A stretch of DNA of 64,000 nt from Agrococcus beijingensis (GTDB lineage: Bacteria; Actinomycetota; Actinomycetes; Actinomycetales; Microbacteriaceae): positions 2,039,812-2,103,811 of the forward strand of contig NZ_CP132360.1 in NCBI RefSeq assembly GCF_030758955.1, written 5' to 3'. A program made the translations under genes and the position numbers. The notes below the pieces were generated by a model, which saw only the letters and a list, made by a program, of their open reading frames with translations, was not told the origin of the DNA and made no database searches. Below, one piece after another: positions 1-64,000 of the stretch (within the stretch, counting starts at the first letter, position 1; every line of letters starts with the position of its first letter).

Positions 1-63
1 GCGCTGGCGCCGCCCGACTGAGGCCATGGCCGCGATCCGCGGCCGTCCGGCGACGCCGGCAGC

Positions 64-519
64 TCAGCCGGCGGTGATCCCGCGCAGCTCGTCGAGCGCT
101 CGGGCGAGGCGTCGCTGCCGGGTCTCCGGCGCCTTCGCGTCGGCGATCGACCTGGCCAGCTCCTTGCGCCGCGACGGCGACAGCTCCTCGAACGCGGCCT
201 TCGCGGTGGGATCCTCGGCGAGCGCCGCCGCGAGTTCCGGCGGCAGCTCGACGCTGCGCTCGGCCGTGTCGAGCGCGATCACCGCGTCGACCTGATCGCC
301 GGCGTCGACGCCGAGCGCCTGCCGACGCTCCTTGGACAGCCCCAGCAGGTTCTCGCCGCCCATCTGGCCGATGCGCGTGCGCACGGTGGCACCGGCGATC
401 GTCAGCGTCACCGGCGCGTTGCGCGCGCCGCCGAGCGCGGCCACCTGCTCGTCGGTCAGGACGATCGCCGCGGCCGGGCCGCGCGACTCGACGGTGGCGC
501 GGATGCGGAGCTCGCTCAT
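64..519 (-). CDS. YdeI/OmpD-associated-like protein with DUF1905 domain
   Basis: This 151-residue cytoplasmic protein resembles the DUF1905 plus YdeI-like (bacteriocin-protection) family. The N-terminal half is a small beta-rich domain (motif LTDEQVAALGG, then LTIAGATVRTRI). The C-terminal part carries the helical YdeI signature (AAFEELSPSRRKELARSI, about residues 113-130), followed by a basic helix. I chose the ATG at 519 because similarity begins there; the same frame stays open upstream but runs antisense through the neighbouring gene. It is divergent from thpR with a 61-bp gap, so the two may share a promoter region. The biochemical role of the family is not settled. Confidence 0.8.
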   Translation of the reverse strand: MSELRIRATVESRGPAAAIVLTDEQVAALGGARNAPVTLTIAGATVRTRIGQMGGENLLGLSKERRQALGVDAGDQVDAVIALDTAERSVELPPELAAALAEDPTAKAAFEELSPSRRKELARSIADAKAPETRQRRLARALDELRGITAG

Positions 520-580
520 GCGGGCGAGCCTACGGCCGCCGCCCACCGGATGCACGGCCTCGGCGCGTAGCGTGACCGGC

Positions 581-1132
581 ATGGGCCGGCGGATGTTCGT
601 GGCGGTCGTGCCGCCGGAGGATGTGCGGGAGGAGCTCGCGGCGTTCCTCGAGGTGCGGGAGGGCCTGCGCTGGACGCGCTCCGATCGGCTGCACCTGACG
701 CTCGCCTTCCTGCCGTCGGTGCCGGAGCGGGTGCTGGAGACCCTGGAGGAGCGGCTGCGGGAGGCCGTCGGCGATCTGCCGCCCTTCGCGTGTCGGCTGG
801 CGGGCGCGGGTGCGTTCCCGCATCCCGATCGACCGGCGGTGCTGTGGCTCGGCGTCGATCGCGGCCACGCCGAGCTCGAGCGGCTCTCGCGCCGCGTCCG
901 CAGCGCTGCGAACGACGTCGGCGCCGTGCCGGACGGCCAGCGCTTCGTGCCGCACGTGACGCTCGCCCGGCCGCCGCGCGGCCGCAGCGCGCTCCGCTGG
1001 CTGCAGGTGCTCGACACCCATCGCTCGCGCGAGTGGACGGTCGACGAGGTCGTGCTCATCGACTCGGAGCTGCAGGGCGCGGGCCATCGTCCACGGCATC
1101 GCGCAGTGGCGACCCTGGAGCTGCGCGGCTGA
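581..1132 (+). CDS. thpR: RNA 2',3'-cyclic phosphodiesterase (ThpR / 2H superfamily)
   Basis: This 183-residue 2H phosphoesterase would open 2',3'-cyclic phosphates at RNA ends and shows 2'-5' RNA ligase activity in some relatives. The two family-defining HxTx motifs are visible: HLTL near residue 38 and HVTL near residue 126. Length is normal for the family. I take the ATG at 581 because MGRRMFVAVVPP matches the usual beta-strand start (MRLFVAL...). A GTG three codons upstream is also possible. The downstream gene starts 65 bp later behind its own promoter-like sequence. Confidence 0.9.
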   Translation: MGRRMFVAVVPPEDVREELAAFLEVREGLRWTRSDRLHLTLAFLPSVPERVLETLEERLREAVGDLPPFACRLAGAGAFPHPDRPAVLWLGVDRGHAELERLSRRVRSAANDVGAVPDGQRFVPHVTLARPPRGRSALRWLQVLDTHRSREWTVDEVVLIDSELQGAGHRPRHRAVATLELRG

Positions 1133-1164
1133 TCGCCGCTTCACATCGTTGCCGAACGGTTACC

Positions 1165-1191
1165 TTGCGCATCTCGCAACCTGCTTAGACT
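1165..1191 (+). promoter_or_regulatory. Putative promoter for the YwaF-like gene, possibly leaderless
   Basis: TTGCGC at 1165-1170 and TAGACT at 1186-1191 are separated by 15 bp and resemble -35 and -10 elements. The ATG at 1198 lies six bases after the -10, where transcription would start, so the message may be leaderless. No Shine-Dalgarno sequence precedes that ATG. The spacer is shorter than ideal. Confidence 0.35.
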
Positions 1192-1197
1192 GCAAGA

Positions 1198-2001
1198 ATG
1201 CTCTCGGTCGTCCCTCCGATTGCCCGCATGCAGCCCTACGGCATCGACCACTTCATCGTGCTCGGCATCACCGTGGCGCTCATCGTCGTGGTGCCCCTGG
1301 CCGTCCGTCGCGCCCGCGACACCCGGCGCACGGAGCGCCTCATCACGCTCGCAGGCTGGGCTCTGCTCGTCATCACGCTGCTGTGGCTGGGGTGGGGCAT
1401 GCTGCCCGCGCACTGGAACATCGGGGAGTCGCTGCCCTTCCACTTCTCCGATGCGCTGCGCATCGCCACCGCGATCGCGCTCATCACCCGCTCGGGCTGG
1501 GCCGTCGGCGTCTCCTTCTTCTGGGGCCTCACGCTCAACCTGCAGACGCTCATCACACCCAACCTCAACTACTACGACGCGCCGGTGCTCGAGTTCGCCA
1601 TGTACTGGCTCCTGCACATCGCCGCGCTGCTCGCGCCGATCGTGCTGGTCTGGGGACTCGGCTACCGCCCCACCTGGAGCGGCTACGGCGCGACGATCGC
1701 GCTCACCATCTCGTGGGCGGCCCTCGCGCTGGCGGCGAACGCGGTGACGGGCGCGAACTACGGCTATCTCAGCCGGGCACCCGAGGGGCCGTCGATCCTC
1801 GACGTGCTCGGGCCGTGGCCGGTGTACATCCTGTGGGAGGCGGCGCTCGTCGCGGTCGTGTGGGCCTGCATGACCCTGCCGTGGACCACCCGCGCGGCCC
1901 GGGCATCCGCCCCCGTGGTCGACCGACTGGGGCTGATCCGGCGCAAGCGGCAGTGCGAGCCGACCCCGCTGCCGACCGTGGGTGAGCGCGTGGCCCGCTG
2001 A
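1198..2001 (+). CDS. TIGR02206/YwaF family integral membrane protein
   Basis: This 267-residue polytopic membrane protein resembles the YwaF/TIGR02206 family. About six or seven hydrophobic segments are visible, beginning with FIVLGITVALIVVVPLAV, and there are conserved features such as LPFHFSDALR and a TPNLNYYD loop. Family function is unknown. The ATG at 1198 fits a leaderless transcript; an ATG at 1228 (MQPYGIDHF) is the alternative and matches the usual family start better. The C-terminal tail after about residue 225 is charged and probably cytoplasmic. Confidence 0.8.
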   Translation: MLSVVPPIARMQPYGIDHFIVLGITVALIVVVPLAVRRARDTRRTERLITLAGWALLVITLLWLGWGMLPAHWNIGESLPFHFSDALRIATAIALITRSGWAVGVSFFWGLTLNLQTLITPNLNYYDAPVLEFAMYWLLHIAALLAPIVLVWGLGYRPTWSGYGATIALTISWAALALAANAVTGANYGYLSRAPEGPSILDVLGPWPVYILWEAALVAVVWACMTLPWTTRAARASAPVVDRLGLIRRKRQCEPTPLPTVGERVAR

Positions 2002-2065
2002 GCCACGCCCGAGCAGGGGTCGACGGCCCCTGGCGGGCCACCTCGCGCTGCGATAGACACGCTCC

Positions 2066-2425
2066 ATGACACCTGCTGAGCGATGGCTCGACGGCTACCT
2101 CCGCGCCTGGGCGTCGAAGGACGCAGCCGACGTGCGGGCCATCTTCACCGACGACGCCGAGTACTGGTTCCGCCCCGACGACCCCGAGCCTGTCCGCGGC
2201 ATCGACGCGATCGTGGCGATGTGGGGCGACGACGAGCCCGCCGACCCGCAGCCCGACCTGCGCGTGCTCATCGAGGACGAGCGACTCGGCATCATCACCG
2301 GCACCGTCGTGTACCCGGGCCACGAGTCCTACAGCAACCTGTGGGAGGTGCACTTCGCCGCCGACGGCCGGGCGCAGCGGTTCGTCGAGTGGTTCATGAC
2401 GCCGCGGAAGCCCGCGAGCGACTGA
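2066..2425 (+). CDS. SnoaL-like / NTF2-fold protein
   Basis: This 119-residue single-domain protein has the NTF2-like (SnoaL-type) pattern: an N-terminal helix WLDGYLRAWASKD, an FTDDAEYWF strand, RGIDAIVAMW, and a C-terminal strand pair ending FVEWFM. Such proteins may be small enzymes or ligand-binding proteins, and the sequence does not indicate a substrate. It stands alone after the YwaF-like gene and converges with a VOC-family gene 22 bp away. Confidence 0.85.
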   Translation: MTPAERWLDGYLRAWASKDAADVRAIFTDDAEYWFRPDDPEPVRGIDAIVAMWGDDEPADPQPDLRVLIEDERLGIITGTVVYPGHESYSNLWEVHFAADGRAQRFVEWFMTPRKPASD

Positions 2426-2447
2426 CTCCGCGGGGCAGCGCTGCGGC

Positions 2448-2831
2448 TCAGTCGCGCTCGAGCTGCATCACCGCGATGATGTTGCCCGCCGGATCGCTCG
2501 TCCAGGCGATGTCGGGCCCCATCTCGTTGCCGGCGGCGATGCCGCGCTCGTCCTGCTCGAAGCCCTCGTAGCGCAGCCAGGTCGCGCCCCTGCCGCTCAG
2601 CTCGTCGACGGCAGCCGGCAGATCGGCCACGCCGAGGTTGAGGATCGTGAAGACCGCCGGCGCATGGTCGTCCTTGGGATAGACCATCACGCGAGCGCCG
2701 TCCGGCAGCGTCACCTCGAGCATGCCGTGCTCCTCCCCCACCTCCAGCCCGAGCACGTCGCCGTAGAACGCCTTCGCCGCCGCGATGTCGGGCACCGCGA
2801 AGCCGCTGAACCCCTGCGTGTAGTCGACCAT
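2448..2831 (-). CDS. VOC family (glyoxalase/bleomycin-resistance fold) protein
   Basis: This 127-residue protein has the vicinal-oxygen-chelate layout: FAVPDIAAAKAFYGDVLGL in the first beta-alpha-beta module, a strand pair LEVTLPDGARVMVY, then a second module beginning FTILNLGVADLPAAVDEL and ending DPAGNIIAVMQ. Some metal-site residues are not obvious, so the activity is unknown. I chose the ATG at 2831 because GGAGG sits at the right distance upstream; the same frame continues to 2876 without a better start. Confidence 0.85.
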   Translation of the reverse strand: MVDYTQGFSGFAVPDIAAAKAFYGDVLGLEVGEEHGMLEVTLPDGARVMVYPKDDHAPAVFTILNLGVADLPAAVDELSGRGATWLRYEGFEQDERGIAAGNEMGPDIAWTSDPAGNIIAVMQLERD

Positions 2832-2903
2832 CGGTCCACCTCCGGGGGCAGTATCCGCCGCTGCCGGCCTGCGCACAAGGAGCGCGAACGGTCGGCGCCG
2901 CGC

Positions 2904-4142
2904 TCACGAGGCCGGCGCGACCTCCATCTGCGCCCACGGGCTGCCGTACTCCCCCAGCTTGTCGAGGAACGGCTTCGGCGGCATCGCCTCCGGGCCGAGC
3001 ACGCCGCTGCCCGACCACGCGCCGGTCGCGAGCAGCTCGAGCGCGATCACCGGATTGATCGCGGTCTGCCACACCACGCACTGGTGCCCGTACTCCGCCA
3101 TCGACCAGGCGTTGTCGACCACGTGGTAGAGGTAGGTCGACCGCGGCCGGCCGTCCTTGCCCGTGCCGCGCACCCACACGCCGGCGCAGGTCTTGCCGGT
3201 CATCACGGGGCCGATGGATGCGGGATCCGGCAGGCAGGCGGCCACGACATCGCGCGGGGAGACCTCGACGCCGCCCACCCGCACCTTCTCGGTGCGATCG
3301 AGCCCGAGGGTGTGCAGCGTCTGCAGCACGCCGATGAACTCGGCCCCGAGCCCGTACTTGAAGGTGACGCGCTCGCAGTCGATCCAGCGGGGCATGAGGA
3401 GCACCTCCTCATGCTCGACGTTCACGCACTCGACCGGGCCGATGCCCTCGGGGAAGTCGAAGACCTCGGGCTCGCTGAAGGGCTCGGTCGTGTACCAGCC
3501 GCCGTCGGTCGCCGCGCGCGAGCGCTCCCAGATCACCGGCGGGTTGAGGCACTCCTCGATGGTCGTCCAGATCGAGAACGACGGGGCGAAGATCTCGTTG
3601 CCGTCGTCGTCGTGCACCGCCAGGTTCGCCCCGTCGCGCGTGCCGAGCTCGGTGATGCTGTCGAACAGCTCGTCGGCGGCGTAGCGCGCCAGCACGTCCG
3701 ACAGCCCGGGCTCGACGCCGATGCCGACCAGCGCCAGCTGCCCGGCCGCCTCCCACTGCCGCGCCTTCGCGAACTGGTCGTCGCCGAGCTTCAGCCCGAC
3801 CTTGGCGTAGGGCTCCTGCGCATGCCGCTGCGAGAGGCTCATCGCCATGTCGAGGTAGCCGGCACCGGCCGCGAGCGCGCCGTCGAAGATCGGCATCACG
3901 AAGCGGGGGTCGACGGCGTTCATGACGTGCGTGATGCGATGCTCCCGGCACAGCGCCGTCACCGAATCAGGGTCGGATGCGTCGACCCGGGCCGCCGAGA
4001 AGCGCGCGTCGACCGCTGCCGCCCGTCGCGCGCGCTCCTCGTCGTAGTCGGCGATGACGATCGCCTCGTAGAAGTCGCGCCGTGCGGCGATGGCCGCGAA
4101 CGCCCCGCCGACACCTCCGGCGCCCACCAGCAGGATCCGCAT
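2904..4142 (-). CDS. Saccharopine dehydrogenase family protein
   Basis: This 412-residue NAD(P)-dependent oxidoreductase belongs to the saccharopine dehydrogenase/carboxynorspermidine synthase family. The Rossmann nucleotide motif GAGGVGG is at residues 7-13, the linker THVMNAVDPRF follows, and the C-terminal catalytic domain contains GIGVEPGLSDVLARY. It would form or split a secondary amine between an amino acid or polyamine and an oxo-acid. It is divergent from an APC permease (194-bp gap) that leads a class III aminotransferase operon, which supports a role in lysine or diamine catabolism. The exact substrate cannot be read from sequence. Confidence 0.85.
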   Translation of the reverse strand: MRILLVGAGGVGGAFAAIAARRDFYEAIVIADYDEERARRAAAVDARFSAARVDASDPDSVTALCREHRITHVMNAVDPRFVMPIFDGALAAGAGYLDMAMSLSQRHAQEPYAKVGLKLGDDQFAKARQWEAAGQLALVGIGVEPGLSDVLARYAADELFDSITELGTRDGANLAVHDDDGNEIFAPSFSIWTTIEECLNPPVIWERSRAATDGGWYTTEPFSEPEVFDFPEGIGPVECVNVEHEEVLLMPRWIDCERVTFKYGLGAEFIGVLQTLHTLGLDRTEKVRVGGVEVSPRDVVAACLPDPASIGPVMTGKTCAGVWVRGTGKDGRPRSTYLYHVVDNAWSMAEYGHQCVVWQTAINPVIALELLATGAWSGSGVLGPEAMPPKPFLDKLGEYGSPWAQMEVAPAS

Positions 4143-4336
4143 CGACGTCGCTCCTCTCGCAGCGGCTCGCCCGCGCCGGAGCGCGGCTCCCGAGACCGAA
4201 TGAGCGCGACTCTAGTGCAACGACGACGGAATCAGTAGTGTCTGCGCTCAAGGAGGACGGATGCGGCACCAAGAACGCGAGTGCGGCACGGGTTCCGCCG
4301 AACCGCGTATGCCGAACCCCATCTGAGGGAGCAGTC

Positions 4337-5863
4337 GTGACCGACCACCGCACCACTCCGGCCCCCACCGATCGCCCGGGCCTCAAGCCGAACGCCATCG
4401 GCTTCCTCGACGCCATGGTGATCGGCCTGGCGTCGACCTCGCCGGCCTACACGATCGCCGCCATCATCGGCGGGCTCGTGCTCTACACCGGCGTGCACGC
4501 CCCGGGCATCATGCTCGCGAGCTTCATCCCGATGCTGCTCATCGCCTCGGCCTTCTACTACCTCAACACCGTCGACCAGGACTGCGGCACCACCTTCTCC
4601 TGGGTGACGCGCGCCATGGGGCCGTGGTTCGGCTGGATCGGCGGCTGGGCGATCGCGATGACCGGCGTGCTCATCGTCGGCTCCCTCGCCGAGGTCGGGG
4701 TGCGCTACTCGCTCCTCACCTTCGGCCTCGAGGATCTCGCCTTCGACCCGGTGGTCGTGCGCATCCTCACCGTGGTCCTCATCCTCGTGATGACCGCCAT
4801 CTGCGTCTGGGGCACCGAGATCTCGGCCCGCCTGCAGAACGTGCTCATCATCTTCCAGGTGCTGTCGCTGCTCGCCTTCGCGATCGTGGCGCTCGTGCAG
4901 GTGTTCTCGAACACCTCGTCGTTCGACTCCATCACCCCGTCGTGGGAGTGGCTCAACCCCTTCGGCGGCGGCTGGGACGGCGTGACCGCCGGTCTGCTGC
5001 TAGGCGTCTTCGCCTACTGGGGCTGGGAATCGGCGGTCAACCTCACCGAGGAGACCACGAACTCGTCGCAGTCGCCCGGCAAGGCCGCCATCTGGTCGAC
5101 CATCGTGCTGCTCGTCACCTACCTTTCGGTGACGATCGCGGTGGTCGCGCTGGCCGGCGACTCGTTCCTGGCCGAGAACGCCGACGAGGAGGACGCCATC
5201 TTCCAGGTGCTCGCGAGCGAGACGATGGGCCCTTGGGGCTGGGTCGTCATGCTCTCGGTCGCCACCTCGGCGATCGCGTCGACGCAGACGACGATCATCC
5301 CCGCCTCGCGCACCGGCCTCAGCATGGCCCGCCGCGGCGCGTTCCCGAAGCGATTCGGCCACATCCACCCGCGATTCCGCACGCCCGACGTGTCGACCTG
5401 GTGGGTCGCCGGCATCGCGATCGCGTACTACCTGGTCGTCGGGCTCCTCAGCGAGACGGCGCTGTGGGACACGCTGACGGCTCTCGGCCTGCTGATCGCC
5501 TTCTACTACGCGCTCACGGGCATCGCCTGCGCCGTCTACTTCCGCAAGCGCCTGACGAAGAGCGTGAAGAGCTTCCTGCTGATCGGCGTCGGCCCGGTGC
5601 TCGGCTCGCTGATGCTCATCTGGCTGCTGATCTCGGCGATCATCGACTACGGCAACCCCGAGAATGCCTACACCGAGACGCCCTGGTTCGGTGTCGGGCC
5701 GCCGCTGGTGATCGGCGTCGGCATCTTCATGACCGGCGTCGTGCTGATGCTCATCCGCTACTTCGGCGACCGGCGATTCTGGAACGAGCGGCCGAGCACC
5801 GCCGAGCAGCCCATCGTGCGGATCGACGTGACCACCGGCAGCAGCGAGGAGCCCCGACCGTGA
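4337..5863 (+). CDS. APC superfamily amino acid/polyamine permease
   Basis: This 508-residue permease has about twelve hydrophobic segments. The first contains the APC-family signature region GLASTSPAYTIAAIIGG, the unwound TM1 that binds the substrate amine and carboxylate. The GTG at 4337 is preceded by GAGGGAG and begins directly before the conserved N-terminus, so longer upstream readings are unlikely. The stop codon overlaps the start of the next gene by four bases (GTGA), implying translational coupling. Its position ahead of a universal stress protein, a class III aminotransferase and an Lrp regulator suggests uptake of an amine or amino acid degraded by that cluster. Confidence 0.9.
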   Translation: MTDHRTTPAPTDRPGLKPNAIGFLDAMVIGLASTSPAYTIAAIIGGLVLYTGVHAPGIMLASFIPMLLIASAFYYLNTVDQDCGTTFSWVTRAMGPWFGWIGGWAIAMTGVLIVGSLAEVGVRYSLLTFGLEDLAFDPVVVRILTVVLILVMTAICVWGTEISARLQNVLIIFQVLSLLAFAIVALVQVFSNTSSFDSITPSWEWLNPFGGGWDGVTAGLLLGVFAYWGWESAVNLTEETTNSSQSPGKAAIWSTIVLLVTYLSVTIAVVALAGDSFLAENADEEDAIFQVLASETMGPWGWVVMLSVATSAIASTQTTIIPASRTGLSMARRGAFPKRFGHIHPRFRTPDVSTWWVAGIAIAYYLVVGLLSETALWDTLTALGLLIAFYYALTGIACAVYFRKRLTKSVKSFLLIGVGPVLGSLMLIWLLISAIIDYGNPENAYTETPWFGVGPPLVIGVGIFMTGVVLMLIRYFGDRRFWNERPSTAEQPIVRIDVTTGSSEEPRP

Positions 5864-6276
5864 GCATCGTGCTGGGCTACGACGAGTCCCCCGGCGCCAA
5901 GGCCGCGCTGGCGACCGCGATCGACATCGCCGGCCGCTTCGGCGAGCGGCTGGTCGTCGTCTTCGCCACCGAGCCGCCGGGCAGGCTCGGCGAGGAGCGC
6001 CGCAGCCACGAGGCGGCGCTCGAGCAGCTCGGGCACGATGCCGTGCGCCACGCGCTCGACGCCGCCGCCGCGGCCGGCGTCGACGCGGTCGCCACGCTCG
6101 CGCCGCAGCGGCCGGTGGATGCGCTGCTCGACCAGGCGGAGGAGCACGACGCGCGCGTCATCGTCGTCGGCACCTGGGGCGAGAGCCCCATCCGCGGCGC
6201 CATCCTCGGCTCGACCCCGCACAAGCTGCTGCACCTGAGCCGCCGGCCCGTGCTGTGCGTGCCCGTGCGCGCCTGA
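5860..6276 (+). CDS. Universal stress protein (UspA family)
   Basis: This 138-residue UspA-fold protein begins IVLGYDESPGAKAAL, the usual first strand and loop with the conserved Asp. It ends with the nucleotide-binding loop VGTWGESPIRGAILGSTPHKLL, matching the G-x2-G-x9-GS ATP-binding pattern. The GTG start overlaps the permease stop by four bases. Small Usp domains encoded directly after APC or cation transporters often act as regulatory subunits of the transporter; that role is inferred here. Confidence 0.88.
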   Translation: MSIVLGYDESPGAKAALATAIDIAGRFGERLVVVFATEPPGRLGEERRSHEAALEQLGHDAVRHALDAAAAAGVDAVATLAPQRPVDALLDQAEEHDARVIVVGTWGESPIRGAILGSTPHKLLHLSRRPVLCVPVRA

Positions 6277-6301
6277 CGACCTGCGCGCTCTCGCACCCGA
6301 G

Positions 6302-6378
6302 CGCATCCGCGCCCCGAACGCATCCACGCACCGAACGCATCCGCGCCCGAACGCATCCGCGCACCGACGCATCCGACC
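6302..6378. repeat. Tandem 16-17 bp repeat (CGCATCC-rich)
   Basis: Four full and one partial copies of a 16-17 bp unit run between the stress-protein gene and the aminotransferase gene. The unit is CGCATCCGCGCCCGAA with small variations (for example CGCATCCACGCACCGAA), at 6302, 6319, 6336, 6352 and 6368. The repeats have no spacers, so this is not CRISPR. It ends just before the aminotransferase ribosome binding site. Confidence 0.85.
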
Positions 6379-6396
6379 CCGACGAGCAGGAGACCC

Positions 6397-7737
6397 ATGC
6401 CCTCCCCCGCCGACCACCTGTGGCTGCACTTCACCCGCATGGCGAGCGCCGACCGCGCGCCCGTCATCGTGCGGGGTGAGGGCGCCTACATCTGGGACGA
6501 CCGCGGGAAGCGCTACCTTGACGGGCTCGCCGGGCTGTTCGTCAACCAGCTCGGCCACGGTCGCACCGACCTGGCCGCCGTCGCGGCCGAGCAGGCGTCG
6601 ACGCTCGCGTTCTTCCCGCTCTGGTCGTACGCGCATCCCAGCGCGATCGAGCTCGCCGACCGCCTCGCGTCCCTCGCGCCCGGCGACCTCGACCGGGTCT
6701 TCTTCACCAGCGGCGGCAGCGAGGCGGTCGAGAGCGCCTGGAAGCTCGCCAAGAACTTCTTCAAGCTGACCGGCAAGCCGATGAAGCACAAGGTCATCAG
6801 CCGCGCCATCGCCTATCACGGCACGACCCACGGCGCGCTATCGATCACCGGGCTGCCGCCACTCAAGGAGCAGTTCGAGCCGCTCGTGCCGTCGACCTTC
6901 CGGGCGCCGAACACCAACATCTACCGGGCGCCGCTGCACGGCGACGACCCCGAGGCCTTCGGTCGCTGGGCTGCCGACCAGATCGGCGTCGCGATCGAGC
7001 AGGAGGGGCCCGACAGCGTCGCGGCGGTGTTCCTCGAGCCGGTGCAGAACGCCGGCGGCTGCTTCCCGCCGCCGCCGGGCTACTTCGCCCGCGTGCGCGA
7101 GATCTGCGACGAGCACGACGTGCTGCTCGTCTCCGACGAGGTGATCTGCGCCTTCGGACGGCTGGGCACGATGTTCGGCGCCGAGCGCTACGGCTACCAG
7201 CCCGACATCATCACCTGCGCGAAGGGCCTCACCTCGGGCTACGCGCCGCTCGGGGCGATGATCGCGAGCGCCCGCCTGTTCGAGCCGTTCGCGCAGCCGG
7301 GCGCCTCGTTCGCGCACGGCTACACCTTCGGCGGTCACCCGGTGTCGACCGCGGTGGGCCTGCGCAACCTGCAGATCTTCGACGAGGAGGGGGTGCTCGA
7401 GCACGTGCGCGCCAATGAGGGCGCCTTCCGCGCGACGCTCGAGCGGCTCAGCGACCTGCCGATCGTCGGCGACGTGCGCGGCGACGGCTACTTCTACGGG
7501 CTCGAGCTGGTGAAGGACAAGGCGACGAAGGCGACGTTCGACGACGCCGAGAGCGAGCGGCTGCTGCGCGGCTTCCTCTCGCGCGCGCTGTTCGACGCGG
7601 GCCTCTACTGCCGCGCCGACGACCGCGGCGACCCGGTGATCCAGCTCTCGCCGCCGCTCATCTGCGATCAGTCGCACTTCGACGAGATCGAGCAGATCCT
7701 GCGGGGCGTGCTCACCGAGGCGTGGGCGCGGCTGTGA
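6397..7737 (+). CDS. Class III PLP-dependent aminotransferase
   Basis: This 446-residue enzyme belongs to the omega-amino acid:pyruvate/putrescine aminotransferase group. Recognisable elements are FFTSGGSEAVESAWKLA (PLP phosphate loop), YHGTTHGALS, the SDEVICAFGRLG region that contacts the pyridine ring, and the Schiff-base lysine in CAKGLTSGYAPLGA. Length is standard. AGGAG lies a few bases before the ATG. It is in one transcription unit with an APC permease and a universal stress protein, and its stop overlaps the Lrp regulator start. It probably transaminates an imported diamine, beta- or omega-amino acid; the substrate is not determined. Confidence 0.92.
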   Translation: MPSPADHLWLHFTRMASADRAPVIVRGEGAYIWDDRGKRYLDGLAGLFVNQLGHGRTDLAAVAAEQASTLAFFPLWSYAHPSAIELADRLASLAPGDLDRVFFTSGGSEAVESAWKLAKNFFKLTGKPMKHKVISRAIAYHGTTHGALSITGLPPLKEQFEPLVPSTFRAPNTNIYRAPLHGDDPEAFGRWAADQIGVAIEQEGPDSVAAVFLEPVQNAGGCFPPPPGYFARVREICDEHDVLLVSDEVICAFGRLGTMFGAERYGYQPDIITCAKGLTSGYAPLGAMIASARLFEPFAQPGASFAHGYTFGGHPVSTAVGLRNLQIFDEEGVLEHVRANEGAFRATLERLSDLPIVGDVRGDGYFYGLELVKDKATKATFDDAESERLLRGFLSRALFDAGLYCRADDRGDPVIQLSPPLICDQSHFDEIEQILRGVLTEAWARL

Positions 7738-8180
7738 CGCTCGACGAGCAGGACAAGGCGATCATCGCCGAGCTGCAGCGCGACGGCCGAACGCCCTACG
7801 CGGCCATCGCCGAGGCCGTCGGGCTCAGCGAGACCGCCGTGCGCAAGCGCGTGATGCGCCTCACCGACTCCGGCGTGATGCAGATCGTCGCCGTCACCGA
7901 CCCCACCCAGCTGGGCTTCGCCCGCCAGGCGATGATCGGCATCCGCGTCTCCGGGCCGCTGGAGCCCGTCGCCCAGGCGCTCGCGGCGCTGCCCGAGGTC
8001 GACTACGTCGTCATCACCGCCGGCAGCTTCGACGTGCTCGCCGAGGTGGTGTGCGAGAGCGACGCGCACCTGCTCGCCCTGGTCTCCGACCGCATCCGCG
8101 GCATCTCGGGCGTGCGCGAGACCGACACCCTGATGTACCTCAAGCTGCAGCAGCAGACCTACGCGTGGGGCGTGCGCTGA
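7734..8180 (+). CDS. Lrp/AsnC family transcriptional regulator
   Basis: This 148-residue regulator has an N-terminal helix-turn-helix (TPYAAIAEAVGLSETAVRKRVMRL, about residues 22-45) and a C-terminal RAM ligand-binding domain (VSGPLEPVAQALAALPEVDYV, GSFDVLAEVV). I chose the GTG at 7734 because it overlaps the aminotransferase stop by four bases (GTGA) and gives the usual Lrp start (TLDEQDKAIIAEL). It probably regulates the preceding permease-aminotransferase genes in response to their amino acid or amine substrate. Confidence 0.92.
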   Translation: MTLDEQDKAIIAELQRDGRTPYAAIAEAVGLSETAVRKRVMRLTDSGVMQIVAVTDPTQLGFARQAMIGIRVSGPLEPVAQALAALPEVDYVVITAGSFDVLAEVVCESDAHLLALVSDRIRGISGVRETDTLMYLKLQQQTYAWGVR

Positions 8181-8202
8181 GGCCCGACGCCCGCCGTGCG
8201 GA

Positions 8203-8901
8203 TCAGCCCTCGCTCGCCGGGTCGAAGCGCTCCCAGCGGCCCTCGGACACCACGTCGACAGCTCCGTCGACCACACGGATGGCCGTGGCGTCGTCGATCG
8301 CGTAGGTGGGCACGGGGATGCCCGCCGCCCACGCGGCGATGCTGTCGCGCGCGGTGTCGGCCATGTCGGGGTCGTCGAGGTGCGGGTACAGCGTGAAGTC
8401 GACGAGACCCAACGCCCGCTCGGCGTCGACCCCCATGTCGCTGCCGTCGGGCACGAGCTGCCGGTCGAACGCCGCGTCGCAGTTGTAGGGCGTGACCGCG
8501 ATGCTGCCCGCGCTGACGCCGACGTAGACCGTCTGCTCCAAGGTCGGCAGGAGGTCGGCCAGCCCGGATTCCCGCATCCAGTGGCAGAGGTAGAGCACAT
8601 CGCCGCCCCAGACGAGCAGGGCGTCGGCCTCCTGCAGCATCGGCACCCAGCTCTCGCGGCGGATCGTCGGCAGCGCGGTCAGCTCGAGCACGCCGAGCGA
8701 CTTCCAGCCGAGGCCGGCCAGCGGACCCGAGGCCGTGCCCGAGATCGCCTCCCACGCCATGCCCGCGCCGCCCGGGAACGGATGGATCGCGGTGGGGATG
8801 ATGAGCGCGGTCGACTCGGCGATCGGCTTGCCGAGCAGCTCGACGAGCGCCGCGGCAATGCTCGGATTGCTGACGCCGCCGGAGGTGAGGAGGAGCTTCA
8901 T
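8203..8901 (-). CDS. pepE: Peptidase E (S51 family dipeptidase-like)
   Basis: This 232-residue protein has the class I glutamine-amidotransferase-like fold of S51 peptidases. The nucleophile elbow GVSAGS places the catalytic serine near residue 130, and the upstream GGDVLYL motif (residues 99-105) is typical of the family. The classic enzyme hydrolyses Asp-X dipeptides. Distant relatives include cyanophycinase, so the substrate is less certain than the fold. It is a single gene converging with the Lrp regulator gene. Confidence 0.88.
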   Translation of the reverse strand: MKLLLTSGGVSNPSIAAALVELLGKPIAESTALIIPTAIHPFPGGAGMAWEAISGTASGPLAGLGWKSLGVLELTALPTIRRESWVPMLQEADALLVWGGDVLYLCHWMRESGLADLLPTLEQTVYVGVSAGSIAVTPYNCDAAFDRQLVPDGSDMGVDAERALGLVDFTLYPHLDDPDMADTARDSIAAWAAGIPVPTYAIDDATAIRVVDGAVDVVSEGRWERFDPASEG

Positions 8902-9027
8902 CGGGGCCTTTCCGCTGCACGGGTCACGACGGCCGCACCGCGCTGCTCGGGTCGTGTGCTCGCAGGCTAGACCGCGTGGCCCGGCTGAGCCACCGCTGCG
9001 CGACCCGGCTGTCCCCGACGACGGCGA

Positions 9028-9057
9028 AGAGGCCCGCGCCGTCGAGCGCGGGCCTCT
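9028..9057 (-). terminator. Hairpin terminator after the zinc dehydrogenase gene
   Basis: A perfect 12-bp inverted repeat (AGAGGCCCGCGC, loop of six bases, then its complement) sits 13 bp beyond the dehydrogenase stop codon at 9070. There is no clear T-tract, which is common in high-GC actinobacteria. Confidence 0.75.
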
Positions 9058-9069
9058 CGTCAGATCAGG

Positions 9070-10017
9070 TCAGTCGGCGACCTTCGCCACCAGGCGGCCG
9101 ACGGCCGTGCCGTCGATGAGCTGCTGGATGCCGGCCGGGATCTCCTCGAAGTCGATCTCGGTGATGGCGGGCTTGAGGTCGCCCGAGGCCATGTGGCGCA
9201 TGGTCTCGACGATGTCGTCCTTGCTGCCGCCCATCGAGCCGTGCAGCTGCTTGCGGCCGAGGATGAGCGAGTAGGTGTCGATGGTCGACTCGAGCTTGCC
9301 CATGCCGACCTGCACGACGCGGCCGCCACCCGACGACTTCACCGTCTGCAGCGCATCCGCCGTCGTCACGCCGAAGCCGGCGTAGTCGATGATCACGTCG
9401 AGCTCGACATCGGCGAACTCGGTGATCGACTTGGCGACGCGCGTGGCGCCGGCCTCGCGCACGCGCTCCCAGATCGACTCGTTGACCTCGGCGACGTAGA
9501 CGTCGGCGCCACGCAGCTTGGCGACTCGAGCGCCGATCTGACCGAGGCCGCCGAAGCCGATCACGCCGACCTTCATGCCCGCCTCGACGCCAGCGGTCGA
9601 GAGCGCGCCGACCGAGGTCATGCCGGCGTCGGTCGCCGCTGCGGCTGCCGAGAAGCCGACCTCGTCGGGGATCGCGATGAGCGCCTCGGTCGAGACCTCG
9701 GCGCGGTCCTCCCAGGCGCCGTTGACCATGTAGCCCATGAGCTCGGCGAGCGGCCAGACGGCCACGCGATCGCCGACCTTCCAGTCGGTGACGCCCTCGC
9801 CGACCTCGCTGATGACGCCCGCGGTCTCGTGACCGGGGACGACGGGCAGCTCCTTCATCGTCTGCAGCCACTTCTCGTCCTCGAGGATGCCGACGTCGGA
9901 GTGGCACAGGCCCGCGGCCTTGACGTCGATGACGACCTTGCCGGGCCCCGCCTTGGGCTCCTCGATGTCCACTCGCTCGAACGCCTTGTGGGTGCCGACG
10001 AACTGCCATGCGCGCAT
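9070..10017 (-). CDS. Zinc-dependent alcohol dehydrogenase-like protein (MDR superfamily)
   Basis: This 315-residue medium-chain dehydrogenase keeps the catalytic zinc motif GLCHSD (Cys38-His39) and GHETAGV (His63-Glu64), and a Rossmann motif IGFGGLG. The structural-zinc lobe with four cysteines is absent, being replaced by a short loop (LMGYMVNGAW). The usual third zinc ligand position carries Asp in ATDAGMTSVGAL. AAGGAG lies just upstream of the ATG at 10017. It is followed by a strong hairpin terminator. The substrate cannot be inferred. Confidence 0.88.
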   Translation of the reverse strand: MRAWQFVGTHKAFERVDIEEPKAGPGKVVIDVKAAGLCHSDVGILEDEKWLQTMKELPVVPGHETAGVISEVGEGVTDWKVGDRVAVWPLAELMGYMVNGAWEDRAEVSTEALIAIPDEVGFSAAAAATDAGMTSVGALSTAGVEAGMKVGVIGFGGLGQIGARVAKLRGADVYVAEVNESIWERVREAGATRVAKSITEFADVELDVIIDYAGFGVTTADALQTVKSSGGGRVVQVGMGKLESTIDTYSLILGRKQLHGSMGGSKDDIVETMRHMASGDLKPAITEIDFEEIPAGIQQLIDGTAVGRLVAKVAD

Positions 10018-10102
10018 GGGAATCTCCTTAAAATCTGAACGAACCTGTGCTGCCGACGTTACTCCCGAGCGCACCCCGTGGCCAGCACATTCCGCTCACG
10101 GC

Positions 10103-11764
<1,662 letters not shown>

Positions 11765-11793
11765 CCGTCGATTCTCTCAGGCATCGCGGCGAG

Positions 11794-12141
11794 TCATGGG
11801 AGGCCGAGGAAGTCGCGCAGCCAACGATCGACATCACGCATGGTGGGCTGGTCGGCCACGCCGACCACGACGCCGAGACGGTCCCGGGTCACGGTGCGAG
11901 GCTGCTCGGTCATCGCGAAGCTCGTCCGCGGCAGTTCGAGAGCCGCGCCTCGGAGCCGCACGTGATTCGGCCAGCCCCTTGCCGTCGTCGTCACCGGCAC
12001 GACGATCGCGAGCGTGTCCGCCTGCTCGAGGTACAGGTCGCTCGACACGACCAGAACCGGTCGCCGCCCGGCTTGCTCGCGGCCACGCGCTGGATCCAAT
12101 TGGGCCCAGACGACCGCGCCACGCCTCAGCTGCTCAGCCAT
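11794..12141 (-). CDS. MazF/PemK-type toxin (endoribonuclease)
   Basis: This 115-residue protein has the MazF/PemK layout: an N-terminal LRRGAVVWAQLDPARGREQAGRRP strand and loop, VVSSDLYLEQ, and VVPVTTTARGWPNHVRL. Family members cleave mRNA at short motifs. I chose the ATG at 12141 because the fold begins there; it overlaps the end of the antitoxin gene by eight bases, so the pair is co-translated. The antitoxin is encoded first, as usual. Confidence 0.9.
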   Translation of the reverse strand: MAEQLRRGAVVWAQLDPARGREQAGRRPVLVVSSDLYLEQADTLAIVVPVTTTARGWPNHVRLRGAALELPRTSFAMTEQPRTVTRDRLGVVVGVADQPTMRDVDRWLRDFLGLP

Positions 12142-12364
12142 TGCCCGCTTCGCTGGCGAGCTCGACGTCCCAGTCGTTGAACTCGTCCCAGTACCCGGCG
12201 TCCGCTGCGCGCAGCGCACGACCGAAGGCCTCCATCCTCTGACGCCGCTCGTAGCCGTCGAGCAGACGCTCGATGAGCCCTGCAGCCGTGGTGCCGCGCT
12301 CGCGTGCGTCGTGGTTGATGCGGTCGCGGAGCTCGGTCGACACCTTGATCGTCGTCATCGCCAT
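12134..12364 (-). CDS. Ribbon-helix-helix antitoxin partner of MazF-like toxin
   Basis: This 76-residue protein begins with a ribbon-helix-helix DNA-binding segment (TTIKVSTELRDRINHDARERG, first strand and helix). It ends in an acidic tail (DEFNDWDVELASEAG) that would wrap and neutralise the toxin. It is encoded first in the operon. The ATG at 12364 follows a TAGACT -10-like element by six bases, favouring a leaderless start over the second ATG at 12358. Confidence 0.88.
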   Translation of the reverse strand: MAMTTIKVSTELRDRINHDARERGTTAAGLIERLLDGYERRQRMEAFGRALRAADAGYWDEFNDWDVELASEAGNG

Positions 12365-12370
12365 GGTGCC

Positions 12371-12390
12371 AGTCTACTGCTTGGTATACC
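12371..12390 (-). promoter_or_regulatory. Toxin-antitoxin promoter with GGTATACC palindrome
   Basis: On the minus strand TAGACT (12376-12371) resembles a -10 box and lies six bases before the antitoxin ATG. Directly upstream is the perfect palindrome GGTATACC (12383-12390), in the promoter spacer. That is a plausible operator for autorepression by the ribbon-helix-helix protein. Confidence 0.45.
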
Positions 12391-12398
12391 GGTGTCGC

Positions 12399-12920
12399 TC
12401 AGCCGATCAGGTAGGCCATGCCCCGCCCGTCGGCGACCAACCCTGCGACGAACTCGCGGGCTCGCTGGAGGTGACTCAGCGCGTAGTCGGCCTCGTGCCC
12501 TGGCTCGGCTTCGTAGCGCGCTCTCCCGCTGAGACGTGCTCGAACGGCATCGTCGTCGAGCTCGTCGAGATCGACGACGATCTCGCGGACGTCCTGCGGC
12601 GTCAACGCGCGCACCCACGCTTCCCAGCCCTCGTACGTCTGCCGGACCCGACCCTCAAACATCCGGAAGGCCGGACGCGCGGGCGATCCGTCCTCGCCGG
12701 GGCCAGTGGCGGTCTGCAGGTCAGACCACGCCTTGTCGAGGTAGAGCATGTCGGCCTCCGGCACGGACTGGCGGAAGTCGGTCGTCGTGCCGACCCGCCA
12801 GCCGTGCGGGAGGCCCCAAGCGTCGGCGAGCGGATCGGAAGAGATGATGCTGCGCGGGTCGGCGAGCGCTTGCTCGGTGCGCTCGGGCTCGAAGGCGTAT
12901 GCGTAGTAGCGGATTCCCAT
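12399..12920 (-). CDS. DUF1877 (YfbM-like) family protein
   Basis: This 173-residue protein starts MGIRYYAYAFEPERTEQAL and contains YLDKAWSDLQ, both typical of DUF1877/YfbM-like proteins. The middle (RMFEGRVRQTYEGWEAWVRAL) and the end (HEADYALSHLQRAREFV) are predicted to be helical. Function is unknown. I chose the ATG at 12920 because similarity begins exactly there. It lies upstream of the toxin-antitoxin pair on the same strand but is separated from it by that operon's promoter. Confidence 0.75.
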   Translation of the reverse strand: MGIRYYAYAFEPERTEQALADPRSIISSDPLADAWGLPHGWRVGTTTDFRQSVPEADMLYLDKAWSDLQTATGPGEDGSPARPAFRMFEGRVRQTYEGWEAWVRALTPQDVREIVVDLDELDDDAVRARLSGRARYEAEPGHEADYALSHLQRAREFVAGLVADGRGMAYLIG

Positions 12921-13012
12921 GCGGCGAGTGTCGCTCAGCAACCAGCGACCCGAAGCAGCCGCGGGGCGTGGCTGTGGAGGACGCGACGTGGCGCTCCGTG
13001 TCGCTGGTGGCG

Positions 13013-13330
13013 TCAGCGGTGCTCGGCCGTCTCGATGCCCATCGCCGTCGCATGCTCGCTGACCTCGCGCGCGAGGCGCAGGTCGCGGCCGGTGACACCA
13101 CCCGCGTCGTGACTGGTCAGCGTGACCTCCACGGCCCCGTAGGTCAGCTGCACGTCGGGGTGGTGGTTCGCCGCCTCGGCCGACGCGCCGACGCGGTTCA
13201 CCAGCTCCAGCCCCGTGGCGAAGCTGCCGGTGCGGAATCGCGCCGTCAAAGTGTCGTCGACGTGTCGCCAACCGGTCAGCCCGGCGTCGGCGATCTCGGA
13301 TGCGGTGAGCTGCTGCTTCGGATCCTGCAT
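13013..13330 (-). CDS. Pterin-4-alpha-carbinolamine dehydratase
   Basis: This 105-residue enzyme dehydrates 4a-hydroxytetrahydropterin during recycling of the pterin cofactor. The active-site motif AEAANHHPDV (His56-His57-Pro58) is intact, and the rest follows the family pattern (WRHVDDTLTARFRTGSF, LTSHDAGGVTGRDL). Length is standard. No aromatic amino acid hydroxylase is nearby. The gene is followed by an unrelated DUF1877 gene. Confidence 0.93.
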   Translation of the reverse strand: MQDPKQQLTASEIADAGLTGWRHVDDTLTARFRTGSFATGLELVNRVGASAEAANHHPDVQLTYGAVEVTLTSHDAGGVTGRDLRLAREVSEHATAMGIETAEHR

Positions 13331-13395
13331 GCGTCCATCGTGGATGCTCCAGCCCGCCCGCGCCATGCTCGACCTGCGGCAGTCACCAGGCGCGC

Positions 13396-13845
13396 TCACG
13401 CCTGCTCGGCCGCAAGCACCATCACCTGCTCGGGGTTCGGATGCAGCACGAAGCCGGCCTGCAGGTAGATCTCGTGCGCGTCGGCGGTCGCGAGCATCAG
13501 CCGCTTCAGCTGCAGCGGGCGCACGGCATCGACGATCGCCCTCGCGAGCGCGGAGCCGAGCCCGAGCCCGCGGGCGGAGCGGTCGATGTAGACGTCGCAC
13601 AGCCAGCCGAAGGTGGCGCCGTCGGTGACGAGCCGGGCATAGCCCACCTGGGCGCCGTCGGCCGCGTAGACGCCGAAGCTCACCGATCCCGCGATCGCGC
13701 GGCGCACGACGTCCACGTGCCTGCCCAACGCCCAATACGCATCCGTCGACAGCCACGTGTGGATGCGCTCGACGTCGAGCCGTGCGGGGTCCGTGTCGAC
13801 GACGTAGCCGTCGAGCAGCGCGCGCTGCAGGTGCGGGGCGTTCAT
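13396..13845 (-). CDS. GNAT family N-acetyltransferase
   Basis: This 149-residue acetyltransferase has the GNAT acetyl-CoA loop RGLGLGSALARAIV (motif A, about residues 92-105), the preceding strand WLCDVYIDRSARG, and the C-terminal TADAHEIYLQAGFVLHP. It resembles small general acetyltransferases whose substrate is unknown. It is divergent from the zinc-finger gene at 13905 with a 59-bp gap. Confidence 0.9.
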   Translation of the reverse strand: MNAPHLQRALLDGYVVDTDPARLDVERIHTWLSTDAYWALGRHVDVVRRAIAGSVSFGVYAADGAQVGYARLVTDGATFGWLCDVYIDRSARGLGLGSALARAIVDAVRPLQLKRLMLATADAHEIYLQAGFVLHPNPEQVMVLAAEQA

Positions 13846-13904
13846 GCCAACATCCTGCCGCTGGTGCGGCCGAGCCGTGGCCGCGCACGACCTATGGTGG
13901 AGCG

Positions 13905-14243
13905 ATGTCGGATCCCCGCGCAGCCAGCATCGCCGAGCGGCGCCGCGCCGTGCTCGCGCAGCTCGCCGACGTCGAGCAGCAGCTGACCGAGCTGCGTCGC
14001 ATGCGCGAGCGCGAGCACGACGACGACGAGCACGACCCGGATGGCGTGTCGCTGTCATCGGAGTGGTCGCGGCTCGAGGGCCTCCGGCAGACACAGATGG
14101 ATGCGTTGGCGTCCGTCGACGAGGCGGCCGCGCGTCTCGCGCGCGGCCAGGGCGCGACCTGCAGCGTCTGCGGCGGGCCGATCGCGCCCGAGCGGCTCGA
14201 GGCGCGGCCCGACGCGACCACCTGCATCGGCTGCGCGCGCTGA
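13905..14243 (+). CDS. DksA/TraR-type C4 zinc finger protein
   Basis: This 112-residue protein has an N-terminal coiled-coil segment (RRRAVLAQLADVEQQLTEL and following acidic residues) and a C-terminal four-cysteine zinc finger, CSVCGGPI...CIGCA. That is the arrangement of DksA/TraR-family proteins, some of which act on RNA polymerase in the stringent response. It lacks an obvious DxxDxA coiled-coil-tip motif, so a DksA role is not assured. Confidence 0.82.
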   Translation: MSDPRAASIAERRRAVLAQLADVEQQLTELRRMREREHDDDEHDPDGVSLSSEWSRLEGLRQTQMDALASVDEAAARLARGQGATCSVCGGPIAPERLEARPDATTCIGCAR

Positions 14244-14302
14244 GCGATGCGCTCGCGCATCCGCTGGCTCGCCGGGGCACGCCGCTCGGGCACACTCGTC
14301 TC

Positions 14303-14743
14303 GTGGACGATCTGCACGTGCCCCCAGGCCCCGGCGCACCGCGCGGCCTGCGCGTGCCCGCGGTCGAGCTGGTAGAGCAGTTCTCCCGGTCGTCGGGCCC
14401 TGGCGGGCAGGGCGTCAACACCACCGACTCGCGCGTGCAGCTGAGCCTCGACCTCGCGACCACCAGCGCGCTCAGCGAGCCGCAGCGCGCTCGCGTGCTC
14501 GAGCGGCTCGCCGGCCGCCTCACGGGCACCGTGCTCACGGTCAGCGCCTCGGAGCACCGCTCGCAGCTCGACAACCGCAACGCGGCGCGACGCCGCATCA
14601 TCGCGCTGCTGGGCGATGCGGTCGTGCCTGCCTCCGTGCGGCGCGCGACCCGGCCCACGCGCGGCTCGCAGCGTCGGCGCAGCGAGGCGAAGATCCAGCG
14701 ATCCGAGACCAAGCGCAACCGCAGGCCGCCGCGCCCGGAGTGA
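14303..14743 (+). CDS. arfB: Alternative ribosome-rescue factor ArfB (YaeJ-type peptidyl-tRNA hydrolase)
   Basis: This 146-residue release-factor-like protein has the catalytic SGPGGQGVN motif (Gly-Gly-Gln at about 34-36) and a basic C-terminal tail (SEAKIQRSETKRNRRPPR) that enters the empty mRNA channel of stalled ribosomes. Length is right for ArfB rather than a full release factor. The GTG at 14303 gives the shortest sensible N-terminus. It follows the zinc-finger gene by 59 bp. Confidence 0.92.
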   Translation: MDDLHVPPGPGAPRGLRVPAVELVEQFSRSSGPGGQGVNTTDSRVQLSLDLATTSALSEPQRARVLERLAGRLTGTVLTVSASEHRSQLDNRNAARRRIIALLGDAVVPASVRRATRPTRGSQRRRSEAKIQRSETKRNRRPPRPE

Positions 14744-14761
14744 CTCCTGCGCGAGCGCCGA

Positions 14762-15487
14762 TCAGGCGGTCGCGCTGCGGATCGCCTCCAGCCGCTCGAT
14801 TGCTCGGTCGATGAGGGCGGCGTCGGTGCCGCGCACGACGATGTTCGTGCCGTAGCCCGTGGTGTCGCGGAACGGGTAGGAGCCGATGCTCAACGTCGGC
14901 AGCGCGGCGGCGAGCTCGCGCAAGGGAGCCGCGATGCGGCCCTCGCCGACCTCGAAGCGCACCTCGCGCGACAGCACGGGGCTGCCCGCCTCGAGGCTGG
15001 GCAGCAGCTCGTCGAGCATCGCGACGAAGATGTCGGGCACGCCGGCCATGACGTGCACGTTGCCGACGCTGAACCCCGGCGCGCCGCTGATGCGGTTGAC
15101 GATGAGCTCCGCGCCGGCCGGGATGCGCGCCATGCGCAGGTGCTCGGCGGTCAGCACCCGCCCCACGCCGACGGCGGCCTGCATCTGCTGGCGAGCATCG
15201 TCGCGCACCTCGACCGCGACGCCGAACGCGGCGGCCACGGCATCCACCGTGATGTCGTCGTGCGTCGGCCCGATGCCGCCCGAAGTGAAGACGTGCCGGT
15301 GCGCGGCGCGCAGGGCGTTGAGCGCATCGACGATCACGCCGTGGTCGTCGGGCACGACGCGGATCTCGCGCAGCTCGATCCCGACCGGGGTCAGCCGACC
15401 GGCGAGGTGGTAGGCGTTCGCCTCGCGGGTGCGGCCTGACAGGATCTCGTCGCCGATCACGAGCATTGCGGCGGTCGGGTTCGACAT
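14762..15487 (-). CDS. CinA-like molybdopterin-binding domain protein
   Basis: This 241-residue protein matches the N-terminal MoCF/CinA domain: TAAMLVIGDEILSGRTREANA at the start, FTSGGIGPTHDDIT (about residues 68-80), and NRISGAPGFSVGNVHVMAGVP. The C-terminal nicotinamide-nucleotide amidase domain of full CinA is missing. Stand-alone relatives are thought to have pyrophosphatase-type activity on nucleotide cofactors; this is family inference. Confidence 0.88.
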   Translation of the reverse strand: MSNPTAAMLVIGDEILSGRTREANAYHLAGRLTPVGIELREIRVVPDDHGVIVDALNALRAAHRHVFTSGGIGPTHDDITVDAVAAAFGVAVEVRDDARQQMQAAVGVGRVLTAEHLRMARIPAGAELIVNRISGAPGFSVGNVHVMAGVPDIFVAMLDELLPSLEAGSPVLSREVRFEVGEGRIAAPLRELAAALPTLSIGSYPFRDTTGYGTNIVVRGTDAALIDRAIERLEAIRSATA

Positions 15488-15789
15488 AGGTCAAGACTGC
15501 CGTGCCCGCGGGCCGGAAGCCAACCGACGGGGGCCGCGAATGTGGAAGCCCCTCGCGCCGAGGCGGAGGGGCTGTCACTGGGCCTTCATCCAAGACGTTT
15601 CCCGCCCCAGGAGTACCGGGATCCAGACTGCCAGCGCGCGCCTGGGCAGATGCTGGACGGCGGCTTTGAGCGCCCTCCACAGGCGACCGCTCGAGAGCAG
15701 GTCGACGGCGAACCGGGGCTCGCCCGACTATCCACAGGTGCGACTGCTGCCCACCCCGCGAGAGCAGCGGATGCGCCATCGTGCCGCTC
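15488..15789. other. Intergenic region with an orphan hairpin
   Basis: This 302-bp divergent gap between the CinA-like gene and an unknown gene holds an 8-bp inverted repeat (AGCCCCTC at 15547-15554 and GAGGGGCT at 15566-15573). The hairpin ends neither neighbouring gene. I saw no convincing open reading frame, tRNA or clear promoter in the rest. Confidence 0.5.
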
Positions 15790-16449
15790 ATGACGATCAC
15801 GCCGACCGAGCCACCGCACCCGACACCGCTGCAGGACGCTGAGCCGCCACGTCGAGGCAAGCCGTGGAACGAGGATGACTTCCTCGAGCTCATGCGCGCG
15901 TGCCGCGGCGGCTCCACGCTGGCCGAGATCGCTCGACGAGTCGGGCGCTCAGAGTCGAGCATCGGACCGCAGCTGCGACGCCTGCTCCCCACAGAAGAGC
16001 GGCATCTCCCTGTCGAACTCGCCCTGCCACGACTGCGTCAGCTCGACCGCGACGGCGACTACGACTGGCTCTCGGCGCTCGCCCAGCGATCGAAGTCGCC
16101 GTGGGAGATCGAGCGGGAGGCGCTGGCGGAGCGTGACGCGCGGGGCATCGGCACGTTCAACGACGAGGAGCTGCTGACCGTCGCTCTCGCCTTGGCGAGC
16201 TGCTCGCTCCCGTTGCAGACCACGGTCACGCAGCGATGCGCGCAGGAGCTGGACCGGCGACGACTCACCGACGAGCTGCACCGTCGTGCGGCGCGCCTCA
16301 CCCAGGCCGCGGCGGAGCGACTGTTCGGGCGCGATCGGTACCGCGATGATTACCAGCCCTACTGGCAGGTCGAAGAGCATCCGTCGATCGTCGACGCACA
16401 GGGCTGGCTCGCGCGCGGCGGCCAGTCGCCGCAATACGGCGGCGAGTAG
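15790..16449 (+). CDS. Unknown protein with N-terminal helix-turn-helix-like segment
   Basis: I do not recognise this 219-residue protein. After a Pro-rich start it has a segment (WNEDDFLELMRACRGGSTLAEIARRVGRSESSIGPQL, about residues 27-65) that reads like a Myb/SANT or resolvase-type helix-turn-helix. The remainder is helical and charged (IEREALAERDARGIGTFNDEELLTVALALASCS). It may be a DNA-binding protein. The ATG at 15790 was preferred to a GTG three codons earlier; neither has a strong ribosome binding site. Confidence 0.6.
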   Translation: MTITPTEPPHPTPLQDAEPPRRGKPWNEDDFLELMRACRGGSTLAEIARRVGRSESSIGPQLRRLLPTEERHLPVELALPRLRQLDRDGDYDWLSALAQRSKSPWEIEREALAERDARGIGTFNDEELLTVALALASCSLPLQTTVTQRCAQELDRRRLTDELHRRAARLTQAAAERLFGRDRYRDDYQPYWQVEEHPSIVDAQGWLARGGQSPQYGGE

Positions 16450-16479
16450 GCACCGGACCGAGGCCCTGTGCTCATCGCG

Positions 16480-16773
16480 CTACGCGCGAGCGCGCGTCGC
16501 GGCGCGAAGGGCCAATCGCAGCGCGTCCACCTCTGCCGCCACCCGCGCGGAACCCACGTCCTGGAAGGAGCCCATACCCCCGACGTAGAGCAACGACGCC
16601 TCCCGGGCGCCCTGCCGAAGCGCATCCGCATCGGCGACGTCGACGAACAGCTCCTCGAGCCATGCAGCAGTCGATCGTCGCCGCGAGTCTCCGTCCGCTG
16701 CGCACGCGTCGCGCAGCCGCTCGATCGCTCGGCGGACGTCGTCGAGTTGCGACTGCCAGCGAACCATCGTCAC
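16480..16773 (-). CDS. Small unknown protein (DUF6966-like)
   Basis: This 97-residue, largely helical protein contains WLEELFVDVADADAL and LLYVGGMGSFQDVG. The GGMGSF(N/Q)D element reminds me of the DUF6966 family, which has no known function; this match is from memory and uncertain. It follows an unknown gene by four bases on the same strand, so the two form an operon. Confidence 0.55.
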   Translation of the reverse strand: MTMVRWQSQLDDVRRAIERLRDACAADGDSRRRSTAAWLEELFVDVADADALRQGAREASLLYVGGMGSFQDVGSARVAAEVDALRLALRAATRARA

Positions 16774-16777
16774 CCCG

Positions 16778-17248
16778 TCACTCCCGCCGCCACCGAGAGC
16801 GCGCGGACGCCAGCAGCAGCACTACCCCGTCGCGAAGCCTTCGGCTGGCGTTGGGACCCGTCACGGCGAGCCGGTCGCTCCCCCGGTAGGCCTGGACGGC
16901 ACGATCGAACGCTTCGGCGGGAAGCTGCAGCGGCGCCATCGCCAGGTCACGTTGCGCCAATCGGTCGGCGAGCTCGGCGACCACGGTGCGCATCCCTCCG
17001 CGCCCTCGCACCGCGCTGCGGACGCGGTCGCCCTCCCCGGTCAGGCTCAGGCTCCAGCCCGAGCCGACCTCGGCGATCCCCGACCCGACCAGGATCGACC
17101 ATGCCGTCTCCATGCGTTCCCGATCGGGGACATCCGCCTGCAGCATGTCCCAGCCGGACACCAAGGATCTCAGCCCTTGCGATCGCCCGGTTCCCTGCAG
17201 CAGCGTCATCACCGTGGCTGCATCGCCGATGTCGCCGCGACCGATCAT
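16778..17248 (-). CDS. Unknown protein, partner of the small DUF6966-like gene
   Basis: I do not recognise this 156-residue protein. It is soluble, with DAATVMTLLQGTGRSQGLRSLVSGWDML near the start and a basic C-terminus (LLASARSRWRRE). The region AWSILVGSGIAEVGSGWSLSLTGEGDRVRSAV (about 65-96) reads like a winged-helix wing followed by a helix, but this is speculative. It is the first gene of a two-gene operon with only four bases between stop and next start. Confidence 0.55.
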   Translation of the reverse strand: MIGRGDIGDAATVMTLLQGTGRSQGLRSLVSGWDMLQADVPDRERMETAWSILVGSGIAEVGSGWSLSLTGEGDRVRSAVRGRGGMRTVVAELADRLAQRDLAMAPLQLPAEAFDRAVQAYRGSDRLAVTGPNASRRLRDGVVLLLASARSRWRRE

Positions 17249-17407
17249 GAGCGCCAGCCTAACCGCGAGCCCGACGGGCCCGGGTCGGGGGCCGAACTCA
17301 CACGTCGAAGCGGAACGTGGTTCGGCACCCTGACCCGTACTGCAGCACCCCGCAGGGCCAGGGAACTAGCGGAATCACGCCAGGCGGACTCGGGTGCCCA
17401 CCGCGGC

Positions 17408-18373
17408 TTACTGGGACTCCTGCGGACTCGGTGCGGACCGCAGGCCCCGGTCCGCTCCCCCGGTTTCCTCCCGCTCGAAGACCGCAACTCGCTCAAGCAA
17501 CGCTTCGACTTCGCTCGCAAGCTCGCGCTGTCGCTTGCCCGCGCTCTTGACGTCGAGTGCCGCATGGACGCGATTGAGCAAGGCTGCAGCGTCGAGCATC
17601 AGCAACCGCCCGTCCTCACGACGGCGCATCTCGATGATGTCCCCGAGGATCACGCGAAGCCCTTCCTCGGTCCTGTCCGCGAAGCGGTCGGTCGAGTCGA
17701 AAGTGGGGTGACCCTCCGGAAGCCAGGGCTGCTCGATCCGATTCAGCAGAACCTGCTCGGCACGCTCGGCCCGTTCCGTGTCCACGTCCCGCAACATGCG
17801 ACGGGCGAGTAGCGCGTCATCACGGAGCAGAGCCTGGCGTGCCAACCTAGCCACGACCGACCATCCGACAACGGTGCCGCCATCCTGCTCGAATCCAAGC
17901 GCGTCCTGAAGCTCGGAGACCGGCACTCCCACCTCCAGCGCTAGACCCTCCACATCGAACACGACGCCAGCGCCGTCTCGCCAGTACTTGTACTCCCAGT
18001 GCGGGGACTTCTCGTCTTCGAGCACCGCCATCGCAACGTCGAGCGCTGGCCAGCCCGGCCAGTCGGACGTCAATCGAGCCCAGCGAGCATCCTCATCGCG
18101 GAGGGCCTCGACGTCCGCCCAAGGCGCCTTCAGACGGCCTGGAGGCACCGCCTTCCGCCCTGTCTCGAAGCCCTCCTCGAACAGGACCACGCGCACGCGC
18201 GGCGGCCGACTGTCGGGCACGATCGCTTGGATGAGCGCCTCGAGGTAATCGCTCTTCCCGGGCTCCTTGTACGCCCAGCGTTCTCCGGGCTCGAAGTGCG
18301 CTCGCACCTCGTCGAGCGTCCACCGAGTGTCGCTGCCGCGCCTGAACTTCACCACGACCGCATCCTCCCGCAT
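17408..18373 (-). CDS. Unknown 321-residue protein
   Basis: I do not recognise this protein. It begins REDAVVVKFRRGSDTRW, contains FEPGERWAYKEPGKSDYLEAL and WEYKYWRDGAGVVFDVEGLALE, and ends in a helical, coiled-coil-like stretch (GKRQRELASEVEALLERVAVFERE, about 285-308). No signal peptide or membrane segment is seen. The ATG at 18373 is the first after a stretch without protein-like character; the frame stays open far upstream antisense to the MFS gene, but that part looks like shadow. It sits at the left edge of the arsenic island and may be island cargo. Confidence 0.6.
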   Translation of the reverse strand: MREDAVVVKFRRGSDTRWTLDEVRAHFEPGERWAYKEPGKSDYLEALIQAIVPDSRPPRVRVVLFEEGFETGRKAVPPGRLKAPWADVEALRDEDARWARLTSDWPGWPALDVAMAVLEDEKSPHWEYKYWRDGAGVVFDVEGLALEVGVPVSELQDALGFEQDGGTVVGWSVVARLARQALLRDDALLARRMLRDVDTERAERAEQVLLNRIEQPWLPEGHPTFDSTDRFADRTEEGLRVILGDIIEMRRREDGRLLMLDAAALLNRVHAALDVKSAGKRQRELASEVEALLERVAVFEREETGGADRGLRSAPSPQESQ

Positions 18374-18540
18374 CTCGCGTCCGAACGATGCGAAGACCGG
18401 TGCCCAGCGCCTATCCGCGGAACGTCCTGCCGCTGCTGCAGGCAATCGGAGTCGGCGTTGGCGAAGGGACTGCAGCGGTGCGACGCACGCTCGCCAGTTG
18501 GTGGTGCAACGCACGCGGTCCGGGTCGTCTTCGCCAGTCG

Positions 18541-19737
18541 TCAGCTGAACCGCGCCAGCATCAACCCAACGATCGCGAGTACGGCCGCGACCAGACCCAT
18601 CGTTGCGTACGAGCCGGTCGCGCTCGCGAGGACGGGGCCGAGCGCGGGGCCGAGCGCTGTCACCGCGGTGATCGGCGCGGCGAACGCGCCGTTGATCGCC
18701 CCGTAGTTCCGCGTTCCCCACCGATCCGCCACCGCGGAGCCCTGCACGAGGGTCTGCGCGCCGCGCACGGCGCCTGCGCCGATCCCGATGAGGATCAGCA
18801 GCCAGGGTGGGCCGGGCACGAGTGCCAGCAGACCGAGCGCGAGTGCGCTCAACCCGGCGGTCAGTGCGAGCGGCACCCAGGGCGACGCGCCGTGCGGCAG
18901 CACGACGTAGACGATGCGTCCGAGCACCTGCCCAGCACCAAGTAGTCCGAGCCCCCACGCCGCGAGCTCGAAGGTCATACCGTGCTCGGTGTACAGCGGG
19001 ATGATCGCGAGCGTCACGCTGTACAGCGCCGCCGCGACCGCGATCATCGCCAGCTCCAGCGTCCAGAAGCGGCGTGTCCGCAGCACCGTCGAGACGGAGT
19101 GGTGCGGCTCCTCCGCCACTCCCGCTGACCGTGGCGGCCACATCCGCTCGAGGCTCAACCAGTGGAGCGGTGTCGTGGTCACCACCAAGACGACGGCGAG
19201 TGCGAGCATGGTCGCCCGCCAGTCGAGCACGCTCAGCATCCCGGCGACGACGGGCGCGAACACCGTCGACGCCAGACCGCCCGCGAGCGTGACGACGGTC
19301 ATCGCGCGGCGCCGGCCGGATGCGTGCCTGCGCGTGATGACCGTAAACGCGGCCTGGTAGAGCACGGCGGACTGACCCAGCCCGACGACGATCCACCCGA
19401 TCACGAACACTGGCAGGTCGTGCGCGGCGCTGACGACCACGAGGCCGAGCGCGCCGACGAGGCTGCCGCCAGTCATGACGACGCGGGGGCTGCCACGGTC
19501 GAGCCACCGCCCGACGAGGATGCCCGCGATCGCGGACGCCACGAGGCCTGCCGAGAACGCGAGCATCACCGTCGCGAGCGGCCAGCCCGTGTCGGTCGAG
19601 ACGACCGGCGCAGCGACGATCAGCGCGTAGTACAAGATTCCCCAGCTGATCACCTGCCCGGTGGACAGCGTCGCGAGCCGCCAGCGCTGCGAGCCGGGCG
19701 CGAGACCGACCTCGTCCGGCGGAGCGTCGGTGCTCAC
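18541..19737 (-). CDS. MFS transporter in arsenic island
   Basis: This 398-residue major facilitator protein has about twelve membrane segments, with an MFS loop-2 motif GILVGRWLDRGSPRVVMTGG between TM2 and TM3. The GTG at 19737 lies behind an AGGA and 13 bp after the stop of an ArsR gene, so arsR and this gene form an operon. The context points to export of an arsenical, but it is not an obvious ArsJ (there is no partner GAPDH) and its substrate is unknown. TM1 begins after about residue 20 (LSTGQVISWGILYYALIV). Confidence 0.85.
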   Translation of the reverse strand: MSTDAPPDEVGLAPGSQRWRLATLSTGQVISWGILYYALIVAAPVVSTDTGWPLATVMLAFSAGLVASAIAGILVGRWLDRGSPRVVMTGGSLVGALGLVVVSAAHDLPVFVIGWIVVGLGQSAVLYQAAFTVITRRHASGRRRAMTVVTLAGGLASTVFAPVVAGMLSVLDWRATMLALAVVLVVTTTPLHWLSLERMWPPRSAGVAEEPHHSVSTVLRTRRFWTLELAMIAVAAALYSVTLAIIPLYTEHGMTFELAAWGLGLLGAGQVLGRIVYVVLPHGASPWVPLALTAGLSALALGLLALVPGPPWLLILIGIGAGAVRGAQTLVQGSAVADRWGTRNYGAINGAFAAPITAVTALGPALGPVLASATGSYATMGLVAAVLAIVGLMLARFS

Positions 19738-19750
19738 CCGGCAGTTCCTG

Positions 19751-20098
19751 TCAGAACGCGCGCAGCGCGGCGGCGGCGTCGTCGAGCGCCGGGCGCACGA
19801 CGGAGTAGTACGCCCACTTGCCTCGCTGCGCGCGCTCGACCAGTCCAGCCTCGGTGAGGATGCGCATGTGGTGCGAGACCGTGCTCTGCGAGAGCCCGAC
19901 GGGATCGGTGAGGTCGCAGACGCAGGCCTCACCCTGCTCACCCGCGGCGATCAGCGAGAGCAGACGGACTCGCGTGGGATCGCCCATCGCTTTGAAGACC
20001 GCCGCCATGCGCACCACCTCCTGCGCCGACACCGCCGACTCTGCCGGCGTGCAGCAGGTCTCTGGAGCCTCAGCGGCGACGATTGTCGTGGGGGTCAT
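19751..20098 (-). CDS. arsR: ArsR/SmtB family arsenic-responsive repressor
   Basis: This 115-residue winged-helix repressor has its recognition helix at SQSTVSHHMRILTEAGLV. Potential As(III) ligands are Cys15-Cys16 near the N-terminus (ETCCTPAES) plus CVC at 59-61. The vicinal N-terminal pair sits at the same position as in Corynebacterium glutamicum ArsR, where those two cysteines and a third in the DNA-binding helix bind arsenite. I chose the ATG at 20098 because it begins the cysteine-containing N-terminus. It starts an operon with the MFS gene and is divergent from the ArsO-like gene. Confidence 0.93.
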   Translation of the reverse strand: MTPTTIVAAEAPETCCTPAESAVSAQEVVRMAAVFKAMGDPTRVRLLSLIAAGEQGEACVCDLTDPVGLSQSTVSHHMRILTEAGLVERAQRGKWAYYSVVRPALDDAAAALRAF

Positions 20099-20119
20099 GG
20101 CGGCAGTCTGCCACACGCA

Positions 20120-20139
20120 TTGACAAACGTCGATACGTT
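20120..20139. promoter_or_regulatory. Divergent ars promoter with AACGT-CGAT-ACGTT palindrome
   Basis: Between arsR (minus) and the ArsO-like gene (plus), TTGACA at 20120-20125 looks like a plus-strand -35 box. It overlaps the inverted repeat AACGT-N4-ACGTT at 20126-20139. This is a likely binding site for the ArsR encoded next to it. It differs from the ATAGA-N6-TCTAT sites elsewhere in the island. Confidence 0.5.
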
Positions 20140-20184
20140 GCTGGAGGATCAACGCATCGACGGACTTCAATGCGAGGAGCATCC

Positions 20185-21471
20185 ATGTCTGACCTTCCCG
20201 TCATCGTCATCGGCGCCGGCCCTCAAGGACTCGCCGCCGCGGCGCACCTGCTTGAGCGCGGCTTCGAGCCGATCGTGTTGGAGCGGGGCGCGAGCGCGGG
20301 CGCTGCCGTGTCGGAGTGGGGTCACGTGCGGCTGTTCTCGGCCTGGGACGAGCTCGTCGACTCGGCGAGTCGACGGCTGCTGCAAGCGGAGGGGCAGGCT
20401 ATCCCGACCTCGGGCTACCCCAAGGGCGAGGCGTGGGTGCGCGACTACCTCGCGCCGCTCGCCGCAGCACTGGGCGACCGCGTGCGCTTCGGCTTCGAGG
20501 TGACCTCGGTCACTCGACTCGGCCGAGACAAGGTCGTCGACGGAGGCCGCGCAGAGCAGCCGTTCGCGGTGCGGGTGATCGACCGCGAGGGAAGCGAGCA
20601 GCGCCTGCTCGCACAGGCCGTGCTCGACGCATCCGGCACGTGGACCCAACCCGGCCCAGCGGGCGCCGACGGCACGCCCGCGCTCGGCGAGCGAGCCGCA
20701 GCCGACCACATCGAGTACCGCATCCCCGCCGACGTCAGCGCGCTCGCCGGGACGCACGTGGCCGTCGTCGGTGCGGGCCACTCTGCGGTGCACGCGGTGC
20801 TGCGGCTGGCCGAGCTCGCGGAGCGCCACCCCGGCACGCGCGTCACCTGGCTCGTGCGGCGGCCCTCGGTCGAGGGCGCACTCGGCGGCGGGGAGGCGGA
20901 TGCGCTCCCCCAGCGCGCCTCACTGGGCGTGCGCGCTCGCCGTGCCATCGAGCGCGGCTCGGTCGAGCTGATGACCGGCTTCCGCGTCGAGGAGATCCGA
21001 CGCGCGGGCGACGGCATCGTGCTCGTCGCTGAGGACGGCCGCGAGCTCGGACCGGTCGCGCGGCTGTTCGCGCTCACCGGATTCCGTCCGGACCTCTCCA
21101 TCGTGTCCGAGGTGCGGGTCGCGATCGATCCCGCCCTCGACTCGGTCGCCGGCCTCGCGGCGGAGATCGACCCCAACATCCACTCGTGCGGCACGGTCGC
21201 CGCGACCGGAGCGGCCGAGCTCGCTCAGCCGGAGCCGAGCCTGTACATCATCGGTGCGAAGAGCTACGGCCGTGCGCCCACATTCCTGGCGCTCACCGGC
21301 TACGAGCAGGTGCGGAGCGTCGTCGCGGAGCTCGCGGGCGACCACGAGGCAGCGTCCCGGAATGAACTCGTCCTGCCTGAGACGGGCGTGTGCGGCGGCA
21401 GCGGCGACTTCGGCGGCAGTAGCTGCTGTGCCGCGCCTGAGACGATTCAGCTCGCGGCCGCGGCGGTCTGA
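20185..21471 (+). CDS. ArsO-like FAD-dependent monooxygenase with Cys-rich tail
   Basis: This 428-residue flavoprotein has an FAD-binding GAGPQGLAAAAHL near the N-terminus and an NADPH-binding GAGHSAVHAVL near residue 196, with the linking LFALTGFRPDLS motif. This is the architecture of flavin-containing monooxygenases including ArsO-type proteins of arsenic operons. The C-terminal tail is unusual: VCGGSGDFGGSSCCAAPE (about 398-415) has three cysteines including a vicinal pair. GAGGAG lies just before the ATG at 20185. It is divergent from arsR-MFS. The substrate, probably an arsenical, is inferred from context only. Confidence 0.82.
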   Translation: MSDLPVIVIGAGPQGLAAAAHLLERGFEPIVLERGASAGAAVSEWGHVRLFSAWDELVDSASRRLLQAEGQAIPTSGYPKGEAWVRDYLAPLAAALGDRVRFGFEVTSVTRLGRDKVVDGGRAEQPFAVRVIDREGSEQRLLAQAVLDASGTWTQPGPAGADGTPALGERAAADHIEYRIPADVSALAGTHVAVVGAGHSAVHAVLRLAELAERHPGTRVTWLVRRPSVEGALGGGEADALPQRASLGVRARRAIERGSVELMTGFRVEEIRRAGDGIVLVAEDGRELGPVARLFALTGFRPDLSIVSEVRVAIDPALDSVAGLAAEIDPNIHSCGTVAATGAAELAQPEPSLYIIGAKSYGRAPTFLALTGYEQVRSVVAELAGDHEAASRNELVLPETGVCGGSGDFGGSSCCAAPETIQLAAAAV

Positions 21472-21530
21472 CCGAAACCGTCGCGGAGCGCTCCGCGCGT
21501 CGGCTTGCTCCGTACATCTAGTTCCGTCAA

Positions 21531-21547
21531 TATAGAGATGTGTCTAT
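21531..21547 (+). promoter_or_regulatory. Operator-like ATAGA-N6-TCTAT site over the trxB/acr3 promoter
   Basis: ATAGA at 21532-21536 and TCTAT at 21543-21547 are inverted and separated by six bases. TATAGA at 21531-21536 looks like a -10 box, so the site overlaps the promoter, as expected for ArsR-type steric repression. Transcription would begin close to the ATG at 21546, giving an almost leaderless mRNA. Two identical-spacing sites occur near 30.4 kb. Confidence 0.6.
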
Positions 21548-22514
21548 GCAAACTACAGAGCTCGTCATTGTCGGTTCGGGTCCGGCTGGTTACACGGCTG
21601 CCATCTACGCGGCGCGCGCGGGCCTGGCCCCCGTGGTGATTGCGGGATCCGTCACGGCGGGTGGTGCGCTCATGACCACCACTGAGGTCGAGAACTTTCC
21701 CGGCTTCGTGAACGGCGTCCAGGGCCCAGAGCTCATGGAGTCGCTGCGTGCGCAGGCAGAGCGCTTCGGTGCCCGCATCCTGCTCGACGACGCGATCGAA
21801 CTCGATCTCGAGGCACCCGTCAAGCGCATCCGCACCGGCTCTGGCGACGAGTTCGCTGCGAGCGCCGTGATCCTGACGATGGGTTCCGCCTACCGGAAGC
21901 TCGGCCTGCCAGCCGAGGACCGCCTCAGCGGGCACGGCGTCTCGTGGTGCGCGACGTGCGACGGGTTCTTCTTCCGCGAGCGGGAGATCGCGGTGATCGG
22001 TGGCGGCGACTCGGCGATGGAGGAGGCGCTGTTCCTCACCCGGTTCGCATCCAAGGTGACGATCGTGCACCGCCGCGACGCCTTCCGTGCATCGCGGATC
22101 ATGGCCGAGCGGGCCCTCACGCACCCGAAGATCGACGTGGCCTGGAACAGCGAGGTCGTCGATCTCGTCGGCGACCAGCAGCTCGAGTCGATCACGCTTC
22201 GCGACACCGTGACCGGCGCCGAGCGCGCACTCCCCGTCAGCGGCGCCTTCATCGCGATCGGCCACGACCCCCGGTCAGAGCTGGTCGTTGGGCAGGTCAC
22301 GACCGACAGTGACGGCTACGTCCTCGTCGATCACCCCTCGACGCGCACCAACGTCGCAGGCGTCTTCGCAGCGGGCGACCTCGTCGACCACACCTACCGG
22401 CAGGCGATCACCGCCGCCGGCACCGGCTGCGCGGCCGCGCAGGACGCCCAGCACTACCTCGCAGCACTCGAGCTCGCGCAACCTGCCCACCTCGTCGAGA
22501 GCCTCGTCGCGTGA
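21546..22514 (+). CDS. trxB: Thioredoxin reductase in arsenic operon
   Basis: This 322-residue NADPH-dependent disulfide reductase has the FAD motif [17 protein letters not shown], the redox-active CATC at 135-138 ([10 protein letters not shown]), and the NADPH motif [14 protein letters not shown]. It would keep thioredoxin reduced for thiol-dependent arsenate reductases. I prefer the ATG at 21546; a GTG at 21540 is in frame two codons earlier but would overlap the promoter. The stop overlaps acr3 by four bases. It is probably an island-borne second copy in addition to a housekeeping TrxB. Confidence 0.93.
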
Positions 22515-23650
22515 CCGTCGCCACCAGCGCCGAGCAGGCGCCGATCGAGGCAGCTGCTCCTCGCCGCCTCTCCGCTCTGGACCGCTGGCTGCCGCTATGG
22601 ATCGCGCTGGCCATGGGCGCTGGGCTGCTGCTCGGCAGCACCGTGCCCGCCGTCGGCGCGCTCCTCGCGCAGCTGGAGATCGGCGGGATCTCGCTGCCGA
22701 TCGCGCTGGGCCTCCTGGTGATGATGTACCCGGTGCTCGCCAAGGTTCGGTATGACCGAGTCGCCGCCATCGCGGGCGACCGGCGTCTGCTGATCTCGTC
22801 CCTCGTGCTCAACTGGCTCGTCGGGCCGGCGCTCATGTTCGCCCTTGCCTGGCTGCTCCTGCCCGACCTGCCCGAGTACCGCACCGGCCTGATCATCGTC
22901 GGCCTCGCTCGATGCATCGCCATGGTGGTCATCTGGAACGATCTCGCCTGCGGCGATCGAGAAGCAGCGGCCGTGCTCGTCGCCATCAACTCCGTCTTCC
23001 AGGTCGTCGCCTTCGCCGTGCTGGGATGGTTCTACCTCAGCGTGCTGCCGGCATGGCTCGGCCTCGAGGTGCAGGGACTCGACATCTCCATGGGCGAGAT
23101 CGCGGTCAACGTGCTGATCTTCCTCGGAATCCCGCTCGCCGCCGGGTTCGCGTCGCGCTGGATCGGCGAGCGCACGCGGGGACGCCAGTGGTACGAAGGC
23201 ACATACCTCCCCGCGGTCGGTCCGTGGGCGCTCTACGGCCTGCTCTTCACGATCGTGCTGCTGTTCGCCCTGCAGGGCGAGAACGTCGTGCAGCGACCGC
23301 TCGACGTCGCCCGCATCGCACTCCCGCTGCTGGCCTACTTCGCGCTGATGTGGTCGATCGGCCTCGTCACCGGCAAGGCCCTCAGGCTCGGCTACGCGCG
23401 CTCGACGACGCTCGCATTCACCGCGGCCGGCAACAACTTCGAGCTCGCGATCGCCGTCGCGATCGGGACCTTCGGTGCCGCATCGGGCCAGGCGCTCGCC
23501 GGCGTCGTCGGACCCCTGATCGAGGTGCCGGTGCTCGTAGGGCTCGTCTACGTCTCGCTCTGGGCGCGCCGCGTCTGGTTCCGCACCGATCCTGTCCCTT
23601 CCGAGCCTGAAGTCGGCTCCCTGTCGAGCCGAGAGCGGAGCACGCCATGA
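22511..23650 (+). CDS. acr3: ACR3 family arsenite efflux transporter
   Basis: This 379-residue protein has about ten membrane segments and the ACR3 hallmarks: [19 protein letters not shown] after TM2, [19 protein letters not shown] with the conserved cysteine, and [31 protein letters not shown]. It exports arsenite using the proton motive force. The GTG start overlaps trxB by four bases and its stop overlaps the ArsR-ArsC fusion start by four bases, so the genes are tightly coupled. The substrate-related Cys in TM4 is intact. Confidence 0.95.
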
Positions 23651-24693
23651 CGACCTTGACTCAATCGCCGTCCTGCTCGACGACGGTGTCGCACGCCATC
23701 GGTGATGCGGCTGCGGCAGCAATCGCGATGATGATGAAATCGCTCGCCGACCCGTTGCGCCTGCGCATGCTCTCCGCGATCGCTTCCGATCCCCGGGCTG
23801 AATCGTGCGTCTGCGATCTCGCCGAACTCGCTGACGTGTCGCAGCCGACCGTCTCTCACCATCTCAAGGTGCTGAAGGACGCTGGAGTGCTCGTCTCTGA
23901 GCGTCGCGGCACGTGGGTCTGGTACTCGATCGAAGCCTCGCTCCGACCGGCGATCACGACCCTGCTCGAGTCGTTCGCACCGGCTGCGCTGGCCCCGTCG
24001 GCGTTGACAGACCGCTACCAGGGCCTCGAGGACGTCGACGAGGCGCTCACGCACATGGCTGCCACCCTCTCCGCTCGGCACCCGCAGTTGAGCGCGGACG
24101 CCGTCGCCGGCGTGGTGCGCGAGTCGTATGCCGGATTGGCTCGAGCTGCGCGGATCACCACGCACCTCGTGCCGCTGACCGAGCGCTTCGCCCGGCAACG
24201 GCTGGCCGATCTCGCGCGCGACCGGGTCGCTGCGCCGCCGCAGGTGTTGTTCGTGTGCGTCGCGAACGCTGGCCGTTCGCAGCTGGCGGCGGCCATGATC
24301 GAGCGAGCCTCGCAAGGACGTGTCGTCGCCCGATCCGCGGGCTCGTCGCCAGCGGCAGCGGTCCACCCGAGCGTGCGCCCGCTGCTCGAAGAGCTGGGCG
24401 TCGGGGCACCGCTCGAAGCGTTCCCCAAGCCGCTGACCGACGACGCGGTTCGCGCCGCCGACGTCGTCATCACGATGGGTTGCGGCGACGTCTGCCCGAT
24501 CATCCCGGGAGTCCGGTACGAGGATTGGGCTGTCGGAGATCCAGCGTTGGCCTCGCCTGAGGGCGCCACCGCGATCAGGGACGACATCGCCGTCCGTGTC
24601 GATGCGCTGCTCGAGAGCCTCCTCGGTCCGACCATGGACCCTGCACCGCGCGTCGCCACAGAGCAGAACAGGAGCCGAGGTGCTCGGCGATAG
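23647..24693 (+). CDS. ArsR - three-helix bundle - ArsC fusion protein
   Basis: This 348-residue fusion joins an ArsR winged-helix repressor (about 20-110; recognition helix SQPTVSHHLKVLKDAG, CVC at 54-56) to a three-helix dimerisation bundle (about 120-195). A low-molecular-weight-phosphatase-type arsenate reductase (about 198-335) follows. The ArsC P-loop CVANAGR begins at Cys204, and the second redox motif GCGDVCP is present. One polypeptide may thus sense arsenite and reduce arsenate. It is coupled to acr3 by an ATGA overlap. Fusions of this kind are known in Actinobacteria; this one is followed directly by a second, diverged fusion. Confidence 0.9.
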   Translation: MTTLTQSPSCSTTVSHAIGDAAAAAIAMMMKSLADPLRLRMLSAIASDPRAESCVCDLAELADVSQPTVSHHLKVLKDAGVLVSERRGTWVWYSIEASLRPAITTLLESFAPAALAPSALTDRYQGLEDVDEALTHMAATLSARHPQLSADAVAGVVRESYAGLARAARITTHLVPLTERFARQRLADLARDRVAAPPQVLFVCVANAGRSQLAAAMIERASQGRVVARSAGSSPAAAVHPSVRPLLEELGVGAPLEAFPKPLTDDAVRAADVVITMGCGDVCPIIPGVRYEDWAVGDPALASPEGATAIRDDIAVRVDALLESLLGPTMDPAPRVATEQNRSRGARR

Positions 24694-24702
24694 CATCGGA
24701 AG

Positions 24703-25026
24703 ATGGGAGCCCGCGCGATCGACCCGGCCGATCACGCCGGCCGACGGCCCCTCGACCGCGGAAGCGCCGAGTCGATCGCGCAGACGCTGCGCGCACTCGC
24801 CGATCCGACTCGTCTGCAGTTGCTCAGCCTGATCGCCAGCGCTCCCGATGGGCAAGTGACCATCGGCGTCCTCGCTGACGCTCTCGGGCTTCGTCAGCCG
24901 ACGGTGACGCACCACATCCGGATCCTGGTAGCCGATGGCGTCGTGCAGCGCGAGCCCGTCGGCCGCCAAGTCTGGATCTCCCTGAGTCCAGACCGCCGCG
25001 ACGACATCCTCGATCTCCTGCGATGA
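24703..25026 (+). CDS. ArsR/SmtB family regulator lacking metal-binding cysteines
   Basis: This 107-residue winged-helix regulator has the ArsR core (LRALADPTRLQLLSLI) and a clear recognition helix (LRQPTVTHHIRILVADGV). It contains no cysteine: the usual CVC before helix alpha-3 is replaced by GQVTIGVL. It therefore cannot sense arsenite by the normal route and may act as a constitutive or partner repressor. It starts 10 bp after the first ArsR-ArsC fusion and overlaps the second by four bases (ATGA). Confidence 0.88.
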   Translation: MGARAIDPADHAGRRPLDRGSAESIAQTLRALADPTRLQLLSLIASAPDGQVTIGVLADALGLRQPTVTHHIRILVADGVVQREPVGRQVWISLSPDRRDDILDLLR

Positions 25027-25973
25027 CCCGGCGGCCGGCGGTCTCGGGCGCTGCGCTCGACGTTGCGGCGGCGAATGCGCGCGTTATGCAGCTGAAGGCG
25101 CTCGCAGACCCTCTGAGCCTGCAAGTGCTGAGCGTCGCGGCGACACGCGGAGCTGTGCAACGAGATGCCCTCAACGAAGCCCTTGAGGCCTCAGCGTCCG
25201 ACCTCGCAGCCGCCATCGAGGGTTTGTCTGCCGCTGGGCTGCTCGAGTCGCGTCTCGATGAGCTCTCCCCCACGCCCGACGCCCTCGTCCGGTTCGGGCG
25301 CATCCTCGCCGCCGACTCTCGCAGCGCGCCGCCCGCCGACCCGGTCGCGAGAGGCGCACTCCCCCCGGCGATCGAGCGGGTCGCGGCTGACCTCGGCTAC
25401 CGGTTCAGCTCCACCTTCGCTGCCGAGACGGTGCATCGATACGTGGGTGAGAGCTATGACCTGCTCCGGTCGCGCGCGAGCATCTCGACGCATCTGCCTT
25501 CGCTCACCGCTCGATTCGCCGCCGACCGCCTGGGCGCGCTCGCAACCGCACGGGGACTCGTGCTCGCTGGGACGCCGGAGGTGCTCTTCGTCTGTGTGCA
25601 GAACGCGGGCCGTTCGCAGATCGCGGCGGCCACGCTTCGGCACCTGGCGGGAACTCGTGTGCATGTGCGGACCGCCGGCTCTGCGCCGGCGTCGCGGGTC
25701 CACTCCGACATCGTCGATCTGATGGACGAGGTGGGCATCCCTATGGCCGCCGAGTTCCCGAAGCCGCTGACGGACGAGGTCGTGCTGGCAGCCGACGTCG
25801 TGGTCACGATGGGATGCGGAGACGCCTGCCCAGTGCTGCCGGGGCGCCGCTATCTGGACTGGGCGCTCGACGACCCGGTGGGCAAGGACCGAGAGCAGCA
25901 GCGCGCGATCCGCGACGCGATCCGTTCGGAGGTTGAGGGCCTGCTCGACGAACTGGGCGTCACACTTCGCTGA
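25023..25973 (+). CDS. Second ArsR-like - three-helix bundle - ArsC fusion, degenerate regulator domain
   Basis: This 316-residue protein has the same layout as the fusion two genes upstream, but its N-terminal winged-helix domain (about 20-95) is degenerate. The helix pair keeps LKALADPLSLQVLSV, but the recognition helix has become ASASDLAAAIEGL and there is no CVC. The three-helix bundle (about 115-180) and ArsC domain are intact, with CVQNAGR from Cys191 and GCGDACP. It overlaps the cysteine-less ArsR by four bases, so that protein may supply the DNA-binding function this one has lost. Its last 14 bases overlap the convergent regulator gene. Confidence 0.88.
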   Translation: MTRRPAVSGAALDVAAANARVMQLKALADPLSLQVLSVAATRGAVQRDALNEALEASASDLAAAIEGLSAAGLLESRLDELSPTPDALVRFGRILAADSRSAPPADPVARGALPPAIERVAADLGYRFSSTFAAETVHRYVGESYDLLRSRASISTHLPSLTARFAADRLGALATARGLVLAGTPEVLFVCVQNAGRSQIAAATLRHLAGTRVHVRTAGSAPASRVHSDIVDLMDEVGIPMAAEFPKPLTDEVVLAADVVVTMGCGDACPVLPGRRYLDWALDDPVGKDREQQRAIRDAIRSEVEGLLDELGVTLR

Positions 25974-26649
25974 GGCGGAGGCAGTAACCGACGCGGGCTA
26001 CCGGCTCCACGACGATCCCCCCACCCGCGGCGGCGCGCAGCTCGGCTCGGACCGCGGCGATCGCGCGACGAACCGCCTTCCGCGTCACGGGCGTGCCGCC
26101 TGGGCGCAGGGCCAGTTCATCGAACCGCGCCGGCTCGGGATACGCGCGCATCAGCCGCTGCAGCTGGTCGAGCTGGCTGCGACGAAGAGGAATGTCGGTC
26201 TCCGCCCACCGCGCCAGGTCGCGATGCAGGTCGAGCGTCAGCTTGCCGACTCGGAGCGCGTTCGCCGACGCGCGAGGCGCCGCTCGAAGCGCGTGGTGGG
26301 CTGCACTGCCCAATTCCGCCGCCGTCACCGGAGCATGCAGCAGCGTGTTGACGCCCCGCTGGATCGCGATCCCGACTGCCTCGGAGGTCCATCCGTTCGC
26401 CAGGGCTAGGAGGACCGGAATGGACTCCAGACGCTGCACGAGCTCAAGGAGCTCGATGAGGAGCGCAGGCTCGAGCGACGTCGGCACGAGCAGCACCGCG
26501 TCGTGGTGCCGGATGGCCTCGGCAAGCGCCCCGAGCGGATCTGGTCGTTGCGCGACATGGAAGTGATGAAACCGGTGCTCGGCGGGGCTGCCTCGCACGA
26601 GCGACTCTCCGACCGCGACAACGGTCGCGTGGCCGGTCGCCGCCAGCAT
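25960..26649 (-). CDS. Degenerate OmpR/PhoB-type response regulator
   Basis: This 229-residue protein ends in an OmpR-type winged-helix DNA-binding domain (LRVGKLTLDLHRDLARW, IPLRRSQLDQLQRL, final VEPVARVGYCLRL). The N-terminal 120 residues have receiver-like alternation, but the phosphoacceptor site reads HDAVLLVPTSLEP without the usual Asp, and the acidic pair and the conserved Lys are missing. It is probably a phosphorylation-independent regulator. It is the last gene of the pstSCAB operon, its start overlapping the pstB stop, in the place where phoU or a PhoP-like gene might be expected. Confidence 0.75.
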   Translation of the reverse strand: MLAATGHATVVAVGESLVRGSPAEHRFHHFHVAQRPDPLGALAEAIRHHDAVLLVPTSLEPALLIELLELVQRLESIPVLLALANGWTSEAVGIAIQRGVNTLLHAPVTAAELGSAAHHALRAAPRASANALRVGKLTLDLHRDLARWAETDIPLRRSQLDQLQRLMRAYPEPARFDELALRPGGTPVTRKAVRRAIAAVRAELRAAAGGGIVVEPVARVGYCLRLSEV

Positions 26650-27500
26650 CAGCCGAACTTGCCGGAGATGTAGTCAGAGGTCCGCTCGTCCACCGGACGC
26701 TCGAAGATCTGCGAGGTGCGGCCGAACTCGACGAGCGCGCCGAAGCGATGGCCGTGCTCGTCGACCTGCGCGGTCAGGAACGCCGTCCGGTCCGCCACTC
26801 GGGCCGCCTGCTGCATGTTGTGCGTGACGATCACGATGGTGTAGTCGTCGCGCAGCGATTGCATGAGGTCCTCGATGCGGGATGTGGCAATGGGGTCCAG
26901 TGCGGAGCAGGGCTCGTCCATGAGGATCACGTCGGGCTTGACCGCGATCGTCCTCGCGATGCACAACCGCTGCTGCTGCCCTCCGGACAGGCCGAGCGCG
27001 GAGTCCTTCAGCTTGTCCTTGACCTCGTCCCACAGCGCAGCGCGCGTGAGCGCCTCCTCCACGAGGTCATCCATCGAGCCCACGCGCATGCCGGTGACGC
27101 GCGGTCCGTAAGCGACATTGTCGAAGATCGACTTCGGGAAGGGGTTCGGCTTCTGGAACACCATCCCGATCCTGCGGCGCACCTCGATGGGATCGACGTC
27201 CCGGGCATACAGGTCCTGCTGGTGGAAGAGCACCTTCCCGTCCACACGGGCGCCTTCGATCAAGTCGTTCATCCGGTTCAGCGAGCGCAGCAGCGTCGAC
27301 TTCCCGCAACCGGACGGGCCGATCAGGGCCGTGATCTCGTTGAGGCCGAAGTCGAGGTCGATGCCGCGGACTGCACGGAAGTCGCCGTAGCTGACGTCGA
27401 CGCCCTCGCAGCTGAGGACCGGCTGCGGCGGGAAGTCGTCGATCTCATGTCGGCGGCGGGCCTGGACGTGCACGGTGGGCTTGTGTGATTCGGTGGACAT
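26649..27500 (-). CDS. pstB: Phosphate ABC transporter ATP-binding protein
   Basis: This 283-residue ATPase energises high-affinity phosphate import. The Walker A motif GPSGCGKS, the PstB-specific [21 protein letters not shown], the signature [16 protein letters not shown] and the Walker [11 protein letters not shown] are all present. An extra N-terminal stretch of about 25 residues precedes the domain. It lies three bases after pstA and overlaps the downstream regulator start. Its place in an arsenic island suggests phosphate uptake selective against arsenate. Confidence 0.95.
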
Positions 27501-27503
27501 GGG

Positions 27504-28403
27504 TCACCAACGCTTCTGGAATCGGTTGCGGATGAGGATTGCGACGGCGTTCATCGCGAGCAGCACGCCGAGCAGCAGCACGCTGGTCGCGGCTGCGAGC
27601 TCGTGGAAGCCCGCCTGGGGCCGTCCCGTCCACCCGAAGATCTGGATCGGCAGGGTCGTGTAGCCCGAGAGCAGCCCGTTCGGGTCGAAGCTGACGAACA
27701 CCAGCGCTCCGAGCACGAGTAGCGGCGCTGCCTCTCCGAGCGCTCGGGAGAGCGCCAGGATCGTGCCGGTCGCGATGCCGGGGACTGCGGAGGGCAGCGT
27801 CTGCCGCCACGTCGTCTGGAGCGGGGTCGCTCCGAGTGCGAGCGAACCATGGCGGATCTCCATCGGCACGGATCGCAGCGCCTCGCGGGTCGCGATGATG
27901 ACGACCGGAAGGATGAGCAGCGAGAGCGCGAGCGCTCCCCCGATGACGATGCTCTTGTCGCGCACACCCAGCAGCGAGAGGAACGCAAGGGCGAGAAGGC
28001 CGTAGACAATGGATGGAACCGCAGCGAGGTTCTGCACGTTGAGCTCGATGAGGCGGTTGAACCAATTTCGGTGGTCGGCGAACTCCTCAAGGTGCACGGC
28101 GGCCGCGACGCCGAGCGGGACCGTCATGACCGCCGTCGTGATGATCACCCATATGGAACCGAGGATGGCGGGGCGCGCACCGGCCTCGTCGGGCGACGAC
28201 GCCGGGTACTCGGTGAACAGTCGCGTCGTGAACTGCGGCATGCCCTCGAGGACGATCGTGATGATGAGCGTGACGAGCACGCTGAACGCTACGACGAGTG
28301 AGAGCCAGAGCAGTATCAGGAAGAGCACCGGTCCCGGGCGGCGTTCGCCGCCGCGCCCCGTGAGCGGTCGGGTGCCGCGGATCGCGGACTGCAAGCTCGT
28401 CAT
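27504..28403 (-). CDS. pstA: Phosphate ABC transporter permease PstA
   Basis: This 299-residue permease has about six membrane segments and the EAA-type coupling loop ALRSVPMEIRHGSLALGATPLQTTW (about 180-205), where PstB docks. A cytoplasmic N-terminal tail of about 30 residues precedes TM1. The start overlaps the pstC stop by one base, so the two permease subunits are translationally coupled and would form the heterodimeric channel. Confidence 0.94.
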   Translation of the reverse strand: MTSLQSAIRGTRPLTGRGGERRPGPVLFLILLWLSLVVAFSVLVTLIITIVLEGMPQFTTRLFTEYPASSPDEAGARPAILGSIWVIITTAVMTVPLGVAAAVHLEEFADHRNWFNRLIELNVQNLAAVPSIVYGLLALAFLSLLGVRDKSIVIGGALALSLLILPVVIIATREALRSVPMEIRHGSLALGATPLQTTWRQTLPSAVPGIATGTILALSRALGEAAPLLVLGALVFVSFDPNGLLSGYTTLPIQIFGWTGRPQAGFHELAAATSVLLLGVLLAMNAVAILIRNRFQKRW

Positions 28404-29359
28404 CAGTAGGCCTCTCGGAAGCGTCGCACGAGGGCGATGCTGATCGCGTTGATCACCAAGGTGATGCAGAAGAGCAGTAGGCCGACGGCGAAGAGGGTGT
28501 CGTACTCGAGCGAGCCGACGCGGGAGTCGCCGAGCGCGGCGTTCGCGATGAAGCCCGTCATCGTCTGCCCTTGCTGCAGCGGGTCAGAGACCATCACCGC
28601 CTGGTTGCCGGCGGCGATGGCGACGATCATCGTCTCACCGACGGCGCGGGACACCCCGAGCACGACCGCGGCGATGATGCCCGAGAGGGCGGCCGGGAAG
28701 ACGACGCGGACTGTGGTCTGCATGCGGTTCGCACCCAGCGCTGCAGAGCCCTGTCGGAGCGCCTGCGGCACGGCGGACATCGCGTCCTCCGAGATCGACG
28801 CGATGGTCGGGATGATCATGATGCCCATCACGAGGCCTGCGGCGAGGACGCTGAACGCGCCCGTCGGCAGCTGCAGCCATTCGCGCAGCACGGTGGCCTG
28901 TACGAACTGGAGCGCGAAGAAGCCATACACGACCGTCGGCACACCCGCGAGGATCTCGAGGAGCGGCTTGAGCACCTTGCGGAGCCTGGCGCTCGCGTAC
29001 TCCGACAGCAGGATTGCGGCGCCCAGGCCGAGCGGTACCGCGACCACGAGCGAGATCACCGTGGTCCAGAGAGTGGCGGTCACGAGCGGCAGGACGCCGA
29101 ATGACGAGTCCGCGAAGCGGGGCGCCCAGCGGTCGCCGAACAGGAAGTCCGTCAGGGGCACCTCGGCGAAGAAGCCGAGTGACGGCACGAGGAGGGCGAC
29201 GACGATGCCGAGGGTCGTGACGACGGTGATGCCGGCTGCGACCCGCAGCGCCAGCCTGACCAGCGCTTCACCCGGTCGGCGACGGCCGCGCAGGGAGGGC
29301 GAGGCCGGGAGGCCCGGGTCCAGACCCGGGCCTCCCTTCCGTGCAGTGATGCTCGTCAT
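28403..29359 (-). CDS. pstC: Phosphate ABC transporter permease PstC
   Basis: This 318-residue permease has about six membrane segments and the coupling loop AVPQALRQGSAALGANRMQTTV. The first 35 residues are a low-complexity basic tail encoded partly by a perfect 14-bp inverted repeat, which raises doubt over the true start. The ATG at 29359 lies 14 bp after the pstS stop, and translation could instead begin downstream near the first membrane segment (VRLALRVAAG). It pairs with pstA, whose start overlaps its stop. Confidence 0.93.
   Translation of the reverse strand: MTSITARKGGPGLDPGLPASPSLRGRRRPGEALVRLALRVAAGITVVTTLGIVVALLVPSLGFFAEVPLTDFLFGDRWAPRFADSSFGVLPLVTATLWTTVISLVVAVPLGLGAAILLSEYASARLRKVLKPLLEILAGVPTVVYGFFALQFVQATVLREWLQLPTGAFSVLAAGLVMGIMIIPTIASISEDAMSAVPQALRQGSAALGANRMQTTVRVVFPAALSGIIAAVVLGVSRAVGETMIVAIAAGNQAVMVSDPLQQGQTMTGFIANAALGDSRVGSLEYDTLFAVGLLLFCITLVINAISIALVRRFREAY
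29307..29336 (-). terminator. Strong hairpin between pstS and pstC (attenuator-like)
   Basis: GGGAGGCCCGGGTC (29307-29320) and its exact complement GACCCGGGCCTCCC (29323-29336) form a perfect 14-bp inverted repeat, 38 bp beyond the pstS stop and inside the annotated start of pstC. No T-run follows on the minus strand. It may stabilise pstS mRNA or stop part of the transcription, giving more binding protein than permease. Confidence 0.6.
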
Positions 29360-29373
29360 GTGCGTCGCTCGCC

Positions 29374-30339
29374 TCAGCTGAGCGTGGCCAGCTCGTCCTG
29401 GGCGACCTGGACCTGCTCCTCGGTCAGCGGCACGAAGAGCGAAGCCTCGGCGATCTCGGCGTGGCTGTCGAGCGAGAAGTCGACGAAGGCGGCGACCTGC
29501 GGCTTCTCGGCGTACGAGGCGTTGTTCACGTAAATGAAGAGCTCGCGGCCCAGCGGCGTGTAGGTGCCGTCCTGCACCGTCTCGGTCGAGGGCATGACGC
29601 CATCGACTGCGACCGCGCGGATCGCGCCCTCGTTCTCCTCGACGTAGCTGAGGCCGAAGAAGCCAATCGCGCCGACGTCGCCGGAGACTCCCTGGACCGT
29701 GATGTTGTCGTCCTCGGAGGGGCTGTAGTCGGTGCGGATCGCGCCCTCCTCGCCGTTGACGGCGTCCGTGAAGTAGTCGAACGTGCCCGAGTCGGTACCG
29801 GCCCCGAAGAGGGTGAGCGGCTGGTCGGGGAACGACGGGTCGACCTGGTTCCAGTTCATGATCTCGCCCTCGGACTCCGGCGACCAGATCGTCTGTAGCT
29901 GCTCGACGGTCAGGTCCTGTGCCCAGTCGTTCTCGGGGTTGACGACGACCGAAAGGCCGTCGTTCGCGACCACGATCTCGGTGAACTCGATGCCGGCCGC
30001 AGCACAAGCCTCTGCCTCTTCGTCCTTGATGGCGCGCGATGCGTTCGAAATGTCAGTCTCTCCCGCACAGAACGCCTGGAAACCGCCACCGGTGCCGCTC
30101 GTGGCGACGGTGACGTTGACGTCGGGCTCCACGTCGCGGAACAGGTCCGCGGCAGCCTCGCTGAGCGGAGCGACGGTGGACGAGCCGTCGGCGACGACGG
30201 GGCCCGAGAGCACGCTGTCTCCGGCGGCCGACCCCGACGGGGACTGCGGAGCTGCCTGACCACCGCATGCGGTGAGCATCAGCGCTGCGGCGCCGATGGC
30301 GGCAGTCAGCACTGCCGACTTGGTGAAGGACTTGGTCAC
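29374..30339 (-). CDS. pstS: Phosphate-binding lipoprotein PstS
   Basis: This 321-residue substrate-binding protein has a lipoprotein signal peptide ending in the lipobox LTAC, with Cys25 lipidated. Phosphate-contacting loops typical of PstS are visible: GSSTVAPLSEAAA, SGTGGGFQAFCAGETDISNASR and GAGTDSGTFDYFTD. The GTG at 30339 is preceded by AGAGGAA. It is the first gene of the pst operon and lies behind two ATAGA-N6-TCTAT palindromes shared with the arsenic operons. A high-affinity system discriminating phosphate from arsenate would help arsenic tolerance; that role is inferred. Confidence 0.95.
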   Translation of the reverse strand: MTKSFTKSAVLTAAIGAAALMLTACGGQAAPQSPSGSAAGDSVLSGPVVADGSSTVAPLSEAAADLFRDVEPDVNVTVATSGTGGGFQAFCAGETDISNASRAIKDEEAEACAAAGIEFTEIVVANDGLSVVVNPENDWAQDLTVEQLQTIWSPESEGEIMNWNQVDPSFPDQPLTLFGAGTDSGTFDYFTDAVNGEEGAIRTDYSPSEDDNITVQGVSGDVGAIGFFGLSYVEENEGAIRAVAVDGVMPSTETVQDGTYTPLGRELFIYVNNASYAEKPQVAAFVDFSLDSHAEIAEASLFVPLTEEQVQVAQDELATLS

Positions 30340-30398
30340 GATGTTCCTCTCGTGTGCGGGCCATGCCGCGGAATCGAAGCCGCGATGACCGCGACAGA

Positions 30399-30420
30399 CA
30401 CATAGAAGACCTTCTATGTG
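30399..30420. promoter_or_regulatory. Perfect operator palindrome CACATAGAA-N4-TTCTATGTG upstream of pstS
   Basis: A 9-bp inverted repeat with a four-base centre contains ATAGA-N6-TCTAT (30402-30417). It matches the spacing of the site over the trxB/acr3 promoter at 21.5 kb and of a neighbouring site at 30446. It lies 60 bp upstream of the pstS start codon. Probably bound by an ArsR-family protein of this island. Confidence 0.65.
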
Positions 30421-30445
30421 AACGACGAGTGAACGGGGGCTTGCC

Positions 30446-30461
30446 ATAGATGGTCATCTAT
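30446..30461. promoter_or_regulatory. Operator palindrome ATAGATG-GT-CATCTAT between pstS and arsC
   Basis: A perfect 7-bp inverted repeat with a two-base centre again fits ATAGA-N6-TCTAT. It lies in the 300-bp divergent region between pstS and arsC, where it could control either direction. The rest of that region (30462-30570) shows no gene. Confidence 0.62.
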
Positions 30462-30573
30462 CAATCGCTTGTTGGCAACCCGGTCGTCGCAGACGAGACA
30501 ATCAAGGCAAGCGGCCCGCCGAGAACCGCTCATGGGCAGGTCGTTCACCTGCGCTTCACCTGACTGCGGTACA

Positions 30574-30590
30574 TATAGATGAGCGTCGAG
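30574..30590 (+). promoter_or_regulatory. Likely arsC promoter -10 with operator half-site
   Basis: TATAGA at 30574-30579 resembles a -10 box. It contains the half-site ATAGA (30575-30579), with a poor second half (TCGAG) at the expected distance. Transcription would start near 30586, giving a leader of about 54 bases before the TTG of arsC. Confidence 0.4.
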
Positions 30591-30639
30591 CAGACGCTTC
30601 GCCGCGCTGAGGGTCAGCGCTCGACCGAAGGGACCCACG

Positions 30640-31050
30640 TTGTCCGAGAACCCCACCGTCCTGTTCGTCTGCGTGCACAACGCCGGCCGCTCCCAGATGG
30701 CTGCCGGATTCGCGGCGGCGCTCTCGAACGGCGCCGTCGAGGTGCTCTCCGCCGGCAGCGCGCCGAAGGAGCAGATCAACCCCGTCGCCATCGAGGCGAT
30801 GGCTGAGGTCGGCATCGATATCGCCGGCAACACCCCTAAGGTGCTCACCGTCGACGCCGTCCGCGAATCCGACGCCGTGATCACCATGGGCTGTGGTGAC
30901 GCCTGCCCTATCTTCCCCGGCAAGCGCTACGAGGACTGGGAGCTCGAGGACCCGGCCGGCAAGGACATCGAGACCGTTCGCCGCGTCCGGGACGACATCA
31001 GGGGCCGCGTCGAGCGCCTGCTCGCCGAACTCGTGCCCAGCGCGAGCTGA
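30640..31050 (+). CDS. arsC: Arsenate reductase (low-molecular-weight phosphatase type)
   Basis: This 136-residue single-domain ArsC has the catalytic loop CVHNAGR (Cys11-Arg17) and the downstream redox motif GCGDACP (Cys85, Cys89). It reduces arsenate to arsenite using cellular thiols (thioredoxin or mycothiol systems in relatives). The start is a TTG at 30640 with GAAGGGA a few bases upstream; no ATG or GTG gives a full N-terminus. It leads a five-gene operon, with the next gene two bases after its stop. Confidence 0.92.
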   Translation: MSENPTVLFVCVHNAGRSQMAAGFAAALSNGAVEVLSAGSAPKEQINPVAIEAMAEVGIDIAGNTPKVLTVDAVRESDAVITMGCGDACPIFPGKRYEDWELEDPAGKDIETVRRVRDDIRGRVERLLAELVPSAS

Positions 31051-31052
31051 GG

Positions 31053-31718
31053 ATGGACCAGCTCGACGTCGGCACACGCCGCGGCCTGCCCGGGATCACC
31101 TATCCCGAGCGCTTCCTGCACGCACTCACCGACGAGCTGAGCACGGACTTCCATGGCATCTTCGCGAGCGAGACGATCGAGCGCTATGTCCTCGAGTCGT
31201 ACACCGCGCTCCTGCGCACGTCGGCAGTGAAGGCGCACCTCGTCACGCGGGTCACCCGGTTCGCGAAGGACCGGCTGCACGCCCTCGCTGAGGCGAAGGG
31301 CGCAATCCCGCAGGACCGCCCCAGCGTGCTGTTCGTGTGCGTGCAGAACGCAGGTCGCTCCCAGATGGCCGCCGCCATCGCCGCCGAGCGCTCGAGCGGA
31401 CGCCTGGTCGTGCGCTCCGCGGGTTCGATGCCCGCGACCTCGCTGAACCCTGCCGTCGTCTCGGCCATGGCCGAGATCGGGCTCGACTTGACCGGAGAAT
31501 TCCCGAAACCGCTGACCGACGACGTCGTGCGCGCCGCGGACGTCGTGGTGACGATGGGGTGCGGCGACGCGTGCCCCATCTACCCCGGCAAGCACTACGA
31601 GGACTGGCAGCTCGACGATCCCGAGCACGCGACGCCGGAGGACGTGCGACGCGTCCGCGACGAGATCACGGTCCACGTCGACCGCATGCTGGATCAGCTC
31701 GGCATCGCATCCGTCTGA
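31053..31718 (+). CDS. Three-helix-bundle arsenate reductase ArsC
   Basis: This 221-residue protein joins an N-terminal three-helix dimerisation bundle (about 15-80, FASETIERYVLESYTALL) to an ArsC domain. The P-loop CVQNAGR starts at Cys96, and GCGDACP follows. It corresponds to the fusion proteins at 23.6 and 25.0 kb without their ArsR part. It starts two bases after arsC, so the operon encodes two consecutive arsenate reductases. Confidence 0.9.
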   Translation: MDQLDVGTRRGLPGITYPERFLHALTDELSTDFHGIFASETIERYVLESYTALLRTSAVKAHLVTRVTRFAKDRLHALAEAKGAIPQDRPSVLFVCVQNAGRSQMAAAIAAERSSGRLVVRSAGSMPATSLNPAVVSAMAEIGLDLTGEFPKPLTDDVVRAADVVVTMGCGDACPIYPGKHYEDWQLDDPEHATPEDVRRVRDEITVHVDRMLDQLGIASV

Positions 31719-31766
31719 GACCCACGCTGTGAGTCGCATCGCCCGACCGCCCGCATCGGCACGCCC

Positions 31767-32843
31767 ATGACGGCGCCGCGGTCGATCGCCGTCATCGGCG
31801 GCGGTCAGTCTGCCCTCGCGGTCGGCTACTTCCTGGCGCGGCTGCGTCGCGATGCCGCCCAAGGGCGACGAGAGTCGGCCCCGGAGTTCGAGCTCCTCGA
31901 GAGCCGCCCCGAAGGAGGCGGCTCGTGGGCCGACATGTGGCCGAGCCTGCGCCTCTTCTCGCCCGCCGACTTCTCGTCGCTGCCGGGCATGCGCATGCCC
32001 CAGTCGCGCGAGGAAACCGCTTCAGCTCCCGAGGTGGTCGACTACCTCCGCGCGTATGCGCAGCGATACGAGCTGCCCGTCTCGCACGGCGAGGAGGTCT
32101 CCCAGATCCGACGGGGCGGCGACCACAGGTTCGAGATCGACGCCACCAGCGGCACGCGCCGCGCCGACGTGGTCGTCATGGCTACGGGCACCTGGGGCCG
32201 GCCGTTCGTGCCCTCCGTGCCAGGGATCGACGACTTCGGTGGCCGCCAGCTCCACACGCGCGACTACGCCGGGCCGGCCGAGTTCGAGGGTCTTCGCGTG
32301 TGCGTCGTCGGCGGAGGCAACAGCGGCGCGCAGATCGCGGCGGACCTCGAACCGTCCGCCGACGTGACCTGGGTCACCAGACGCATCCCGCGGTTCCTGC
32401 CGGACGAGGTCGGTGGACGCGAGCTGTTCGCCGCAGCGACGCAACAGGTGGAGGGACACAGCCGAGGCGTGGCGGATCTCGGCGACATCGTGGCGCTGCC
32501 GCCCGTGCGTGCCGCTCGAGGCCGCGGGCTGCGGGCGCGCTGGAATCTCGACAGGCTCATCCCCACGGGCGTGCGCTGGACGGACGGCTCCGAGACCCTC
32601 GTGGACGTCGTCATCTGGTGCACGGGCTTCCGGCCGGACCTCGCGCCGGCGCTGTCGCTCGAGCTCGACCGCGCCGGAGGCGCGCCCCAGGTGCGCAGCG
32701 ACCTCATGACCGCGTCGGCCTCTGTCCCGGGTCTCTACTTCGTCGGCTACGGCGACTGGTGCGGCCCGGCATCCGCCACGCTGGTCGGCGTCGGGCGGAT
32801 GGCACGCGCCACCGTCGCCGACATCGACTCGCATCATCGATAG
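31767..32843 (+). CDS. Second ArsO-like flavin monooxygenase/oxidoreductase
   Basis: This 358-residue flavoprotein has the FAD motif IGGGQSALAVGYFL at the N-terminus, the substrate-side GGGSWADMWPSLRLFSPADFSSLPG, the NADPH motif VGGGNSGAQIAADL and WCTGFRPDL. It resembles CzcO/ArsO-type single-component monooxygenases and is only distantly similar to the ArsO-like protein at 20.2 kb. It lacks the Cys-rich tail of that protein. It lies in an operon of arsenate reductases, so an arsenical or thiol substrate is plausible but unproven. Confidence 0.82.
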   Translation: MTAPRSIAVIGGGQSALAVGYFLARLRRDAAQGRRESAPEFELLESRPEGGGSWADMWPSLRLFSPADFSSLPGMRMPQSREETASAPEVVDYLRAYAQRYELPVSHGEEVSQIRRGGDHRFEIDATSGTRRADVVVMATGTWGRPFVPSVPGIDDFGGRQLHTRDYAGPAEFEGLRVCVVGGGNSGAQIAADLEPSADVTWVTRRIPRFLPDEVGGRELFAAATQQVEGHSRGVADLGDIVALPPVRAARGRGLRARWNLDRLIPTGVRWTDGSETLVDVVIWCTGFRPDLAPALSLELDRAGGAPQVRSDLMTASASVPGLYFVGYGDWCGPASATLVGVGRMARATVADIDSHHR

Positions 32844-32854
32844 AAGGGCACACC

Positions 32855-34237
32855 ATGCACGTCGTCGCCATCGGAGGCAGTGACGCGGGCATCTCCGCGG
32901 CCTTGCGCGCACGCGAGCTCGACCCGTCCGTCGACGTCACCGTCGTCGTCGCCGACTCGTACCCGAACTTCTCCATCTGCGGGATCCCGTACTACATCTC
33001 CGGCGAGGTGCAGCCGTGGCAGTCACTTGCGCACCGCACGCTCGCAGACCTCGAGGCGACCGGGATGGACCTACGGCTGAACTCGCTCGCTACAGAGATC
33101 GACGTCACTAGACGACTCCTCGCCGTCCGCGACGAGCGAGGCCGCCGCTCCGAGGTGCGCTACGACGAGCTGATCGTCGGGACGGGCGCGCTTCCGGCGC
33201 ACGCGGGCATCATTGGGCTCGACGCGCTCACGCCTGAGGACGGCGTGCACGTGATGCACTCCATGGGCGACACGTTCGCGCTCGAGCGATTCCTCGACGA
33301 GCGCGAACCCACGCGCGCGATCATCGTCGGCGCCGGGTATGTCGGCCTCGAGATGGCGGAGGCATTCACCATGCGCGGCCTGTCCGTCACGCAGATCCAG
33401 CGCGGCCCTCAAGTGCTCTCGACCCTGGACTCCGAGCTCGGCTCGATCGTGCGCACCGAGGTCGAGCGGCACGGCGTCGAGGTGCTCACCGACTCGACCG
33501 TCGTCGGCGTCGAGAAAACCGACGGCGGCGTGGTCGTCCGCGGCACTCGCCGCGGCGAGCCCTTCTCGCGCGCTGCTGACCTCGTGCTCGTGGTCGTCGG
33601 CGTCCGCCCCAACACCGAGCTGCTCGAACGCGCTGGCGCACGACTCGGCGCGGGGCGCGCCGTGGTCGTCGACCGCGCGATGCGCACCGGCCTGCCGAAC
33701 GTGTGGGCCGCCGGCGACGGGGTCATCACCCATCATCGCCTGCTCGGCGAGACCTACCTGCCGCTCGGCACGACCAGCCACAAGCAGGGCAGAACCGCCG
33801 GCGAGAACGCAGTCGGTGGCGACGCCCGATTTGCCGGGAGCGTCGGCACGCAGGTCGTGAAGGTCTTCGACGTGGTCGCCGCCCGGACGGGTCTCCGCGA
33901 CCATGAGGCCCGCGTCGTCGGCCTCACGCCCCGCACGGCCGCGGCGGTCGCCGATGACCACAAGCGCTACTACCCGGGTGCCCAGCCCATCAGCATCCGC
34001 ATCACCGGCGACGAGCTCGACGGCCGCCTACTCGGAGCACAACTGGTGGGCAGGCTCGGCACGGAGACAGCGAAGCGCGTGGACACCTATGCCACCGCGT
34101 TGTTCGCAGGCCTGACCGTCGAGCAGATCGGCGAGCTCGACCTGTCCTACACACCACCGCTCGGATCACCCTGGGACGCCGTCCAGGTCGCGAGCCAGCA
34201 GTGGAGCCGCATCCGAACGAAGGAGCCGAACTCGTGA
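32855..34237 (+). CDS. FAD-dependent disulfide reductase (CoA-disulfide reductase/Nox-like)
   Basis: This 460-residue protein has an N-terminal FAD motif (IGGSDAGISAALRARE) and the single redox cysteine at Cys42 in FSICGIPYY. That cysteine is characteristic of CoA-disulfide reductases and related NADH oxidases rather than CXXXXC enzymes. The NADH motif GAGYVGLEMAEAF and a C-terminal dimerisation domain (about 340-450) follow. AGAAGGG precedes the ATG at 32855. It may keep a low-molecular-weight thiol or the partner ArsC reduced. Its stop overlaps the next arsC by four bases. Confidence 0.85.
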   Translation: MHVVAIGGSDAGISAALRARELDPSVDVTVVVADSYPNFSICGIPYYISGEVQPWQSLAHRTLADLEATGMDLRLNSLATEIDVTRRLLAVRDERGRRSEVRYDELIVGTGALPAHAGIIGLDALTPEDGVHVMHSMGDTFALERFLDEREPTRAIIVGAGYVGLEMAEAFTMRGLSVTQIQRGPQVLSTLDSELGSIVRTEVERHGVEVLTDSTVVGVEKTDGGVVVRGTRRGEPFSRAADLVLVVVGVRPNTELLERAGARLGAGRAVVVDRAMRTGLPNVWAAGDGVITHHRLLGETYLPLGTTSHKQGRTAGENAVGGDARFAGSVGTQVVKVFDVVAARTGLRDHEARVVGLTPRTAAAVADDHKRYYPGAQPISIRITGDELDGRLLGAQLVGRLGTETAKRVDTYATALFAGLTVEQIGELDLSYTPPLGSPWDAVQVASQQWSRIRTKEPNS

Positions 34238-34620
34238 CGACACCCACCGTCCTCTTCCTCTGCACGCACAACGCCGGACGATCGCAGCTCGGCGCAGCGC
34301 TGCTCGAGCTCCTCGCTGGCGAGCGCTACACAGCCGCCTCGGCCGGGTTCGCGCCCGCCGACACGGTAAACCCAGCGGTCGCAGCTGCCGTCGCCGAGCT
34401 CGGACTCGACATCACGGATCGCGTGCCGCGCAAGGTGACGGCTGAGGACGTCGAGCGCGCCGACGTCGTCGTCGCGATGAAACCGGGACTCAACATCCCC
34501 GGCACGCCCAAGCGACTCATCGAGTGGAGCTTCCCTGACCCGGATGCTTGGGATGTCGAACACGTTCGATCCCTTCGAGAGGCGGTCGCGGCAGCGGTCA
34601 CCGAGGAGTTCGCCGACTGA
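34234..34620 (+). CDS. Arsenate reductase/low-molecular-weight phosphatase-like protein
   Basis: This 128-residue protein is the fifth ArsC-type domain of the island. The P-loop CTHNAGR (Cys10-Arg16) is intact, but the second redox motif GCGDxCP is replaced by AMKPGLNIPG, so it lacks those cysteines. It may use a different thiol partner or act as a phosphatase. The GTG start overlaps the preceding reductase stop by four bases, and AAGGAG lies upstream. A hairpin terminator follows. Confidence 0.87.
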   Translation: MTTPTVLFLCTHNAGRSQLGAALLELLAGERYTAASAGFAPADTVNPAVAAAVAELGLDITDRVPRKVTAEDVERADVVVAMKPGLNIPGTPKRLIEWSFPDPDAWDVEHVRSLREAVAAAVTEEFAD

Positions 34621-34647
34621 CCAAATACCGCCGAGGAGGGACACCGA

Positions 34648-34666
34648 CGAAGGGGAGACCCCTTCG
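34648..34666 (+). terminator. Hairpin terminator at the right end of the arsenic island
   Basis: CGAAGGGG, a three-base loop and CCCCTTCG form a perfect 8-bp stem 27 bp after the stop of the last arsC-like gene. No T-run follows. It closes the rightward ars operon. Confidence 0.7.
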
Positions 34667-35166
34667 CCGCGGGTCAGGCTAGTGACCGGCGCCGAGGTTG
34701 CCGGTCAGGCGTGTCGGCATGTGGATGCTCAAGTCGTTGAGCCGGTGCGCCTCGACCCGCTTGTCGTCGAGGTCGTATCGGGAAGTGCGCGCTGACCGGG
34801 TCCCGTCACTCCGGCCGACCGGGGCGATGCGCACGATGCGGCCGCTGAGTTGGCGGAGGCGAGCGAGATGCAGCCGCACGTCACAGGTGCGGTCCGCCCC
34901 GACGCAAACTGCACTCCTCGGGGCGTGCTGTTCAGCAGCCACTCCGTCCGCAGCCTCAGACGAGTCCCTGCACACAGGTGCAACCACGAGTCAGTGCCGA
35001 CATGCGGGTACGCGAAAAAACCCCCCAGACCCGTACAGGCCGCGAGCACCAGAACGCGAAGCGGCCGGAGCGCGTACCGCTTCCTACCCTCCCTCCCCCT
35101 ACTCAGCAGACCGCGCACTGAGGCCGGCCGCCGCATGGACGGAAGCCGAGCGTCACCCGCTGGCCC
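34667..35166. other. Non-coding or degraded stretch between ars island and mobile element
   Basis: About 500 bp without a supportable gene. Several frames are open by chance. A minus-strand stretch near 34680-34790 (DLDDKRVEAHRLNDLSIHMP) looks weakly protein-like and could be a gene remnant, but it has no start or family I recognise. A homopolymer-rich patch (AAAAAA then CCCCCC) lies near 35018. Confidence 0.4.
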
Positions 35167-35879
35167 ATGGCTGTCAAGCGCGCACACATGGTCACTCGCG
35201 GCTATCTCGAAGCGTGGTCCAACGCCCGCAGGCAGGTGCATGTGTGGGACATGGAGCACAAGATCGACGGCGTGCGCGCTCTCGGCGACGCAACGGTCAT
35301 TGGCCATGCGTATCGCACGTTCGTCGTGACGCACGATCTCGAGGGCGAGTACGGGAAGATCGAGAATGCGGCCGTCCCTGCTCTGGGCGCGCTCGCCACC
35401 GGCGGAGATCCGAATCGCGCGGGCAGAGCCGTGATCATCGCGTTCTTGGACATGCACGTTGAGCGAGGACGATACGCCGACCAGGCGAGCGTCACGCTTC
35501 CAGCGGCGACCGGCAACATGGACGGCTCGATCGAGCTCGTGGAGATGGGCCTTGGTGACCGACTGTCGCTGGCTGAGGCGCTGGACCGACAAGCTCCTCG
35601 ACTCAGCGGCCTGCAGCTCGAGCGCAAGCGCTGGCACGTGATCGACTTTGGCACGGATCAGCCGATCACCGGTGACGGCTCCGTCCTCCCTTTCGGCGAG
35701 CGCGATCAGACTCGAACAGTGACGTTTCCGCTGTCACCGGCGAAGCTCTTGTGATCGGTGACAACGTGCTGGGGCGCAACGTGTCATTCAACTGGCTCGT
35801 GGCGCAGCGGTCGCATCGGTGGCTCGTGAGCCATGTCGACGGTCACATCGCTCGAGCGCTTCGCTTTCGGACTTCGTAG
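35167..35879 (+). pseudogene. DUF4238-like gene interrupted by a frameshift
   Basis: The first part (35167-35754, 195 residues) begins AVKRAHMVTRGYLEAWSN and contains VHVWD and HVIDFGTDQPITGDGS, a pattern like DUF4238 proteins. It stops at TGA 35752-35754 after PLSPAKLL. The other frame, entered at 35751, continues VIGDNVLGRNVSFNWLVAQR and then WLVSHVDG to a stop at 35879, reading as the natural C-terminus. One missing base near 35750 explains the break. It may be a real pseudogene or a sequencing error. Function of the family is unknown. Confidence 0.6.
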
Positions 35880-35956
35880 GCGCTATTGGCGACAGCTCGC
35901 CACAGCAGAAGCACTTGGCTCGATTCCTCTGGGCGCTGACGGGACGCGCCTGCGTA

Positions 35957-37204
35957 TTAGCCCTGGACCCGGGCGCGAAGACCACGCCGCAACCAGCGCC
36001 AGGACGATGGACGACGAGACTGCAGAACAGCCTCGATGCGCGCGACGTCGGCTTTCGACTGCTTCAGCACGCGAGCGACGGTTCTGACGCCAGTGCGCTG
36101 TCCGGCGCCGCGAAGCGTCAAATCGATCGTGCGCACGTCCGACCTCGAAGCCGGCCAGAGCGTCGACCCAGCGACGACCACGATCAGAGTGCTGACCGCG
36201 ATCACCATTTCTAGACCCGACGACACCGCCGCCGCCAAGCTCCCGGCGGTCAGCGCCACTGGCATCCCCCAGATCGGTATCCGCTCGTCCAGCCCTCTCC
36301 CGGAGCTGTGTATCGACGACGCGATCCAGCACGCTCCCACGAGCAGGCAGGACGCAAGGACAAACACGGCGACGTCGCTGAGCCTGGGGGCAGCCATTGT
36401 GACGGCCCACTGAGCGACGACCGCGGCTGCGGATGCTGCCAGCACGTTCACGAGCAGAGCGGCCCACGTCGGTCCGGCCGCGGCCAGACCGAGTTGCTCC
36501 AAGCGTCGACGCGCCCAATCCATCGTGATCTTGGCCTCCACCAGTTGCTGCTCGGGGTCGAAGGTGGCCATGCGGCCGAGCATGACCGTCAGGGCAAGTG
36601 TCACGAACGCGGCCGGACCGACAACCAACAGGATGCTGGCGCGGCTCGGGGCGCTGACGGCGTACAGGGCGACAACGGCGAAGGCCGGCACGAAACTGGC
36701 AGTCACGGCCTCGGCGAGGAGAGCGAGCTTGCGCCTAGTCCGCGAGGCCCCGATGGGGTCGTCCACGAGCTGTTGGCCGACGATGAGGGCGTAAAAGCCG
36801 AGCAGTACGGGTATCAACACCCCGAAGATGAGTGCGATATGGCCCGCGACCGATTCGCCGGCCCGACGCGCCGCAACAATCAGCGCCATCGGGTCAGTGT
36901 CCGCACGAAGAAGCATCGAAGAGCTTGCCGCGATGGCGAGTGCAACGATGCTGAGCGCGAGCAACTCGGGAACGATCTCTTTAACCGACCTTCGCGTGTC
37001 AGGCGAAGCCGCCCCTGCTGCTCCAGGATGGTGAGGACGCGTGGACTTCTTGGGTCCAGCCGTAGTCGACTCGGCCGCCAAACCACTCCCCCTTGCCGAC
37101 GAGCGCAGGGAGCGACTCGCCTGGGCAAGCGTAGATGCCGCCGTTGAGGTTAATGCGTCATCAGCCCTGACCAGCCGATCGAGCCGCCCGACGCAGTTAT
37201 CCAC
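35957..37204 (-). CDS. Unknown polytopic membrane protein
   Basis: This protein of up to 415 residues has about eight hydrophobic segments from residue 80 onward (LLALSIVALAIAASSSMLL, IALIFGVLIPVLLGFYALIV, and others). The first 75 residues are polar and basic, and the C-terminus ends in a basic tail (RWLRRGLRARVQG). I do not recognise a family. The GTG at 37204 is uncertain and overlaps a TTATCCACA sequence; the true start may be later. It lies in the mobile-element region and base composition is slightly less GC-rich than the chromosome around it. Confidence 0.6.
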   Translation of the reverse strand: MDNCVGRLDRLVRADDALTSTAASTLAQASRSLRSSARGSGLAAESTTAGPKKSTRPHHPGAAGAASPDTRRSVKEIVPELLALSIVALAIAASSSMLLRADTDPMALIVAARRAGESVAGHIALIFGVLIPVLLGFYALIVGQQLVDDPIGASRTRRKLALLAEAVTASFVPAFAVVALYAVSAPSRASILLVVGPAAFVTLALTVMLGRMATFDPEQQLVEAKITMDWARRRLEQLGLAAAGPTWAALLVNVLAASAAAVVAQWAVTMAAPRLSDVAVFVLASCLLVGACWIASSIHSSGRGLDERIPIWGMPVALTAGSLAAAVSSGLEMVIAVSTLIVVVAGSTLWPASRSDVRTIDLTLRGAGQRTGVRTVARVLKQSKADVARIEAVLQSRRPSSWRWLRRGLRARVQG

Positions 37205-37315
37205 AGGATCACGAAGCGACCTCGGGGAGATAGGTGTCAGATGAAGTTGGAGTTGGAGGTGTAGGTGCAGAGGGGGGCTGGAGGGGGACTCCTCTTCAGG
37301 CCTACGAGGCGCTGA

Positions 37316-37843
37316 CTAAGCGGCTGGGGCCAGGGCTGACAGCACGCCCCGAGGCTCGAACTGACGGGCAAGCGCCTTCCCATCCATCGAGGGATGCGCC
37401 AGGATCTCGAGCATCCTCTGCTCAGACCAGCACTTCAGATCGTGCTTCTCGAAGTGCAGGCGATTCAGCTCATAGATGATCGCCGCCCGGATGGACGCAG
37501 ATGCGACCTCCCCGTAAGCCTTGATCATCGACACCGAGAGGTGCTTCTGCTCCAGGACGCTGTCGTGGCGGAGGAACGAGCGGACCAGCACCTCCTCGCT
37601 GAGTTCGTCGATGACGATCCACCCGTGATCGCTCAGCTCGACGGCAGCGAGATTGACGTCGGCCTCGTCCCAGTCGCTGGCGAGACGGCAGATCCGGTTG
37701 GGCCTCCAGTCCAGCACCCCGGCGTAGGACAGGCCCGGGTTCGCGAGCAGCACGAGGTACAGGTGCTGCGCCGACGTGGAGAGAGAGCGCCAGCTCGGGT
37801 CCGAGAACAGCGACTGCTTGATCGCCGCGTACTTGCGCGCCAT
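37316..37843 (-). CDS. Phage/ICE-type unknown protein, replication-module-like
   Basis: This 175-residue protein begins ARKYAAIKQSLFSDPSWRSLS and continues AQHLYLVLLANPGLSYAGVLDW. That is like the N-terminal winged-helix part of proteins found in replication modules of actinobacterial phages and integrative elements. A later helical region (SMIKAYGEVASASIRAAIIYEL) has no family I can name. It is transcribed leftward, 73 bp after the excisionase-like gene, and probably belongs to the same early operon. Confidence 0.65.
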   Translation of the reverse strand: MARKYAAIKQSLFSDPSWRSLSTSAQHLYLVLLANPGLSYAGVLDWRPNRICRLASDWDEADVNLAAVELSDHGWIVIDELSEEVLVRSFLRHDSVLEQKHLSVSMIKAYGEVASASIRAAIIYELNRLHFEKHDLKCWSEQRMLEILAHPSMDGKALARQFEPRGVLSALAPAA

Positions 37844-37916
37844 CAGACACCACCCCCCGCGAGCAGCACTGCGCCGCCGCGCGAGGCGAACCCGCCGACC
37901 AGGCCGCGGATCTGGC

Positions 37917-38102
37917 TCACGCCGCGTCCTGCATCTCGAAGGCGGCCTCGATGAACGCATGCAGATCGCTCTCCCTGAACATCCGACGACCCCCGATGAG
38001 CGCAGACCTGATCTGGCGGCTGTAGATCATCCACTCGAGCTGACGCCTCGACTTGCGCAGGCGCGCCGCGGCCTCCTCCATCGTCAGCAACACAGTGACC
38101 AT
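37917..38102 (-). CDS. Excisionase-like small helix-turn-helix protein
   Basis: This 61-residue protein reads LTMEEAAARLRKSRRQLEWMIYSRQIRSALIGGRRMF, the MerR-like helix-turn-helix (HTH_17) of excisionases and recombination directionality factors. It is transcribed divergently from the Xre repressor and integrase, the usual arrangement for an element that switches between integration and excision. The ATG at 38102 is the first of the frame. Confidence 0.8.
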   Translation of the reverse strand: MVTVLLTMEEAAARLRKSRRQLEWMIYSRQIRSALIGGRRMFRESDLHAFIEAAFEMQDAA

Positions 38103-38119
38103 GGCATCTCCAATCTCAG

Positions 38120-38187
38120 TTGACTTGAACGTGAAACCCAGTACAACACGCTATCGAGTTGATGTCAACTCGGAAACCCAGTACTGT
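38120..38187. promoter_or_regulatory. Divergent genetic switch: palindrome and direct repeats
   Basis: Between the excisionase-like gene and the repressor are an 18-bp palindrome CGAGTTGA-TG-TCAACTCG (38155-38172) and two exact copies of GAAACCCAGTAC (38133-38144 and 38173-38184). TTGACT (38120) with TACAAC (38142) and TTGATG (38159) with TACTGT (38182) are promoter-like for the repressor. The second pair ends six bases before its ATG, suggesting a leaderless mRNA. TTGACA on the minus strand (38168-38163) could serve the excisionase gene. Confidence 0.6.
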
Positions 38188-38193
38188 GCGGAT

Positions 38194-38751
38194 ATGAGCA
38201 TGGATCAGCAGATTGGCCGCAACCTCGCGCGTCTTCGAGGTGACATGACGCAGCAGGAGCTGGCGTCGAAGATGAAGGCCCTAGGACACAAGTGGTCTCA
38301 GTCGACCGTTTGGGCGGTCGAGAAGGGCGACCGCCCCCTCCGGCTCGCGGAGGCCACCTCACTCGGGTCCGCTCTCGGCGGCTTCCCGCTCGGCATGCTG
38401 CTCTGGGGCGACGGCGCCTCGCAGGTCCAACGCGAGATGCGTCGAGTCAGCGAGCTCTGGGACGACCTGAGGACCGCGTACGGTGCGTTCCGACGGGCAC
38501 AGGAAGACCTCGCCTTGACCGCCGACCAAGTCGGCACCGATCAACTAGCTGAGCTGCATCCGGACGCGATCCGGGACTGGCTGGAGCAAGACGGCGCCAG
38601 GCTGGATGAGCTTCACCGCCAGGAGATCGAGATAGCGGCACTCCGGGAGGAGGTCGAGTCGGGTCCCATGCCGACCGAACCGATGGGGCCGTTTGTCACC
38701 TACTACTCGGAGCAGGAGAGCATCCGCGATGAGCGTCCAGAAGCGTCCTAA
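38194..38751 (+). CDS. Xre family repressor of the mobile element
   Basis: This 185-residue regulator has an N-terminal Xre helix-turn-helix (IGRNLARLRGDMTQQELASKM, then WSQSTVWAVEKGDRPLRLAEA, about 6-55). A C-terminal helical region (about 75-160) probably mediates dimerisation. It is probably the repressor of the excisionase side of the element. The ATG at 38194 lies six bases after a TACTGT -10-like box, with no Shine-Dalgarno. Its end overlaps the integrase start by 23 bases. Confidence 0.85.
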   Translation: MSMDQQIGRNLARLRGDMTQQELASKMKALGHKWSQSTVWAVEKGDRPLRLAEATSLGSALGGFPLGMLLWGDGASQVQREMRRVSELWDDLRTAYGAFRRAQEDLALTADQVGTDQLAELHPDAIRDWLEQDGARLDELHRQEIEIAALREEVESGPMPTEPMGPFVTYYSEQESIRDERPEAS

Positions 38752-39835
38752 CGGGGTTTGGCGCGCACGCTACCGCGACAGCGGAGGGAAGGAGCACGCG
38801 AAGCACTTTAAGCGCAAGATTGACGCCCAGGCGTGGCTGGATGAGGTGACCGCTTCTGTGGTCACGGGAACCTATGTCGACCCGGGACGCGCGCGCGTCA
38901 CCGTGGAGGCGTTCTTCGCGGAGTGGTCGCAGCGTCAGGTCTGGGCTGACAACACCGTGACAGCGATGTCGCTGGCAGTCCGCACCTGCTCCTTCGCCTC
39001 GATCTCTATCGGAGACGTTCGTCGCTCCCACGTGGAGACGTGGGTGAAGCGCATGCAGGCCGATGGGCTCGCCGCTTCGACCATCCGCACACGAGTGGGC
39101 AACGTGCGCTCAGTGCTCCGCGGCGCGCTGCGGGATCGACTCATCTCTCATGACCCTTCGGATGGGGTGAAACTCCCGCGCATCCGTCGTGCCGAGCACG
39201 CGATGCGCATTCCTTCGCCCGACGAGGTGGGCGTTGTCCTTCACGCCGCACCGGAACACTTCCGCCTGTTCATCGCAGTGTGCGCCTTTGCCGGACTTCG
39301 CCTGGGCGAAGCCGCTGCGCTGCAGCTCGGCGACGTCCACTTCCTCAAGCGACAGCTTCACGTCGCCCGTCAGGTGCAGCGAGCGGTCTCGGGGCAGATC
39401 GCGCTCAGTGCTCCGAAGCACGGAAGCGAGCGCATCGTGTCCATCGCCGATGACCTCTCGACTATGATCGCTCGTCACGCGGATGAACTCGGCGTGCGGG
39501 GCCGGGAGCAGTGGCTCTTCACGGGCCCGAAGGGAGAGCCCCCGCATCAGAACACGGTCGGCTACTGGTGGCGCAAGACTCTGGAGCATGCCGGCGTAGA
39601 GCCGTTTCGCCTCCACGACCTCCGCCACTTCTACGCGTCAGGGCTCATAGCCTCCGGGTGCGATGTGGTGACGGTCCAGCGCGCTCTCGGGCACGCCAAG
39701 GCAACGACGACGCTCGACACCTATGGTCATCTTTGGCCGACGGCAGAGGACCGTACGAGGGCCGCCGCCGGCGAGCTGATGAGGGCCAGTCGTGGCCCCA
39801 GCCGGCTTCAAGCCGAGGGGGGACCTCGCCTCTGA
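38729..39835 (+). CDS. Tyrosine recombinase (site-specific integrase)
   Basis: This 368-residue integrase has an N-terminal arm-binding domain (KRPNGVWRARYRDSGGKEHAKHF), a SAM-like core-binding domain, and a catalytic domain. The catalytic residues are Arg in AGLRLGEA (about 191), HDLRH (His296-Arg299), LGH, and the nucleophile Tyr332 in DTYGHL. All are intact, so it should be active. It follows the repressor with a 23-base overlap. No tRNA or obvious direct-repeat att site was found next to it. Confidence 0.93.
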   Translation: MSVQKRPNGVWRARYRDSGGKEHAKHFKRKIDAQAWLDEVTASVVTGTYVDPGRARVTVEAFFAEWSQRQVWADNTVTAMSLAVRTCSFASISIGDVRRSHVETWVKRMQADGLAASTIRTRVGNVRSVLRGALRDRLISHDPSDGVKLPRIRRAEHAMRIPSPDEVGVVLHAAPEHFRLFIAVCAFAGLRLGEAAALQLGDVHFLKRQLHVARQVQRAVSGQIALSAPKHGSERIVSIADDLSTMIARHADELGVRGREQWLFTGPKGEPPHQNTVGYWWRKTLEHAGVEPFRLHDLRHFYASGLIASGCDVVTVQRALGHAKATTTLDTYGHLWPTAEDRTRAAAGELMRASRGPSRLQAEGGPRL

Positions 39836-40005
39836 GAACTCGCCCGAGGTTCCACGTTGAGTCCCCACGCTGACGGGGGTCGCACGTGCTGACAGGCACG
39901 CGGAACCACCAACTGAGCTTCCATGTGACCGAACGTTCACGGCGCCAGCGTTCCGGTGCCCGACGTCACGTCACGACGACCCGCCGACCTCGCTGTACGA
40001 CGGCG

Positions 40006-40746
40006 TTACTCATTCAAGTCGAGTGCTGCCATATACGCGTCGATGTCGACCGCCCTCACTGTGCCCACACCTCTGAGGCGGTCGAATAGTCTTAACAGAA
40101 AGAAGATCAACGTCGTGTCTGCCTCGCTATACAGGATGCTTTCACTCCGATCGAGCGGAAGCTCGAACGAAAGCGCTTGCAAGGCACACCCGAGATCAAC
40201 GCGGCGATCGTCCGTAAGCGACATCAGCGCTTCGGCCGCGGCACGGCCGTCTACTCCCGACCAGCCGCTCCTCGTGGTCAGCATGCCGCCGATGATATCG
40301 ATCGGCGGCTTAGCAGCGAAGGTGCCGCCCGCATGAACGATCTCCACTGACGTCCGGTGCAATCGCCTGACACTTGCGATCTTCTCCGCGGCATAATCAA
40401 GCAGGGACTTATTGATTTCCTGCTTAACCTCGAAGACGGCGTAGACGGATTCAGCGGGAATGTAAAGGTCACCGCTAGAGGTCTCGGCGAAGAGGTACGT
40501 GTACTGCGGATCGTAGATTAGGACGTCGATCTGCTGACTCATCTGGCCGACTGAGTCGATTACAAATCCCTTCGAGACGCCATAACGGCCCGGCAGGAAC
40601 TCGCGCAGCACACGAAGCCAGTTCGCTTCTGACTCCTCCCCGATGCTCGTTCCGTGATCGGTCAGCGCGGGGACAATCTCCATCGCAGCGAGCAGATGTC
40701 GCTGCTTACGCATGAAGGCTTTCCGGATCTCGATCTTCTCGGACAA
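40006..40746 (-). CDS. DUF6602-like protein (restriction-endonuclease-like fold)
   Basis: This 246-residue protein has EANWLRVLREFLPGRYGVSKGFVIDS, then QIDVLIYDPQYTYLF and ESVYAVFEVKQEI. Together these match the DUF6602 pattern and resemble a PD-(D/E)XK nuclease core (Asp, then Glu-x-Lys). The start is a TTG at 40746 with AGGAG upstream. Its DNA is less GC-rich than the surroundings, consistent with recent transfer. Adjacent to an integrase, it may be defence or other cargo; no partner gene is seen. Confidence 0.72.
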   Translation of the reverse strand: MSEKIEIRKAFMRKQRHLLAAMEIVPALTDHGTSIGEESEANWLRVLREFLPGRYGVSKGFVIDSVGQMSQQIDVLIYDPQYTYLFAETSSGDLYIPAESVYAVFEVKQEINKSLLDYAAEKIASVRRLHRTSVEIVHAGGTFAAKPPIDIIGGMLTTRSGWSGVDGRAAAEALMSLTDDRRVDLGCALQALSFELPLDRSESILYSEADTTLIFFLLRLFDRLRGVGTVRAVDIDAYMAALDLNE

Positions 40747-40756
40747 CGAGGGCTCC

Positions 40757-40879
40757 TCACACCTGGGCCGAGGCAAGAATGCGCCCCGCCATTGCCTCGA
40801 CTGTACGCAGGTCTGGCCCGTCAACTGTTCCGAATGCCGCGCCGCACAGGATCGCGTCTCGCAGACGTCTTAGTTCCAT
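40757..40879 (-). CDS. Possible small protein upstream of the DUF6602-like gene
   Basis: A 40-residue frame (ELRRLRDAILCGAAFGTVDG and onward) ends ten bases before the TTG of the DUF6602-like gene and has an ATG at 40879. The sequence is plausibly helical. It could be a small partner encoded in the same transcript, or only a leader. No family is recognised and no strong ribosome binding site is seen. Confidence 0.3.
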   Translation of the reverse strand: MELRRLRDAILCGAAFGTVDGPDLRTVEAMAGRILASAQV

Positions 40880-41103
40880 GAGGTCGCGTGTGCCTGTGCG
40901 AGCCGACTGACGGTCGCTATGCGAAGACCCGCAGAGTGGCCCCCACCATCTCCCGCGTCGTTGCGCTCGTGCCGTTAGGCGGCGCAGCCGCCACGCGGGA
41001 CGTCCGGACGTGCGGGCTTCGCATGGATCGGTGCCGTTACCGTTCGGCACAGCTAATGGACTCGCCGTTGGTGTACGTCGAGCTGCACCACCAGCGCTGA
41101 GTA

Positions 41104-41126
41104 GTGCCCCATAAAGTGGTGTAGCC
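41104..41126. mobile_element. Possible remnant of an IS256-type terminal repeat
   Basis: Read on the minus strand the sequence is GGCTACACCACTTTATGGGG followed by CAC. It resembles the ACACCACTT...GGGG ends of actinobacterial IS256-family elements as I remember them. No transposase accompanies it. Confidence 0.25.
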
Positions 41127-41195
41127 GCTCGGTGGCTGGGACCTATCAAGTGAGACCTATGTCATGAACCCAGACACCTCACTCGCCACGCATGT

Positions 41196-41220
41196 GAAGC
41201 CCCGCCTCGAGCGGGGCTTC
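41196..41220. terminator. Perfect 10-bp hairpin upstream of yajQ
   Basis: GAAGCCCCGC, a five-base loop CTCGA, and GCGGGGCTTC form a perfect stem. It resembles a rho-independent hairpin without T-tract. The gene it once ended is not visible, so it may be the end of a chromosomal operon displaced by the inserted element. Confidence 0.6.
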
Positions 41221-41390
41221 TGCGTTGCTGCGCGGGTGGTCGCTGCGACCGATGTCGCGACTCATCTGGCCACGCGGAACACGGACCCCTTCCACCGAAT
41301 CCGACCCGGTGCACCAGGTCGCGATTGGTGGAACGGGTCTAGCGATCGGACCGGGAACCGCGCGGGCGGGCGACAGCCTAGGATCGGGGC

Positions 41391-41879
41391 ATGGCAGATT
41401 CCTCGTTCGATGTGGTCAGCAAGGTCGACAAGATGGAGGCCGAGAACGCCGTCAACCAGGCGCGCAAGGAGGTCGAGCAGCGCTACGACTTCAAGGGCGT
41501 CGGCGCGGACGTCTCGTGGAGCGGCGAGAAGCTGCTGCTGAAGGCCTCCTCGGAGGAGCGCGTCAAGGCCGTGCTCGACGTGCTGCAGACGAAGTTCATC
41601 AAGCGCGGCATCGACCTGAAGATGCTCGACCAGGGCGAGCCCTACCCCTCGGGCAAGGAGTTCCGCATCGAGGTCGCCCTGAAGGACGGCATCTCGAGCG
41701 AGGACGCCAAGAAGGTCACCAAGCTCATCCGCGAGCAGGGCCCGAAGGCCGTCAAGACGCAGATCCAGGGCGACGAAGTGCGCGTCACCTCGAAGAGCCG
41801 CGACGACCTGCAGGAGACGATCCGGCTGCTGAAGGCCGGCGACTTCGAGATCGACCTCCAGTTCATCAACTTCCGCTGA
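41391..41879 (+). CDS. yajQ: YajQ family nucleotide-binding protein
   Basis: This 162-residue protein is a standard-length YajQ: SSFDVVSKVDKMEAENAVNQ, RYDFKGVG, EFRIEVALKDGISSEDAKKV and a C-terminal DLQETIRLLKAGDFEIDLQF. It has two RNP-like domains, and some relatives bind cyclic di-GMP. The ATG at 41391 follows GGATCGGGGC rather than a strong Shine-Dalgarno. It marks the return to conserved chromosome after the mobile region. Confidence 0.95.
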   Translation: MADSSFDVVSKVDKMEAENAVNQARKEVEQRYDFKGVGADVSWSGEKLLLKASSEERVKAVLDVLQTKFIKRGIDLKMLDQGEPYPSGKEFRIEVALKDGISSEDAKKVTKLIREQGPKAVKTQIQGDEVRVTSKSRDDLQETIRLLKAGDFEIDLQFINFR

Positions 41880-41912
41880 CGCGGTCCGTCAGCACTCGAG
41901 ACCCCTGAGCCC

Positions 41913-43361
41913 GTGGAGCTGACCTTTTCGCAGTTCCTCGGCGGCGCCTACCTGGTCGTCGACATCGCGCTGCGCCTGCTCGCGCTCGCGGTCGTGCCCT
42001 CGAACCGGCGCCCTGCATCCGGCATCGCGTGGCTGCTGATCATCATGATCCAGCCCATCGCGGGCTGGATCGCCTTCGCGATGCTCGGCAACACCCGCCT
42101 GTCGAAGGGCCGCCGCGACAAGATGTCGGCGATCCAGGAGCTGATCGGCGAGAACACCCTCGACATCGACGACGCGACCGCGCGCGACCGTCCCGACTGG
42201 CTCGGCAGCATCATCGAGCTCAACCGCAGCCTGACCTCGATGCCGCACCTCGGCCGGGCACAGGCGATCATGTGGGGCGAGTTCGACGCGCAGCTCGAGG
42301 CGATGGCGCGGCGCATCGACGAGGCGCAGCACTACGTGCACGCGGAGTTCTACCTGATCGTGGCGAGCGAGCGCACGGAGGTCTTCTTCGCGGCGCTCGA
42401 GCGGGCCCGTGCCCGCGGCGTGACCGTGCGGGTGCTGGTCGACCACCTCACCAGCGCGCGCTACCCGCGCCGCCGCGAGACGATCGCGCGGCTCGAGGGC
42501 ATGGGTGCGGAGTGGCGCGACATGCTGCCGCTGCGGCCGTGGCGCGGCCAGTGGCAGCGACCCGACCTGCGCAACCACCGCAAGCTGATCATCATCGACG
42601 GCACCGTCGGCTTCACCGGCTCGCTGAACCTGATCGACCCGTCGTATCTGCTGCGCAGCAACATCCGCCGCGGCCTGCAGTGGCGCGACTCCTGGGTCGA
42701 GCTCGTCGGCCCGCCCGTCACCCCGCTCGGCGTGCTCTTCTGGTCGGACTGGTGGGCCGAGACCAACGAGCTGGTGGAGCTCGCGGTCGAGCCCCAGAAC
42801 GTCGAGGGCGACCTCAACGCATCCGTCATCCCCTCCGGCCCCGGCTTCGAGGGCGAGATCAACCTGCGCGTCTTCCTCGAGCTGGTGCACGCCGCCGAGG
42901 AGCGCATCACGATCGTCAGCCCCTACTTCGTGCCCGACGAGGCGATGCGCTACGCCATCACGTCGGCGGCGCTGCGCGGCGTCGAGGTCGAGCTGTTCGC
43001 GAGCGAGATCGGCGACCAGTTCTGGACCTACCACGCGCAGCGCTCGTACTACGAGGAGCTGCTGCGGGCGGGCGTGAAGATCACCCTCTTCGCGAAGCCG
43101 ACGGTGCTGCACTCGAAGTTCATGACCTTCGACGACCACGTGTCGATCATCGGCTCGTCGAACATCGACATGCGCTCGTTCGCCCTGAACTTCGAGGTGT
43201 CGATGCTCATCGAGGGCGCGTCGTTCGTGACGCAGCTGCAGGGCACGGCGGATGCGTACCGGTTGCAGTCGACGGAGCTCACGCTCGACGCGTGGTTGGC
43301 TCGGCCGCGCATCACCCAGCTGTTCGACAACGTCGCCCGACTCACGTCGGCGCTGCAGTAG
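41913..43361 (+). CDS. cls: Cardiolipin synthase
   Basis: This 482-residue membrane-bound phospholipase-D-superfamily enzyme condenses phosphatidylglycerol or CDP-diacylglycerol into cardiolipin. The N-terminus has two membrane segments (YLVVDIALRLLALAVV, GIAWLLIIMIQPIAGWIAFAML). Two HKD motifs follow: NHRKLIIIDGTVGFTGS and LHSKFMTFDDHVSIIGSSN. The start is a GTG at 41913, 33 bp after yajQ. An 8-bp hairpin after the stop may end transcription. Confidence 0.94.
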   Translation: MELTFSQFLGGAYLVVDIALRLLALAVVPSNRRPASGIAWLLIIMIQPIAGWIAFAMLGNTRLSKGRRDKMSAIQELIGENTLDIDDATARDRPDWLGSIIELNRSLTSMPHLGRAQAIMWGEFDAQLEAMARRIDEAQHYVHAEFYLIVASERTEVFFAALERARARGVTVRVLVDHLTSARYPRRRETIARLEGMGAEWRDMLPLRPWRGQWQRPDLRNHRKLIIIDGTVGFTGSLNLIDPSYLLRSNIRRGLQWRDSWVELVGPPVTPLGVLFWSDWWAETNELVELAVEPQNVEGDLNASVIPSGPGFEGEINLRVFLELVHAAEERITIVSPYFVPDEAMRYAITSAALRGVEVELFASEIGDQFWTYHAQRSYYEELLRAGVKITLFAKPTVLHSKFMTFDDHVSIIGSSNIDMRSFALNFEVSMLIEGASFVTQLQGTADAYRLQSTELTLDAWLARPRITQLFDNVARLTSALQ

Positions 43362-43372
43362 CGCCGCTCCGT

Positions 43373-43397
43373 CTGCTCGCTCGGGTCAGGCGAGCAG
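43373..43397. terminator. Hairpin between convergent cls and TauE/SafE genes
   Basis: CTGCTCGC and GCGAGCAG form an 8-bp stem around a nine-base loop. The stem overlaps the stop of the leftward gene, so it could serve both convergent genes. Confidence 0.5.
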
Positions 43398-44150
43398 CAT
43401 CGTCAGCGCCACCGCCAGCGCGAACACGATGACGACGACGCGCAGCAGCCAGCTCGGCACGCGGCGCGAGAGCCAGCCGCCCGCGAGCCCGCCGATGAGC
43501 GAGCAGCCGAGCATGATCGCGACGATGCCCCAGTGCACCAGTGGCGAGAACGCCAGGATGATGGCGCCGGTGCCGTTGATGACGCCGGCCATGACGTTCT
43601 TCAGCGCGTTGTGGTGCTGCAGCGAGTCGTGGATCAGCAGGCCCAGCATCGCCAGCATCATCACGCCGATGCCGGCGCCGAAGTAGGAGCCGTAGACGCC
43701 GATCAGCACGAATGCCGCCTTCGCGCCCCAGCCGCCGGTGGAGCCGGTGTCGAAGGCGTCGTCGGCCGAGCGTCCGAGCCGCTTCGCGACCAGCGGCTGC
43801 GCGGCGAACAGCGCCGCCGCGGCCAGCACCAGCCAGGGCACGATCGCGGTGAAGGCGTCGGAGGGCGTGAGCAGCAGCGCGACCGCGCCCACCGCACCGC
43901 CGATCGCCGCGAACGGCGCGTTCGCCACGAAGCGACGACGCTGCCGGCGCAGCTCCTCGCGGTAGCTGACCGCGCCGCCGATGGTGCCCAGCAGCAGGCC
44001 GATCGACGACGTCATGTTGGCCGCCAGCGGGCTCATGCCGGCGGCCAGCATGGCCGGGAAGGTGATGAGCGTGCCGCCGCCGGCCGCCGCGTTGATCGCG
44101 CCTGCGCCGATGGCGGCAAGCCCGATCAGCAGGTAGCCGGAGAGCTCCAC
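43386..44150 (-). CDS. TauE/SafE family anion exporter
   Basis: This 254-residue membrane protein has about eight hydrophobic segments, with the family repeats GAGAINAAAGGGTLITFPAML near the N-terminus and YGSYFGAGIGVMMLAMLGLL in the second half. Relatives export sulfite or organosulfonates; the substrate here is unknown. The GTG at 44150 lies one base after the fprA-like stop, so the two genes are co-transcribed. Confidence 0.9.
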   Translation of the reverse strand: MELSGYLLIGLAAIGAGAINAAAGGGTLITFPAMLAAGMSPLAANMTSSIGLLLGTIGGAVSYREELRRQRRRFVANAPFAAIGGAVGAVALLLTPSDAFTAIVPWLVLAAAALFAAQPLVAKRLGRSADDAFDTGSTGGWGAKAAFVLIGVYGSYFGAGIGVMMLAMLGLLIHDSLQHHNALKNVMAGVINGTGAIILAFSPLVHWGIVAIMLGCSLIGGLAGGWLSRRVPSWLLRVVVIVFALAVALTMLLA

Positions 44151-44151
44151 C

Positions 44152-45504
44152 TCAGCGTTCGTCGCGCGAGATCGCGATCATCTCGTCGCGCGGCACGACC
44201 TTGATGCGCTCGCGGCCGTGCGGCTCGCCGAGGGCCTTCTCGTGGTCGTCGAGGCGGATCCAGCCGGCGATGTCGGTCCAGGCGACGCCGCGCTCGCGCA
44301 GCAGCGACGGCACCGCATCCGCGTCGTAGTCCTCCGGCTCCCACCAGGAGTGCTCGTCGCCGAGCAGCTGCTCGATGGTCTCCTTCGCGTCGGACTTCGT
44401 GTGGCCGATGAGGCCCACGGGACCGCGCTTGATCCAGCCGGTCGCATACATGCCGGGCATCGGCCGCGAGCCGTCGTGCACGCGGCCGGCGATGTTCGGC
44501 ACCACGCCGCGGCGCTCGTCGAACGGCACCTCCGGCAGCGGCGACGAGAAGTAGCCCACCGCGCGGTAGACGGCCTGCACGGGGATCTCGCGGAACTCGC
44601 CGGTGCGCTCCAGCCCGTCGGGCGTCGGGCGTGTGCGCTCGACCCGCAGCGCCTCGACCTTCCCGTCGCCCAGCACCGCGTCGGGCTTCGACCAGAAGTG
44701 CAGGTGCAGCCGGCGCGACGCCTGCCCCACCTCGCGCTGGCGCCACTGGTCGAGCACGCGCGAGATCACCAGGATCTGCTTGTTCTGCTTCTGGGTCTCC
44801 TCGTCGGGGTCGACGCCGAAGTCCTCGTCGTGCAGGATCATGTCGACGTCGCGCAGCTCGCCCAGCTCGCGCAGCTCGAGCGGGGTGAACTTCACGCCCA
44901 GCGGGCCTCGGCGGCCGATCACGTGCACGTCCGTGACGGGCGATGCCTCGAGGCCGGCGACGACGTTGGCGGGCACCTCGGTGGGCATGAGGTCGGCCGG
45001 GTGCTTCACCAGCATGCGGGCGACGTCGAGCGCGACGTTGCCGTTGCCGATGACCGCGATCTCCTTCGCCTCGAGCGGCCACTCGCGCGGCACGTCGGGG
45101 TGGCCGTCGAACCAGGAGACGAAGTCGGCGGCGCCGTAGGAGCCCGGCAGGTCGATGCCGGGGATGTCGAGCGGGGCGTCCTTCGTGGCGCCGGTCGCGA
45201 AGATCACGCCGTGGTAGAGCCGCTCGAGGTCGGCGAGCGCGATGTCGTGGCCGAAGCGCACGTTGCCGAACAGCCGCACGACGCCCGACTCGAGCACCTC
45301 CCGCAGCGCCGCGATGATGCCCTTGATGCGCGGGTGGTCGGGCGCGACGCCGTAGCGCACGAGCCCGTAGGGCGCGGGCAGCTGCTCGAACAGGTCGATG
45401 AGCACCTCGCGGCCCGACGTCGCGGCCGACTTCTTGAGGATGTCGGCGGCATAGATGCCGGCGGGGCCGGCGCCGACCACGGCGATGCGGAGCGGTGCGC
45501 TCAC
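44152..45504 (-). CDS. FprA-type ferredoxin/flavodoxin-NADP reductase
   Basis: This 450-residue FAD/NADP oxidoreductase resembles mycobacterial FprA and adrenodoxin reductase. Motifs are VVGAGPAGIYAADIL (FAD), APYGLVRYGVAPDHP, and VIGNGNVALDVARML (NADP), with GYFSSPLPEVPF and ATGWIKRGPVGLIGHTKSDA in the C-terminal half. It passes electrons from NADPH to ferredoxin. The start is GTG at 45504. It is the first of two genes with the TauE/SafE exporter. Confidence 0.93.
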   Translation of the reverse strand: MSAPLRIAVVGAGPAGIYAADILKKSAATSGREVLIDLFEQLPAPYGLVRYGVAPDHPRIKGIIAALREVLESGVVRLFGNVRFGHDIALADLERLYHGVIFATGATKDAPLDIPGIDLPGSYGAADFVSWFDGHPDVPREWPLEAKEIAVIGNGNVALDVARMLVKHPADLMPTEVPANVVAGLEASPVTDVHVIGRRGPLGVKFTPLELRELGELRDVDMILHDEDFGVDPDEETQKQNKQILVISRVLDQWRQREVGQASRRLHLHFWSKPDAVLGDGKVEALRVERTRPTPDGLERTGEFREIPVQAVYRAVGYFSSPLPEVPFDERRGVVPNIAGRVHDGSRPMPGMYATGWIKRGPVGLIGHTKSDAKETIEQLLGDEHSWWEPEDYDADAVPSLLRERGVAWTDIAGWIRLDDHEKALGEPHGRERIKVVPRDEMIAISRDER

Positions 45505-45553
45505 GGTTCTCCTTGCGATGCGAGGGCGGCGCGGCCGCCCGGTCCTGCGGATG

Positions 45554-46564
45554 TCAGCGGGTGCGCGAGACGACCTTCTCGGCGAAGGCCTCGAGCGCCT
45601 GGCGCACGGTGCCCGCCGGCAGCGGCTCGAGCGCGGCGAGCGCCTCGCGCTGCCAGCGCTCGGCCTCGGCCATCGTCTCGTCGACCACCGGGTGCTCGGC
45701 GAGCTCGGCGACCGCGGCCGCCAGGTCGGCGTCGGAGGTCGGGGCCTCGAGCCGCGCGAGCAGCGACCGCGCGGCGTGGTCGTCGCGGCGGCCGAGCAGC
45801 AGCACGGGCAGCGTCGCGACGCCGGCGCGCACGTCGTTGCCCTGGTCCTTGCCGGTCTGCGGGTCGGCCGAGAGGTCGATCACGTCGTCGACGAGCTGGA
45901 AGGCGACGCCGATGCGCTCGCCGAAGGCGCGCAGCGCCGTGCGGTGCGCAGCGTCGGCGCCGGCGACGAGCGCGCCGCACTCGGCGGCCGCGGCGATCAG
46001 CGAGCCGGTCTTGTCGGCGAGCACCTGCAGGTAGTGCTCGACCGGGTCGGCGTCGCCAGGGCCGAGCGTCTCGTGCAACTGGCCGAGGCAGAGCCGCTCG
46101 AAGGTGCGCGCCTGCAGCTCGGCGACCTCGGCGCCCAGCGGCGCGGCGATGCGGCCGGCCCGGGCGAAGAGCAGGTCGCCGGCCAGGATCGCCACGGAGT
46201 TGCTCCAGGCGACGTGCGCCGAGGGCACCCCGCGTCGGGTCTCCGCCTCGTCCATGACGTCGTCGTGGTAGAGGCTCGCGACGTGCGTGATCTCCACCAG
46301 CTCGGCAGCCGAGAGCACGTCATCGCTGATGCCGTCGCCGAGGTGCGCGGTGAGCAGCAGCAGCAGCGGTCGTGCCCGCTTGCCGCCGGCCTCGAGCAGG
46401 TAGCGCGTCACCGCATCCGCCACCGGGTCGGCGATCTGCAGGTGCGCGCCGAGCCGCTGCTCGACGACCTCGAGCCCCTGCTCGACGGCGTCGATCATGC
46501 GCGCAGCAGCGGGCGGTGCGAAGCGCGGCCCCCGAAGACCGAAGGTCTCGGCGATGGTGGCCAT
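45554..46564 (-). CDS. Polyprenyl diphosphate synthase (menaquinone side chain)
   Basis: This 336-residue trans-isoprenyl diphosphate synthase has both aspartate-rich motifs, LYHDDVMDEAETRRG and QLVDDVIDLS, and the GGKRARP substrate-binding loop. It makes the long prenyl chain for menaquinone. I chose the ATG at 46564 because it overlaps the menG stop by one base and starts the known domain; the longer frame upstream is shadow. Operon order is menG then this gene, as in many actinobacteria. Confidence 0.94.
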   Translation of the reverse strand: MATIAETFGLRGPRFAPPAAARMIDAVEQGLEVVEQRLGAHLQIADPVADAVTRYLLEAGGKRARPLLLLLTAHLGDGISDDVLSAAELVEITHVASLYHDDVMDEAETRRGVPSAHVAWSNSVAILAGDLLFARAGRIAAPLGAEVAELQARTFERLCLGQLHETLGPGDADPVEHYLQVLADKTGSLIAAAAECGALVAGADAAHRTALRAFGERIGVAFQLVDDVIDLSADPQTGKDQGNDVRAGVATLPVLLLGRRDDHAARSLLARLEAPTSDADLAAAVAELAEHPVVDETMAEAERWQREALAALEPLPAGTVRQALEAFAEKVVSRTR

Positions 46565-47316
46565 CAGGCGTCCTGCTCCCCCGCATCGGCGTGCTTCGCG
46601 AGGCGCAGGGCGCCCGTCTGCTCGCTGGGCTTGCGACCGCGGTGCAGGGCGACCACGCCCATCGTCAGGTTGCGGTGGGCGACGCGCGTGAAGCCGGCGC
46701 CGCGGATCCACTGCGAGAGCGCCTGCTGGTCGGGCCACGAGCGGATCGACTCGACCAGGTAGCGGTAGGCCTCGGGGTTGCTGCTGGCGAGCTTGGCCAT
46801 GCCGGGCAGCATCGTGCCCAGGTAGAGCTCGTAGCCCTTGCGCACGACGTTGACGGGCGGCTGCGAGAACTCGCAGATGACGAGGCGCCCCTGCGGCTTC
46901 AGCACTCGGTAGAACTCGCTGAGCGCGGCGCGCGGATGCTGCACGTTGCGCAGCCCGAACGAGATCGTGACCGCGTCGAACAGGTCGTCGTCGAACGGCA
47001 GCTCCTCGGCGGAGCCGTGCACGAACTCGATGTCGGGGTGCCGCTCGCGGCCCACCTCGAGCATGCCCTGGCTGATGTCGAGCGCGGTCACGAGCGCGCC
47101 CGCCTTCGCCATCGGCGCGGCGGAGGCGCCGGTGCCCGCGGCGACGTCGAGGATCCGCTCGCCCGGCTGCGGCCGCACGGCGCGCTGCATGTGGATGCGC
47201 CAGAGCTTGTCGTTGCCGCCCGAGAGCAGCGAGTTCAGCAGGTCGTAGCGCTTGGCGGTCGCGTCGAACATGCCCGCGACCTCTTCCGGGTCCTTCTGCA
47301 TGTCTGCTCGGCTCAC
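46564..47316 (-). CDS. menG: Demethylmenaquinone methyltransferase
   Basis: This 250-residue SAM-dependent methyltransferase carries out the last menaquinone step. It has the UbiE/MenG start KDPEEVAGMFDATAKRYDLLN, motif I LDVAAGTGASAAPMAKAGA, and SFGLRNVQHPRAALSEFYRVLKPQGRLVICEFS. The start could be the ATG at 47325 or the GTG at 47316. I prefer GTG because it gives the usual actinobacterial N-terminus SRAD and has AGGATGG upstream. It is divergent from menF. Confidence 0.94.
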   Translation of the reverse strand: MSRADMQKDPEEVAGMFDATAKRYDLLNSLLSGGNDKLWRIHMQRAVRPQPGERILDVAAGTGASAAPMAKAGALVTALDISQGMLEVGRERHPDIEFVHGSAEELPFDDDLFDAVTISFGLRNVQHPRAALSEFYRVLKPQGRLVICEFSQPPVNVVRKGYELYLGTMLPGMAKLASSNPEAYRYLVESIRSWPDQQALSQWIRGAGFTRVAHRNLTMGVVALHRGRKPSEQTGALRLAKHADAGEQDA

Positions 47317-47393
47317 ACAGCCCATCCTAGGCGAGCCGGCTCGCGCCTCCCTCGGCCTCCGCTCAGGTCGCGCGGCGGCGTAGGGTGGCAGGC

Positions 47394-48605
47394 ATGCCAG
47401 GCCTTCGGGTGCGCACCAAGCGCGCGGAGCCCGGACGCCTGCTGGAGCACGCAGACCCGCGCGCCCCCCTCGCGATCCGGCGCGGCGCCGACGGCATCGT
47501 CGGCCGGGGCGTGGCCATGCGGCTCGAGTTCCACGGCCCCCACCGCTTCACCGATGCGGCGGATGCGTGGCGTGCGATCGCGCGCGACGCGCACGTCGAC
47601 GACGCGGTCGCCGTGCCCGGGACGGGCCTCGTCGCGTTCGGCGCGTTCGCCTTCGCCGACGACTCGGCCGCGACCAGCGTGCTGATCGTGCCGAAGATGG
47701 TGGTGGGACGCCGCGGCGACGACGAGTGGGTCACGTGGATCGGCGACGAGGGCCGCCTGCACCCGACCGCGATCGACGAGGTGCGCGTCGAGCTGACCGA
47801 CGGCGCGATCGACGGCGAGCGATACCGGGCGATCGTGCGCGAGGCGACCGAGCGCATCCGCGCCGGTGATGCCGAGAAGATCGTCGTGGCGCGCGACCGG
47901 ATCGGCGAGCTGCCGTCCGACGGCGACGTGCGCTCGGTGGCGGTCGGCCTCGTGCAGCGCTACCCGGATGCCGTGACGTATGCGGTCGACGGCGTGATCG
48001 GCGCGAGCCCGGAGACCCTGGTCGCCGCCGACCGCGGCCACTTCTTCTCGCGCGTGCTCGCCGGCACCGCCTCGCGCGGTGCCACGCCGGCGCGCGACGC
48101 CGAGATCGCCGAGGCGCTCGCCTCGGGCGACAAGGACCTGCGCGAGCACCGCTTCGCCGCCGACTCGGCGATGGAGGTGCTGCGCGAGCTGGCGCCGGAC
48201 GCGCGGGCGTCGGAGCCGTTCCCGCTGCGCCTGCCCAACCTCTGGCACCTGGCGACCGACATCACCGGCACGCTCGAGCAGCACCGCTCGACGCTCGACG
48301 TGCTCGCCCGCCTGCACCCGACGGCGGCGGTGGCGGGCACGCCGCGGGCGGCGTCGCTGGCGATCATCGGCGAGCTCGAGGGCATCGACCGCGGCCGCTA
48401 CGCCGGGCCGGTCGGCTGGATCGACGGCGATGGCGGCGGCGAGTGGGTGATCGCGCTGCGCGGCGCCGAGATCGCCGCCGACGGGCAGATCCGGGCGTTC
48501 GCGGGCGCCGGCATCGTCGCGGGCTCCGACCCGGCGGCGGAGCTCGCGGAGACCGCCGTGAAGCTGCGCCCCATCACCGACGCGCTGGCCGACCCGCTGC
48601 CGTAG
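47394..48605 (+). CDS. menF: Isochorismate synthase
   Basis: This enzyme of about 403 residues converts chorismate to isochorismate, the first committed step to menaquinone. The chorismate-binding core is intact: [56 protein letters not shown] and the C-terminal GAGIVAGSDPAAELAET. The ATG at 47394 starts the natural reading; a GTG three codons earlier is in frame. It is divergent from menG, so the two may share regulation. Confidence 0.93.
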   Translation: MPGLRVRTKRAEPGRLLEHADPRAPLAIRRGADGIVGRGVAMRLEFHGPHRFTDAADAWRAIARDAHVDDAVAVPGTGLVAFGAFAFADDSAATSVLIVPKMVVGRRGDDEWVTWIGDEGRLHPTAIDEVRVELTDGAIDGERYRAIVREATERIRAGDAEKIVVARDRIGELPSDGDVRSVAVGLVQRYPDAVTYAVDGVIGASPETLVAADRGHFFSRVLAGTASRGATPARDAEIAEALASGDKDLREHRFAADSAMEVLRELAPDARASEPFPLRLPNLWHLATDITGTLEQHRSTLDVLARLHPTAAVAGTPRAASLAIIGELEGIDRGRYAGPVGWIDGDGGGEWVIALRGAEIAADGQIRAFAGAGIVAGSDPAAELAETAVKLRPITDALADPLP

Positions 48606-48633
48606 CGGGGCGCGAGCGCGAGCGCGAGAGCAG

Positions 48634-49575
48634 CTACTCCTTCGCGGCCTTCGCCTTCTTCTTGTCCTTCTTGGCCCGCTTCTCCTTGGCCTTCGCCTTC
48701 TCCTTGGCCTCGGCCTCCGCGTCCTCGGGCTGCGGCACGCCGCCCAGGGCGATCAGCTTCGCGCGCTCGACGGCGACGTCGAAGTCGGCCTCCGGCCACT
48801 GCGGGTCGATCGCCTCGAGCGCCTCGACCAGCAGCTCCTGCACCGCCAGCCGCGCGAACCACTTGCGGTCGGCGGGCACCACGTGCCAGGGAGCCGCAGC
48901 GCGGGCGGTGCGGTTGATGGCGATCTGGTACGCCTCCATGTAGTCGGGGAAGCGGGTGCGCTCCTCGACGTCGTTGGGGTTGTACTTCCAGTGCTTGTCG
49001 GGGCGGTCGAGCCGCTCGAGCAGCCGTGCGCCCTGCTCCTCGAACGAGACGTGCAGCATCACCTTGATCACGGTGATGCCCCGCTCGCTGAGCCCGCGCT
49101 CGAACTCGACGATCTTGCCGTAGCGCTCCTGGATCACGTCGGGCTCCGAGAACCCGCGCACGCGGTGGATCAGCACGTCCTCGTAGTGCGAGCGGTCGAA
49201 GACGGCGATCTGACCCGGCTCGGGCAGCGCCGGCTCGAAGCGCCACAGGAAGTCGTGCCGCTTCTCGGCATCCGAGGGCGCCTTGAACGAGGTGATCCTC
49301 ACCCCCTGCGGGTCGACCTGGCCGAGCACGTGGCGCATGATGCCGCCCTTGCCGGAGGTGTCCATGCCCTGCACGACGAGCAGCACCGAGCGCTCCTCGC
49401 CGGCCTTGCTGGCGGCGAACAGGCGCTCCTGGAGCTGCGAGAGGTGGCCGGCACCGGCGGCGAGCGCCTCGACGCCGGCGAGCTTGTCGCCCTCGAACCC
49501 GGGCGTGGATCGCGGATCCACCTGGTCGAGGCGGACGGAGCGGGTGATGCGCAGCGCATCGGTGATGGCGGTCAT
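48634..49575 (-). CDS. Polyphosphate kinase 2 family protein with lysine-rich tail
   Basis: This 313-residue PPK2 enzyme moves phosphate between polyphosphate and nucleotides. Its Walker A is QGMDTSGKGG, the lid and Walker B regions are FDRSHYEDVLIHRV and DRKWFARLAVQELL, and KHWKYNPNDVEERTRFPDYMEAY is typical of the family. The last 35 residues are a low-complexity Lys/Ala/Glu tail (AKAKEKRAKKDKKKAKAAKE), possibly binding polyphosphate or nucleic acid. It converges with menF. Confidence 0.93.
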   Translation of the reverse strand: MTAITDALRITRSVRLDQVDPRSTPGFEGDKLAGVEALAAGAGHLSQLQERLFAASKAGEERSVLLVVQGMDTSGKGGIMRHVLGQVDPQGVRITSFKAPSDAEKRHDFLWRFEPALPEPGQIAVFDRSHYEDVLIHRVRGFSEPDVIQERYGKIVEFERGLSERGITVIKVMLHVSFEEQGARLLERLDRPDKHWKYNPNDVEERTRFPDYMEAYQIAINRTARAAAPWHVVPADRKWFARLAVQELLVEALEAIDPQWPEADFDVAVERAKLIALGGVPQPEDAEAEAKEKAKAKEKRAKKDKKKAKAAKE

Positions 49576-49614
49576 GCGCTGACACTAGTGGTCAGCGCCG
49601 GGGCGAAGCCCCGA

Positions 49615-50814
49615 TCAGCGCCCCGGCAGCTTCGGCGCGGGCGGGGGCGTCTCCTTGGTGCGCGGCCGCATGCCCGGAGAGACGGCGCGCCCCAGCCGCG
49701 GCGGCGGCAGCGGATCGATCTTGTTCGACATCAGCTTCGAGACCCAGGCGAGCTTCGGGTCGGGGTCGACGAGCAGCGTCTTCACCGCGAGCGTCGCCGG
49801 CAGCGCCATGAGCGCGCCGATCGGGCCGAGCGCGAACGCCCACACCAGCAGCGACAGGAACGAGGTCGCCGGCGTGACGCCCACCGCGTCGCCGGCCACC
49901 TTCGGCTGGATCAGCGACTGCATCACGAAGTTGATGACGCTGAAGAGGATCGCCGTCAGCAGCGCGTTCACCGGGCCGTTGGCGAGCAGCGCCATGAGCG
50001 TCGGCGGCACCACGCCGATCACGAAGCCGATGTTGGGGATGTAGTTGGTCACGAAGGCGAACACGGCCCACACCAGGGCGAGGGGCACGCCGAGAGCCGT
50101 CAGGGCGACGAGGTCGAGGGCCGAGACGATCAGGCCGAACAGGGTCGTGACCACCCAGTAGCGCTGCACCCCGGCGGCGAAGCGGTCGACGCCGCGCACG
50201 ATGCCGGGGTTCGTGATCGCGATGCGCTGCATGCGCTCGGGCAGGTACATCGAATCCCAGGCGAGGAAGAAGACCACCACGAACAGGGTCGCGAGGAAGG
50301 CGAGCACGACGCCGGCGTCAGAGGCGATCGCCCCGATGGCGCTGGCGATCGCGCTCGGGCTGAAGGCGTTCTGCAGCTGCTGCAGCGCCTCGTCCTGCGA
50401 GACGCCGAGGCTCTCGAGCCATACGAGCGTCTGCTGGTAGAGCGCGTTGAACTCGGCCGAGTAGCCGGGCAGCTCGGCGACGAGCGACTGCACCGACCAG
50501 TAGATCGACCAGAAGAGGGCGACGAGGAAGGCGTAGACCGTCAGCAGCAACGCGAGCGCGGCGACGATGCGCGGGGCGCCGGCGCGCAGCAGCGCCTGCT
50601 GCAGCGGCATCACCGCGAGCACCAGGTTGAAGCCCAGGAAGATCGGCGCGACGAACGAGGCGACCTGGTTCACGAGGATCAGCGACGCGATCACGGCGAT
50701 CACCGACAGCAGGATGATGAGGGTGCGCGGCAGCGCCCAGCGCGGCTGGGCCGGCTCGTGCACGTGCTCGACAGCGGGCAGCTCGGCCTTGCGGCGCTGC
50801 CACGGCCAGCGCAT
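49615..50814 (-). CDS. AI-2E family (TqsA/PerM-like) transporter
   Basis: This 399-residue membrane protein has the AI-2E transporter pattern. Two paired N-terminal segments (TLIILLSVIAVIASLIL, FVAPIFLGFNLVLAVMPL) are followed by a soluble helical insertion (about 115-175). The conserved TNYIPNIGFVIGVVPP and IQPKVAGDAVGVTPATSFLSLLVW come next, then a Pro-rich cytoplasmic tail. Substrate assignments in this family (autoinducer-2, ions) are uncertain. Its start shares one base with the SDR stop. Confidence 0.9.
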   Translation of the reverse strand: MRWPWQRRKAELPAVEHVHEPAQPRWALPRTLIILLSVIAVIASLILVNQVASFVAPIFLGFNLVLAVMPLQQALLRAGAPRIVAALALLLTVYAFLVALFWSIYWSVQSLVAELPGYSAEFNALYQQTLVWLESLGVSQDEALQQLQNAFSPSAIASAIGAIASDAGVVLAFLATLFVVVFFLAWDSMYLPERMQRIAITNPGIVRGVDRFAAGVQRYWVVTTLFGLIVSALDLVALTALGVPLALVWAVFAFVTNYIPNIGFVIGVVPPTLMALLANGPVNALLTAILFSVINFVMQSLIQPKVAGDAVGVTPATSFLSLLVWAFALGPIGALMALPATLAVKTLLVDPDPKLAWVSKLMSNKIDPLPPPRLGRAVSPGMRPRTKETPPPAPKLPGR

Positions 50815-51695
50815 CAGCGGCCCGCCTCGTCGACGCGGGCGGGCGAGACGGCACCGGTGCGGCCCGTGAAGCCCTCCATGCCCTCGTTGACGCCCAACGC
50901 ATCCGCCACCCAGTCGGCCACTCGCACCGGCAGCACCTTGATGGCCGGCACCAGTCGCACGAGCGGCGGCAGCGCGAGCAGCGTGCGGCGGGAGTCGATC
51001 GCGCCGAGGATCTGCGTCGCGACGGTCGCCTGCGACAGGATCGGCAGCAGTGATGGGGCCTTGGTGGTGACGCCGGCGAACATGCCGGTGTCGATGTAGA
51101 ACGGCGCCACCGTGAGCGTCGTGATCGGCGACCGCTCCTTGCGCAGCTCGGCCCGCAGCGACTCCATGAAGCCGACGGCCGCGAACTTGCTGGCGGCGTA
51201 GTCGGTCTGGCCGGCGACGCCGATGAAGCCCGCCGCGCTGGCGACGGTGACGATGCGGCCGCGGCCGGCGTCGCGCATCGCGGGCAGCAGGGCTCGCGTG
51301 ACGAGGATCGGCGCGATCGCGTTGACCCGCATGGTGAGCTCGATCTGCGCGGTGCTCAGCTGCGTGAGCGGCCTGCCCGAGACGACGCCCGCGTTGTTCA
51401 CGAGCACGTCGACCGGACCGAGCATGAGCGTCTCGGCGGCGGCCAGCTCGATCGCGTCGGCATCGGCGAGGTCGACGACGACCACGGTGGCGCGGCCACC
51501 GGTGGCGTGCACCTCGGTCGCGACCGCGCGCGCTGCGGCCTCGTCGCTATCCCACAGCATCACGCGCGCGCCCTTGCGGGCCGCGCCGAGCGCGACCAGG
51601 CGGCCGATGCCGCTGGCGCCGCCGGTGATGACGATCGTCGATCCGGCGTGCAGCATCGAGGCGGCCTCGCCCGAGCGATCAGAGCTGCTGCGCAT
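50814..51695 (-). CDS. Short-chain dehydrogenase/reductase
   Basis: This 293-residue SDR has the cofactor motif TGGASGIGRLVALGA, NNAG at about residue 98, the catalytic Ser in VASAAGFIG, and YAASK. The substrate cannot be predicted. The ATG at 51695 has AAGGAG upstream and lies inside the end of menD (17-base overlap), so expression is tied to the men operon. The C-terminal part (about 245-293) has a hydrophobic stretch that may touch the membrane. Confidence 0.9.
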   Translation of the reverse strand: MRSSSDRSGEAASMLHAGSTIVITGGASGIGRLVALGAARKGARVMLWDSDEAAARAVATEVHATGGRATVVVVDLADADAIELAAAETLMLGPVDVLVNNAGVVSGRPLTQLSTAQIELTMRVNAIAPILVTRALLPAMRDAGRGRIVTVASAAGFIGVAGQTDYAASKFAAVGFMESLRAELRKERSPITTLTVAPFYIDTGMFAGVTTKAPSLLPILSQATVATQILGAIDSRRTLLALPPLVRLVPAIKVLPVRVADWVADALGVNEGMEGFTGRTGAVSPARVDEAGR

Positions 51696-53388
51696 CGGCG
51701 TCTCCTTCCAGCACTGCCTCGATGATGCCCGGTGTCGACTGCGAGAGCGCCCGACGCAGCCCTGCCCGATCCGTGACGCGATCGTATGGCCAGCCGTACG
51801 CCGCCGCGAGGTGCTCGAGGCTCACGTCGTGCGGCGTGCGCTGCACGCGGGCGAAATCGTCGGGGTCGGCAGTGCCCGCGACCTCGAGCAGCTCGAAGAG
51901 GCTGCCGCCGTTGTCGTTGCCGACGATGATCTGCAGGCGCGGGCGCTCCTCGCCCGGCGGCACGTGCAGGCCGCCCGCGTCGTGCAGCAGCGCGAGGTCG
52001 CCGATCAGCAGCCGGGTGAGGCCGCCGGTGGCGTCGCGCTCATGGGCGATGGCGATGCCGGATGCGGTGCTGACGGTGCCGTCGATGCCCGCGAGACCGC
52101 GGTTGGCGTGGGCGCGCACCGCCTTGGGGCTCGCGAACGCGTCGAGCTCGCGGATGAGGCGCGAGGCCGCCACCATCAGCCGGTCGTGCGGCCAGGTGCG
52201 CTCCCACACCTGCGTCACGAGGTCGCGGCGCGAGAGGCGTGTGCGGCCCTCGGCGAGCTCGGCCCTCGCGTAGTCGGCGCGGCTGAGGCCCGAGTCGGGG
52301 GCCCGCTCGGCATCGCGCTCGGCGGCGAGCGCGCGGCCCGCGCCCACCCAGCGGTCGATCCAGCCTCGGTCGGCCTCGTCGGCCTCCTCGACCTCGATGC
52401 GGCCCGCGAGCACCGTCGAGACGCCGGTGCCGCGCACGTTGTCGAGGCCGGCGCGGCCGAGCACCACCACCTCGACGTCGGGGCGGCGGATGAGGCCGGT
52501 CACCGCGCGCGAGAGGGTCGGGTGGCCCATCACCACCACCCGGCGCACGTCGGCGCCGAGCCGGCCGATGACGTCGCGGCCGTGCTGCACGAGCACGGGG
52601 CCGAAGCGGGCGCCGGAGGTCGGCTCGGCGATCAGCGGCGCGCCGATCGCCTCGGCGACGTCGACCGCTGCCGCGCCCGCGTCGGCGCCGGCGAGCACCA
52701 CGGTGCCGGGCGCGGGCCGCAGCACCGAGGTGGGCATCGGCGGGCGGCCGACGCGCTCGACCGGCACCGGCACCGCGGGCTCGCCGCCCGAGAGCGGGTC
52801 GCGGAAGGCGACGTTCAGCTGCACCGGGCCGGGCTCGGTGTGCGCGTCGTCGCGCCATCCGAGGGCGGCTGCCACGGCGGCGACCGCGTCGCCCTCGGGG
52901 TCGAGCAGCGCATCCGCCCCCACGTCGACGACGACGCGCGCCGCCTCGCCGAAGATGCCCGGCTGGCGGGTGGTCTGGTTGGAGCGGATGCCCTGCAGCT
53001 CTGCCGGGCGATCGGCGGTGATCGCGATGAGCGGCACGTCGCTGTGGTGCGCCTCGAGCATCGCCGGGTGCAGGTTGGCGAGGGCGGTGCCGCTGGTGAC
53101 GACGATGGCCGCCGGCTGGCGCGTCTCGCGCGCCAGGCCGAGCGCGAGGAAGGCGGCGGAGCGCTCGTCGATGCGCACGTGCAGGCTCAGCGCGCCGGCG
53201 CGCGCCATCCGCGCCGCTGCCAGCGCGATCGCCTGCGAGCGCGAACCCGGGCAGACGACGATATCGGCGACCCCTGCGGCGGCGAGGGCGGCGACCAGTC
53301 GATCGGCGTATGCGGCGGCCGGAAGGGCCTCAGGCACGCGCGCCGTCGCCGTCGTCGGGCGAGCGGCGGCCAGACCCGTCGACATCAT
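51679..53388 (-). CDS. menD: 2-succinyl-5-enolpyruvyl-6-hydroxy-3-cyclohexene-1-carboxylate synthase
   Basis: This 569-residue ThDP-dependent enzyme adds a succinyl group from 2-oxoglutarate to isochorismate. It has the MenD N-terminus VVCPGSRSQAIALAAAR, RIDERSAAFLALGLA, TSGTALANLHPAMLEA and the ThDP/metal-binding GDLALLHDAGGLH...IVGNDNGGSLFELL. The first 59 bases overlap the preceding PLD-N gene, and the end overlaps the SDR gene. The start at 53388 or the next codon cannot be separated. Confidence 0.94.
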   Translation of the reverse strand: MMSTGLAAARPTTATARVPEALPAAAYADRLVAALAAAGVADIVVCPGSRSQAIALAAARMARAGALSLHVRIDERSAAFLALGLARETRQPAAIVVTSGTALANLHPAMLEAHHSDVPLIAITADRPAELQGIRSNQTTRQPGIFGEAARVVVDVGADALLDPEGDAVAAVAAALGWRDDAHTEPGPVQLNVAFRDPLSGGEPAVPVPVERVGRPPMPTSVLRPAPGTVVLAGADAGAAAVDVAEAIGAPLIAEPTSGARFGPVLVQHGRDVIGRLGADVRRVVVMGHPTLSRAVTGLIRRPDVEVVVLGRAGLDNVRGTGVSTVLAGRIEVEEADEADRGWIDRWVGAGRALAAERDAERAPDSGLSRADYARAELAEGRTRLSRRDLVTQVWERTWPHDRLMVAASRLIRELDAFASPKAVRAHANRGLAGIDGTVSTASGIAIAHERDATGGLTRLLIGDLALLHDAGGLHVPPGEERPRLQIIVGNDNGGSLFELLEVAGTADPDDFARVQRTPHDVSLEHLAAAYGWPYDRVTDRAGLRRALSQSTPGIIEAVLEGDADAQQL

Positions 53389-53830
53389 CAGCGGCGGCGT
53401 CGGCGTCGGGGTCGACCTCGATGACGGGCGTGCTGGGCGGGCTGGGGGTGCCGGGCGTGCCCGGCACGGTCGGCGCCAGGGGGTCGGAGACCGGAGGCAC
53501 GGGGGTCGGCCGGTCGGCGTCCTCGGCGTCGAGCGCCGCGAGCTGCTGCTCGAGCTCGGCGATGCGGCGGTCGGCCTCGGCGTCGGTCACGTCGCTCGAG
53601 CGGCCGAAGGCGGGGTCGTCGTCGGGCGCCATCGGGCGCGCGTCGGAGCGCGGCCCCTTGCCCCACGCGAGCCACGCGATCGGCCCGATCACGGGCAGCA
53701 CGACGATCAGGACGACCCACAGCACCCGGTTCAGGCGGCGGATGCGCCGATCGTCGGTGACCGTGAGGTCGACCAGCGCATACACCGTGACCACAAGGGC
53801 CAGGATCCCGCCGATGATTGCCCACCTCAT
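53330..53830 (-). CDS. PLD nuclease N-terminal domain (PLDc_N) membrane protein
   Basis: This 166-residue protein has two N-terminal membrane segments (AIIGGILALVVTVYALVDL, RVLWVVLIVVLPVIGPIAWLAWG) of the PLDc_N type. An acidic, Pro/Thr-rich cytoplasmic tail with a short coiled-coil-like ADRRIAELEQQLAALDAED follows. It lacks any phospholipase catalytic motif. It overlaps menD by 59 bases, placing it at the head of that operon, and is divergent from the DUF4229 gene. Confidence 0.85.
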   Translation of the reverse strand: MRWAIIGGILALVVTVYALVDLTVTDDRRIRRLNRVLWVVLIVVLPVIGPIAWLAWGKGPRSDARPMAPDDDPAFGRSSDVTDAEADRRIAELEQQLAALDAEDADRPTPVPPVSDPLAPTVPGTPGTPSPPSTPVIEVDPDADAAADDVDGSGRRSPDDGDGARA

Positions 53831-53877
53831 GCCCCCAGCGTAGGCCCGTTCGCTGTGTGCGCTCATAGGATTGAGCC

Positions 53878-54252
53878 ATGGGACCTTCGATGCGCTACCT
53901 CGTCGTGCGCGCGGCACTGTTCGTCGTGCCGTTCGCTCTGCTGATGATCGCGCAGGTGCCGTGGCCGCTGTCGCTCCTGATCGCGCTGGCCTTCGCCTTC
54001 GCCGCGTCGATCGTCTTCTTCCCGAAGCTGCGCGAGGAGGCTGCCGCAGACCTGCGTCGGATGCGTGACGGCCGCAAGCGCGATGGCGTCGGTCCCGATG
54101 ACGCCGACGTCGAGGACGGGGTGCTCGACGAGCCCGCGACGCCGGTGCGCGATGCCGATGGTGCCGCCGACAGCGCGACCGATGGCGCGACCGAGCCGCA
54201 GACCCGGGCGACCCGCGACGGCGACGACCCGGACGCATCCGCCCGACCGTAG
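53878..54252 (+). CDS. DUF4229 family membrane protein
   Basis: This 124-residue protein has two membrane helices (LVVRAALFVVPFALLMIA, WPLSLLIALAFAFAASIVFF) followed by LREEAAADLRRMRDGRK. An acidic disordered tail ends it. This is the DUF4229 pattern seen beside menaquinone genes in many actinobacteria; its function is unknown. The ATG at 53878 or 53890 may be used. It meets the first MPEFEMP-family gene tail to tail with one base between. Confidence 0.85.
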   Translation: MGPSMRYLVVRAALFVVPFALLMIAQVPWPLSLLIALAFAFAASIVFFPKLREEAAADLRRMRDGRKRDGVGPDDADVEDGVLDEPATPVRDADGAADSATDGATEPQTRATRDGDDPDASARP

Positions 54253-54253
54253 G

Positions 54254-55315
54254 TCAAGCGCACGCCTCCCAGTCGCGCTCGGTCGGCGGGGTGCTGCCGC
54301 GCGGGATCGGCGCGCTGCACAGCCAGTCGATGCCGCCCGCGGCGCCCACCGCCGCGCGGACGCCCACCTCGAGCTGCGTCGGCCCCGACGTGCCGTCCTG
54401 CAGCACGCGCACCGGCACGTCGAAGTCGACCGCGCTGTCGGGCGCGAGGCTCGAGGTGGTCTGGTCACCCAGACCGAGCAGCGCCGGGGAGGGCAGCCCG
54501 CACGAGCCGCTCGCCTGGCAGGCCACGGCGTGCGACAGGGCCAGCGCCCTGACCTGCTCGACCAAGCCGTCTGGCACGCTCCAGCGCGCCGGGTTGCTGA
54601 ACTGCGCCGTGCTCGGGTCGCCGTCGATGACGACGGTCGCCGCCTCGACGTTCGCGACGCCGTGGTCGAACGCCTCGACGCGGTACATGCCCGGGTACAG
54701 CGGCGTGGCCTCGCCGCCGGCGACCTCGGCGCCCAGCTGACGCGGCAGCGCCCCGAGCCCGGCGGCGTCGAGCAGCACCGGCTCGGCCACGGTGGTCGTC
54801 AGGCGCCAGGATCCGCCCTCGCGCACCGCATCGAGCTGCCGCTCCACGCGTCGCTGCCCGGTGCGGAAGTCGACGACCACGGTGGCGGTGTCGCCGTCGA
54901 GCTCGACCGCCTCGACGCCGAACGCCGGGAGGCGAGCCGCTGCGGCGAGCGCCGCGGCGGTGAGCAGCGGTGCCGGGCCGTCGACGGGCACCAGCGCGGT
55001 CGCGGCATCGCCGCGGCCGTCGGCGATCGCCCCGAGGTAGTCGACGGCGACGGCGGTGAGCGCCTCGGTCGCGGCCGCTTCGGCCTGGCGCTCCACTGCC
55101 TGCACGATCGCCGCCGTGGCGCCGCCGATCACGGCGAGCCCCACCAGGACGCCGCCGACCATCATCCGGCGGCGGGCCGCCGTGCGCGGTGCGGCCGGGG
55201 CTGGGTCTGGTTCAGCAGCCGCAGGCTCGTTCGCCGCTGGAAGCGATGCGTCGGCGCGCTGTCGGGCCTCCGGCCGTTGCGGCGGCATCTCGAACTCCGG
55301 CATCCCCGACGACAC
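54254..55315 (-). CDS. MPEFEMP-family membrane-anchored protein 1
   Basis: I do not recognise a named family. This 353-residue protein starts with the motif MPEFEMP (residues 5-11). A Pro/Ala/Glu-rich cytoplasmic tail, RTAARRR, and one membrane helix (about 51-71) follow, so the rest lies outside the cell. The outer part begins like an NTF2-type domain (VDYLGAIADGRGDAATALVP, then TATVVVDFRTG and GSWRLTTTVAEPV). It continues with LYPGMYRVE, IDGDP and a cysteine pair CQASGSC, and has two more cysteines at the C-terminus. The start is GTG at 55315. It is a close tandem duplicate of the next upstream gene. Confidence 0.8.
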   Translation of the reverse strand: MSSGMPEFEMPPQRPEARQRADASLPAANEPAAAEPDPAPAAPRTAARRRMMVGGVLVGLAVIGGATAAIVQAVERQAEAAATEALTAVAVDYLGAIADGRGDAATALVPVDGPAPLLTAAALAAAARLPAFGVEAVELDGDTATVVVDFRTGQRRVERQLDAVREGGSWRLTTTVAEPVLLDAAGLGALPRQLGAEVAGGEATPLYPGMYRVEAFDHGVANVEAATVVIDGDPSTAQFSNPARWSVPDGLVEQVRALALSHAVACQASGSCGLPSPALLGLGDQTTSSLAPDSAVDFDVPVRVLQDGTSGPTQLEVGVRAAVGAAGGIDWLCSAPIPRGSTPPTERDWEACA

Positions 55316-55331
55316 GCCTCCATCATCGCCC
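55316..55331 (-). promoter_or_regulatory. Conserved 16-bp leader box of MPEFEMP gene 1
   Basis: GGGCGATGATGGAGGC directly precedes the GTG start. The same position before three paralogues carries GGGC(C/G)A(A/T)GATGG and four further bases ending in C. Here the box also contains GGAGG, so it can act as a ribosome binding site. Confidence 0.5.
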
Positions 55332-55342
55332 AGGGAAGAGGC

Positions 55343-56221
55343 TCAGGCGCACGCCCCCAGCAGCGCGCCGGGGGGCACCGCGCACGAGCCGGCCGACTGG
55401 CAGGCGGTGGCGTGCGACAGCGCGCGCTCCGGAGCGCCATCGAGGACGTCGGTCGGAGCACTCCACGCAACGGTCCACCCAAGCGATTGGAAGTCGACGG
55501 TCGTGCGGGGGTCGCCGTCAACCACGAGCGTGACCGGGCTGATCTGCACGAACCCGTGCTCGATCGCCTCGGTGCGGTACATGCCGGGGTAGAGCAGCGT
55601 GCCGCCATCGCGGCCGATCTCCATGTCGAGCAGCCTCGGGAGCGGACCGATGACAGACTCCTCGAGCACGACGCGCTCGGCGAGGCTGGTCGTCAGCCGC
55701 CACGTGCCGTCCTGGCGCACGGCGTCGAGCCGCCGCTCGACGCGGCGCTGCCCGCTGCGGAAGTCGACGACCACGGTCGCGCTGTCGCCGTCGAGCTCGA
55801 CCGCCTCGACGCCGCACTCCTGGATGCGAGCCGCTGCGGCGCGCGCCGCGTCGGTGAGCAGCCGTGCCGGGCCGTCGACGGGCACCATCGCGGTCGCGGC
55901 ATCGCCGCGGCCCTCCGCGATCGCCCCGAGGTAGTCGACCGCGACGGCGGTCAGCGCCTCGGTCGCCGCGTCGTCGACCGCGCGCTGCACGCCCTGGACG
56001 ATCGCCGCCGTCGAGCCGCCGACGATCGCGAGCGCCGCGAGGACGGCGCCGACGATGAGCCGGCGGCGAGCGACTCCGTGCCCGGAGCCCTCCCGGGGGA
56101 GGTCTTCCTCGTCCCGCTCGTCAGCAGGCGCTGCAGGCTCTGCCTCGACCGTGCGCGCAGGGCTCGCCGCTGTGCCCGGCTGCTCGGGCGGCATCTCGAA
56201 CTCCGGCATCGATGTCGGCAC
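55343..56221 (-). CDS. MPEFEMP-family membrane-anchored protein 2 (C-terminally shortened)
   Basis: This 292-residue tandem duplicate of protein 1 has MPEFEMP at residues 5-11, an acidic cytoplasmic tail and one membrane helix (about 55-75). The same NTF2-like segment follows (VDYLGAIAEGRGDAATAMVP), with LYPGMYRTE, VDGDP and CQSAGSC. It ends LLGACA. Protein 1 has about 60 further residues after LLG before its own end, EACA. The final residues match, which suggests an internal deletion rather than a simple early stop. The C-terminal cysteine pair is thereby reduced to one. Start is GTG at 56221. Confidence 0.78.
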   Translation of the reverse strand: MPTSMPEFEMPPEQPGTAASPARTVEAEPAAPADERDEEDLPREGSGHGVARRRLIVGAVLAALAIVGGSTAAIVQGVQRAVDDAATEALTAVAVDYLGAIAEGRGDAATAMVPVDGPARLLTDAARAAAARIQECGVEAVELDGDSATVVVDFRSGQRRVERRLDAVRQDGTWRLTTSLAERVVLEESVIGPLPRLLDMEIGRDGGTLLYPGMYRTEAIEHGFVQISPVTLVVDGDPRTTVDFQSLGWTVAWSAPTDVLDGAPERALSHATACQSAGSCAVPPGALLGACA

Positions 56222-56237
56222 GCATCCATCATCGCCC
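56222..56237 (-). promoter_or_regulatory. Conserved 16-bp leader box of MPEFEMP gene 2
   Basis: GGGCGATGATGGATGC precedes the GTG at 56221. It differs from the box of gene 1 at one position and lacks GGAGG. Conservation without a normal Shine-Dalgarno suggests another role, such as a -10 element of a leaderless promoter. Confidence 0.45.
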
Positions 56238-56267
56238 AGTCCGCTGTGGCGGTGCCGCGCGGCTCGC

Positions 56268-57227
56268 TCAGGCGGCGGGCACGAACCCGGCCGGGCCGCC
56301 CCAGATGGCGACCGCGAGGCCGACGCCGTAGAGCAGCGCGGTCGCGCCGGTGAGCCCGAGCGCGGTGATGAGGTCGCGCGGCGAGCGCGCCATCACGACG
56401 ATCACCATCGCGGGACCCGCCAGCAGCAGCACGGCGAAGACGACGAAGCCGTAGGCGAGCGCGTACGAGAAGACCCAGAGGATGACGAACGGCACGAGCA
56501 TCAGCGCGACGTAGAGCGCCTTCGAGGGGCCGCGGCCGATCAGGGTCGCCAGGCTGCGCTTGCCGGCGGCGCGGTCGGTGTCGATGTCGCGCAGGTTGTT
56601 GCACACCATCAGCGCAGCCGAGATGCAGCCGATCGCGACACCCAGCGCGATGGCGTCCTCGGTGACGCGACCGATGATCGCGTAGACGGTGCCGCAGACG
56701 GCGACGGGCCCGAAGAAGAGGAACGCCATCAGCTCGCCGAGCGCGTAGTACCCGTAGGGACGCTTGCCGCCGGTGTAGCCCCAGGCGGCGAGCAGGCACA
56801 CGACGCCGACGAGCAGCAGCAACCAGCGGCCGCTCAGCAGCACGACCACCAGCCCCGCGAGCGCACCCGCGGCCAGGAAGCCGATCGCGACATTGCGCAC
56901 CGCCTTCGGCGCCGCCTTGCCGGCACCGACGAGGCGGCCGGGGCCGACGCGCACCGCGTCCGTGCCCTTCACGCCGTCGGAGTAGTCGTTGGCGTAGTTC
57001 ACGCCGATCTGCATGCAGATGGCGAGCGCCAGGCAGGCGAGCGCGATGCCGAGGTGGTAGCCCTCGGCGTTGAACGCCGCGGCGGTGCCGAGCACGACGG
57101 GCGCGATCGCCATGCCGAGCGTGCGGGGGCGGGAGGCAGCGATCCAGTCGCGCCAGGTCGCGGGGCTCGGCGCGGTGCCGTCGTGCTGGGCGCGCTTGGC
57201 CGGGTTGCCGGAACGAGGAGAGGACAT
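56268..57227 (-). CDS. menA: 1,4-dihydroxy-2-naphthoate polyprenyltransferase
   Basis: This 319-residue UbiA-superfamily enzyme attaches the prenyl chain to dihydroxynaphthoate. The first prenyl-diphosphate-binding motif is NYANDYSDGVKGTD and the second is NLRDIDTDRAAGKRSL. About eight or nine membrane segments are visible. I chose the ATG at 57227, behind GAGGTGA, rather than the longer frame. It lies downstream of menE on the same strand. Confidence 0.95.
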   Translation of the reverse strand: MSSPRSGNPAKRAQHDGTAPSPATWRDWIAASRPRTLGMAIAPVVLGTAAAFNAEGYHLGIALACLALAICMQIGVNYANDYSDGVKGTDAVRVGPGRLVGAGKAAPKAVRNVAIGFLAAGALAGLVVVLLSGRWLLLLVGVVCLLAAWGYTGGKRPYGYYALGELMAFLFFGPVAVCGTVYAIIGRVTEDAIALGVAIGCISAALMVCNNLRDIDTDRAAGKRSLATLIGRGPSKALYVALMLVPFVILWVFSYALAYGFVVFAVLLLAGPAMVIVVMARSPRDLITALGLTGATALLYGVGLAVAIWGGPAGFVPAA

Positions 57228-57259
57228 CACCTCGATGGTAGTCAGCCGGCGCGGCCCTC

Positions 57260-58258
57260 CTAGCCGAAGAGGCCTCGGCGGCGCTCCTGCGTGCGGCTCG
57301 CCACGAGGCGACCCAGGCGCTTGCGGTCGGGCTTGCCGGAAGGCGTGGTCGGCATCACCGACACCGTCACCAGGTGGTTGGGGCGGGCCGGCTTGCCGAG
57401 CGCGTTGCCGACCGCCGCGCGGATCTCGGCCAGCGACGGCTTCAGCGTCGTGACGACCGCCGGCACCTCGCCCCACTCGGGGTGCGGGGCGGCGACGACC
57501 ACCGCATCCGCCGCGAAGGTCTGCACCACGTGCTCGACCGCGGCGAGCGAGATCTTGATGCCGCCCGAGTTGATGACGTCGTCGATGCGGCCAGAGACCT
57601 GCAGCGTGCCGCCGATCAGGCTGCCGGCGTCGCCGGTCTTGTACCAGCGGGTGCCGGAGCCGTCGGTGACGAAGCGCTTCTCGGTGAGCGCGGCGTCCTC
57701 ATAGCCGTCGGCGAGCTGCGGAGCCGCGATCTCGATCTGATCGGTGAGGCGGATCTTCACGTCGCGCAGCGGCTGGCCATCCCACACGCAGCCGCCGACC
57801 GTCTCGGTCGCGCCGTAGGTGCGGGTGATGCGCCAGCCGAGCCGTGCGGCGCGCTCGATGAGGCCGAACGGCGCGCGCTGGCCGCCGAGCAGGATGCGGT
57901 CGAGGCGCGCGATCGGCCCGATGAACGAGCGGTCGAGCGCGGCCGCGTCGACCAGCCGGGCGAGCTGGGTCGGCACCAGCGAGGTGTACTTGCGGTCGTG
58001 CTCGAGGCTCTGCACCGCCTCGACGAAGGCCTCGGCCGTGAAGGCGCCCTCGGTGCGCACGAGCGGGGCGCCCGAGACCTCGTTGCGCCAGACCACGTTC
58101 TTGCCGGCGATGTAGTGCTCCGGCAGCGCCAGCACCCACTGACCGGCGCCGCCGAGCCGCTCGATGGCCGCGTCAGTGGACGCGGCGATCGCCTCGTCGG
58201 AGATGATGACGCGCTTGGGCACGCCGCTCGATCCGCTCGTCTCGACGACGATGCCCAT
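57260..58258 (-). CDS. menE: o-Succinylbenzoate-CoA ligase, short form
   Basis: This 332-residue acyl-CoA synthetase begins almost at the ATP-binding loop (VETSGSSGVPKRV, residues 4-16). It keeps RTYGATETVGGCVWDG, WYKTGDAG, GRIDDVINSGGIKIS and the C-terminal catalytic lysine region TPSGKPDRKRLGRLV. The N-terminal 90-100 residues of longer MenE proteins are missing, though short MenE forms are known in actinobacteria. I prefer the ATG at 58258 because GGAGG is at good distance; the GTG at 58264 is too close. It lies between menB and menA. Confidence 0.92.
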   Translation of the reverse strand: MGIVVETSGSSGVPKRVIISDEAIAASTDAAIERLGGAGQWVLALPEHYIAGKNVVWRNEVSGAPLVRTEGAFTAEAFVEAVQSLEHDRKYTSLVPTQLARLVDAAALDRSFIGPIARLDRILLGGQRAPFGLIERAARLGWRITRTYGATETVGGCVWDGQPLRDVKIRLTDQIEIAAPQLADGYEDAALTEKRFVTDGSGTRWYKTGDAGSLIGGTLQVSGRIDDVINSGGIKISLAAVEHVVQTFAADAVVVAAPHPEWGEVPAVVTTLKPSLAEIRAAVGNALGKPARPNHLVTVSVMPTTPSGKPDRKRLGRLVASRTQERRRGLFG

Positions 58259-58293
58259 GGTCACACCTCCGTTCGCGTCGGGATCCTGCTCGT

Positions 58294-59193
<900 letters not shown>

Positions 59194-59246
59194 CCGACCA
59201 CCCTAGCCATCGGAGCGCCCCGATTCTGGGTGCCGGATCCTGGGTG

Positions 59247-60320
59247 TCAGGGCTCGCAGGTCGAGGTCGGGCCGCCGAGCACGCCCGGCTGGCCGCACTC
59301 CCAGCGCAGGGGCTCGTCGCGGTCGTCGAGCACGGCGCGCAGCTGCATCTGGAAGAACGGCTGCGCCGGGGCGTCGAGCGCCGTGAAGCCCACGATCAGG
59401 TCGATGGTGCGCGCCACCGGATCCGACGCCGTCAGCGTCACCCGGTCGACGAAGCGGAGCCGCGATCCGGACGGCACGAGGCAGCCCGGACGCTCCCGGC
59501 ACGACTCGATCGCAGCCTCGGCGAGCTCCGTGGCGCGCTCCGCCACCGCAGGCACGACCGTCACGGTCACCTCGGGAGCGGTCGGCGTGCGCGGGTCGCC
59601 GTCGACCGCGAAGACGTCGCCGCCGACGACCAGCACCGGCCCCGCTGCCGCGTCGAAGGTGTAGACGCCGGGGTACAGCATGACCGGCAGGAAGCCGCCC
59701 AGCCGCACGCCCGCGACCGTCGCGCGGAGCGAGTTGCCGGGCTCGCGGGCGTCGACGACCTCGGCGAGCGAGGTGCGCAGCTGCCACGCGTCGTCGACCC
59801 GCTCGGCCTGCAGCGTGCGATAGACGTCGACGCCGTAGACCCGGTAGTGCACCTCCGCGGTGCCGCGGTCGCCCTCGACGTGCACCACCTCGACCTGCGG
59901 CACCTCGATCGTCCGCGCGGCGCGGAGCACCTCGGGCGGCGCCGCGTAGGCGAGGCCGCGGATCGGCACCATCTCGGTCGCGGCGCGCGAGTCGCCGGCC
60001 GCGATCGCGTCGACGTAGGCGAGCGCCGCCGCCCGCAGCTCCTGCGCGGCGGTGTCGGCACCCGCGCGCTCGGCCGCGACGAGCGCGCCCGGCACACCGA
60101 TCCCGGCGACCAGGCCCAGCACCGCTGCGGCGGCGAGGTGCGTCCACCTGAGCCGCCGCCGGCCTCCGTGCTCGGTCGGGTCGAACCCGTCGGGCTCGAG
60201 CACCGCCGGGTCGGGAGGCACGATCTCCACCGGCCGCCGCGCCTGCTGGGCCTCCGAGCGCATCGACGCCGCAGTCGACTCCGGCGGTGGCATCACGAAC
60301 TCCGGAGAGCCGGTCGACAT
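59247..60320 (-). CDS. MPEFEMP-family membrane-anchored protein 3 (divergent)
   Basis: This 357-residue paralogue has a variant N-terminal motif, SPEFVMPPP (residues 5-13), a cytoplasmic tail ending GGRRRLRW, and one membrane helix (about 60-82). The outer part has LAYVDAIAAGDSRAATEMVP, VHYRVYG, DAWQLRTSLAEV, LYPGVYTFD, VDGDP and a cysteine pair SCRERPGC, and ends WECGQPGVLGG...CEP with the second cysteine pair. It starts with ATG at 60320 behind GGGAG rather than the conserved leader box, so expression may differ from its relatives. It lies just downstream of protein 4. Confidence 0.78.
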   Translation of the reverse strand: MSTGSPEFVMPPPESTAASMRSEAQQARRPVEIVPPDPAVLEPDGFDPTEHGGRRRLRWTHLAAAAVLGLVAGIGVPGALVAAERAGADTAAQELRAAALAYVDAIAAGDSRAATEMVPIRGLAYAAPPEVLRAARTIEVPQVEVVHVEGDRGTAEVHYRVYGVDVYRTLQAERVDDAWQLRTSLAEVVDAREPGNSLRATVAGVRLGGFLPVMLYPGVYTFDAAAGPVLVVGGDVFAVDGDPRTPTAPEVTVTVVPAVAERATELAEAAIESCRERPGCLVPSGSRLRFVDRVTLTASDPVARTIDLIVGFTALDAPAQPFFQMQLRAVLDDRDEPLRWECGQPGVLGGPTSTCEP

Positions 60321-60393
60321 GGCGACATTCTCCCGCCGGCGCGGCCTTCCGGCCAGTGTCCTCTTGCCGACAGTCCGGCGCCAGCTGCGCGCA

Positions 60394-61533
60394 TCAGCCG
60401 AGCGCCGGGCAGGGCGTGAGCGCTCCCTCGTACTCCCCCGGGCGCCCGCACTCCCACCGGGTCGGCACGCCCTCGGCGTCGTAGTGCATCCGCACCTGCA
60501 TCTCGACCGCCGGGCCGCGCACCCCCGACGTCAGCGGCACCACCAGCTGCACCGTGCCCGCGGCCCCGTCGTGCCACAGCACGTAGGCGCCCTGGTTCGC
60601 GTCGAGGCCGTCGGTCGACTGCAGCGGGCAGTCGGGGGCTGCGACGCACTCGACCGCCGCCCGGAACGCCATCTCGCCGGCAGCGGTCGCCAGCGCCGGC
60701 TCCAGCGACATCGTGGGGAAGATCTCGACCGCGGTGCGGGGATCCCCGTCGACGGTGAAGCGCTCGCCGGCGGTGCGGAGCACCGGCCCGGACGTCTCGT
60801 CGAGCGTGTAGCCGCCGGGGTAGAGGAGGAGGCGATCGATCAGCGGCGTGCCGGCGATCATCGCCACATCGCCCTGCTGGCTCGCGAAGACGCTCACGGG
60901 CTCGGCCAGCGAGGTGACCAGCCGCCAGGCGCCGTCGACGCGCTCCGCGTCGAGCAGGATGCGCGTGCTGCCGCGACCGGTGCGGAACGAGATCGCGACG
61001 CTCGCCGCGTCGCCGTCGACCTGCACCTGCCAGGTCTTCACGCCCTCGATCGGCGCTGCGGCGGCGAGCACCGCGTCCGGCGCGACCTCGTCGCCCGCCG
61101 ACCCCGGCGGCACCATCGCCGTCGCGTCGGCGGCTCGGCCCTCGACGATCGCCCGCATGTAGTCGTCGGCGAGGGCGCGCACGGCATCGACCTCCCCGGC
61201 CGCCGCGGCGCGCTCGAGGCCCTGCACCGTCGCGGGGATGCCCGCGCCCAGCAGCGCGCCGACGAGCCCGGCGACCAGCAGGTGCCGCCACACGAGCCTC
61301 GGTCGCTGCGCGACCCGGTCGTCGGATGCTTCGGGCTCGGCCGTCAGGTCGGTCGCGTCGCTGGCGGGGCGGGGCGGGGCCTGCACGTGCGGCGCAGTGC
61401 CCGGATGCCGCTGCGCAGTGCCCGGATGCCGCTGCGCGGTGCCGGGATGCTGCTGCGCCGTGCGATCGAGAGCGGCACTGGTCGGCGCCCGCTCCCCGGC
61501 AGGCATCTCGAACTCCGGCATCGCCGTCGACAC
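60394..61533 (-). CDS. MPEFEMP-family membrane-anchored protein 4 (with heptapeptide repeats)
   Basis: This 379-residue paralogue has MPEFEMP at residues 5-11. Three tandem copies of the heptapeptide HPGTAQR or close variants follow (about 29-48), then an acidic stretch DLTAEPEASDD and one membrane helix (about 84-104). Outside are ADDYMRAIVEGRAADATAMVP, SFRTG, GAWRLVTSLAEPV, LYPGGYTLD, VDGDP, CVAAPDC, and the C-terminal MQVRMHYDAEG...WECGRPG...PCP. The juxtamembrane sequence RHLLVAGL is shared with protein 5, making these two the closest pair. The start is GTG at 61533. Confidence 0.8.
   Translation of the reverse strand: MSTAMPEFEMPAGERAPTSAALDRTAQQHPGTAQRHPGTAQRHPGTAPHVQAPPRPASDATDLTAEPEASDDRVAQRPRLVWRHLLVAGLVGALLGAGIPATVQGLERAAAAGEVDAVRALADDYMRAIVEGRAADATAMVPPGSAGDEVAPDAVLAAAAPIEGVKTWQVQVDGDAASVAISFRTGRGSTRILLDAERVDGAWRLVTSLAEPVSVFASQQGDVAMIAGTPLIDRLLLYPGGYTLDETSGPVLRTAGERFTVDGDPRTAVEIFPTMSLEPALATAAGEMAFRAAVECVAAPDCPLQSTDGLDANQGAYVLWHDGAAGTVQLVVPLTSGVRGPAVEMQVRMHYDAEGVPTRWECGRPGEYEGALTPCPALG
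61392..61454. repeat. Three tandem 21-bp repeats inside MPEFEMP gene 4
   Basis: Units start at 61392, 61413 and 61434. The first two are identical and the third has three changes. Each encodes one HPGTAQR-like heptapeptide on the minus strand, so copy number can change without breaking the frame. Confidence 0.85.
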
Positions 61534-61549
61534 GACACCATCTTGGCCC
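61534..61549 (-). promoter_or_regulatory. Conserved 16-bp leader box of MPEFEMP gene 4
   Basis: GGGCCAAGATGGTGTC precedes the GTG start at 61533. It has no Shine-Dalgarno match better than AGATGG. The same box stands before gene 5, and a variant before genes 1 and 2. Confidence 0.45.
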
Positions 61550-61606
61550 TTCCGCGGCGCGTTGGCGCCTGCGGAGATCCGTCGTCGGTGCGCCCGCCCG
61601 GCCAGC

Positions 61607-62716
61607 TCAGTCGATGGTGGGGCACGGCGCGAGCTCGACCTCGTAGGAGCCGGGCAGGCCGCATTCCCACCGCGTCGGCGTGCCCGCGTCGTCGTAGTAC
61701 ATCCGCATCTGCAGATCCAGGTACTGGGCGGCCGCGCCGTCGTTCGCCATCATCTGCACCGACAGCTCTGCGAAGCCGAGGCTCTCGTCGCGGCGATGCA
61801 CCCACACGTTGTTGGCCGAGCCCGTCAGCTGCGCGCCAGGAGGCACGCGGCACTGCGGGGTGCCGGCGCACGCCTCGACCGAGCGCAGCGCTATCTCGAC
61901 CGCCTGATCCTGCACGCGAGGCACCAGCATGATGCTCGTGTAGACCTCCACCGGCGAGCTCGGGTCGCCGTCGACCACGAACGGCTCGCCGCTGGTCATG
62001 AACAGCGGCCCCGCGGCCTCGTCGACCGTGTAGCGGCCGGGATACAGGTGCGTGCGCCGGTCGACCAGCGGCGTGCCGGCCACCGTGGGCTCCTGGCCGG
62101 GCTGATTCGCGTAGACCACCACCGGCTCGGCGAGCGAGGTCGTCAGGCGCCACCCGGCGTCGGAGCGCTCGGCCTCGAGCGTCAGCGTCCTGTCGCGACC
62201 CGCGGCGCGATATTCCACCGAGACGGTCGCCAGGTCGCCGTCGATGTGCACCTGGCGCGTCTCGATCTCGGCCGTCGGCCGCGCCGACGCCAGCACCGCG
62301 TCGGGCGCCGCCACGGCGCGCGCCCCGTCGAGCGGCACGATCGCGGTCGCGTCGTCGGCGCGCCCCTCGGCGATCGCCGTCAGGTAGTCGGTCGCGAGCG
62401 CCCGCAGCCCTTCGACCTCGGCGGCGGCGACTGCCCGGTCGACCACCTGGAAGGTGGCCGGCACCGCGGCACCGATGACCGCGCCGATCAGGCCCGCGAC
62501 CAGCAGGTGGCGCATGCCGAGGCGCCGACGTGCCGGCAAGGGTTCGTCGGATGCGTCGGGCTCGGTCGTCAGGTCGTTCGCGTCGAGCGGGGCCGGGCCG
62601 CCGTCGCGCACCGGCGGCGCGCCGAGCGGGTGCCGTGCCGCGCCGTCGGCTGCGCGCGCGGGCAGCGTCTCCGGCGCAGCGGCAGGCATCTCGAACTCGG
62701 GCATCGGCGTCGACAC
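61607..62716 (-). CDS. MPEFEMP-family membrane-anchored protein 5
   Basis: This 369-residue paralogue has MPEFEMP at residues 5-11, a long Pro/Ala-rich cytoplasmic tail with DLTTEPDASDE, and one membrane helix (about 70-90). The outer part contains TDYLTAIAEGRADDATAIVP, EYRAAGR, AGWRLTTSLAEPV, LYPGRYTVD, VDGDP, CAGTPQC, and the C-terminal LQMRMYYDDAG...WECGLPG...PCP. The GTG at 62716 fits the family start and lies behind the conserved leader box; the frame is open further upstream, but that part is not shared. Confidence 0.8.
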   Translation of the reverse strand: MSTPMPEFEMPAAAPETLPARAADGAARHPLGAPPVRDGGPAPLDANDLTTEPDASDEPLPARRRLGMRHLLVAGLIGAVIGAAVPATFQVVDRAVAAAEVEGLRALATDYLTAIAEGRADDATAIVPLDGARAVAAPDAVLASARPTAEIETRQVHIDGDLATVSVEYRAAGRDRTLTLEAERSDAGWRLTTSLAEPVVVYANQPGQEPTVAGTPLVDRRTHLYPGRYTVDEAAGPLFMTSGEPFVVDGDPSSPVEVYTSIMLVPRVQDQAVEIALRSVEACAGTPQCRVPPGAQLTGSANNVWVHRRDESLGFAELSVQMMANDGAAAQYLDLQMRMYYDDAGTPTRWECGLPGSYEVELAPCPTID

Positions 62717-62732
62717 GAGTCCATCTTGGCCC
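62717..62732 (-). promoter_or_regulatory. Conserved 16-bp leader box of MPEFEMP gene 5
   Basis: GGGCCAAGATGGACTC precedes the GTG at 62716. Twelve of its first 12 bases match the box before gene 4, while the coding sequences beside it differ more. Confidence 0.45.
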
Positions 62733-62863
62733 GTGCGGCCGCCGGAAGCACCCCGCGGGAGCGAATCGTCCACCGCCGTGTCCAGCGGGTGCGCCCCGGC
62801 CTCGTCGACGAACGGTCAGAGCGGTGCCGAGGCGTCCGCTCAGGCCCGACGCATCCGCTCAGA

Positions 62864-62917
62864 CCCGACGCGTCAGATCGGCCCGACGCGTCAGATCGGC
62901 CCGACGCGTCAGATCGG
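62864..62917. repeat. Three perfect 18-bp repeats spanning a stop codon
   Basis: CCCGACGCGTCAGATCGG is repeated at 62864, 62882 and 62900. Degenerate units containing CCCGACGCATCCGCTCAG lie just before. Each perfect unit contains TCAGAT, which on the minus strand is the final Ile codon and stop of the adjacent membrane protein. Confidence 0.85.
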
Positions 62918-63295
62918 TGCCGAGAGCGCTCCGAGGAAGCCCCAGCCGAACCAGCTCGCCGCGCCGAAGAGCACGAGGAACCCGAGACCCAGGGCGCTGC
63001 CGAAGACGCCCGCTCGTCGCCCATCCGCCTTGGTCGCGGCCATGCAGCCGACGACGACGCCGACCAGCCCGACGATCACCGCGGTCGCCAGCACCGCGAT
63101 CACGATCGGCAGCTCGCCCGGGCGCGGAGCGAACAGATAGCTGAACTGCTGCACGAGCGAGAGCACCTGCAGCACGAGCGCCGCCCCGAGCAGCCAGATC
63201 GACAGCGCACCCAGGAACGCGGCGCGGCGGTCGTGCACGACACGGCGCGCGGGCCGTTCGACTGCAGCGGCTTCGTCGAGGAGATCTTGGAGCAT
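62909..63295 (-). CDS. Small membrane protein between MPEFEMP genes
   Basis: This 128-residue protein has three hydrophobic segments (FLGALSIWLLGAALVLQVLSL, IVIAVLATAVIVGLVGVVVG, GVFGSALGLGFLVLFGAASWF) and a basic N-terminus (VERPARRVVHDRRA). I recognise no family. It lies between two paralogues of the MPEFEMP family on the same strand, which may mean a functional link or only position. Its stop codon is embedded in a threefold 18-bp repeat. Confidence 0.7.
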   Translation of the reverse strand: MLQDLLDEAAAVERPARRVVHDRRAAFLGALSIWLLGAALVLQVLSLVQQFSYLFAPRPGELPIVIAVLATAVIVGLVGVVVGCMAATKADGRRAGVFGSALGLGFLVLFGAASWFGWGFLGALSAPI

Positions 63296-63351
63296 CGGTC
63301 GATGCTACGAGCGCGACCGAGCGCGGCACGGAAGGCGCGCGGACGCATCCG

Positions 63352-64000
63352 TCACGGGCCGCAGGGCCGCGGCTCGTCGCCCGCCAGCGCGCAGCGCATG
63401 CCCTCGAAGGTGCTCAGCGACGGGTTCATGAAGCCGACGATCTCGAGCGACGTGCCCACCTCGCCCGAGGCGACCGGCACCTGCACCGCCACCTCACCGG
63501 CCTGGCCGATGCGCGGCACGACGATCGGGTCGGGCAGCTCGGCATCGATGCCGGCCGGCAGGGCGCAGGTGCGCGCCGCGCTGCACTCCGCCACGAAGGC
63601 GCGGCCGGCGGCGGCCAGCTCGGCGATCGCCGCGGCCGACAGGGTCGGCTCCAGGTCGATCGCCACCTGCGAGCGCGGATCGCCGTCGACGTCGACCGTC
63701 GTGCCCGCCATGCTCACCAGCGGCGTCTCGATCGGCTCGACCCTGTGGCGCCCCGGCAGCAGCAGCAGCGAGCGGGTGGCCGGAACCACGCCGATCGCGT
63801 CGACCTGCACCGGCACCGAGAGCGTGCTGCGCACCGGCACCACCTCGCCGAGCGTGCGCTGCATGCGCCAGGCGCCGTCGGCGAAGACCGCGTCGATGCG
63901 CCGCAGCACCGTGCGGTCGGCCACCGCGTAGGAGACGCTCACCTGCGCCGTGCCGTCGCCCAGCTCGACACCGGTGATGCGGGGGCTGTGCAGCCTGCCC
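63352..64000 (-). CDS. MPEFEMP-family protein 6 (5' end outside the window)
   Basis: Only the last 216 residues are visible, because the frame runs off the window. What is seen matches the outer part of the family: ELGDGTAQVSVSYAVADR, GAWRMQRTLGEVV, LLPGRHRVE in place of the YPGxY element, VDGDP, the cysteine pair ECSAARTC followed by ALPAG, and a C-terminal pair MRCALAGDEPRPC. It is the most divergent member. Whether it begins with the MPEFEMP motif cannot be checked here. Confidence 0.72.
   Translation of the reverse strand, partial: GRLHSPRITGVELGDGTAQVSVSYAVADRTVLRRIDAVFADGAWRMQRTLGEVVPVRSTLSVPVQVDAIGVVPATRSLLLLPGRHRVEPIETPLVSMAGTTVDVDGDPRSQVAIDLEPTLSAAAIAELAAAGRAFVAECSAARTCALPAGIDAELPDPIVVPRIGQAGEVAVQVPVASGEVGTSLEIVGFMNPSLSTFEGMRCALAGDEPRPCGP

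Follow-up and report, generated by a model that had tools for sequence, protein, structure and literature searches.

Most genomes of the genus Agrococcus encode a family of putative single-pass membrane proteins whose genes lie next to the presumed menaquinone genes. Near the start codon, 61 of 63 family open reading frames have a short motif, P-[E/D/Q]-F-x-M-P. This tail is the most constrained stretch of the proteins, while the linker behind it and the outermost domain (the head) are the least constrained. We give roughly even chances to the reading that these proteins combine a constant cytoplasmic plug with exchangeable extracytoplasmic heads.

An array of six membrane proteins among presumed menaquinone genes

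The stretch of DNA that we analysed (the window) is 64,000 nucleotides from the genome of Agrococcus beijingensis, which is 2,892,984 bases in a single contig. As the preliminary description stated, it contains six genes that share an architecture, five of them complete and one partial, and menaquinone genes lie between g2 and g3. (The names given here to men, ccs, and DUF4229 genes are those we take them to have, as judged from their sequences and not from a family scan.) All of the genes are on the minus strand, in the order g6 (63352-64000, partial in the window and complete at L005:10363-11310), mem128 (62909-63295), g5 (61607-62716, with a GTG start at 62716), g4 (60394-61533), g3 (59247-60320), menB (58294-59193), menE (57260-58264), menA (56268-57227), g2 (55343-56221), and g1 (54254-55315). 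The gaps, from g6 to g1, are 56, 192, 73, 73, 53, 29, 32, 46, and 27 bases. Because the genes are co-directional and the gaps are 27-192 bases, a long shared transcript is plausible. A promoter and terminator scan of the array told us little; it found one promoter-like site inside it and no terminators. Upstream of g6, the neighbouring DNA contains menC, on the opposite strand, and cytochrome c assembly-like genes. The mem128 protein is small and hydrophobic, with about three helices by eye and no Pfam match above the cut-off, and in the other 20 family-bearing genomes of the genus its tblastn match adjoins the array or menC. We found no family members in this genome beyond g1-g6, either with g4 as the query (E ≤ 1) or with a profile of the six.

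The window proteins have 292-379 amino acids. In g1, the start (VSSGMPEFEMP) is followed by a transmembrane helix, an NTF2-like stalk, a beta module with YPG and DGDP elements, and a head with paired cysteines. The N-terminal motif is found in six of six proteins, as described: it reads PEFEMP in g1 (55283-55300), g2 (56189-56206), g4 (61501-61518), and g5 (62684-62701), all on the minus strand, and PEFVMP in g3 (60288-60305, minus strand; start MSTGSPEFVMP), and the complete g6 starts with MATAPEFQMP. The linker of g4 contains a tandem PGTAQRH repeat. Residues that are invariant among the six include (in g4 numbering) M1, P6, E7, F8, M10, P11, P239, G240, D262, G263, D264, and P265, along with the cysteines C296, C302, and C375. 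Two of the reported elements are not in all six. The YPGxY element is present in g1-g5 but reads LLPGRH in g6, and the second C-terminal cysteine pair is present in five of the six but not in g2, whose C-terminal domain is deleted in frame (it ends with LLGACA).

The AlphaFold2 model of g3 (mean pLDDT 87.3) has a helix at residues 59-107 and an NTF2-like fold at about residues 86-185. This is also the arrangement of the NCBIfam family Rv0361_Cterm. The outer part is predicted to be an NTF2-like stalk, similar to Rv0361 or DUF4878, that carries a cystatin-like head with paired cysteines. The heads probably contain disulphides, and the tail would lie in the cytoplasm and the head outside the membrane.

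Relationship to known families

Rv0361_Cterm (NF051431) matches 42 of 61 family members at E ≤ 0.01 (best 8.5e-10), and some members from the genus may pass its curated cut-off of 37 bits. In the window, g1-g5 score 14-27.4 bits (27.4 for residues 59-180 of g3), which is below the cut-off, and the in-window part of g6 has no match. The Rv0361 family and the window proteins both have one transmembrane helix and then an NTF2-like domain, but the Agrococcus proteins add the PxFxMP tail, the YPG/DGDP module, the cysteine-paired head, and a tandem arrangement among men genes. One study describes Rv0361 of M. tuberculosis as detected in total protein, in the membrane fraction, and at the surface, with other bands elsewhere (PMC2891697).

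Homologues are also found in other genera. Profile searches match 64 of 299 Microbacteriaceae genomes (E ≤ 0.001), six of the genus among them, and, across the order, 21 of 149 genomes, this one included (E ≤ 1e-6). Bitopic homologues from other Microbacteriaceae, some of which are named DUF4878 domain-containing (Mycetocola and Labedella), align with the window proteins over the transmembrane helix, the NTF2-like stalk, PGxY, and a conserved cysteine. Most of the homologues that we inspected from other genera have long cytoplasmic parts that are rich in proline, glutamine, and glycine, and P[EDQ]FxMP was found in none of 31 of their open reading frames. (One has PQFPAP near its start.) No men genes were matched in the ten stretches of 10-11 kb that we scanned outside the genus. 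By eye, a minority of the relatives from other genera have a P-x-F element near the start, as in KTPEFPGGD, GPQFPAP, or PLPAFPG.

Two other kinds of protein share parts of this architecture. Class B penicillin-binding proteins (PBP5fm and PBP2a) have a membrane-proximal NTF2-like domain, although similarity of fold does not show function. The window proteins are too short to contain a transpeptidase domain, and none was found in the Pfam matches of the six or among 25 of the 35 families listed for 61 members. TcaA and YvbJ are bitopic proteins with extracellular beta modules, an NTF2-like domain, and an N-terminal cytoplasmic zinc ribbon (paired CxxC). Their domain order differs from that of the Agrococcus proteins, and the six lack the zinc ribbon, as they have no cysteines before the transmembrane helix. 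Finally, g1, g3, g4, g5, g6, and mem128 had no matches to the anti-phage defence profiles of PADLOC at E ≤ 0.01.

The preliminary description knew of no such system. This needs to be narrowed: the transmembrane helix with an NTF2-like domain is of a known kind, but our literature search found no description of the tail, of its confinement to one genus in our searches, of the tandem array among men genes, or of the mosaic heads. The family might be an unremarkable, fast-evolving envelope family of the Rv0361/DUF4878 kind, with the tail as a lineage-specific sorting or turnover signal. The Rv0361_Cterm matches, the wide spread of homologues, and the absence of the motif from the 31 homologues inspected outside the genus all fit this explanation. 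However, it leaves unexplained why the conservation of the tail is among the highest in the protein and why the variable heads are sharply bounded, and we consider it rather unlikely.

The family in the genus Agrococcus

In a sample of 24 genomes of the genus, the profile of the six (E ≤ 1e-10) found the family in 21, and in 18 of the 19 with low contamination and a completeness of 90% or more. The 63 family open reading frames were taken from stretches around the matches with an iterated profile, which may miss very divergent copies. Family-bearing genomes have one to six copies. In all 21, a copy adjoins menB on the side towards mem128 and menC (in G310, on two contigs). Copies also lie between menA and a DUF4229-like gene in at least four genomes (A. 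beijingensis, G174, G265, and G308), although this site is visible only in part of the extracted stretches. Two copies (G303b and G316b) lie away from the men locus. In G302, one profile match (at 1658820, E = 3.7e-14) is within a frame of 1,949 residues.

The family was not found in G301, G306 (78% complete), or G315 (86% complete). In the men stretches of these genomes, a tblastn search with the six gave no match at E ≤ 1e-3 (in G306, the contig is only 4.8 kb), and between menC and menB these stretches have a proline- and glutamine-rich open reading frame with hydrophobic helices.

The constant position next to menB, together with the co-directional, closely spaced genes of the window, raises the possibility that the tail recruits soluble MenB, MenE, or MenD beside MenA in a membrane metabolon, with the outer part as a mere anchor. 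This seems unlikely: two copies are away from the men locus, the men genes seen are in place in the three genomes without a detected family (two of which are incomplete), and an anchor accounts neither for a copy number of one to six nor for heads that are divergent and mosaic.

A conserved N-terminal tail

The first proline of the motif is usually five residues after the likely start codon. Of the two family open reading frames without the motif, one is truncated by the end of a contig. The other bears on the preliminary description, whose interpretation would be refuted by a close orthologue that has lost the motif and is otherwise intact. There is one such case, a full copy in G304 that starts with MAAARADGAGARRSLGWRHLL; its motif and linker are gone, and its transmembrane helix and outer domains are kept. 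One relative (P0051) reads PRFEMP. Some gene predictions start at the second methionine of the motif, which deletes it; for example, Agrococcus baldri P0052 has an annotated start of MPAEV, and the DNA there reads VPPSMPEFEMPAEV. Such predictions may be why the motif was overlooked.

The distance from the motif to the transmembrane helix is 9 to 94 residues, and the motif stays N-terminal at all of these lengths. Indeed, the motif is kept while the linkers diverge, as had been claimed. A second linker motif, T[AT][ED][PR][DE], is present in just 6 of 61 sequences and was rejected as a general feature.

We also counted changes on a family tree of 61 sequences, which was built with the motif columns included. 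Only five columns are invariant across the 61, namely a tryptophan and the P, F, M, and P of the motif, and the motif's four are among nine columns with zero changes on the tree; a well-filled column (there are 294) changed a median of 20 times. Because these 61 were selected for having the motif, its invariance should be read beside the 61 of 63 above. Position 2 of the motif switches among E, D, and Q, with 7 changes on the tree, and position 4 has 18.

In our searches, the motif is specific to the family. The DNA pattern for PEFxMP has seven matches in the genome of A. beijingensis (2.89 Mb); six are g1-g6, and the seventh is 352 residues into another frame. A reversed-pattern control gave 0 or 1 match per strand per genome across the 24 genomes, which implies that the motif occurs beyond chance. 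A pattern for M-P-[E/D/Q/H]-F-x-M-P matches 11 of 299 Microbacteriaceae genomes. Six of them are the genomes of the genus in that sample, and we rejected the five matches in other genera as chance, as each is either in a short frame or deep within a frame. Within the 24 genomes, we inspected 14 non-family matches (L117-L123, L125-L129, L133, and L136), with a recurring PEFCMP match and a PDFYMP match each inspected in one genome. Thirteen are deep in other frames, or in one that stops after 16 more residues, and were attributed to chance. The other (L117, G000:1440196) is two residues past a possible start of a 116-residue frame rich in arginine and serine, which looks spurious and was also rejected. 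Apart from that frame, none of the matches that we inspected places the motif at the start of a protein outside this family.

The tail resembles the end of FtsZ, which in A. beijingensis is EDEFLPDFLR: the two have an [L/M]-P-[D/E]-F core in common. In C. glutamicum, SepF binds the FtsZ peptide, in which D436, P438, and F440 are conserved (PMC7118173). The tail might occupy the pocket that reads the C-terminal peptide of FtsZ, which in Actinobacteria belongs to SepF, and so bring the proteins to the division site. However, in the D-x-P-x-F core of SepF ligands, the six proteins have the P-x-F but lack the aspartate two residues before the proline. Furthermore, the tail adds an invariant M-P after the phenylalanine, and a four-residue core could arise by chance. 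We think that mimicry of FtsZ is very unlikely.

The codons of the motif indicate what is conserved. Across the 61 sequences, the first proline is encoded by CCG (36), CCC (24), or CCA (1), and the last by CCG (34), CCC (20), CCT (4), or CCA (3). On the tree, the first proline switched codon 14 times and the last 13 times, yet neither was ever replaced by another amino acid, and the phenylalanine and methionine had zero changes. Position 2 is GAG (35), CAG (15), GAC (10), or GAA (1), and position 4 is mostly GAG (37). The methionine is ATG in 61 of 61 and the phenylalanine is TTC in 61 of 61, although a single TTC codon is hardly informative when genomes are GC-rich. A nucleic-acid or translation-initiation signal, which the site at the start codon, the near-identical DNA of some copies over this stretch, and the common upstream bases of several might suggest, is most improbable, as the prolines change codon freely and the distance from the motif to the likely start codon varies. 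An alternative frame (+1) over the motif, which is rich in cysteine and arginine in several copies, was rejected because g3 has a stop there (by eye). Taken together, these results make the motif a genus-specific peptide under strong selection, and it is most simply explained as a docking tail.

Divergent and mosaic heads

By simple Nei-Gojobori counts, dN/dS was 0.10 to 0.74 in 12 family comparisons between genomes (a few of which may pair paralogues, for example the first g5 comparison of G308 and G265), versus 0.02-0.22 in 14 comparisons of menA, menB, menC, and menE and 0.25 in one comparison of ccsB. Between G308 and G265, g1 lies between menA (93-99% DNA identity) and a spacer with 98% identity, and its distal half drops to 57-71%. 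Between G223 and G049, one copy drops to 55-67% DNA identity, versus 89-98% in the adjoining menB. In these two pairs of copies, the heads are 45% and 33% identical, versus 87% and 93% for the transmembrane helices. Some outer domains are varied, as first described, even between close species whose flanking DNA is about 89-99% identical. Other copies are conserved throughout: G308 and G265 share 90% identity in the g6 type, and G223 and G049 share 94% in one copy.

Some copies appear to be mosaics. The N-terminal part of the G223 copy is nearest to G049 (78%), and its C-terminal part is nearest to G299 (48%). Similarly, the N-terminal part of the G265 copy is nearest to G308 (76%), and its C-terminal part is 69% identical to g2 of A. 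beijingensis across 119 residues, 49% identical to g1 across 194 residues, and 43% identical to G308. For 31 of the 61 sequences, the nearest neighbour by the transmembrane helix and NTF2-like domain differs from the nearest neighbour by the head, although low identities make part of these conflicts unstable. In the variable heads dS is raised, which is a sign of recombination or of hidden paralogy and no proof of positive selection. These comparisons support an unusual divergence and a mosaic make-up of the outer parts, and our best reading is that some heads were exchanged between lineages.

A possible recognition system

We computed directly the family, its locus, the motif, the selection on the peptide, the variation of the tether, and the mosaic heads, and we propose the following model of a constant plug with exchangeable heads. 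The tail, on a poorly conserved tether of 9-94 residues, would dock onto one common cytoplasmic protein. The transmembrane helix would lead into the predicted NTF2-like stalk, which bears the YPG/DGDP beta module and the cystatin-like head, and the heads would owe their diversity to rapid change and to exchange between lineages. Such diversity would be expected if the heads face shifting external ligands, competitors, or phages. The G304 copy, without motif and linker, runs counter to this model, as does the fact that not all heads vary. The topology, binding by the tail, a single partner, and a role in recognition are what we would infer from the model. Candidate partners are the Men enzymes, because of their neighbourhood, and SepF, because of the four-residue resemblance of the tail to that of FtsZ. 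If the tail does dock onto one protein, then a short synthetic peptide (of the MSTAMPEFEMPPE type) could fish out the partner and probe the entire system in a single experiment.

More tentatively, and with odds that we regard as rather low, the genes might form a polymorphic receptor array in the quinone cluster, in which nearly all members share one six-residue intracellular plug and many exchangeable, horizontally shuffled extracellular heads feed a single cytoplasmic output. Parts that are fixed inside, exchanged outside, and kept at one chromosomal address are the pattern expected of recognition systems. If the receptor-array reading is true, then the genus would have a modular repertoire for surface recognition inside its respiratory-quinone gene cluster.

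Possible sequence exchange and repeats within the array

Among the six tandem paralogous membrane-protein genes (g1 to g6), synonymous divergence between g1 and g2 is uneven: dS is just 0.05 at residues 101-150 but 1.36 across the first 50 residues. The low value at residues 101-150 is a sign of local gene conversion between the two paralogues in that segment. The g2 gene (window 55343-56221) lacks the distal portion of the cysteine-paired head, and its shortening looks like an in-frame internal deletion. Despite this loss, the C-terminal ends of the two proteins are alike (...GACA in g2 and ...EACA in g1).

The array also contains two tandem repeats, both possible slippage sites. One (21 bp x 3.4; 61392-61463) lies within the g4 linker and encodes PGTAQRH; the other (18 bp x 5.6; 62815-62917) lies between g5 and mem128, a gene for a small hydrophobic protein, and abuts the mem128 end.

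Family genes in a second Agrococcus genome

In the divergent clade, at L151 8530-11809 of genome G302, the stop and start codons of neighboring family genes overlap, with the start beginning 1 base before the stop. This suggests translational coupling of consecutive family genes ahead of menB. The profile built from g1 to g6 also matched G302:C1:1658820-1659608 (E = 3.7e-14), within a 1,949-residue open frame distant from the men locus.

Variation in the N-terminal tail

Relatives from other genera (L037, L038, L039, and P0035) carry P-x-F elements close to the N-terminus (PLPAFPG, KTPEFPGGD, and GPQFPAP), which may be a distant version of the P-[E/D/Q]-F-x-M-P tail. The N-terminal MP[A/P]... 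of six predicted proteins (P0010, P0011, P0023, P0052, P0053, and P0054) is consistent with the gene start having been assigned to the motif's second methionine; the DNA comparison covered P0052 alone. In G304, the family copy adjoining menB (L139) has lost the motif and the entire linker but retains the transmembrane helix and outer domains. This tailless copy is a natural test case.
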